This document shows, piece by piece, positions 1 through 33,318 of a stretch of DNA of 33,318 bases. The stretch comes from Leeuwenhoekiella sp. (GTDB lineage: Bacteria; Bacteroidota; Bacteroidia; Flavobacteriales; Flavobacteriaceae): contig DRGP01000092.1 of the NCBI GenBank assembly GCA_011050015.1, positions 1-33,318 of the forward strand. The letters run 5' to 3'. The position numbers and the translations under genes are program-made. Every line of letters begins with the position of its first letter. Within the stretch, counting starts at the first letter, position 1. Below the pieces are notes generated by a model that saw nothing but the letters and a program-made list of their open reading frames with translations, made no database searches and was not told where the DNA came from.

Positions 1-600
1 ATAAAAATGAAGATAGGTGCCATAGATTTTGAGGCTGAAATAGAGCTTCTCAAAGGCATACGCAAACAATTTTCGCCCGGCGAAATTACGCTGCGTGTCG
101 ATGCCAATGGGGCTTTTCATCCTAAAAATGCGCTAAAAAAACTAGAGCGTCTTTCCGAGTTAAAAATGCATTCCATAGAGCAGCCCATAAAGCAGAATCA
201 AATAGACGAAATGGCCTTGCTGTGCAAAAGTACACCCTTACCCATAGCACTCGATGAAGAACTCATAGGCGTCACTAATTGGGAAGCAAAAAAACGGCTG
301 TTAACACATATAAATCCGCAATTTATCATCTTAAAACCAAGTTTGATCGGTGGATTTCGAGGTAGCGAAGAATGGATTTCCATTGCTGAGGAATTAAAAA
401 TAGGTTGGTGGATCACCTCTGCGCTGGAAAGCAACATAGGGCTCAATGCGATTGCCCAGTTTACCCATAGCAAAGATACCCGCATACCACAAGGTTTGGG
501 TACGGGAAGTTTGTTTACAAATAACGTATCTTCGCCCCTTACGATCACTAAAGGACAGCTCTTTTACGATGCTAGAGCGTCTTGGTCATTTCAATTTTAA
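1..600 (+). CDS. menC: o-succinylbenzoate synthase (MenC), 3' part
   Basis: Dehydrates SHCHC to o-succinylbenzoate in cytoplasmic menaquinone synthesis. The reading frame is open to the left edge (the codons before the listed ATG read I-K), so the ATG at 7 is internal and the N-terminal capping domain lies outside the window. The visible part is the enolase-superfamily barrel: KMKIG (KxK catalytic lysine motif), RVDANG, SIEQP and LDEE carrying the three metal-binding acids, and ILKPSLIGG with the second catalytic lysine. Family assignment as MenC rather than another enolase-superfamily enzyme rests on the motif pattern plus menE one gene downstream. The next gene starts 3 bp after the stop, indicating an operon. 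Confidence 0.9.
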   Translation: MKMKIGAIDFEAEIELLKGIRKQFSPGEITLRVDANGAFHPKNALKKLERLSELKMHSIEQPIKQNQIDEMALLCKSTPLPIALDEELIGVTNWEAKKRLLTHINPQFIILKPSLIGGFRGSEEWISIAEELKIGWWITSALESNIGLNAIAQFTHSKDTRIPQGLGTGSLFTNNVSSPLTITKGQLFYDARASWSFQF

Positions 601-603
601 TGT

Positions 604-1587
604 ATGTTTATAGCACAGGCCTTTAAGGCTCAAAACGAATTCTGGAGGTATTTAGTAGGTTCTCTCGTAATTGCTGTTGTGGCCATTGCGGCACAATTAT
701 TATTTATGGGTGCCGTATTTTTAAAAGTAGGTTTTGGCGCTGATGGGCAATGGGATGCACAGAATTTTAAAAAATTGGCATCGTTTACAGAGAAGGATTA
801 CATGACCGTTTTTGATTCCAATATAACACTAGTATTGATCTTACTTACATTTGTGCTCGGTTTTATTGCTTTTTTATTTGTAATCAAAAATTTTCATGGT
901 CAGAAGTTGATGGATGTGACCACCACCAGAAAGAAGTTTGACTGGGGGCGGGCGTTTTTCTCTTTTGGGATGATCGCTGTTTTTACCATTGTCACCACCG
1001 CGATAGATTATTATTACAACGGTGAAGATTATATACTTAATTTTCAACCACTTCCCTTTTTCATTTTATGTATAATTGCCGTGGTTATGCTTCCTATACA
1101 AACAAGCCTGGAAGAGTATATTTTTAGAGGCTATTTAATGCAGGGTTTTGGTATTTTGGCTGGTAATAAATGGTTTCCGCTGCTTATGACTTCTGTTATT
1201 TTTGGAGGGATGCACTTTTTTAATCCAGAAGTGATCAAACTGGGTCCCATTATTATGGTTTATTACATAGGCACCGGTTTCTTGTTCGGCATCATGACTT
1301 TAATGGACGAGGGCATGGAGCTTTCCCTGGGTTTTCATGCAGCAAATAACATGATAGCGGCCTTACTAGTAACGACAGATTGGAGTGCTTTTCAGACCGA
1401 ATCCATTCTCAAGGATATTTCAGAGCCTTCTGCCGGCTTTGATATTATACTACCTGTTCTCATTGTTTATCCCATTTTCATAGCTATATTAGCCTATCGT
1501 TATAAATGGACGGGCTGGAAAGACAAGCTTTTTGGCAAGGTTGAACCACCAGAGGCGGAAACCCAAGAAAAGTTGACAGCAGATTAA
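604..1587 (+). CDS. CPBP family intramembrane metalloprotease
   Basis: Polytopic inner-membrane protein of 327 aa with an Abi/CPBP (Rce1-like) core. All three family motifs are visible: EEYIFR (EExxxR) near residue 175, FGGMH (FxxxH) near 200, and HAANN (HxxxN) near 246. Several hydrophobic segments flank them and the C-terminus is charged (VEPPEAETQEK). The family includes CAAX-type prenyl proteases and bacteriocin-immunity proteins; the substrate here is unknown. It lies 3 bp after menC and 13 bp before menE, so it is almost certainly cotranscribed with menaquinone genes. A direct role in quinone synthesis is only an inference from that placement. Confidence 0.88.
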   Translation: MFIAQAFKAQNEFWRYLVGSLVIAVVAIAAQLLFMGAVFLKVGFGADGQWDAQNFKKLASFTEKDYMTVFDSNITLVLILLTFVLGFIAFLFVIKNFHGQKLMDVTTTRKKFDWGRAFFSFGMIAVFTIVTTAIDYYYNGEDYILNFQPLPFFILCIIAVVMLPIQTSLEEYIFRGYLMQGFGILAGNKWFPLLMTSVIFGGMHFFNPEVIKLGPIIMVYYIGTGFLFGIMTLMDEGMELSLGFHAANNMIAALLVTTDWSAFQTESILKDISEPSAGFDIILPVLIVYPIFIAILAYRYKWTGWKDKLFGKVEPPEAETQEKLTAD

Positions 1588-1600
1588 TCCTAGATGAACA

Positions 1601-2677
1601 ATGGCAACATCCCGGTTACATCCTGATTTTCACCTTAACGGTCGTCATTTGAAAACCACCGAATTACGGGAAGTAGCAGCATCTTTTATAAAGACTGGAG
1701 AACCGCATGAGGAGGAAGTGGGTCATTTTATACTGTCCTGGCTGGATGATAAAAAATATGTCCTGGTAAACACCTCGGGATCTACCGGTGATCCCAAAAC
1801 CATTAGGCTGCGTAAAAAGCTTATGATAAATAGTGCAAAAGCAACCGCAAAACGCTTTAAACTCCCTGAAAAAACGACTTCGTTACTTTGTCTTCCTTCA
1901 CGCTTTATAGGAGGAAAAATGATGCTCGTACGCGCCATGGTACTCGGTTGGAAAATTGACCTTGTACCGCCAAAATCGAACCCGCTTGATACCGTTTTTA
2001 AACGTTACGATTTTTGTGCGATGATTCCTTTTCAGCTAGATAACAGCATAAGCAGGCTGCACCTTATTTCTAAACTTATTGTGGGCGGTGGCTCATTTTC
2101 AGAATCGCTTAAAAACAAAGTGCAGGACATAGATACCAAAATTTATGAGACCTATGGTATGACCGAAACCATTTCCCATATTGCCATACGCCGCGTAAAT
2201 CTCAAAAAGGATATTGATGGCCCCAGGCCATTTAAGGCCCTAAAAAATGTAAGCGTGAGTCAGGATGAACGAGGTTGTCTGGTCATTAAAGCGCCAAAAG
2301 TGAGCACAGATCCCGTGATTACCAATGATATGGTAGAACTACTTTCCTATAAAAGATTTTTACTGTTGGGCCGCATTGATAATGTGGTAAACAGTGGTGG
2401 TATCAAACTTTTTCCCGAACATATTGAAGCCAAATTATCCCCACAGATAGACGTGCCGTTTTTTCTGGCCGGTGAGCCGGATAATGCCCTTGGCGAAAAG
2501 CTGATACTAATTGTAGAAAGCGATTCTATAGATTGGGTAGATCTGGATTTTTCTATTCTTGATAAATATGAAATACCCAAAGCCGTTTATTTCATACCCA
2601 ATTTTGAGCGTACCGAAAATGGAAAGTTACGCCGTGGTGCTACTTTACAAAAGCTGGGGGTGCAAATATCTTCTTAG
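1601..2677 (+). CDS. menE: o-succinylbenzoate-CoA ligase (MenE), short form
   Basis: Adenylates o-succinylbenzoate and transfers it to CoA, the step after MenC. It is an ANL-superfamily (AMP-binding) protein: phosphate-binding loop TSGSTGDPK near residue 60, YETYGMTE near 186, a LLGRIDNVVNSGGIK hinge near 255, and the C-terminal lysine motif ENGKLRR near 340. At 358 aa it is clearly shorter than the roughly 450-aa E. coli type; the N-terminal half before the P-loop is reduced, a form I associate with Bacteroidota. Start ATG at 1601 gives a 13-bp gap from the protease gene. Placement after menC supports the substrate call. Confidence 0.88.
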   Translation: MATSRLHPDFHLNGRHLKTTELREVAASFIKTGEPHEEEVGHFILSWLDDKKYVLVNTSGSTGDPKTIRLRKKLMINSAKATAKRFKLPEKTTSLLCLPSRFIGGKMMLVRAMVLGWKIDLVPPKSNPLDTVFKRYDFCAMIPFQLDNSISRLHLISKLIVGGGSFSESLKNKVQDIDTKIYETYGMTETISHIAIRRVNLKKDIDGPRPFKALKNVSVSQDERGCLVIKAPKVSTDPVITNDMVELLSYKRFLLLGRIDNVVNSGGIKLFPEHIEAKLSPQIDVPFFLAGEPDNALGEKLILIVESDSIDWVDLDFSILDKYEIPKAVYFIPNFERTENGKLRRGATLQKLGVQISS

Positions 2678-2787
2678 ACTATGTATAGTGGACGTAAACA
2701 AAATAAAATACTTGGGTGCTGATCCCCTCAGAATAATCGGTATAAAATTTGTAACAATTTATCAGAATATTGCAACTTGTTAATCCT

Positions 2788-2795
2788 TAACTTTG
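2788..2795 (+). promoter_or_regulatory. -7 promoter motif (TAACTTTG)
   Basis: Exact match to the Bacteroidota -7 consensus TAnnTTTG, 17 nt before the ATG at 2813. A TTG sits at 2770-2772 as a possible -33 element, with slightly short spacing. It would drive the Gly/Tyr-rich secreted protein. Confidence 0.5.
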
Positions 2796-2812
2796 CAACA
2801 AACCAACACATT

Positions 2813-3292
2813 ATGAAAAGTTTTTTAATAATAATACTGTTCAGCGTGCTGGGCATGAGTGAATTGCACGCACAGTATGGTAGCAGGTATGGCCGTGGTT
2901 ACGGTAACGGCAATGGTTATGGCAACGGCTATGGCCGCCAGCGATCATCTATACCCAGTGCCGGTCCCACCCATGCAGAGCCCGAAGAGGTAAAACCTTC
3001 TGATATCGTTGAAGAACGTTTGCCAGATTATAAAGCGGAATTTAACCTGGACGCTTTTAAAATAGAAGTATTACGCAATATCCTGGAAGAATATTATACC
3101 GAGTTAATTGCCCTGCAAAAAGATAAAACCCTTGATTCCGAAAGTATGCGTAAAAGCTATGAGAAGGCACAAAAAGACCTAAAATCAAAGCTCACCGGCA
3201 TACTTAGCAAAGAAGAAGTGGAGCAACTGGTCGCGATGGATTTTAGTCCAAAAGCGGTCAAACAACGTAAAAAAGCCAGGGAAAATAACTAG
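2813..3292 (+). CDS. secreted Gly/Tyr-rich protein of unknown function
   Basis: I do not recognise a named family. The ORF track starts at 2777, but the ATG at 2813 (159 aa) begins a clean signal peptide (MKSFLIIILFSVLGMSELHAQ) and sits just after a TAnnTTTG promoter motif, so it is preferred. After cleavage there is a low-complexity Gly/Tyr/Asn run with GYGNG-type units (residues about 22-45), then a Pro/Glu linker and a charged, helical C-terminal half rich in Lys and Glu (NILEEYYTEL, KEEVEQL). The helical part loosely recalls periplasmic Spy/CpxP-like helices, but no diagnostic motif is present. It converges on the PepSY gene with only 3 bp between the two stops. Confidence 0.75.
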   Translation: MKSFLIIILFSVLGMSELHAQYGSRYGRGYGNGNGYGNGYGRQRSSIPSAGPTHAEPEEVKPSDIVEERLPDYKAEFNLDAFKIEVLRNILEEYYTELIALQKDKTLDSESMRKSYEKAQKDLKSKLTGILSKEEVEQLVAMDFSPKAVKQRKKARENN

Positions 3293-3295
3293 CAC

Positions 3296-3871
3296 TTATT
3301 TTCTGGAGCTACTCTTCATACGTTTGGGGCCGTACCACAGCCAGAAACCGGTCAGCGAGAATAGCAGGAGTGCCACTCCCATAATACTGGTATAACTTAC
3401 TTTTATAATTCCGCTTGGCGTATTAAAATAATCGTCAAGAATAGAACCGTCGTGCACCTGTTCTATAAAGTCAGAAAGGCGCAAGCCTATCTGTAGGACC
3501 TCACCGGTTGCACCATCCAGTTGAATACTGTTGAGATGATTTTTAAAAATGAATTTCACGATCCCTTTTTCTTTGCGCACATCGATGCGATCTAACTTTA
3601 TTGAAAGCGCATTTCCCACAGAATCATGAAGCACTTTAAAGGCTTTCTGTTCTAATTCGGGCAACGGTAGCCATTCTGCTAGGTTTGTAGATATACCTGT
3701 TGTGGTAGCCGGCAACAAGATGCCGGCACTGTGTTTTTTCCACCCTAGCAAAATTCCGGATACTGAAATAAAAATAAAGAAGACAAACAGAAAAATACCC
3801 ATAAACCGATGAATTTTACGGGTGTTGCGCAGTAATTTTGCTTGTCTCTTACGGGTTTTTTGTTCGGTCAT
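3296..3871 (-). CDS. PepSY-associated transmembrane protein
   Basis: Small membrane protein of 191 aa with the PepSY-TM arrangement: a basic N-terminus (KTRKRQAKLLRNTRKIHRF), a transmembrane helix with the typical GILLGWKKH end (residues about 27-48), a periplasmic domain of about 110 residues, and a second helix ending FWLWYGPKRMK near the C-terminus. The conserved R-x-x-HR-x-x-G pattern at the first helix is characteristic. Members are often tied to iron/siderophore or peptidase-linked functions, but the role is undefined. The ORF track begins at a TTG (3877); the ATG two codons downstream (3871) is the better start. Confidence 0.8.
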   Translation of the reverse strand: MTEQKTRKRQAKLLRNTRKIHRFMGIFLFVFFIFISVSGILLGWKKHSAGILLPATTTGISTNLAEWLPLPELEQKAFKVLHDSVGNALSIKLDRIDVRKEKGIVKFIFKNHLNSIQLDGATGEVLQIGLRLSDFIEQVHDGSILDDYFNTPSGIIKVSYTSIMGVALLLFSLTGFWLWYGPKRMKSSSRK

Positions 3872-4086
3872 GGGCAAAAGATATCAAACTGGAAAAATAG
3901 ATGAAATACTTGATAAACAGGTACTACTATCGCCATTTCCAAGGGCTAAAAAATAAAGGGCTCATTTTTTTCCTGATGGCGGTATTATTCGGGCAATATA
4001 CGTTACTTTAACAAAAGCATTTTCAGTAAGGAATTGACCAATTTCAACCTCTTTTTGGTAATTTTAACCCGTTTTAATTCAGTTTT

Positions 4087-5400
4087 ATGTTTCGCCGTAT
4101 TACCTTTCTCCTCCTTTTCTTAACCTACCATTCATATTCCCAGATACTTCCCGAGCGTGAACGCGCAGCACTTATAGATCAGGTGCTCAAAGAGCGTTTT
4201 GAAACGGTACTGCCTAACATGATGTACCGCACGGGCATAGATATGTGGGTACTTATTTCGCGTGAGTATAATGAAGATCCCGTAATGCGTACCATGTTGC
4301 CGGCCGAATGGCTCAATGCAAGGCGTCGCACGATCTTAGTTTTTTATTGGGACGAAGCCAAAAATAAGCTGGAAAAGATGGCCATCGCGCGTTATGACAT
4401 AGGTGATAATATTACTTCGGTATGGGATAAGGAAAAACAACCCGACCAGTGGAAGGCGCTGGCTGAAGTAATACAAAAATATGATCCAAAGAAAATAGGT
4501 GTCAATTATTCTGATGATTTTGGATTGGCAGACGGTATCGTAAAAACAGATTATGAAGCGTTTATGAACGCTATTCCACAAAAATACCAAGACCGTGTTG
4601 TTTCCGCCGAAAAACTGGCCATCGGTTGGGTCGAAACCCGAACCCCACTAGAAATGCGCCTTTATGAGGAACTGGTAGATATTACGCATGGCATTATTAA
4701 AAAAGCATTCAGCAGCGCCGTCATTAAAGTTGGTGAGACCACTACCGATGACGTGGTTTGGTATTTGCGCCAGCAGGTTACAGACATGGGATTGGAAACC
4801 TGGTTTCATCCCACGGTAGATATTCAAAGAACAGATGAAGAACTGGAGAGTCATATAACCTCATTTTCCAGTGGATATGGAGATAAAGTGATTCAGCCGG
4901 GAGATTTGTTGCACTGTGATTTTGGAATCAGTTATTTGCGCCTCAATACTGATTGCCAGCAGCACGCCTATGTTTTAAAGGAAAATGAAACCGAGGCGCC
5001 CCAGTTTTTACAGGACGCTTTCGCAAAAGGCAACCAATTGCAGGATATCTTGACGTCTAATTTTGAAACCGGAAAAACGGGCAACGAGATTTTATCAGCT
5101 TCGCTGGAAGAAGCAAAGACCGAAGATTTACAGCCTTCCATTTATACGCATCCACTGGGCTTATTCGGGCATTCTGCCGGACCTACCATTGGCATGTGGG
5201 ACAGTCAGGATGGAGTTCCCGGCACCGGCGATTATCCGCTTTACGAGAATACCGTTTATGCGATCGAACTCAACACTACCGTAAACATTCCACAATGGAA
5301 CAAAGACATTCGTATTATGCTTGAGGAAGATGGTTTCTGGGGCAAAAATGGGTTTAGTTATGTAGGTGGAAGAGCGCAGGAATTGTTGTTGGTTGATTGA
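4087..5400 (+). CDS. secreted M24 (Xaa-Pro aminopeptidase-like) metallopeptidase
   Basis: Exported peptidase of 437 aa with a pita-bread M24 catalytic domain. An N-terminal signal peptide (FLLLFLTYHSYSQ) precedes a creatinase-like N-domain (about 20-170). Five candidate dinuclear-metal ligands are visible in the C-domain: Asp in HCDFG (about 278), Asp in LNTDC (about 289), His in GHSAGP (about 362), Glu in AIELNT (about 394) and Glu in LEEDG (about 413). The family cleaves N-terminal residues preceding proline or acts on dipeptides; the exact substrate is not visible. Monocistronic by layout, with 209 bp of intergenic DNA upstream. Confidence 0.87.
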   Translation: MFRRITFLLLFLTYHSYSQILPERERAALIDQVLKERFETVLPNMMYRTGIDMWVLISREYNEDPVMRTMLPAEWLNARRRTILVFYWDEAKNKLEKMAIARYDIGDNITSVWDKEKQPDQWKALAEVIQKYDPKKIGVNYSDDFGLADGIVKTDYEAFMNAIPQKYQDRVVSAEKLAIGWVETRTPLEMRLYEELVDITHGIIKKAFSSAVIKVGETTTDDVVWYLRQQVTDMGLETWFHPTVDIQRTDEELESHITSFSSGYGDKVIQPGDLLHCDFGISYLRLNTDCQQHAYVLKENETEAPQFLQDAFAKGNQLQDILTSNFETGKTGNEILSASLEEAKTEDLQPSIYTHPLGLFGHSAGPTIGMWDSQDGVPGTGDYPLYENTVYAIELNTTVNIPQWNKDIRIMLEEDGFWGKNGFSYVGGRAQELLLVD

Positions 5401-5602
5401 GGTTGATACATTTGAGTAAAGAGACTTTGTCTTTTCAATTTCTTCGTATCCTGTGTCCCCGTTCTCTTTTCTCTCAATATTATTTGGTTACGGTAAACTC
5501 TGTAGACTTAAGTTTTGTCTTTAAACGGGCATCTTGAAATCCGGTATAAAAAGCTACAAAAACCACTTTTTAGATCAAATAATGGCTTTTATTACCTCAA
5601 AA

Positions 5603-5824
5603 TCACTCCCCAAAAATAGATTTCATGATCCGTGAAATCCCCTTAAAACCAAAGTAAATTGCCGCGATAAAACAAATAATCCCCACGATAAGCACGGGAA
5701 TATAAAAGGGATGATCCTGATTACTGAATGCCTGATAAATAAGTCCCGGCCCCAATAAAATGAAAATGAGTGATATGGCGAGTGTTTGTACGCCTTTCAT
5801 TAATTTTTCCTTATCAGTTCCCAT
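5603..5824 (-). CDS. DUF6095 family small membrane protein
   Basis: Protein of 73 aa with a charged N-terminus (MGTDKEKLMKG) and two hydrophobic helices (about 12-30 and 41-63) ending in a basic tail (ISRIMKSIFGE). It matches my recollection of DUF6095, a small flavobacterial membrane family that often follows murQ; the function is unknown. Its ATG lies inside the end of murQ (11-bp overlap), so translation is probably coupled to murQ. Confidence 0.75.
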   Translation of the reverse strand: MGTDKEKLMKGVQTLAISLIFILLGPGLIYQAFSNQDHPFYIPVLIVGIICFIAAIYFGFKGISRIMKSIFGE

Positions 5825-6632
5825 TATTTGCGGCTTTTATGGCGCTTCTTACGTTTTTGTGCTTTTCCAAGAGGATTTTGGCCTCATTTTGGGGGATATT
5901 GAGTTCCTGCATGAGCATGCGCTCGCCACGATCTACCAGTTTGGTATTGCTGAGCTGCATATCTACCATTTTATTACCCTGTACCCGTCCCAACTGAATC
6001 ATGGCGGCCGTAGAGATCATATTAAGAACCAGTTTTTGTGCTGTTCCCGCTTTCATGCGTGAGCTGCCCGTCACAAATTCTGGCCCCACAATGACCTCAA
6101 CGGGATATTGCGCTGTTTGGGAAACCGGGCTGCCGGCATTGCACACAATGCAACCGTTTGGGATTTGTCTTTCATTACAGGCTTCCAGGGCGCCCACGAC
6201 GTAAGGAGTGGTTCCCGAAGCGGCAATTCCTATAACAAAATCTTTCGTATTTATATCGTGTTCCTGCAGATCTTTCCAGGCCTGGGTTTTACTGTCTTCA
6301 GCAAACTCTACTGCTTTGCGTATGGCGTGGTCTCCTCCAGCTATGAGACCCACAAACCAATCGTGGGGAACGCCAAAAGTAGGTGGACATTCAGAAGCAT
6401 CGAGAATGCCCAGGCGACCACTGGTACCCGCACCCAGATAAAAGAGGCGCCCTCCAGTTTTCATCTGTTCTACCACCTTTTTTACCAGTTTTTCTACCTG
6501 CGGAAGTGCTTTTTGCACTGCCTGGGGCACGGTCTGATCTTCTCTGTTTATCTTTTGCAGGAGTTCGTTGACTTCCATCTGTTCCAGATGATCATGATTA
6601 GAATCCTGCTCGGTTGTTTTTATAAATTCCAT
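5814..6632 (-). CDS. murQ: N-acetylmuramic acid 6-phosphate etherase
   Basis: Cytoplasmic SIS-domain lyase that removes D-lactate from MurNAc-6-phosphate to give GlcNAc-6-phosphate in peptidoglycan recycling. Diagnostic motifs: YLGAGTSGRLGILDASECPPTFG (sugar-phosphate site and catalytic Glu, about 58-80), the SGTTPYV loop (about 139), and EFVTGSSRMKAGTAQK (about 185). Length 272 aa, slightly shorter than E. coli MurQ (298 aa). The ORF track starts at a TTG at 6680; the ATG at 6632 (MEFIKTTEQ) fits the family N-terminus and is preferred. It overlaps DUF6095 downstream. A recycling role fits the dipeptide epimerase elsewhere in the window. Confidence 0.93.
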   Translation of the reverse strand: MEFIKTTEQDSNHDHLEQMEVNELLQKINREDQTVPQAVQKALPQVEKLVKKVVEQMKTGGRLFYLGAGTSGRLGILDASECPPTFGVPHDWFVGLIAGGDHAIRKAVEFAEDSKTQAWKDLQEHDINTKDFVIGIAASGTTPYVVGALEACNERQIPNGCIVCNAGSPVSQTAQYPVEVIVGPEFVTGSSRMKAGTAQKLVLNMISTAAMIQLGRVQGNKMVDMQLSNTKLVDRGERMLMQELNIPQNEAKILLEKHKNVRSAIKAANNGN

Positions 6633-6636
6633 AGTA

Positions 6637-6644
6637 CAAAAATA
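6637..6644 (-). promoter_or_regulatory. -7 promoter motif (TATTTTTG) before murQ
   Basis: Exact TAnnTTTG match on the minus strand ending only 4 nt before the murQ ATG, so a transcript from it would be leaderless or nearly so. It lies in the 48-bp gap after the DUF4249 gene and could give murQ its own promoter. No well-spaced -33 TTG is obvious. Confidence 0.4.
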
Positions 6645-6680
6645 ATGATATTTTAAAGGTAAGACTTCGTCAAGTGCCAA

Positions 6681-7487
6681 TTATTCTGTTATAATGTTGG
6701 CACTGTACTGCTGGGCGATGGCAAAATATCCCAAGGGGTAATTTTCCGGATTTGTGGTGTTTATAATATTGCCTTTTACTTCTGCCGGTGGCGCTTCAAA
6801 AGGACCGGCGGTATCCTGACCGGTCTGCGAGATCACAATGCTCATATAATCATAAAAAGCTTTGTCTACGCCCAGAATATCTATAGTAAGTGCTGAGCCA
6901 GGATCCAGATTATCATAGAAATAGGAAAAATTAATGGGGTTTCCTTGGTAAAAACTATCCTCGCTGAGCAAATAGAACCCAAAATCCATATCAAATAGAT
7001 AGTAATCGCGTGAAGGTGCAGGGTCTGTATAATCGACTATGATTTCGGTCTCATCACCAGAAAAAAGAGTGCCATCCCCTTGAGAAAGGTTATCGATGGC
7101 TACAGTCGTGACCATTTTTGTTGTAGAGGCGTAATGCGCGTCTTTATAGGTGATATCCAGTTGGATAGTTTCGTTAGAGATTACTTTTCGGGGTAATTCG
7201 CCTAGATAAATACCATCACCGGCATCTTCAAGCCTATAGGTTTCCTCATCGCCGGTAAGGCTTACACCTGCCCCAGAAACACGGGGCACACCTTCTGCAT
7301 CAAAAGGCGCTGTTGTGCTAAGGCGAACGATAACCGGGAAATAATCTTCCTCGGCAGGCACCCTGATGAGCGCATCTATAACCAAGCGGGGTTCGGCTTG
7401 CGGTAGGTCAACATCAATCACATCTTCGCAGGATGACAGCGAGCATCCTACAACAAATAAACCTATTATATAACTAAGTTTTTGCAT
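6681..7487 (-). CDS. DUF4249 family outer-membrane-associated lipoprotein
   Basis: Lipoprotein of 268 aa with a lipobox-type signal (GLFVVGCSLSSCEDVIDVDLP). The start of the mature chain, C-E-D-x-I-x-V-D-L, followed by PRLVIDALI is the hallmark of DUF4249. The rest is beta-rich with Asp/Thr/Gly repeats. DUF4249 proteins are commonly encoded beside TonB-dependent receptors and are presumed surface or periplasmic partners in substrate uptake, analogous to SusD, although no ligand is established. Its ATG overlaps the receptor stop codon by 1 base (TGATG), so it is translated from the same mRNA. Confidence 0.85.
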   Translation of the reverse strand: MQKLSYIIGLFVVGCSLSSCEDVIDVDLPQAEPRLVIDALIRVPAEEDYFPVIVRLSTTAPFDAEGVPRVSGAGVSLTGDEETYRLEDAGDGIYLGELPRKVISNETIQLDITYKDAHYASTTKMVTTVAIDNLSQGDGTLFSGDETEIIVDYTDPAPSRDYYLFDMDFGFYLLSEDSFYQGNPINFSYFYDNLDPGSALTIDILGVDKAFYDYMSIVISQTGQDTAGPFEAPPAEVKGNIINTTNPENYPLGYFAIAQQYSANIITE

Positions 7488-9862
7488 CAGAATTTAAAAT
7501 TAAAGGTTACCGAAGGGATAATACCGAATATAGAGGTACGCACGGCCTGATTGAGACCGGTATCGTCATTTTGTTCAAAATTGATAGCCGCCGCGTTTTT
7601 TCGATTATAGAGGTTGTAAATACTAAAAACCCATTCCGTTTGCAGTTTTCTCCCCTGGTTTTTTTGAGGACTTAGTGTAGCCGAAATGTCCAGACGGTGA
7701 TAGGCCGGTAGCCGTTGTGCGTTACGCGGACCGAAATTAGGAATCACCAAGCCCTGAAATTGCGACTGACTGATGGGATAATTGGTAGGCTGGCCGGTCT
7801 GAAATAAAAAATTGGCGTTAAAATTCCATTTGGCGCTATGTTTATAATTTAAATAAAGGCTTATATCATGTGTTTTATCGTACGCAGTAGGATACCAGTT
7901 GCCGTTATTCACACCAGTTTCCACAAGTGTTCTTCCTGGGGTTCGCTGCTCACTGCGTGAGAGTGTATAGGCCAGCCAACCCGTAAAGGCACCTTCGTTT
8001 TTCTTGAACAGCACTTCGAGACCGTAAGCTTGTGATTCTCCGGCAAGGACTTCACGTTCCACAGCGCGTGTGGCGATAAGTTGGGCGCCGTTTCTATAGT
8101 CAAGCCGGTTTGCTACTTTTTTGTAAAATACTTCCGTTTCTAAAGAAAAACGGCCGTTTTTTAAGTTGGTGTTATACCCCAGCGCATACTGATCGAGCAG
8201 TTGGGGTTTAATGTATTTTCCACTGGGGGTGTACACATCAAGCGGGGTGGGGGAGTTGGTGTTTGAAATGAGATGGAGGTATTGCGCCATGCGATTGTAG
8301 CTGGCTTTTATACTTTTGTCATCATCAAGTGCATAAGCCAGTGAAAATCGCGGTTCAAGATTGGTAAACGTTTCAATCGCTTCATCTCGATCATAGCGCA
8401 ATGTGCCGCTCGGTTGTGCGGGTTCATAAACGCCCAGTGAGGGATTAAATAGTAGTGGATTGTCATTGGCATAGCTGTTGAGCTCCTCCTGTCCCAGCCG
8501 TATAAAGTGACTTAAACGCAACCCGTAGCGCAAACTTAGTGCTGGCGTTATATCCTGTTCCGCTTCCACGTAAGCGGAAAATTCATTAGCATATTTCCGG
8601 GTAAGCTGTTCAGCAGTTACTCCAGAATCTGACCTGTTTGGCCGAATATCGCCGGGATTAAAACGATAATAAATATTGTTGATCCCGTAGTTGAGCTTTA
8701 AATTATCGCCCATATATTGTTGAAAATCATATTTTAAGTTGAAATTCCGAATACCGGAATCATAATCAAAACCAACAAAATCAAGCAATAAACCATAATA
8801 ATAATCAGAATAAATCAGCGATAGATTGCTAAACAAACGGTCTGAAAAAAGGTGGTTCCACCGCAGGTTAACGATGGCATTACCGTACGTATTGACAAAA
8901 CTTTCATTGATATTAAAAACATCACGACCAAAGTAACCCGAAAGGTACAGGTTATTATTGCTGTCAAGTTTATAGTTGACCTTGGTATTTAAATCGTAAA
9001 AATAAGCTGAATTATTATTATCAAATAAAGGAAGAAACAAGTGCGCATAGCTCGCACGCCCACCTATAAGAAATGCGGCTTTATCCTGAACAATTGGCCC
9101 TTCCACCAGTAATCTGCTGGAAACCGCACCGATGCCACCATTCACATGAAATTCTTTGCTGTTACCTTCCTTTTGATAAATGTCAAGCACCGAAGAAACG
9201 CGGCCCCCATAGCGAGCGGGAATACCGCCTTTGTAAAGTTTGAGATCTTTAATGGCATCTGGGTTGAACACGGAAAAAAAACCAAATAAATGAGAAGAAT
9301 TAAAGATTATGGCCTCGTCCAGCAGGATCAGGTTTTGATCTGCCGCACCACCGCGTACATTGAATCCAGAAGCGCCCTCGCCGCCGCTGGTCACGCCGGG
9401 AAGTAACAGTATAGATTTGATCACGTCTGCCTCCCCCAGCACCACGGGAATCTGTTTAATGGTAGAAGCGGTAAGCGCATTTACGCTCATTTGTGGTTTC
9501 CGGATGCTTAATTGTTCCACATTCTCCTTGATCACTACTTCTTGTAATGATTCAGCAGATTCTTTCAGCGAGAGATCCAAGCGCTGATCAGTGTAAAGAT
9601 CAATCGTTTTTGAGAGCGTCTGAAATCCCAAAAAACTCACTCGCAAATCGTAAGTTCCCTGTGGCAAGGTGATGGAATAAAAACCATATTCATTAGTGAC
9701 CACTCCCTTTCTTAATTCAGGCAGAATCACGTTTACGCCTATAAGCGTTTCGTTAGAAAATGCGGAAGTTACGGTGCCACTCAACGTAAATTGTTCTTGT
9801 GCAAGGGTTTTCGCATAGGCGAAAAACAGACAGAATAGAAGGAAATAGAGTTTTAGGGGCAA
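7487..9862 (-). CDS. TonB-dependent outer membrane receptor with CarboxypepD_reg-like domain
   Basis: SusC/FecA-type outer-membrane transporter of 791 aa. Order: signal peptide (LYFLLFCLFFAYAKTLAQ), carboxypeptidase-regulatory-like beta-sandwich (about 25-105, with GVVTNEYGFYSI), plug domain (about 125-250, with GEADVIKSILLLPGV and GFNVRGGAADQNLILLDEA), then a 22-strand-type barrel ending in the aromatic VTFNFKF signature for outer-membrane insertion. The start codon appears to be TTG: an in-frame stop lies four codons upstream, and no Met occurs before about residue 120, well after the signal peptide. It is coupled to the DUF4249 lipoprotein downstream. The transported substrate is not evident. 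Confidence 0.92.
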   Translation of the reverse strand: MPLKLYFLLFCLFFAYAKTLAQEQFTLSGTVTSAFSNETLIGVNVILPELRKGVVTNEYGFYSITLPQGTYDLRVSFLGFQTLSKTIDLYTDQRLDLSLKESAESLQEVVIKENVEQLSIRKPQMSVNALTASTIKQIPVVLGEADVIKSILLLPGVTSGGEGASGFNVRGGAADQNLILLDEAIIFNSSHLFGFFSVFNPDAIKDLKLYKGGIPARYGGRVSSVLDIYQKEGNSKEFHVNGGIGAVSSRLLVEGPIVQDKAAFLIGGRASYAHLFLPLFDNNNSAYFYDLNTKVNYKLDSNNNLYLSGYFGRDVFNINESFVNTYGNAIVNLRWNHLFSDRLFSNLSLIYSDYYYGLLLDFVGFDYDSGIRNFNLKYDFQQYMGDNLKLNYGINNIYYRFNPGDIRPNRSDSGVTAEQLTRKYANEFSAYVEAEQDITPALSLRYGLRLSHFIRLGQEELNSYANDNPLLFNPSLGVYEPAQPSGTLRYDRDEAIETFTNLEPRFSLAYALDDDKSIKASYNRMAQYLHLISNTNSPTPLDVYTPSGKYIKPQLLDQYALGYNTNLKNGRFSLETEVFYKKVANRLDYRNGAQLIATRAVEREVLAGESQAYGLEVLFKKNEGAFTGWLAYTLSRSEQRTPGRTLVETGVNNGNWYPTAYDKTHDISLYLNYKHSAKWNFNANFLFQTGQPTNYPISQSQFQGLVIPNFGPRNAQRLPAYHRLDISATLSPQKNQGRKLQTEWVFSIYNLYNRKNAAAINFEQNDDTGLNQAVRTSIFGIIPSVTFNFKF

Positions 9863-10158
9863 TTTAATTTTTGTTTAAAAATAACCTTATTGAATGGAAC
9901 TGAAAAAATTGAGCATATATAAAACAGTATATTTCTATTTATTTCCTAAAACATTCAAAATAGTACTATGATAGGTTGTACGATCTTCAATCTTAAGACC
10001 TTTTTTAAAGACAATAAAAAATGATTTACAATAACTTATAGTTATGGCTAAGTTCAAAGTGAAAAATAGAAAGGAGGCAGTTTAAGCAGGCTCTTAGCTT
10101 TAAAAATAAGGGTTAATGGGCTAACTTTGAAGAACCTTTCACTATTAAAATACGGGCA
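9863..10158. other. intergenic region between divergent receptor and M1 peptidase genes
   Basis: 296 bp of AT-rich noncoding DNA separating two divergently transcribed genes. It contains the TAACTTTG motif at 10122-10129 for the rightward gene. I see no convincing small ORF, RNA gene or long palindrome. Confidence 0.5.
10122..10129 (+). promoter_or_regulatory. -7 promoter motif (TAACTTTG)
   Basis: Exact TAnnTTTG match 29 nt before the M1 peptidase ATG. No clear TTG at the -33 position. Confidence 0.45.
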
Positions 10159-12048
10159 ATGATTTTGAATACATGCAAACTTTTATTTATTCTTTTACTC
10201 TTATCCAATTATTGTGCTAAGGCTCAAGATCTTTACGAGCCCAGAAACATAAAACAAACCTATAAAAATAATATTAGGGACCGAAATGGCACTTCTGGGA
10301 AGAATTACTGGCAAAATACGGCTGACTATGATATACAATTAAATCTGGCCCCGCCAGAACGTACAGTTACAGGAAGTGAAGAGATAAAGTATTCAAACAA
10401 TAGCCCAGATACCTTAAAAAGACTCAACTTCAAACTTATAATCAATAATCACAAACCCGGTGCAGCAAGGCTATATCAAGTTGGTCAGGATTATTTAACT
10501 GAGGGTATAAAAATTGATAAATACGTGGTGAATGGTGAAGAAAAAAAGTGGGATGACAGCAATGACAATACCAATAAAATGATGAAACTAGATGCTCCTT
10601 TGCCTCCTGGCAAAAGCGTTGACTTGACCATCGATTGGCATTATAAGGTTTCTAAGCAGAGTGGGCGGGAAGGAGCCATAGATTCCACTACTTTTTTTCT
10701 GGCATATTTTTATCCACGAGTGGCCGTTTATGATGATTATGAAGGTTGGGATACCATGACTTTTACGGGATCGCAGGAATTTTATAATGACTTTAATAAT
10801 TACAAGCTTGAAGTCACCGTGCCTGAAAATTACATCGTGTGGGCCACCGGGGATTTTCAAAATCCCACTGAGGTGCTAAATCCAGCTTACGCTGAATTGT
10901 TAGAAAAATCAATGACAAGTGATTCCATTATTGAAATTGCCCATCAAGGTGATTTGAATGCTAATAAGGTAACCAGGGACACTACCAATACCTGGAAATT
11001 TACAGCAAGTAATATCACAGATATTGCGGTGGCGGTAAGCAACCATTATAATTGGGATGCAGGTAGTGTGATGGTAGATAGCACCACACAGCGTAGAGCA
11101 AGTGTACAGGCCGCCTATGACGAGGAATCCAAAGATTTTCAGCAGATGGTGACCTATGGCAAACATGCACTCAACTGGCTTTCAAATAATATTCCCGGTG
11201 TGCCTTATCCTTTTTCAAAATCTACGATCGTGCGGGGCTTTGCCGATATGGAATATCCCATGATGGTCAATGATAATTCTACATCAGACCCAGATTTTAC
11301 GCGATTTGTGGTAGAGCATGAGATTGCCCACACGTACTTTCCATTTTATATGGGTATTAATGAGACCCGTTTCGGTTTTATGGATGAAGGTTGGGCCACC
11401 ACGCTGGAATATTTAATAGGGATATCAGATTTGGGCAAGGATACCGCAGGCGAGAATTTTAAGAAATTCCGTGTAAACAGATGGATTAACGATCCCTCTA
11501 TGGAAGAAGATCTACCCATTATCACACCATCCAATATACTTAGCGGTCCAGGTTTAGGGAATAATGAATACGGTAAAGCGGCACTGGGTTATTTGGCTTT
11601 AAAAGATTTACTGGGCGAAGAAGGCTTTAAAACTGCCCTTCAGGGCTATATGAAACGCTGGCACGGGAAACACCCTACACCCTGGGACTTTTTCTACTCC
11701 ATCAATGATGTTTCAGGAAAAAACCTGAATTGGTTTTGGAACAGTTGGTTTTTCAGTACTAATTATATCGATATGAAGATTGAAAATGTAAGTCAAAAAG
11801 GAAGGAATACATTGATCACCATAAAAAATATTGGGGGGATGCCTGCGCCTGTGGATATTCTAGTAAGCCTAACGGGTGGCGAAACCAAAACCATTCACCA
11901 ATCTCCAGCAATCTGGAAAGAAAATCTGGATGAAACCACCATTGTCCTGAAAAATGTGTCGCATACAACACAAATTCAACTGGAAGGTGGTATTTTTATG
12001 GATGCCAGTACCAGCGATAATACTTGGAATTCAAATTCTACTGATTAA
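10159..12048 (+). CDS. secreted M1 family zinc metallopeptidase
   Basis: Exported aminopeptidase-like protein of 629 aa. Signal peptide (LLFILLLLSNYCAKAQ), N-terminal beta-saddle domain (about 45-250), then the catalytic domain with HEIAH near residue 387 and the downstream zinc ligand Glu in NETRFGFMDEGWA near 409. The substrate-anchoring loop reads GFADMEYPMMV in place of the classical GxMEN, a common variation in Bacteroidota M1 proteins. The C-terminal about 100 residues form a beta domain. It probably trims peptides in the periplasm or outside the cell. It converges with modC, 29 bp away, and stands alone in its operon. Confidence 0.9.
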   Translation: MILNTCKLLFILLLLSNYCAKAQDLYEPRNIKQTYKNNIRDRNGTSGKNYWQNTADYDIQLNLAPPERTVTGSEEIKYSNNSPDTLKRLNFKLIINNHKPGAARLYQVGQDYLTEGIKIDKYVVNGEEKKWDDSNDNTNKMMKLDAPLPPGKSVDLTIDWHYKVSKQSGREGAIDSTTFFLAYFYPRVAVYDDYEGWDTMTFTGSQEFYNDFNNYKLEVTVPENYIVWATGDFQNPTEVLNPAYAELLEKSMTSDSIIEIAHQGDLNANKVTRDTTNTWKFTASNITDIAVAVSNHYNWDAGSVMVDSTTQRRASVQAAYDEESKDFQQMVTYGKHALNWLSNNIPGVPYPFSKSTIVRGFADMEYPMMVNDNSTSDPDFTRFVVEHEIAHTYFPFYMGINETRFGFMDEGWATTLEYLIGISDLGKDTAGENFKKFRVNRWINDPSMEEDLPIITPSNILSGPGLGNNEYGKAALGYLALKDLLGEEGFKTALQGYMKRWHGKHPTPWDFFYSINDVSGKNLNWFWNSWFFSTNYIDMKIENVSQKGRNTLITIKNIGGMPAPVDILVSLTGGETKTIHQSPAIWKENLDETTIVLKNVSHTTQIQLEGGIFMDASTSDNTWNSNSTD

Positions 12049-12077
12049 TATTAATGTGTAACAGGATCGAGAGGAAA

Positions 12078-12950
12078 TTAAACTTTATAAATAAGCGGAT
12101 TAAAACCTTTAGAAGCCACAATAACCTGATCACCCACATGAAGATTTTCAACATCATCGGGCTGAGCCACAATTTTGATAAGGCGGTTGCCCACTAAAAG
12201 ATTCAGGATAAAAACAATGCCTTCTCTTTTAATGTGGATCACTTCTGCCTCAAATTGAAATTTACCACTTACAGCACTACTTGTGAAAAAAGAGGCGGGT
12301 TCGCGGGGTGGTGATAGTTGCCCGTTTTCAAGCACCGAAATGCCTTGTGAAAGTTTTAAAATCTCGCCCACATCATGACTGATAAGTAGCATGGTAAAAC
12401 CCAGTTCGCGCTGTACTTCAGCAACATATTTTTGTAGCTTTTGGCGCATGGGCTTATCTAATGCAGCCAAGGGTTCATCGAGCAAAACCAGATCGGGTTT
12501 GTTGACCAAAGCACGGGCTAAGGCCACACGTTGTTTTTGACCGCCGGAGAGTGTTTCGGGCTTGCGATGCTGGAGTTCATTAAGGGCTATAATATCCATT
12601 AATTGGTCAATAATAACCCTATTTTGCTCGTTTTTAAGGGCAAATTCCAGGTTTTTCCGCACGCTCATATTGGGGAAAAGTGCATAATCCTGAAACATAA
12701 AACCCACATTGCGCTGTTGTGGTTTGCGGTTTATTTTATTAGCAGCATCGTACCAGGTTTGGCCATTTACCACAATCTTACCCGCATCAGGGGTTAGAAG
12801 CCCCGCGAGCATGCGAAAGATGGAAGTTTTCCCCGTGCCAGAAGCGCCGTAAATCGTATGTATAATACCAGATTCTACCTCAAAATCTGCCTGCATCATC
12901 ATGTTTCCATCTGCGGTGTTCAATTTTTTCTGAAGGGAAATTTCGATCAT
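12078..12950 (-). CDS. modC: molybdate ABC transporter ATP-binding protein
   Basis: ATPase of a molybdate (or tungstate) importer, 290 aa. Walker A GASGTGKTS (about 34-42), Q-loop MFQDYALFP (about 85), signature LSGGQKQRVALARAL (about 135), Walker B LVLLDEP (about 155) and H-loop LLISHD (about 192). The C-terminal about 60 residues (VIHIKREGIVFILNLLVGN... VIVASKGFNPLIYK) look like a single TOBE-type module, making it shorter than the 352-aa E. coli protein with two. Last gene of the operon; its ATG overlaps the modB stop by 1 base (TAATG). Confidence 0.9.
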   Translation of the reverse strand: MIEISLQKKLNTADGNMMMQADFEVESGIIHTIYGASGTGKTSIFRMLAGLLTPDAGKIVVNGQTWYDAANKINRKPQQRNVGFMFQDYALFPNMSVRKNLEFALKNEQNRVIIDQLMDIIALNELQHRKPETLSGGQKQRVALARALVNKPDLVLLDEPLAALDKPMRQKLQKYVAEVQRELGFTMLLISHDVGEILKLSQGISVLENGQLSPPREPASFFTSSAVSGKFQFEAEVIHIKREGIVFILNLLVGNRLIKIVAQPDDVENLHVGDQVIVASKGFNPLIYKV

Positions 12951-13636
12951 TATGTGCGCATTTTATGAAATAATCTTTTTAAATACCCTCCATTGAACAA
13001 ATAAACGAGCAATAAAAGTAAAAAAGTAATCGCAAAGAGTATCAGCGAATACGTGTTGGCTAAGTCGTAATTGAGCGCTTCCACTTCGTCATAAACAGCG
13101 ATGGAAGCTACGCGCGTGCGGCCGGGAATGTTACCGCCTATCATTAAAACCACGCCAAATTCTCCTACCGTGTGTGCAAAAGCCAGCACGACAGCGCTGA
13201 GCAGCGCAGGTTTCATATTGGGTAAAAGGACACGGATTACAGTAGTAAAACGAGATTTTCCCAACACGTAAGAAGCTTCTTTTAACGCGTGTGGAAGCCC
13301 AGCAAAACCAGCTTGTATGGGTTGCACCATAAAGGGAAGACTATAAATTACCGAGCCTATCACCAGACCGGGAAATGAGAAAAGTAGTTGAATGCCCAGT
13401 TCATTTTCAATAAACCGCCCTATGGGGTGCCCAGGACTGAACGTGACCAACAGATAAAAACCCAAAACAGTAGGCGGCAGAACAAGCGGCATGCTGACCA
13501 GCGTTTCCAGAATGGGTTTCAACTTTGATCGGGAATAAGCCAAATAATACGCCAGCGGGACAGCAATAACTAATAATATGCCTGTGGTTATCGCGGCCAA
13601 CTTAAACGTAAGCACTAAAGGATCCCAGTCTATCAT
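12950..13636 (-). CDS. modB: molybdate ABC transporter permease
   Basis: Inner-membrane permease of 228 aa with five or six hydrophobic helices. The cytoplasmic coupling loop around AGFAGLPHALKEASYVLGKSRFTTVIRVLLPNMKPALLSAVVLAFAHTVGEFG carries the EAA-type signature (EASYVLG) seen in ModB/CysT permeases, and the HTVGEFG motif after it is typical of ModB. The ATG overlaps the end of the mop gene by 4 bases (ATGA), indicating translational coupling. It partners with ModA outside and ModC inside the membrane. Confidence 0.92.
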   Translation of the reverse strand: MIDWDPLVLTFKLAAITTGILLVIAVPLAYYLAYSRSKLKPILETLVSMPLVLPPTVLGFYLLVTFSPGHPIGRFIENELGIQLLFSFPGLVIGSVIYSLPFMVQPIQAGFAGLPHALKEASYVLGKSRFTTVIRVLLPNMKPALLSAVVLAFAHTVGEFGVVLMIGGNIPGRTRVASIAVYDEVEALNYDLANTYSLILFAITFLLLLLVYLFNGGYLKRLFHKMRT

Positions 13637-14034
13637 GAGCCCAACATAATTTCGTTCATTTTTACGAGTGCCGTTACTTCACTTCCTATTTGAAGTTTCA
13701 TTTTTGTAAGCGTATGTGTATTTACGAGCGCGGCCAGTGGCCCAAGGACAGTATCTAAATGCACGCGCGTTAAAAACCGTTCCTGTTCAAGCTGACTTAT
13801 TTTGGCCGGTATTTGGTTGGGAATACAGATGGAATCTGAAGAAGCCGTAGCCAGAATGACCTCGGTTTCTTTAAAAAAAGCAGTCACCGAATTTCCTGTT
13901 TTTAAATAAGGAGCAGTCTCTGGAGTATCAATAAGTAAGAGTTGCAAAGCTATATCAGCAGCCGCTTCAAGGCTCACGAGCGTGATGCTTCCGCTGGTTT
14001 CTAGGGCTGAAATGGTTGCTTTAACACGATTCAT
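13633..14034 (-). CDS. molybdopterin/molybdate-binding TOBE (Mop-like) protein
   Basis: Protein of 133 aa made of two Mop/TOBE-like beta units. The first (MNRVKATISALETSGSITLVSLEAA... VTAFFKETEVILA) shows the N-R-x-x-A-x-I start and the FKxTEV(I/M)LA ending of molybdate-binding Mop repeats; the second ends VTALVKMNEIMLG. Such di-Mop proteins bind oxyanions cooperatively and serve as storage or regulatory modules, here freestanding rather than fused to ModE or ModC. The track starts at TTG 14040; ATG 14034, 2 bp after the modA stop, is the likelier start. It sits between modA and modB. Confidence 0.82.
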   Translation of the reverse strand: MNRVKATISALETSGSITLVSLEAAADIALQLLLIDTPETAPYLKTGNSVTAFFKETEVILATASSDSICIPNQIPAKISQLEQERFLTRVHLDTVLGPLAALVNTHTLTKMKLQIGSEVTALVKMNEIMLGS

Positions 14035-14036
14035 AA

Positions 14037-14798
14037 TCAAGGAATGGCATAGCCATTGGTTTTTAAAATTTGCTGTGCTTCAGGAGAAAAAATGAAGTTG
14101 TAAAAAATCCTGGTGTTTTTATTTTCTGCATCGGTGCGTTTGATACGCACAATTCCCTGACGTATTCTATCATAGGCTTTTTCATCGATTTCGGTATAAT
14201 TGCCCTGGTTTTTCATGGTCGGTGATAACACTACAGATTTTGCAGTAAAACCTATTTCAGCCGCTTTAGAGGTTATAAATTGATTGGTCTGGGCTATACT
14301 TTCGCCGTAAACCAACTTCTCTTTAAGGTCATTCATCAGGTCGTACTTATCCAGCACTTGCATAGCAGCTACGCCGTAAGGGGCAGTTTTGGGATTGGCC
14401 ACCGCAATATGCTGTATGTGGTCTTGCTTTAAAGTCTCTAAGGTAGGCGATATGCTATCAGTGGTTGTCCATAACACGAGTTGACCATAGGCATAGACTT
14501 TCGGTTTTTCAAAAGACAGCCCTTTTTCAAAAATTTCTTCGGGATACTTCATATCTGCCGAAACGAAAATATCATAAGGGGCACCGGCGGTGATCTGTCC
14601 CGTTAATTTTCCTGAAGAACTTACGATCATATCGCAGCCTATTTTATGATGTGCACTAAATTCTTTAATGAGTTCGCGCATGGCATACTGCATATTTGCA
14701 GCCGTAGCAATCCTGATGGTTTGCGTATGCTTTTCGGCACAGCCCAAAAGTGTAAAAAGTAGTATAAAAATGCTAAAATATATTGGTTTTTTTACCAT
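14037..14798 (-). CDS. modA: molybdate-binding lipoprotein ModA
   Basis: Substrate-binding protein of the molybdate importer, 253 aa, anchored as a lipoprotein (FILLFTLLGCAEK). Family motifs: RIATAANMQYAMREL (about 29), IVSSSGKLTGQI (about 58, oxyanion-contacting serines), GAPYDIFVSAD (about 72), and the C-terminal FYNFIFSPEAQQILKTNGYAIP, a classic ModA ending. First gene of modA-mop-modB-modC, so the operon promoter should lie in the 110 bp upstream; a 10-bp palindrome AAAACGTTTT at 14836-14845 is the only operator-like site seen. Tungstate specificity cannot be excluded. Confidence 0.93.
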   Translation of the reverse strand: MVKKPIYFSIFILLFTLLGCAEKHTQTIRIATAANMQYAMRELIKEFSAHHKIGCDMIVSSSGKLTGQITAGAPYDIFVSADMKYPEEIFEKGLSFEKPKVYAYGQLVLWTTTDSISPTLETLKQDHIQHIAVANPKTAPYGVAAMQVLDKYDLMNDLKEKLVYGESIAQTNQFITSKAAEIGFTAKSVVLSPTMKNQGNYTEIDEKAYDRIRQGIVRIKRTDAENKNTRIFYNFIFSPEAQQILKTNGYAIP

Positions 14799-14908
14799 AG
14801 TTTTTGCTAATACTCTAAACTTAACCCATTGGTTTAAAACGTTTTGGTTTTCCGAATTCTGTTTTTATATACGCTGTGGAAATTATATCCTATCAGTAGG
14901 TTTTATTC

Positions 14909-16249
14909 TTATTTTACAAATTCCTTTACCGCATCGCCCAGATCATAAACAGGCACTTGATCAATGTGGTTTGCGACAATGCTACTGCCCGCTGCACTGC
15001 GGTAACCGCCAGCGCAATGTACCACAATAGGTTTTTGGGTTGGAATTTCATTGGCGCGTTCCCTTAATTCAGGTAGGGGGATAGTAAGCGCATTTTTAAA
15101 AAACGTTCCTTTTTCGGTTTCCGAGGTGTTGCGAATATCAACAATGGTATAAGCGCTGGTATCTGTTTTAAAATCCTGTAGATTCAAAGAATCCTCCTGT
15201 ACCTGTATGTTTTCAGCTAAAGTGAGTAATCCCAAAACCTGCCTTTCATAGCCTATTTTTGCTACCCTTTGCAGTGTTTTTTTCAAATCTTCTACCGTTT
15301 TTGCCACGAGATAAAAAGGTTCTTCCGGCCGAACAATAGAACCCAGCCAGGTTTCAAATTTCACACTGGGTTTTGTGGCCATAATATTGATGCTTTTTGG
15401 CAAGTGATTTTTTTTAAAAGCAGCCTCATCCCGGGTATCAATGACCAGCACACCCGGGTCTAACTGCTCTACATGCAGCGTAAAGGGAATTTGAGCAATG
15501 GCCTGTTGTAAATTGGCCGCCCCGGCTTTATTCATATCCACATCGTGACCAAAATAATGGGGTATAAAAGGCTGGGCATCGAGTAGGGTATTAATAAACT
15601 CTTTTTCGGTCTGCTTTTGAAAGGCCCAGTTGCCCTGGCGTTCGTTGCCCAGCGTACTTGAGGAAGCGTCGCTCATACCTTTTCCACAGAGCGAACCTGC
15701 GCCATGGGCTGGGTAGATCAAGGCATCATCTGGTAAATCATTTAATTTTTGCTGGATGCTATGATACATCTGTTTGGCGAGTTCTATACGTGTCGCTTTT
15801 TTGTTGCCATTGCTCTCCCGCAGATCGGGACGGCCCACATCACCTATAAACAAGGTATCTCCCGTAAAAAGTACGGTTTTATCATTCTCCTGGGCGATAA
15901 TGGTAATACTGTCTGGAGAATGGCCGGGCGTGTTGATCGCCTTAAAAACTACCTCACCCATGCTGAAAAAATCACCGTCATCAAAACCGAGGTGGGGATA
16001 ATCTGCGCCTACCCGTTTACTGGTATAAATCGTCGCGCCCGTTTCTTTGTGCATCTGTACATGTGCGCTGATAAAATCGGCGTGTGGGTGAGTTTCAAAA
16101 ATAGTGGTTATTTTTGCTTGGTTTGCTTCCGCGAAAGCGTAATATTTTGCAGGATCGCGTTCTGGATCTACAACTGCCATCTTACCCTGGCTTATGATGA
16201 CGTAGGAAAAATGCGAAAGTGCTTTATCTTCAAATTGCTTTATCTTCAT
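14909..16249 (-). CDS. MBL-fold persulfide dioxygenase-like / double rhodanese fusion
   Basis: Cytoplasmic protein of 446 aa joining an ETHE1-like metallo-beta-lactamase domain (about 1-250) to two rhodanese modules (about 260-350 and 355-446). Metal motif THPHADF near residue 53, the second histidine in NTPGHSPDS, aspartate in FTGDTLFIGDVGRPDL, and the final histidine in YPAHGAG. The last rhodanese has the active-site cysteine (VHCAGGYRSAA); the first (FYLVAKTVEDL) lacks it. Expected role: oxidation of glutathione or other low-molecular-weight persulfide plus sulfur transfer. The TTG at 16252 is followed directly by ATG 16249, taken as the start. Located 110 bp upstream of modA and possibly cotranscribed. 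Confidence 0.88.
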   Translation of the reverse strand: MKIKQFEDKALSHFSYVIISQGKMAVVDPERDPAKYYAFAEANQAKITTIFETHPHADFISAHVQMHKETGATIYTSKRVGADYPHLGFDDGDFFSMGEVVFKAINTPGHSPDSITIIAQENDKTVLFTGDTLFIGDVGRPDLRESNGNKKATRIELAKQMYHSIQQKLNDLPDDALIYPAHGAGSLCGKGMSDASSSTLGNERQGNWAFQKQTEKEFINTLLDAQPFIPHYFGHDVDMNKAGAANLQQAIAQIPFTLHVEQLDPGVLVIDTRDEAAFKKNHLPKSINIMATKPSVKFETWLGSIVRPEEPFYLVAKTVEDLKKTLQRVAKIGYERQVLGLLTLAENIQVQEDSLNLQDFKTDTSAYTIVDIRNTSETEKGTFFKNALTIPLPELRERANEIPTQKPIVVHCAGGYRSAAGSSIVANHIDQVPVYDLGDAVKEFVK

Positions 16250-16341
16250 CAAAGGATACCTTTAGTTGCAGCAAAAATAAAGATATTGTGCTTCTGGGCA
16301 GTAATAAAGGCGTTTAAAATGAAAATTAAGATAAAAGGCGG

Positions 16342-17217
16342 CTATTTTTGGCTTTTAAAAGGATAAATCGCTTGGCCGCCAAAATCATTGGGCAGGTTTT
16401 CTTCGCCGTGAAAACCAATTTCAATATCGCGCCCATCGTGGGGAACATAAGCGGTACCAAATAAATAATCCCAGATACTCAGCGTAAGGCCATAGTTCAT
16501 ACCATAAGGATGATTGGGAGGAAGTTCTTTGGCGTGATGCCAGATGTGCATATTGGGATTGTTAAAGAAGTAGCCCAGTTTGCCATAGTTCCAGTTGACG
16601 TTGGCGTGGTTCAGGTGACCCACAAAAACGGTGAACATATGCACGACAAAAAACTGCTCAATCCCAAAGCCGATCATGGCCAGCGGGATATACTGGATAC
16701 TTTTGTACACAATAGTTTCCATAAAATGAAAGCGAAACTGCGCGGCAAACCCCATTTCCTTAACGCTGTGGTGCACCTGATGAAATTTCCACAGCCAGGG
16801 CACGCGGTGCAGCATGCGGTGTACGTTCCACTGTATAAAATCTGCAATGACAAACATAATGGCGAGCTGTGCCCAGACGGGGAAGGATTGCACCTGAAAG
16901 GCTACGATATTTTCAATCCCAAAAAGCCCGAGAAAATCATTAAAAAGCTGCACGCCCACATTGGAAATCGCGTTATAACCTACCAGGGAAAACAGGAAAA
17001 AGTTGAACAGAATGTAAAAAATATCCAGCCAGAAGCCCTTGCGGATGACGTTTTGTTTTTTCCGCCAGGGGATTATAATTTCGATCAAAAAAACGAGCAG
17101 GGAGAGCCCCAGCAACCAGTATAAATAATTGGTCCAACTGGGAGTTGTGATTTCACTAATGAGGTAGTCCCAATAGCCGGTAAACGAATTTTTTATGATT
17201 TGCAGGTAATCTTTCAT
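16342..17217 (-). CDS. sterol desaturase / fatty acid hydroxylase superfamily membrane enzyme
   Basis: Polytopic di-iron membrane enzyme of 291 aa. Three histidine clusters of the superfamily are present: HRMLH (about 131), HQVHH (about 144) and HIWHH (about 222), with a further histidine at GHLNHANVNW. Hydrophobic helices occupy about 30-50, 65-85, 105-125 and 165-200. Members hydroxylate or desaturate lipids; the substrate here is unknown (candidates: ornithine lipid, carotenoid or fatty acid). The track start at 17244 is TTG; ATG 17217 (MKDYLQIIKN) fits better. Its 124-bp distance from the upstream edge of the MBL gene leaves cotranscription uncertain. Confidence 0.87.
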   Translation of the reverse strand: MKDYLQIIKNSFTGYWDYLISEITTPSWTNYLYWLLGLSLLVFLIEIIIPWRKKQNVIRKGFWLDIFYILFNFFLFSLVGYNAISNVGVQLFNDFLGLFGIENIVAFQVQSFPVWAQLAIMFVIADFIQWNVHRMLHRVPWLWKFHQVHHSVKEMGFAAQFRFHFMETIVYKSIQYIPLAMIGFGIEQFFVVHMFTVFVGHLNHANVNWNYGKLGYFFNNPNMHIWHHAKELPPNHPYGMNYGLTLSIWDYLFGTAYVPHDGRDIEIGFHGEENLPNDFGGQAIYPFKSQK

Positions 17218-17421
17218 AACGCGGCTTTGGTCGTAAAAAAGCAAGGAACCTTAAAAGAGGCTGCAAAATTAAGGAATTTGATCCTTTTCCCAACGGAAGG
17301 AGGGAAATGTTGTGAGTTGATAAATAGCAAATATCTGGGGAAATTAAACCCTTGGAAGGATTAAAACCACTCAAAACCGACGAAATTCGGTATTTTTAAT
17401 GCTAAAATCAAAGTAAAACAA

Positions 17422-18597
17422 ATGGCTTTAATCTTTAAAATGATAGGGATCTTGGTACTATTTTGCACCACAATTTTTCCGTCAAACGCTCAGGAATTGA
17501 ACCCGTTGCATCAAATTCTGGACGCTAAAAAACCTGAAATAAGCAGGGTTATGGACAGTCTCCCAGACCACGCGCTGCAAATACGGTACACCCATATTTC
17601 GCGTGATTCAAAAGGGAATCGCAGTTTTAAAACCTATGATTTTCAGACAGACGACGCTAACTATTTTTACCCCGCCAGCACTGTAAAATTGCCGGTGGCC
17701 GTACTCGCACTGGAGCATATGGTAGGAAAAGAACTGAAAAATGGAACGCGCGTTAACTTAGATACACCGTATCAAATTAAAGGGGATACTTTAACTTCCA
17801 GCCTGCGGAAAGATATAGAAGCGATCTTCGCTGTGAGCGATAATGAAGCCTATAACCGCTTGTATGAACTATTGGGCAGGGATTCCATAAATGCATACCT
17901 GAAAAATAAAGCGCTTGAACCCCTACAGATCGTGCACCGCTTAAGTACACCGAATGCCGCAGAAGCCAAGACCAGAGATGTCGTTTTTTATCCCGAAAGC
18001 AAAAAAACAGTTACCCGAAATGGATATACTTCTACAGCCATTCGCAAGTTGCAGTTGAAAGGCATTCAAAAAGGGAAGGGCTTTATGCAGAATGATTCCC
18101 TCATCTCCGGTGCTTTTGATTTTTCATCAAAAAATTATTACCCGGTTTCTACTCAGCAAGAACTGATGAAACGCCTGTTGTTTCCACAGGAATATTTGAA
18201 AAGTGAGCGTTTTGTCCTTGACAAAAAGACGAGGCGTTTTTTACTGCGTACCATGCATAAAATGCCACGTCAATTGGGTTATGACGATTCGCATTATCAG
18301 GATAGTTACGGTAAATTTTTTATGTACGGTGACCGTAAAAACAGGATTCCAAGTCATATTCAAATTTTTAATAAAGTAGGCTATGCCTACGGAACGCTTA
18401 CTGATAATGCTTATATAAAAGACAAGAAAAACAACATCGAATTTTTGCTCACCGTGACGATTTTGGTCAATAAAAATCAGATTTTTAATGATAATAGGTA
18501 TGAGTTTGATAGCGTAGGAATCCCTTTTCTAGCCGAATTGGGACGGCAAGTTTATAGCTATGAACAGGCAATAAGGCAAAAGGATCGTAAAAAGTGA
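17422..18597 (+). CDS. secreted serine hydrolase, class A beta-lactamase-like fold
   Basis: Exported protein of 391 aa. Signal peptide (MIGILVLFCTTIFPSNAQ) followed by a penicillin-recognising-type domain: the SxxK motif in YPASTVKLP (about 92), the SDN motif in AVSDNEAYN (about 139), and a KxG triad variant in NKVGYAYG (about 325). The SxxK/SDN pair supports an active serine enzyme. The long insertion between SDN and KxG and the absence of a recognisable E166-type omega motif make it more likely a peptidase or carboxylesterase-like family member than a true beta-lactamase. It precedes the dipeptide epimerase by 82 bp on the same strand, which suggests, but does not prove, cell-wall peptide metabolism. 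Confidence 0.8.
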   Translation: MALIFKMIGILVLFCTTIFPSNAQELNPLHQILDAKKPEISRVMDSLPDHALQIRYTHISRDSKGNRSFKTYDFQTDDANYFYPASTVKLPVAVLALEHMVGKELKNGTRVNLDTPYQIKGDTLTSSLRKDIEAIFAVSDNEAYNRLYELLGRDSINAYLKNKALEPLQIVHRLSTPNAAEAKTRDVVFYPESKKTVTRNGYTSTAIRKLQLKGIQKGKGFMQNDSLISGAFDFSSKNYYPVSTQQELMKRLLFPQEYLKSERFVLDKKTRRFLLRTMHKMPRQLGYDDSHYQDSYGKFFMYGDRKNRIPSHIQIFNKVGYAYGTLTDNAYIKDKKNNIEFLLTVTILVNKNQIFNDNRYEFDSVGIPFLAELGRQVYSYEQAIRQKDRKK

Positions 18598-18679
18598 TGA
18601 AATTGCCTTAATTTTGATTGATTTTCAGCCGTAAAAGTCCGATTTTAGGGCTTTTTGACGGTTTTTAAACATTCCAACT

Positions 18680-19690
18680 ATGCAACTTCACTTAAAAGAA
18701 TACACGCTTCCGCTTAAACATACCTTTAGCATTTCTCGCGAATCCCATGACTTTCAACCTACTATGATTGTTTCCCTGGGGCTAGATGATAAAATCGGGT
18801 ACGGCGAGGCCACTTCTAACCCGTATTATAACATTACCGTAGCGAGCATGATTTCCGAAATAGAGGATGTTCGGTCAACAATTGAAAGCTTTGATTTTAC
18901 GACACCAGCGCTTTTTTATGAATTTCTGAGCACGAAAGCATTGAGCAATTTTGCACGCTGCGCGTTAGATCTTGCCGCAAATGATCTCTACGGAAAACGA
19001 AAAGGCAAACCTCTTTACGAACTCTGGAATACCACCACCGCGCATTATCCCAAAACCAATTATACCATCGGCCTGGACACCGTAGAAAAAATGGTTGCCA
19101 AAATGCAGGAACTGCCCTGGCCGCTCTATAAAATCAAACTGGGCACCGCTGACGATGTGGCGATCGTCAAAGAACTCCGCCAGTTTACAGACGCGATTTT
19201 TCGGGTGGATGCCAATTGCGCGTGGAGTGCGGAGCAAACGATAGCAAACGCACCAAAACTAAAAGAACTGGGCGTAGAATTCATTGAGCAACCGCTCAAA
19301 GCAGATGATTGGGACGGTATGAAGCGTGTGATCAAAGAAATCGTGCTGCCGGTAATCGCCGATGAAAGTTGTATCCTACCTGAAGATGTAGCAAAATGCG
19401 CCGGTCATTTTCACGGTATCAATATCAAATTGACCAAATGCGGCGGACTTACACCAGCGCGTAAAATGATTGCCGAAGGAAAGGAAAAAGGTCTTAAAGT
19501 TATGGTGGGCTGTATGACGGAATCTACCGTTGGCATTTCGGCGATCGCGCAATTGTTGCCGCAATTGGATTTTGTGGATATGGACGGCGCGATGCTGCTC
19601 AAAAAAGATATTGCAAAAGGCGTGGAGATAAAAAATGGGGGAGAAGTGGTTTTTCCCAAATTGGGCGGCAGCGGGATAACACTTTATTAA
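18680..19690 (+). CDS. dipeptide epimerase (L-Ala-D/L-Glu epimerase type)
   Basis: Enolase-superfamily enzyme of 336 aa that interconverts dipeptide stereoisomers, usually L-Ala-D-Glu to L-Ala-L-Glu after murein peptide breakdown. Capping domain about 1-125, then the barrel with YKIKLG (KxK, about 153), RVDANCAW (about 175), FIEQPL (about 200), IADESC (about 225) and the second catalytic lysine in GINIKLTKCGG (about 248). The C-terminal GCMTES and DMDGAMLL (DxD) motifs are those of the Ala-Glu epimerase branch. Exact dipeptide specificity cannot be read from sequence. The next gene starts 2 bp downstream, implying cotranscription. Confidence 0.9.
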   Translation: MQLHLKEYTLPLKHTFSISRESHDFQPTMIVSLGLDDKIGYGEATSNPYYNITVASMISEIEDVRSTIESFDFTTPALFYEFLSTKALSNFARCALDLAANDLYGKRKGKPLYELWNTTTAHYPKTNYTIGLDTVEKMVAKMQELPWPLYKIKLGTADDVAIVKELRQFTDAIFRVDANCAWSAEQTIANAPKLKELGVEFIEQPLKADDWDGMKRVIKEIVLPVIADESCILPEDVAKCAGHFHGINIKLTKCGGLTPARKMIAEGKEKGLKVMVGCMTESTVGISAIAQLLPQLDFVDMDGAMLLKKDIAKGVEIKNGGEVVFPKLGGSGITLY

Positions 19691-19692
19691 AA

Positions 19693-20751
19693 ATGGCTTT
19701 TTACGTTAAGAAAGTACCCGGAAGAAGCATTGCTGAAAATGGCACGGAATACCTGTATTTTGGCGGGACATCGTATTTGGGGCTTCAAAATCATCCTGGA
19801 TTTGAAGCGTTGCTCTTAAAAAACATCAAAACTTATGGAATGAGTCACGGGGCTTCGCGGAAATCGAATGTGCGCCTGGCAATCTATGAGGAAGCCGAGT
19901 CTCATATGTCCCAGTGGACAGGAGCTGAAGCGGCCATGCTGGTTTCCTCTGGCTATCTGGCCGGGCAATTGCTGCGTGATTATTTTGATGAAGAAGACTA
20001 TTCGGTTTTTCACATGCCAAATGCCCATTCCGCACTTTCGCGGAAAAGCGATAAATACTTTACAACGCTCGTAGCTCTAAAAACCGCTATTGAACAACAA
20101 ACGGTAAAAACTACTTCAAAAACGGTTGTTTTATTTTTTGATACCGTTAGTTTTTCCAGTGAAAACTATCCCGATTTCGAGTTTTTAAAAGCCCTGCCTT
20201 TAGCACAAATAATCCTTGTCGCAGATGATTCTCACGGTATCGGGATTTTAGGCAAAAATGGTGCCGGGGTGTTTAGGGAATTGTTGCAGTTACGGGCAAA
20301 GGAGCTTTTTCTGTGTGCCTCTTTAAGTAAAGGCCCTACTGTACAAGCTGGCGTTATTCTCGGGACGGCCATGCGGGTCAAAAATTTAAAAAACAGTTTG
20401 CATTATGGAGGTTCAAGCCCGGCGTCGCCGGCCAGTGTGGCAACGCTAGTGGAAGCCGGTCCCATTTATAGTGAACAGCGGGAAAAACTGGTTAAAAACA
20501 CCAATTTATTTGTCAAATCGGTCAAAAACGCCTCTTTTTTCAAACGTACTGTAGGACATCCCGCTTTTAACTATTATAATACGCAACTTACGGAGTTTCT
20601 TGAGGAGCATGCGATTTTGGTGACCCATTTTAGCTATCCCAATCCAGATGCCGCTGTTTTGAGCAGGATTGTCATCAGCGCGGGACACACGACGGCAGAT
20701 ATTAAAAAATTAAGTGCTTTAATTAATCAGTTTTTGGCAGAAAATGTTTAA
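19693..20751 (+). CDS. BioF-like PLP-dependent alpha-oxoamine synthase/aminotransferase
   Basis: Fold-type I PLP enzyme of 352 aa resembling 8-amino-7-oxononanoate synthase and 2-amino-3-ketobutyrate CoA ligase. Visible: FGGTSYLGLQNHP (about 19-31), EAAMLVSSGYLAG (about 76), the PLP-ring and phosphate site VADDSHGIGILGKNG (about 176), and the Schiff-base lysine in ASLSKGP (about 214). It is shorter than BioF (roughly 385 aa) and lacks the usual G-S-R-x-x-x-G segment, having SHGASRKSN instead. No biotin gene is nearby, so biotin synthesis is unlikely. Its tight linkage to the epimerase suggests a shared amino-acid or peptide pathway. Confidence 0.8.
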   Translation: MAFYVKKVPGRSIAENGTEYLYFGGTSYLGLQNHPGFEALLLKNIKTYGMSHGASRKSNVRLAIYEEAESHMSQWTGAEAAMLVSSGYLAGQLLRDYFDEEDYSVFHMPNAHSALSRKSDKYFTTLVALKTAIEQQTVKTTSKTVVLFFDTVSFSSENYPDFEFLKALPLAQIILVADDSHGIGILGKNGAGVFRELLQLRAKELFLCASLSKGPTVQAGVILGTAMRVKNLKNSLHYGGSSPASPASVATLVEAGPIYSEQREKLVKNTNLFVKSVKNASFFKRTVGHPAFNYYNTQLTEFLEEHAILVTHFSYPNPDAAVLSRIVISAGHTTADIKKLSALINQFLAENV

Positions 20752-20782
20752 AATTTGATCAGTTTTGGACTAAAATCAACTG

Positions 20783-20841
20783 CCTAGGGGCAAGCCCACA
20801 AGGTATGATTCGGAAATATTTCTAGAATTTCGACCTAGAAA
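20783..20841. repeat. palindrome-rich REP-like intergenic element
   Basis: A cluster of inverted repeats in the 139-bp gap between convergent genes: CCT-AG-GGGC-AA-GCCC-ACA-AGG (20783-20803) and TTTCTAG/CTAGAAA arms (20819-20825 and 20835-20841). Its GC-rich core stands out from the AT-rich surroundings and recalls dispersed flavobacterial intergenic palindromes, from memory only. It could also serve as a bidirectional terminator. Confidence 0.45.
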
Positions 20842-20890
20842 ATCGGGGAATAAAACCATGTGCAGGGATTTAAAGCACTTTTGATCCCTT

Positions 20891-21610
20891 TTAGTCTTCA
20901 GTTTCTTCCATAGAATGATATACGTTCTGCACGTCATCATCTTCTTCGAGTTTTTCCAGCAATTTTTCAACATCTTCGGCATCTTCAGGAGAAAGCGGTT
21001 TTGTGACCTGTGGGATACGTTCAAAACCAGAGGAGAGAATTTCTATATCCTTCTCTTCAAGTGCATGCTGAATGGCGCCAAAACTTTCAAAGGGACCGTA
21101 GATCAGAATACCATCTTCATCTTCAAAAACCTCTTCGGCACCATAATCTATAAATTCAAGCTCTACTTCCTCGGGATCAAGGTTTTCTGCGGGAATACGG
21201 AAATTACAGGTATGGTCAAACATAAATTCCACCGAGCCCGAAGTACCCAGGTTTCCATCACATTTATTAAAGTAGGAACGGATGTTGGCCACTGTTCGGT
21301 TGTTATTATCGGTCGCGGTTTCTATCAACACGGCAATTCCGTGGGGTGCGTAGCCTTCAAAAAGCACCTCTTTATAATCGCCCAGACTTTTATCGCTGGC
21401 GCGTTTTATGGCGCGTTCTATATTGTCTTTGGGCATATTGACGCTCTTCGCGTTTTGTATGACCGCGCGCAAACGGGAGTTTGCATCAGGATCAGGACCG
21501 CCCTCTTTTACGGCCATCACTATGTCTTTACCTATACGTGTAAAGGCCTTGGACATCGCGCTCCAGCGCTTCATTTTTCGTGCTTTCCTAAATTCAAACG
21601 CTCTTCCCAT
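20891..21610 (-). CDS. YebC/PmpR family DNA-binding or translation-factor protein
   Basis: Cytoplasmic protein of 239 aa. The N-terminus MGRAFEFRKARKMKRW and the following AFTRIGKDI, GGPDPDANSRLRAVIQNAKSVNMPKDNIERAI are strongly conserved in YebC (TACO1) proteins. Middle segments LFEGYAPHGIAVLIETATDNNNRTVANIRSYF and GSVEFMF also fit. The C-terminus is very acidic (EKLEEDDDVQNVYHSMEETED), ending in the V-Y-H/N motif typical of the family. Described roles are transcriptional regulation and, more recently, relief of ribosome stalling. A promoter matching TTG-N21-TAAATTTG lies upstream. It is separated from the PCD gene by a strong terminator, so it is its own unit. Confidence 0.93.
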   Translation of the reverse strand: MGRAFEFRKARKMKRWSAMSKAFTRIGKDIVMAVKEGGPDPDANSRLRAVIQNAKSVNMPKDNIERAIKRASDKSLGDYKEVLFEGYAPHGIAVLIETATDNNNRTVANIRSYFNKCDGNLGTSGSVEFMFDHTCNFRIPAENLDPEEVELEFIDYGAEEVFEDEDGILIYGPFESFGAIQHALEEKDIEILSSGFERIPQVTKPLSPEDAEDVEKLLEKLEEDDDVQNVYHSMEETED

Positions 21611-21629
21611 AAATAGATTTATTTCCTCA

Positions 21630-21661
21630 CAAATTTAAAAAAAAGGATGCATTGAAAACAA
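21630..21661 (-). promoter_or_regulatory. promoter (TTG-N21-TAAATTTG) for yebC
   Basis: On the minus strand, TTG at 21661-21659 and TAAATTTG at 21637-21630 match the Bacteroidota -33/-7 consensus with a 21-nt spacer. The -7 motif ends 19 nt before the yebC ATG. Confidence 0.5.
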
Positions 21662-21687
21662 GCTTTTTTCACGGACTTCATAAACAT

Positions 21688-21737
21688 AAAAAAACCACTG
21701 TTTTAAGGTTAAAAATGCCCTAAAACAATGGTTTTTT
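21688..21737 (-). terminator. hairpin terminator after the PCD gene (possibly bidirectional)
   Basis: Arms AAAAAACCACTGTTTTAAGG (21689-21708) and CCCTAAAACAATGGTTTTTT (21718-21737) pair over about 18 of 20 positions around a 9-nt loop. Read on the minus strand, the stem ends in a T-run, as expected for a factor-independent terminator downstream of the PCD gene stop at 21759. Confidence 0.8.
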
Positions 21738-21758
21738 AAAATGTTTAAATGCTTAGGA

Positions 21759-22043
21759 TCAGCTGCCTATAATTTTTTCAATCGCGTGGGCCAATTTAAA
21801 ATCTTTTTCGGTCACCCCGTTTGCATCATGCGTTGAGAGTGAAATGTTGAGTTGGTTATAGGTATTGGTCCATTCTGGGTGATGTTGTTGGCTTTCCGCC
21901 TCAAAGGCAATACGGGTCATGGTCGCAAAAGCCTCTTTAAAGTCTTCAAATTCTATAGAAGTGTGTATGGCACCTTCTTCGTATTCCCAGCCGTCTATCT
22001 TCTCCAGTCGCTCGCTTATGGTATTGTCATCCAGTTTTTTCAT
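21759..22043 (-). CDS. 4a-hydroxytetrahydrobiopterin dehydratase
   Basis: Pterin-4a-carbinolamine dehydratase (PCD/DCoH, PhhB-like), 94 aa, which recycles the pterin cofactor after aromatic amino-acid hydroxylation. The family signature AESQQHHPEWTNTYNQLNISLSTHDANGVTEKDFKLAHAIE is complete, including the HHPxW and YN catalytic histidine/tryptophan region. The ORF track begins at 22088, but the ATG at 22043 (MKKLDDNTISERL) matches the usual N-terminus. No phenylalanine hydroxylase gene is in the window. Confidence 0.93.
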   Translation of the reverse strand: MKKLDDNTISERLEKIDGWEYEEGAIHTSIEFEDFKEAFATMTRIAFEAESQQHHPEWTNTYNQLNISLSTHDANGVTEKDFKLAHAIEKIIGS

Positions 22044-22191
22044 GATATTGGTTTTTGTGTATTTAAATATAAAATCCGTTGAACGCATTACAAACCATTT
22101 AAGCCAAGATTAACGTAAAAACTTCGCCCTGTGTTTGGTTTTTGTGCTTTTAAGCGAAAAAATATGAGAAATCAGCCAATTTTTGATTCTG

Positions 22192-22221
22192 TTGAATTGG
22201 TGCAGCAAAACTGTATCTTCG
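22192..22221 (+). promoter_or_regulatory. promoter (TTG-N19-TATCTTCG) for pepD-like gene
   Basis: TTG at 22192-22194 and TATCTTCG at 22214-22221 (one mismatch to TAnnTTTG), with a 19-nt spacer, 18 nt before the ATG at 22240. Confidence 0.5.
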
Positions 22222-22239
22222 CGCTAAATTTTATGATCC

Positions 22240-23703
22240 ATGAACAATACCGAAATACGCAACCTACAACCGAAAGAAGTCTGGAATAAATTTGCCGATC
22301 TCAACGCTGTTCCACGTGCTTCAAAAAATGAAAGGCAGGTCATTGCTTTTATGAAAGATTTTGGCGAGAAGCTCCATCTGGACACCCATGTAGATGCCGT
22401 GGGTAACGTTATTATAAAAAAACCGGCCACAAAAGGCATGGAAAACCGCAAACCCATTGTCATGCAATCGCATCTCGATATGGTGCATCAGAAAAACAAC
22501 GATACGCAGTTTGATTTTTCCACAGAGGGCATAGCGATGAAGATAGAAGGGGACTGGGTAAAGGCCAAAGGAACAACCCTGGGGGCAGACAATGGCCTGG
22601 GGGTTGCCACGATCATGGCGATCCTGGAAAGTGATACGATTGCTCATCCCACCCTTGAAGCGCTTTTTACGATTGATGAAGAAACCGGAATGACCGGGGC
22701 AAAAGGCCTAAAAAGCGGACTTTTAAACGGCGATATCCTGCTGAACCTCGATACCGAAGAAGACGATGAAATAGGGGTAGGTTGTGCTGGGGGAGTTGAT
22801 ATCACGGCAAAAAGAAACTACACCGAAGAAAAAGCAGCAGAAAATAAAACCGGATACACACTTCAATTAAATGGCTTGACCGGAGGCCACTCTGGCATGG
22901 AAATTCATAAAGGGCTGGGCAATGCCAATAAGCTGATGAACCGTCTCTTGGTAAATGCCTACGAAGATTACGGTTTGCAAATAGCCAGAGTGGAAGGCGG
23001 CGGACTTCGGAATGCGATTCCGCGGGAAAGTGAAGCACTTGTGGTGGTAGATAGCGCAAAAAACGAAGCTTTTGAGAAACATATTAAACTATTGGCCGAA
23101 GCGATCAAAACCGAATATAAAAAGACCGATCCCAATCTTAAAATTGCTTGTATTCCTGCTGAAACTCCCGAAAAAGTAATGAACGCGGAAGTGCAAAAGC
23201 AATTTGTACGCGCGATTCAAGCAGCTTGGAATGGCGTTTTTCGCATGAGCCCAGATATTGCTGATCTTGTGGAAACCTCAAACAATGTAGCGCGGATAGA
23301 TGTTAAAAACGGCAACATTGAAGTACTTTGCCTTACGCGATCATCCGTACAATCTTCACGGGAAGATCTTGCAAAAACCTTACAGTCTGCCTTTGAACTT
23401 ATGGGCTGCGACGTTTCCTTTTCAGGGGAATATCCTGGCTGGAAACCCAATATGGACAGCGCGATCTTAAAAGTTCTTGTCGAAAAATATAAAAAGCTCA
23501 ACAATGAAGATCCAGATGTCGCCGCCTGCCACGCTGGATTAGAATGCGGCATCTTGGGCCAAAACTATCCAGAAATGGACATGATTTCCTTTGGCCCCAC
23601 CATCCGCGGAGCGCATTCTCCAGATGAACGTGCCAGTATTTCTTCGCTTCAAAAATTCTGGAAGTTTGTACAGGAGATTTTGGGGGATATTCCTGTTGCT
23701 TAG
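22240..23703 (+). CDS. pepD: aminoacyl-histidine dipeptidase (PepD-like, M20)
   Basis: Cytosolic dinuclear-zinc dipeptidase of 487 aa, acting on carnosine-like and other Xaa-His dipeptides. Motifs in order: MQSHLDMVHQK (first metal His/Asp, about 77), LGADNGLGVA (bridging Asp, about 112), IDEETGMTGAKGL (catalytic Glu pair, about 143), NLDTEEDDEIGVGCAGG (about 168), GLTGGHSGMEIHKGLGNAN (dimer/lid-domain histidine, about 210), and C-terminal GPTIRGAHSPDERASI (last metal His, about 455). Length and order match E. coli PepD (485 aa). Divergent from the PCD gene, with its own promoter. Confidence 0.93.
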   Translation: MNNTEIRNLQPKEVWNKFADLNAVPRASKNERQVIAFMKDFGEKLHLDTHVDAVGNVIIKKPATKGMENRKPIVMQSHLDMVHQKNNDTQFDFSTEGIAMKIEGDWVKAKGTTLGADNGLGVATIMAILESDTIAHPTLEALFTIDEETGMTGAKGLKSGLLNGDILLNLDTEEDDEIGVGCAGGVDITAKRNYTEEKAAENKTGYTLQLNGLTGGHSGMEIHKGLGNANKLMNRLLVNAYEDYGLQIARVEGGGLRNAIPRESEALVVVDSAKNEAFEKHIKLLAEAIKTEYKKTDPNLKIACIPAETPEKVMNAEVQKQFVRAIQAAWNGVFRMSPDIADLVETSNNVARIDVKNGNIEVLCLTRSSVQSSREDLAKTLQSAFELMGCDVSFSGEYPGWKPNMDSAILKVLVEKYKKLNNEDPDVAACHAGLECGILGQNYPEMDMISFGPTIRGAHSPDERASISSLQKFWKFVQEILGDIPVA

Positions 23704-23794
23704 TAGGCGGTTTTTAGTTTTTAGTAAAAGTATATTGTATACTGTAGATTGTATTTTAAAAAAATGACGACTAAAAAGTGAAGAATAATTTGAG

Positions 23795-23838
23795 AACCTG
23801 CAAGGTGTCGCCGAGGATAGGAGGGCTCCTTGTAGGTT
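23795..23838. repeat. REP-like imperfect palindrome
   Basis: AACCTGCAAGG (23795-23805) and CCTTGTAGGTT (23828-23838) pair over 11 positions with one G-T wobble, enclosing a 22-nt GC-richer loop. Inside, AGGAG-GG-CTCCT (23819-23830) forms a competing hairpin. From memory, AACCTGCAAGG...CCTTG(C/T)AGGTT palindromes recur in flavobacterial intergenic regions. It sits between the dipeptidase stop and the orphan gene. Confidence 0.6.
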
Positions 23839-23886
23839 TAAACATATATTGATGTATTTATAGTATTGATCATTTAAATTAAAATA

Positions 23887-24702
23887 ATGACATTTAGCGA
23901 ATTTTTAAACTGTGATTTAGAAAATAGTGACATGATTATTGATTACTATTTAGATTTTTTAAAAGATTTTTCGTCAAAAAATTTCCCCTTCGAACAAGGT
24001 TTACAATTAAAAGGTTCTGCTGAGAAATTTATTAATACAATCGATAAAATCGCTTATGTTAAAAAAGAAGATGTAAGCCAATATTTAGATGAAGTAGATA
24101 GTTTTTCCAATAAATTAAAAAATTTTAGACTTGGCAAAGACTATTCTCAATTTATGAGGCTTCTAATTCCCACTTACAAAACTAGTATTACCAGAGTTCA
24201 AAGTAATTTCGAAAATATATATTCATCCTCAATAAAATTTATAAATAAGCACAACGAATATAAATTTTATAGAAATCAAGATATTGATTTAAATGGATTT
24301 TACAACACAAAAAACGCCAATAAAGAAAAAGTTAAGGAATTAATATCCGAAGCGATTAACTTAATTAACAAAGAACATTCAATAACTGCTGATAGTAAAA
24401 AACAACTTATTAAGCATTTAGAATTGTCATTAACGAACTTAGATAATAATAATCCTGATTGGACTAAAGTAATTGGGCGGGTAAAAGAAATTGTTATTAT
24501 AATTAGTGCTTTAACTACTATAATTGGTAATACTTCTTCGCTTTTTGAAGCTAAAGAGAGATTAGAACAAACCTCAACTATAATACAACAAACCTCTGTG
24601 AATATAAATCATACTACAATTAATAAGACCTTTCTACAGCAAAATATTGAACAATTGAATAATGTGAATAATATTTTAATAGGAAATTCAGATAAAAACT
24701 AA
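23887..24702 (+). CDS. hypothetical protein, AT-rich orphan gene
   Basis: I do not recognise this 271-aa protein. It is Asn/Lys/Ile-rich and probably mostly helical. An N-terminal part (about 1-115) rich in Phe, Asp and Lys is followed by a middle segment with NKHNEYKFYRNQD, then a helical stretch (KEKVKELISEAINLINKEH... KKQLIKHLELSLTNL) and one hydrophobic stretch, IVIIISALTTIIG (about 200-212), perhaps membrane-interacting or a buried helix. The C-terminus is Gln/Asn/Thr-rich (STIIQQTSVNINHTTIN). No signal peptide or catalytic motif is visible. Three 60-nt lines inside the gene hold 14, 18 and 20 G+C, against 23 and 30 in lines counted from the flanking genes, suggesting recent acquisition. 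No partner gene is adjacent in an operon. Confidence 0.7.
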   Translation: MTFSEFLNCDLENSDMIIDYYLDFLKDFSSKNFPFEQGLQLKGSAEKFINTIDKIAYVKKEDVSQYLDEVDSFSNKLKNFRLGKDYSQFMRLLIPTYKTSITRVQSNFENIYSSSIKFINKHNEYKFYRNQDIDLNGFYNTKNANKEKVKELISEAINLINKEHSITADSKKQLIKHLELSLTNLDNNNPDWTKVIGRVKEIVIIISALTTIIGNTSSLFEAKERLEQTSTIIQQTSVNINHTTINKTFLQQNIEQLNNVNNILIGNSDKN

Positions 24703-24903
24703 AAATAAGATCTTAATATTAAAAGAAAAGTTGGTGAGCTGATGACCAAAGCTAAGTTTTAAAATTACTCTATTTGAACTATTCTGATATTTAAAATTTA
24801 GCATCTAACCAGATTGCAATTAAAGAACTTAATTAGTCTATATCTTACCATAAATATTTCGATTTCCGATCAATAACGCAAAAACTCAGTAACCACAATC
24901 CCC

Positions 24904-26253
24904 ATGGAAGAAAACTTTGATAATTTTAAAATATCCAAACAATTGCATTACGCGATTGAAGATATGGGTTTTAAAAAACCGACACAGATTCAGCAGGAAG
25001 CATTTTCGGTAATACGCTCGGGTAGGGACGTGGTGGGCATCGCCCAGACCGGTACCGGAAAGACCTTTGCTTATATGCTGCCTTTGCTTCAGGGCTTGTC
25101 GTTTTCAAAACAGGACAACCCACGTATTTTGATCTTGGTTCCTACCCGCGAACTCGTGCTTCAGTTAGTCGATAATATCACTGCATATACCAAATATATG
25201 AGCGTAAGGGTAAGCGGCGTTTTTGGGGGAGTCAACATTAATAGGCAGAAGGAGGCCGTTGCTCAGGGACTTGATATTTTAGTAGGGACACCTGGCCGGT
25301 TGAACGACCTGATATTGAGCCGCACGGTACAGTTAAAGTCCATTAAACATCTGGTGATTGATGAAGTAGATGTCATGCTAGATCTGGGTTTTAGACATCA
25401 GCTTACCAATATTCTGGATATGTTACCTAAAAAACGGCAGAATATATTGTTTTCGGCCACGATGACCGATGAGGTTTCACTACTTATGGATGCCTTCTTT
25501 ATTGCTCCAGAACGCATTACGGTAGCTATGAGTGGAACACCGCTTGAAAATATAGAACAACAGGCCTACGGGGTGCCTAATTTTTATACCAAGGCCAATC
25601 TGATCGCTCATTTGCTGGATACTGAAAAAAACTTTACTAAAGTACTTGTTTTCTGCTCCAATAAAAAAAGTGTTGAACGCTTACATAAAGCCTTAGCTGC
25701 AAAGAATGTGCAACGGCTGGACGTTATTCACTCTAACAAGACACAGAATTACAGGATACAGGCCATAAAATATTTTGAAGAAAACAAAACAAGATTACTC
25801 ATCGCGACCGATGTCATGGCCCGTGGGGTAGACCTGGATCAAGTGAGCCATGTCATCAACTTTGACGTACCCAGTTTTCCTGAAAATTATATGCACCGTA
25901 TTGGCCGTACGGGAAGGGCCGAAAAACAAGGGCATTCTTTGCTGTTCTTCACTCCAAAAGAAGAAGAGGCCAAACAAGCCATTGAGCAATTAATGGATAC
26001 CCCGCTGCATTTAAATGAACTTCCGGAAGCGGTAGAGATTTCAAAGCGCCTGACTCCAGAAGAAGAGCCAGAAGTGAAGGAAATTTATAACCCTAACAAG
26101 ACAGACAACATAAAGGGAGCGAGTTTTCATGAGAAAAAAGAAAAAAATCAGAAAATAAACCAAGGTGGATCCTACAGAAGAGAAATAGCTAAAAAATATA
26201 AAAAGCCAAAAACCCGTGGAGATAAAAATTATAACCGTCGCAATAAGAAATAA
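24904..26253 (+). CDS. DEAD-box-type RNA helicase (DEVD variant)
   Basis: ATP-dependent RNA helicase of 449 aa. Q motif FKKPTQIQQEAF (about 24), motif I AQTGTGKT (about 47), Ia PTREL (about 86), Ib VGTPGR (about 130), motif II VIDEVDVMLDLGF (about 153, DEVD in place of DEAD), motif III SAT (about 186), then RecA2 motifs TDVMARGVDLDQVSHVINFD (IV/V, about 303) and HRIGRTGRAE (VI, about 328). It ends in a basic, low-complexity tail (KKYKKPKTRGDKNYNRRNKK) typical of RNA-binding extensions in RhlE/CshA-like proteins. Likely roles are ribosome assembly or mRNA turnover at low temperature. Start ATG 24904 fits; 201 bp of noncoding DNA precede it. Confidence 0.92.
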   Translation: MEENFDNFKISKQLHYAIEDMGFKKPTQIQQEAFSVIRSGRDVVGIAQTGTGKTFAYMLPLLQGLSFSKQDNPRILILVPTRELVLQLVDNITAYTKYMSVRVSGVFGGVNINRQKEAVAQGLDILVGTPGRLNDLILSRTVQLKSIKHLVIDEVDVMLDLGFRHQLTNILDMLPKKRQNILFSATMTDEVSLLMDAFFIAPERITVAMSGTPLENIEQQAYGVPNFYTKANLIAHLLDTEKNFTKVLVFCSNKKSVERLHKALAAKNVQRLDVIHSNKTQNYRIQAIKYFEENKTRLLIATDVMARGVDLDQVSHVINFDVPSFPENYMHRIGRTGRAEKQGHSLLFFTPKEEEAKQAIEQLMDTPLHLNELPEAVEISKRLTPEEEPEVKEIYNPNKTDNIKGASFHEKKEKNQKINQGGSYRREIAKKYKKPKTRGDKNYNRRNKK

Positions 26254-26707
26254 TTTTTAGACGTTAATCTGTGCACTTCATCCTTGTTTATAATTCCTTT
26301 AATAGTTGCGCTATTCTTTTTTGGTACGACAAAAAAGAATAAAATTCAACGCAAACGATTGATTTTGTAAGAAAAAATCAGATTAAATTAATGAATATTA
26401 CGTTTTTTAGCTACTTAACTAGTTAATACTTGCTTTTAAACGATATTTTAAGTATATTAACTACGATATAATTTTTTACAGTTTAGAAGTGAGCTTTAAC
26501 TATGCCAATTTCTGATAAAATTAGCATAAAATAATATTAAAAAAATTATTTTTGAATGTATATAACTGTAATACAGACAATTATACTTTAATCGAAAAAT
26601 TAATTATTTTAAAATTTGTTTTGTAAGAATTAAACTACGATATTCGCTTTGTAGTTAATAATTAATGACTGCAGAACTAAGATTTATTCACCCCAAATTG
26701 TTGAATT
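26254..26707. other. 454-bp very AT-rich gap with iterated TTAACTA and palindromes
   Basis: No ORF of note. It contains a 12-bp perfect inverted repeat (26312-26341), a 12-bp perfect palindrome TTAACTAGTTAA (26415-26426), five copies of TTAACTA counting both strands (26415, 26420 reverse, 26457, 26496, 26652 reverse), and a direct repeat AACTACGATAT (26459 and 26633). One 60-nt line (26521-26580) has only 9 G+C. Probably a long regulatory leader for the SSB-like gene; a small RNA cannot be excluded. Confidence 0.5.
26312..26341. repeat. perfect 12-bp inverted repeat, 6-nt loop
   Basis: TATTCTTTTTTG and CAAAAAAGAATA flank GTACGA. The stem is AT-rich and neither side is followed by a clear T-run, so it is a weak terminator candidate for the helicase and could instead be a binding site. 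Confidence 0.6.
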
Positions 26708-27094
26708 ATGAATACAGTTTTTGTTTCCGGAACGCTTAACACGCCTGCTCAATTAAAAATGGGTGATCAAGGCTATTTAATAACCTTTAAAATGTCGCAT
26801 CTTGATGAATTGAAAGATGCGCATGGAAAGCCTAAACAAATAACTACTAATTGGTCGGTTTCCCTTCAATACGACGAAGAGCCGGTTGATATGTTAAAGA
26901 AATTGGAAAAAGGAATGCAAGTTCTTGTAAAAGGTAATGCTGAAATTTCTCATAGAGAAGTTGATAATGTGTTTGAAATGGATTGTTTTCTACAAGGCAT
27001 ATCCTTAAATTTTATGGATGCTGCGACTACAAGCGCACATAAAAATGTAGCTCAACCCTTTACGGAGCAACAAAACAGTGCCTTAGCGAGCTAA
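26708..27094 (+). CDS. SSB-like OB-fold protein
   Basis: Protein of 128 aa whose first about 105 residues follow the OB-fold pattern of single-stranded DNA-binding proteins: VFVSGTLNTPAQLK at the N-terminus (compare the N-x-V-x-x-x-G-x-L start of SSB), a central strand pair (YLITFKMSHL and TTNWSVSLQY), a short helix (PVDMLKKLEKG) and a following strand (MQVLVKGNAEISHREV). The C-terminal tail (TSAHKNVAQPFTEQQNSALAS) lacks the acidic D-D-I-P-F tip through which housekeeping SSB recruits partners. It is therefore probably an accessory rather than the essential SSB. Flanked by a long AT-rich leader upstream and a strong terminator downstream: a single-gene unit. Confidence 0.6.
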   Translation: MNTVFVSGTLNTPAQLKMGDQGYLITFKMSHLDELKDAHGKPKQITTNWSVSLQYDEEPVDMLKKLEKGMQVLVKGNAEISHREVDNVFEMDCFLQGISLNFMDAATTSAHKNVAQPFTEQQNSALAS

Positions 27095-27113
27095 ATAAAA
27101 TATCTTAAAAAAG

Positions 27114-27157
27114 AAAACCTTCGGTTCTTTCTATTGGAAGAACCGAAGGTTTTTTTG
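27114..27157 (+). terminator. strong factor-independent terminator
   Basis: AAAACCTTCGGTTCTTTC (27114-27131) and GGAAGAACCGAAGGTTTT (27136-27153) pair at 17 of 18 positions around the loop TATT, followed by a T-run. It lies 20 bp after the SSB-like stop. Confidence 0.9.
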
Positions 27158-27205
27158 TGTCCCTGTTGGGAAGTAGGGACTATTCTAGTTTAGTTTTTTA
27201 AGTTT

Positions 27206-27553
27206 CTATAGCATTCTAAAATTACAATAGCTTAGATAAAGGTTCAAGAACATAAATATAAGTGCAGGGGCCGATTCAAGAATACCGTCCTTAATCCTTA
27301 ACCGTGTTATAAAACCCAATAACATTAAAAGGGCTAGACCAAGAGCTGCAATTGCGCCGAGTAACAGACTATAAAATACGCCCAGTACCAATCCCAGCGC
27401 GCCTATTAATTGGAATACTCCGGCTAAGATGCGCCACTTGTTCAGCCCAAAACGTTTGAACTCCTTTTTCATGTGTTCACTATACAAGCAGCTCAGACCG
27501 TAGCCCGTAAATGCAGCGGCAGTTCCAACCATTATTATTTCGAGCGCAGTCAT
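27206..27553 (-). CDS. DoxX-like small membrane protein (second of tandem pair)
   Basis: Inner-membrane protein of 115 aa with about four hydrophobic helices. The pattern EFKRFGLNKWRILAGVFQLIGALGLVLG (about 34-61) is the DoxX/DoxX-like signature: a loop with an aromatic/Gly turn followed by a helix containing a repeated Gly. It starts directly after the stop of its upstream paralogue (TAAATG), so the two are cotranscribed. The biochemical role of this family in Bacteroidota is not established. Confidence 0.72.
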   Translation of the reverse strand: MTALEIIMVGTAAAFTGYGLSCLYSEHMKKEFKRFGLNKWRILAGVFQLIGALGLVLGVFYSLLLGAIAALGLALLMLLGFITRLRIKDGILESAPALIFMFLNLYLSYCNFRML

Positions 27554-27898
27554 TTAAAGTATACCAGCATATACGCCTGCTACAAATAAAGAAAGTAGCA
27601 AAAGACCAAGTGAAGGTAGATATTTATGTAATGGATTTTTCACACGGATATGTGCAAATTGCGCACAAAGCATTAGAAAGGCCATGGCCAGCGCTGGCCA
27701 AACGACCGGCGAGTTGTACCAAATGCCGGTTACCAGCAGCGTAGAAATAGCGATTTTTAAAGCCCCCACCATATTCCGCACGAGATCAGGCAGGCCATAC
27801 TGCTTAAATTCCTTTACAATATTATCAAAGCGGAAAACCCAAACGATAATTATGGAAATGGCGATAATAAAAATGGCAATTGTAGCTAATGTTGTCAT
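27554..27898 (-). CDS. DoxX-like small membrane protein (first of tandem pair)
   Basis: Inner-membrane protein of 114 aa with the same size and helix layout as its neighbour and a shared core EFKQYGLPDLVRNMVGALKIAISTLLVTG. Both proteins carry the EFK-x-x-GL motif, pointing to an old tandem duplication; overall identity is low by eye. First gene of a two-gene unit divergent from the FAD oxidoreductase, with a palindrome between them. Function unknown; a heterodimer of the two products is plausible. Confidence 0.7.
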   Translation of the reverse strand: MTTLATIAIFIIAISIIIVWVFRFDNIVKEFKQYGLPDLVRNMVGALKIAISTLLVTGIWYNSPVVWPALAMAFLMLCAQFAHIRVKNPLHKYLPSLGLLLLSLFVAGVYAGIL

Positions 27899-27947
27899 AG
27901 TTTTTTTTGTTTAAATTTAAATAAAAAAAGTTAAACAATATGTGCCG

Positions 27948-27964
27948 TGTGTTATTTAAACACA
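27948..27964. promoter_or_regulatory. operator-like palindrome TGTGTT-N5-AACACA
   Basis: A 6-bp perfect inverted repeat around a 5-nt spacer in the 176-bp region between divergent doxX-like and oxidoreductase genes. It nests in a longer imperfect hairpin (AAACAATATGTG at 27933-27944 against CACATTGTTT at 27961-27970). The position suits a shared regulator; there is no direct evidence of binding. Confidence 0.35.
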
Positions 27965-28074
27965 TTGTTTTTTGAGATAACTTAAGAACCCCGGTTAATG
28001 AAACCCTAAGTAGGGATTAACTTTTTCAATTTTAGAAGGCGTACGCAAACATTTGGTTATTTTTACTAAAAATT

Positions 28075-29337
28075 ATGCGAGAAAAAGAAATCAATACGGT
28101 GCACATTTTAGGGGCTGGCATAAGTGGTTTGATCGCCGCGTTGGTGCTAGAAGAAAAGGGCTACGCTCCCGTGATCTATGAAGTCGCAGACCGAGTAGGT
28201 GGTCGTGTCAAGACTGATATTTACAAAGGGTATCAGTTGGATCACGGTTTTCAGATTCTATTGGGCGCGTATCCTAAAGCAAAACAGTATCTTGATTATG
28301 AGGCTTTAGAGCTACAGGAAATTTTGCCTGGTGCGGTTATTTTTTCAAAAGGTAAGAAGTTTACATTGGGAGATCCTTTGCGGGCAATCTCTTTTTTATG
28401 GCCTACGCTTAGTTCTTCGGTGGCGACCATAGGGGATAAGCTTAAAATACTTCGGTTATATCTCAAGCTTAAGAATAAAACACTAACGGAAATCTTTGAA
28501 GATGAGGAACGAACGACCTTCACATATTTAAAGGAATTTGGTTTTTCTGATCGCATGATCAACCAATTTTTCAAACCTTTTTTTACCGGTATTTTTTTAG
28601 AACCGCATTTGGAAACCTCAAGCCGAATGTTTGAATATGTGTTTAAACTTTTTGGTGAAGGGAGTGCAATGTTGCCCAAAAACGGGATCGCTGCCATCCC
28701 CGAGCAATTAAAGAATAAGCTGAAACAGACCACATTTAAATTTAATACTACAGTAGAAAAAGTAGAGGAGGAAGCAATTTACTTGAGCGACGGGTCTAAA
28801 GTGTATAGCAAAAATACGATTATTGCCACTACCGCTAATAATCTGGTTTCCAATCTTAGAAATCAAGGAACGCAATGGAAGTCCTGCATCAATTTTTATT
28901 TTGAAACGGCACAGCGGAAAATAGATAAACCTATAATTGGCCTTATTGCTGATGAAAATGCCCTGATTAATAATATTTTTTACCATAATTCCATCAAAAC
29001 TGGTCAAAAAGGAGCACGTGAATTATTGTCGGTTACCATAGTAAAACCGAACAATTTAGATGAAAAACAGCTGCTGGAGCGTGTTATTTCAGATTTAAAA
29101 AACTATTGTGGAATAGTGGATGCAACATTCCTGAAACGCTACACCATTAAAAAAGCGCTACCTGATCTACCCTCTTTGAACTACGAACTTGCACCCACAG
29201 AAACGCAGCTTACTAGCGGTATATTTCTGGCCGGTGATCAGTTATTGAACGGGTCGCTAAACGCGGCCATGATTTCTGGGGAACGGGCAGCTTTGGTGGT
29301 CATTAAAAAAATGGAGGGTGGAACGATTACTGGCTAA
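28075..29337 (+). CDS. FAD-dependent amine oxidase / protoporphyrinogen oxidase-like protein
   Basis: Flavoprotein of 420 aa. N-terminal Rossmann dinucleotide motif VHILGAGISGLIAALVLEEKGYAPVIYEVADRVGGR (about 8-43) is followed by the GG-doublet strand (RVKTDIYKGYQLDHGFQILLG) that marks the GMC/amine-oxidase/phytoene-desaturase-like group. The C-terminal FAD-closing motif IFLAGDQLLNGSLNAAMISGERAA (about 382-405) is present. The substrate is not evident; related bacterial proteins include squalene- or carotenoid-type desaturases and UDP-galactopyranose mutase relatives. It faces the doxX-like genes divergently. Confidence 0.82.
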   Translation: MREKEINTVHILGAGISGLIAALVLEEKGYAPVIYEVADRVGGRVKTDIYKGYQLDHGFQILLGAYPKAKQYLDYEALELQEILPGAVIFSKGKKFTLGDPLRAISFLWPTLSSSVATIGDKLKILRLYLKLKNKTLTEIFEDEERTTFTYLKEFGFSDRMINQFFKPFFTGIFLEPHLETSSRMFEYVFKLFGEGSAMLPKNGIAAIPEQLKNKLKQTTFKFNTTVEKVEEEAIYLSDGSKVYSKNTIIATTANNLVSNLRNQGTQWKSCINFYFETAQRKIDKPIIGLIADENALINNIFYHNSIKTGQKGARELLSVTIVKPNNLDEKQLLERVISDLKNYCGIVDATFLKRYTIKKALPDLPSLNYELAPTETQLTSGIFLAGDQLLNGSLNAAMISGERAALVVIKKMEGGTITG

Positions 29338-29388
29338 TTCAGGTTAAAATAAAACGCTTGTCTTTTTTGATATCTAAAGTTAACTTTT

Positions 29389-29440
29389 GTCATCCTGAGC
29401 GCACTCGAAGGATAAACAAATAATTATCTCTGCTGCGCTC
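29389..29440. repeat. dispersed-type intergenic repeat (GTCATCCTGAGCGC...)
   Basis: GTCATCCTGAGCGCACTCGAAGGAT starts at 29389 and its GAGCGCA (29397-29403) is mirrored by TGCGCTC at 29434-29440, giving an imperfect hairpin. The GTCATCCTGAGCGCA-TCGAAGGA wording is one I recall as a frequent intergenic repeat in Bacteroidota. It lies between the oxidoreductase and the VF530 gene. Confidence 0.55.
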
Positions 29441-29475
29441 GCTGGGACTAGAAACATATAAATTTTGTATTTCGG

Positions 29476-29483
29476 TATTTTTG
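29476..29483 (+). promoter_or_regulatory. -7 promoter motif (TATTTTTG)
   Basis: Exact TAnnTTTG match 22 nt before the ATG of the VF530 gene. No well-spaced TTG is seen upstream. Confidence 0.5.
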
Positions 29484-29505
29484 CGAATAATGTTAAAAAA
29501 CAATT

Positions 29506-29724
29506 ATGGAAGAACAACCTAACAATCGGCTTCACGGCGTAAAACTTGCAGATATTCTGGATTTTCTAGTAGATAAATTCGGTTGGACCGAACTGGGAAC
29601 ACGTATAAACATTCGCTGTTTTACCCATGATCCGTCTATGAAATCCAGTTTAAAATTTCTAAGGAGAACTCCCTGGGCGCGTGCAAAAGTGGAAGAATTA
29701 TACTTAAAATCGGTAAAAGACTAA
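29506..29724 (+). CDS. VF530 family DNA-binding-like protein (DUF2132)
   Basis: Protein of 72 aa matching the VF530 family along its whole length: [59 protein letters not shown]. The GW-x-x-L, IRCF, PS[22 protein letters not shown] blocks are all present. The family is known structurally from Vibrio and annotated as DNA-binding on fold grounds; no cellular role is established. It has its own promoter motif and is 38 bp before the large FAD protein gene, so the two may be cotranscribed. Confidence 0.88.
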
Positions 29725-29762
29725 CTATTTTACCTTGATTTTCACTAAAATAAAATGAATTC

Positions 29763-31322
29763 ATGATTATACTGGTTCAGATTTCCATTCTTCCACATCA
29801 GCTGGATGATAAAGAATACCTTTTTAAAGAAGGGCTTTTAAAAGCAAAGCTGAAGGAGACAGAAGTGGGCGAATGGCGAATTAGGAAACGTTCTATAGAC
29901 GCGCGAAAAAAACCGGTAAAACTTCAGGTGCAGCTTGAATTCTGGAAAACGGGTGAAAGAAGGTTAGATCTTCCACCGTTTAAGCCCCAAAAGGTAAGCG
30001 GGGATCAGGAAATTATCATCATTGGTGCCGGCCCCGCCGGGATCTATGCTGCCCTGCGTGCCCTTGAAGCCGGGATCAAACCCATCATTTTTGAACGTGG
30101 AAAAGACGTGCGCGAACGCCGTCGCGACCTGGCCAAAATCAATAAAGAGCAGAACGTTAATCCTGAATCCAATTACTGTTTTGGCGAAGGTGGTGCAGGT
30201 ACGTATTCTGACGGAAAACTATACACGCGATCCAAAAAACGAGGTAATGTGCTCAAAGCGCTGGAATGGTTTGTACATTTTGGTGCAGACTCCGATATCC
30301 TTGTTGACGCGCACCCGCACATAGGAACCAATAAATTGCCAAAAATCATTACCGCGATGCGGGAAACGATCATCAATCAAGGGGGTGAAGTGCATTTTGA
30401 TAGTAAACTCACCGATTTCCAGGTAGAAAATGACAGGATAAAAGCCATACAGATCAATGCTGAAAAGTGGCAACCCTGTGAACATGTAATTCTGGCCACG
30501 GGTCATTCGGCGCGTGATATTTTTTATCTGCTCCATGATAAGAAAATCAAAATTGAAGCCAAACCTTTTGCTTTGGGTGTTCGGGCAGAACATCAACAGG
30601 CTCTCATCAACCAAATACAGTATCATGGTGCGCAGGATAATCCCTATTTACCGCCCGCTACTTATAGCCTCGTAGAGCAAGTTGACGGGCTGGGCGTATA
30701 TTCTTTTTGTATGTGTCCCGGCGGAATTATCGCTCCCTGCGCGACTCATCAGGAAGAAGTGGTGACTAACGGTTGGAGCCCCAGCAAGCGCAATAATCCT
30801 TATGCCAATAGCGGAATCGTGGTGAGTGTGGAGCCAAAGCATTTGCCCAATTATAAACCCGATAATCCGTTTGTAAGCCTCGATTTTCAGAAAATGGTGG
30901 AGCGAAAATGCTGGGAAGCGGCGGGGAAAACCCAGCGTGTTCCCGCACAGCGCATGCTTGATTTTGTGGAAGGGAAGACATCAACAGACCTTCCTAAAAC
31001 CTCGTATCAACCAGGAATCGTCTCTGTAAATCTCAACGACGTGCTGCCGCCTATGATCGCCATCCGACTTCAGAAAGCGTTTATAGTTTTCGGTAAAAAA
31101 ATGAAGGGTTATTTGACCAATGATGCGATATTGCACGCACCAGAAAGCCGAACTTCTTCACCGGTTTCTATTCCGCGAGACGCGAAAACACTAGAACACA
31201 TTCACGTAAAAGGCCTTTATCCCTGTGGGGAAGGAGCGGGATATGCCGGTGGGATTATGTCTGCGGCTATAGATGGCATTAACTGCGTGGACGCGATTGT
31301 AGAAAAGATAAAAGTGGTTTAA
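29763..31322 (+). CDS. FAD-dependent dehydrogenase, COG2509 type
   Basis: Cytoplasmic flavoprotein of 519 aa. It has an N-terminal about 80-residue alpha/beta domain (MIILVQISILPHQLDDKEYLFKE), then the FAD Rossmann motif IIIIGAGPAGIYAALRALEAG (about 85-105), the conserved EGGAGTYSDGKLYTR block (about 140), HPHIGTNKLPKI, FALGVRAEH (about 270), CMCPGG (about 318) and the C-terminal GEGAGYAGGIMSAAIDG (about 492), which closes the FAD site. These blocks match the COG2509 family of uncharacterised FAD-dependent dehydrogenases. The conserved cysteines in CMCPGG may be redox active. The natural substrate is unknown. Confidence 0.87.
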   Translation: MIILVQISILPHQLDDKEYLFKEGLLKAKLKETEVGEWRIRKRSIDARKKPVKLQVQLEFWKTGERRLDLPPFKPQKVSGDQEIIIIGAGPAGIYAALRALEAGIKPIIFERGKDVRERRRDLAKINKEQNVNPESNYCFGEGGAGTYSDGKLYTRSKKRGNVLKALEWFVHFGADSDILVDAHPHIGTNKLPKIITAMRETIINQGGEVHFDSKLTDFQVENDRIKAIQINAEKWQPCEHVILATGHSARDIFYLLHDKKIKIEAKPFALGVRAEHQQALINQIQYHGAQDNPYLPPATYSLVEQVDGLGVYSFCMCPGGIIAPCATHQEEVVTNGWSPSKRNNPYANSGIVVSVEPKHLPNYKPDNPFVSLDFQKMVERKCWEAAGKTQRVPAQRMLDFVEGKTSTDLPKTSYQPGIVSVNLNDVLPPMIAIRLQKAFIVFGKKMKGYLTNDAILHAPESRTSSPVSIPRDAKTLEHIHVKGLYPCGEGAGYAGGIMSAAIDGINCVDAIVEKIKVV

Positions 31323-31666
31323 GGTTGAATGTTTTAGTTGCAGGTTTAAAATTTGTAGTGAAATTGTTTTATCTGATAAATCGTTTATTTTTTAAAAATT
31401 TGAAATTCCCACTGTTCGTCGCAAAATGAACTTTTCCAAAGTTCCAAACTTTGGAAAAGTTTTACGCTGTTAGCTATAAGGCTCGGTCATCTTGACGGTA
31501 GGAGAGATCAAACACGCGGCTTGTATTCATGTAGAACAGTAAGGGAACTTTTCAAGCTTCATAATTTTTTTTTCTTTGAAAAATGCCAAATTTCTTCAAT
31601 CAACATTGGAGGCAGATTCTCGTGTGATCTCTCGGCACTGCTGAAAAAACGGCTTTGTGAAAATGA
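31323..31666. other. 344-bp intergenic region made largely of inverted repeats
   Basis: Lies between convergent genes. It contains the perfect 14-bp palindrome at 31429-31461 and the larger inverted-repeat element at 31486-31667. The track ORF 31521-31730 runs through the repeat and is not credible. Confidence 0.6.
31429..31461. repeat. perfect 14-bp inverted repeat, 5-nt loop
   Basis: AACTTTTCCAAAGT (31429-31442) and ACTTTGGAAAAGTT (31448-31461) are exact reverse complements around TCCAA. It could terminate the oxidoreductase transcript, with a short T-run following, or be a dispersed palindromic repeat. Confidence 0.75.

Positions 31667-31667
<1 letters not shown>
31486..31667. repeat. inverted-repeat element with GTCAT/ATGAC ends
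   Basis: It begins GTCATCTTGACGG and ends ATGAC. Inner arms GAGAGATCAAACACG (31502-31516) and CGTGTGATCTCTC (31621-31633) pair with a 2-nt bulge. The right end touches the GH97 stop codon (31667-31669). It resembles a degenerate copy of the short palindromic intergenic elements common in Bacteroidota and shares the GTCATC-TGA start with the repeat at 29389. Confidence 0.55.

Positions 31668-33318
<1,651 letters not shown>

Follow-up and report, generated by a model that had tools for sequence, protein, structure and literature searches.

The question raised by this locus is how an AT-rich gene of no known family came to lie between two housekeeping genes, and what its product might do. The window, that is the whole 33,318-nucleotide stretch of Leeuwenhoekiella sp. 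DNA analysed here, belongs to a 3.69-Mb draft genome (81.6% complete, 261 contigs). The orphan gene occupies positions 23887–24702 of the forward strand, begins with ATG and comprises 271 codons. As the initial annotation had described, it is enclosed by core genes, a PepD-type dipeptidase on the left (22240–23703) and a DEAD-box RNA helicase on the right (24904–26253), and all three are transcribed from the same strand. The contrast in base composition perceived at the outset is borne out by comparison with the other window genes checked, which have a GC content of 0.37–0.46 and a GC3 of 0.30–0.56 as opposed to 0.252 and 0.199 in the orphan gene. A dip in GC surrounds the gene from approximately 23750 to 24900 in a window with an overall GC content of 41%.

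The orphan gene and its protein

Asn (11.8%) and Lys (10.0%) are abundant in the predicted product, whose structure prediction is all-helical, with a low-confidence tail rich in Asn, Gln and Thr and moderate confidence overall (model pLDDT 68 and 67). This agrees with the first description of an AT-rich, Asn/Lys-rich helical 271-aa ORF with one hydrophobic stretch. That stretch is located towards the C-terminus, where the top 19-residue hydropathy window spans residues 195–213 with a mean of 1.85, and is borderline as a transmembrane helix. Hydropathy and alignment with homologues delimit it to residues 195–220 (VIGRVKEIVIIISALTTIIGNTSSLF, codons 24469–24546 on the forward strand), which together with the subsequent AKE-LEQT helix form the best conserved block of the alignment. 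The hydrophobic helix is Gly/Ala-rich and reads TIIVLGALGGFIGGISPLF in the homologues.

Searches against Pfam, NCBIfam, PHROGs and PADLOC returned no significant family match; a hit to DruC (E 0.06) was not significant, and no known defence family in PADLOC was matched. Comparison with the PDB by sequence and by fold gave no match of note, the fold test being weak because of the model pLDDT of 68. A signal peptide is not evident in the protein, nor does it belong to an enzyme family. Weak matches to query residues 16–79 in proteins of about 270 aa were rejected as chance; these look like universal-stress-type core proteins. That the ORF is a real protein-coding gene under selection and did not arise by chance is shown by four full-length homologues at 40–42% identity and a dN/dS well below 1.

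Distribution and horizontal transfer

No homologue of the orphan was found in the 12 other genomes of the genus, and among 400 family genomes only three, its own included, have full-length matches. When a collection covering 84,980 species was scanned, the four full-length homologues emerged, with the above identity extending over the whole length: these are encoded by Mesonia algae (L060), an Algibacter MAG (L061), Marixanthotalea marina (L062) and an uncultured Cellulophaga (L063). None turned up in another 394 genomes taken from the class, or in the phage, plasmid and viral collections searched. The PepD protein of the window is 65–69% identical to the PepD of the four homologue-bearing genomes.

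The Algibacter and Cellulophaga copies of the orphan share 92% protein and 93% DNA identity, whereas the PepD proteins of the same two genomes are only 67% identical. This disparity between genera provides good support for horizontal movement of the family, and the substitution rates show that purifying selection acts on the gene, with a dN of 0.036, a dS of 0.258 and a dN/dS of about 0.14 for this pair and a dN/dS of about 0.07 for the Algibacter–Marixanthotalea pair. The near-identical pair, the absence from all congeners and the scatter of homologues over variable loci support the view that the window orphan is a foreign, acquired, single-gene accessory module. The acquisition put forward in the initial annotation is thereby upheld, the gene being neither a resident of this junction in most relatives (it is absent from the 12 congeners) nor a member of a known housekeeping or other family.

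Neighbourhoods and borders of the homologues

The four homologues sit in different neighbourhoods and two of them, in what is a small sample, lie beside known or candidate defence genes, which is in keeping with the early expectation that relatives would be scattered among variable loci or defence islands. The Algibacter homologue is situated 3' of a HATPase protein and a receiver-like protein that matches PDC-M43A (E 2e-15); the M43-type HATPase had no close relative in 300 other genomes, which gave merely weak kinase-domain matches. In Marixanthotalea the homologue lies between a gene for a 418-aa protein and an operon encoding a cytosine methylase, a GHKL ATPase, a Z1 protein and a DUF4420 protein. 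The Z1 protein matches MzaC (E 3.5e-26) and its partners match MzaB and MzaD weakly (1e-3). Genes like those of the Mza system and of the PDC-M43 candidate defence system are directly adjacent to these two homologues, but a PADLOC match of the orphan protein to a component of one or the other is lacking, and in both loci an attC-like site separates the homologue from the system. The gene preceding the Cellulophaga homologue encodes a coiled-coil protein of 296 aa that has hydrophobic segments. The Mesonia homologue is preceded by a short XRE-type regulator, and some 40 bp downstream of the homologue the frame of an IS110-type transposase enters. Elsewhere in the Mesonia locus (L060:7353-9237) a sigma factor gene adjoins that of a 365-aa protein with no Pfam match, an arrangement that we take to recall TnpB/Cas12f–sigma pairs.

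DNA similarity among the homologues extends from about 20–50 bases 5' of the start codon, where the preceding hairpin ends, to just past the stop codon. Complementary 7-base boxes border the homologues exactly: GTTAGCT...AGCTAAC in Algibacter and Marixanthotalea, GTTAGCT...AGCTTAC in Cellulophaga, with a single change in the 3' box, and GTTGGGT...ACCCAAC in Mesonia. In 4/4 loci the boxes enclose the orphan homologue and no other gene, R' lying upstream of it and R'' immediately following its stop codon. The integron consensus is GTTRRRY/RYYYAAC, which the Mesonia pair GTTGGGT/ACCCAAC fits.

Three of the four loci additionally lie beside attC-like hairpins. A hairpin of about 130 bases that begins and ends in the boxes is found upstream of the gene in Algibacter, Marixanthotalea and Cellulophaga, and recurs at three more places in the Marixanthotalea locus, one of them directly 3' of the gene. 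Sites thereby flank the Marixanthotalea homologue on both sides; the downstream match is weak in Algibacter (21.8 bits) and missing in Cellulophaga, and the Mesonia homologue has no site on either side. The bottom strand of these hairpins folds better than the top strand and, among the six seed hairpins, 15 of 28 pairs show a compensatory change. In their folding and stem changes the hairpins resemble attC sites. It is proposed that integron-type arrays of Flavobacteriaceae carry the orphan family as a gene cassette, a proposal that has an even chance of being right when the effector role discussed below is included. Such a carrier was not visible in the sequence on which the initial annotation was based.

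Integron-like arrays and their recombinases

A covariance model built from six sites identified 67 attC-like sites in genome G001, 49 in Mesonia, 42 in G040, 40 in Marixanthotalea, 32 in G012, eight in the nearest relative of the window genome (G008), three in the window genome itself and none in G020 and G064. Within six array stretches, 49/49 sites are oriented as the cassette genes and 37/49 start at most 30 bp from the stop codon of an ORF, where 6% would be expected. In these 49 sites 87% of cells are paired and covariation is 0.44 compared to 0.06–0.10 in slid controls; the pairing counts lean towards the structure model because the sites were found with it, while the orientation and stop-codon statistics are unaffected.

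A tyrosine recombinase of approximately 340–415 aa, read in the cassette direction, adjoins the start of the arrays, as at G833:C33:130907-131719, which is followed by sites from 132200 to 173871, and at G001:C2:831684-832493, with sites from 814507 to 830155, each at one array end. Counting as recombinase loci those with a TIGR02249 stretch of at least 90 bits (n=15), an attC-like site lies within 10 kb in 12. The array recombinases score 183–207 bits against the TIGR02249 integron integrase model, short of its cut-off of 265 and above genomic XerD (147 bits), and score slightly higher (209–231 bits) with NF040815 (XerA/integron integrase). Their TIGR02249 match is broken at profile positions of about 180–240, where the G012 protein has some 18 residues. 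Because the match skips about 60 profile positions, the array recombinases probably lack the IntI-specific additional domain (Messier and Roy 2001, as cited in PMC9668308). By their profile scores they are classed as integrase-like (IntI/XerA-like) and not as proven IntI. A C-terminal recombinase fragment at the end of contig C1 of the window genome may be of the same kind.

Large integron-like arrays with co-oriented IntI/XerA-like recombinases were observed in G001, G012, G040, G050 and G831–G834 (loci L127–L132) and appear to be widespread in Flavobacteriaceae. A small cysteine-rich, zinc-ribbon-like protein adjoins the recombinase or array in four places (L127:2117-2503, L132:6337-6726, L136:2487-2837 and L135:11419-11766), and possibly belongs to the platform or serves as a conserved anchor. 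The recombinase of Cellulophaga G834 has a CBASS pair (L132:3283-5015) directly downstream as first cassette, consisting of a cyclase (E 2.5e-121) and an S_4TM (4TM) effector (E 4.3e-62), and the array of G012 contains a type II restriction enzyme along with two methylases acting on DNA. This defence content parallels the role of Vibrio integrons as defence stores (PMC12409362).

The window copy and its route of arrival

Most genes of the window have collinear counterparts in the nearest relative, G008. Comparison of the window with the corresponding G008 locus (L034) by blastn and at the protein level delimits a segment at 23841–24889 that is without counterpart, and in place of which G008 has an unrelated AT-rich segment of 875 bp. 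This contains another AT-rich orphan of 162 aa, which is interrupted (L034:10156-10840). Protein comparison detected no homology between the two orphans, the G008 orphan has no relatives among 251 genomes, and an attC-like search without filters around it returned nothing above noise. In the remaining congeners the pepD and helicase genes are on separate contigs, or more than 100 kb apart when on one contig, and because they lie apart the junction is taken as the product of a rearrangement in the lineage of the window genome. The empty junction that had been predicted for close relatives was not found, since in G008 it is occupied and in the other congeners it does not exist; it is a variable site rather than an empty one.

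On the left side, homology with G008 stops at the hairpin AACCTGCAAGG...CCTTGTAGGTTT (23795–23841, forward strand), which precedes both the window orphan and the G008 orphan. As CCTGCAAGG...CCTTGYAGG this hairpin is a dispersed repeat, with five copies in the window genome, three in G008 and none in the 11 other congeners. The other readable copies adjoin ordinary genes and no AT-rich orphan of such kind. An att site was considered for the hairpin and rejected, as it is a dispersed repeat present only in these two genomes, and it is left as an unexplained border.

A 22-nt leader, ATTGATCATTTAAATTAAAATA (23865–23886, forward strand), lines up with the cassette leader of the homologues, which is composed of GTTAGCT or GTTGGGT and then TTTAATTA..AAAA; its box is not conserved, and a leader match in AT-rich sequence is weak on its own. 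At the position of the 3' box (24703–24709, forward strand) the window reads AAATAAG, as opposed to AGCTAAC or ACCCAAC right after the stop codon in the homologues, and this box is lost or was never present. A search without filters found no attC-like site above noise within 23600–25000, the best match of 11 bits lying inside the orphan gene. With neither an attC-like site nor an intact box, the window copy is evidently not a functional cassette at present, and its place between the two core genes is not part of any array.

The recombination sites of the window copy either decayed or never existed, and its arrival as a cassette is considered somewhat more probable than the contrary. Either the window copy entered a secondary site and subsequently lost its attC by decay, or it came by another route. 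A cassette inserted at an attG site should retain its attC. Like the integron cassettes integrated at attG sites (Loot 2024, as cited in PMC12444791), the window copy would be a single cassette at a non-array chromosomal site, but unlike these it has no recognisable attC. The missing attC is consistent with arrival by phage, plasmid, IS or hairpin-repeat-mediated insertion instead of an integron, as are the left border, formed by a dispersed hairpin confined to the window genome and G008, and the different orphan beside the same hairpin in G008. The absence of homologues from the phage, plasmid and viral collections and the ordinary surroundings of the other readable hairpin copies argue against such a route, which is the less likely of the two though a serious contender.

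Proposed function

The locus is best read as an integron-type cassette that has become stranded and encodes a single-gene effector of abortive infection, a reading to which we assign a probability of about 0.5. The anti-phage function, in an undescribed family, is suggested by genomic context and protein anatomy and is about an even bet, and the membrane mechanism is a more tentative guess from the anatomy. In this mechanism the N-terminal helical domain (residues 1–126) would sense an infection cue or a partner, and the C-terminal helical domain with its conserved, small-residue-rich hydrophobic helix (195–220) would act on the membrane, so that growth would stop in a one-component form of abortive infection.

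Toxin–antitoxin genes are common cassettes of large integrons. Sedentary chromosomal integrons of Vibrio contain anti-phage single-gene cassettes (Darracq 2025; Getz 2025, both as cited in PMC12409362), and Vibrio cassettes of unknown function often prove to be anti-phage (PMC12409362; PMC12444791); in V. cholerae, 20% of the cassettes without predicted function are reported to encode anti-phage systems (PMC12444791). The orphan family resembles these cassettes in that its genes are small, belong to no known family, stand singly in their cassettes, have few homologues and occur in arrays with other defence systems. It differs from them in its Flavobacteriaceae host and in that its anti-phage role is deduced from context and anatomy, and the window copy differs in its location outside an array and its lack of an attC.

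The defence reading is weakened by the lack of a match to any defence family, by the fact that just two of the four homologues lie beside defence-like genes, and by the many non-defence functions that cassettes carry; the borderline hydrophobic stretch and recombinase scores under the IntI cut-off also count against the overall reading. The gene could instead belong to mobile cassettes and have an accessory role in stress, at the surface or in metabolism, its defence neighbours being bystanders in the array, and many array cassette ORFs, judged by eye, do resemble short lipoproteins or secreted proteins and not defence genes. This is rather unlikely, however, as the two homologues in question directly adjoin defence-like operons and the orphan protein has neither an evident signal peptide nor an enzyme family. 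Less likely still is a toxin/antitoxin-type gene that stabilises the array and whose partner was lost from the window copy: such cassettes are frequent, as noted above, and a small XRE-type regulator precedes the Mesonia copy, but that gene lies outside the 5' box and no partner co-travels, the borders enclosing one gene in all four homologues. That a core or lineage gene drifted in place to low GC agrees with the intact and conserved reading frame but is already contradicted by its absence from 12/12 congeners, the occupation of this junction by an unrelated gene in G008, and the unrelated positions of homologues transferred between genera.

Significance

Integrons have already been reported from Bacteroidota in general (PMC8618304), and their presence in Bacteroidota is not in itself new; in the library searched, no literature on flavobacterial integrons was found. 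With rather less confidence than the reading of the orphan itself, it may be suggested that Flavobacteriaceae widely carry integron-like arrays run by an IntI/XerA-like recombinase lacking the IntI-specific domain, and that these arrays store anti-phage systems (CBASS, restriction and undescribed single-gene effectors) that leak into core regions as stranded solo genes. Through the present analysis a family that had gone unrecognised joins the candidate anti-phage genes, and a likely vehicle can be named for it. Should the arrays be integrons whose integrase has diverged, defence libraries of the Vibrio type would extend to a major marine bacterial group, and many AT-rich orphans of flavobacteria would become testable as stranded cassettes.
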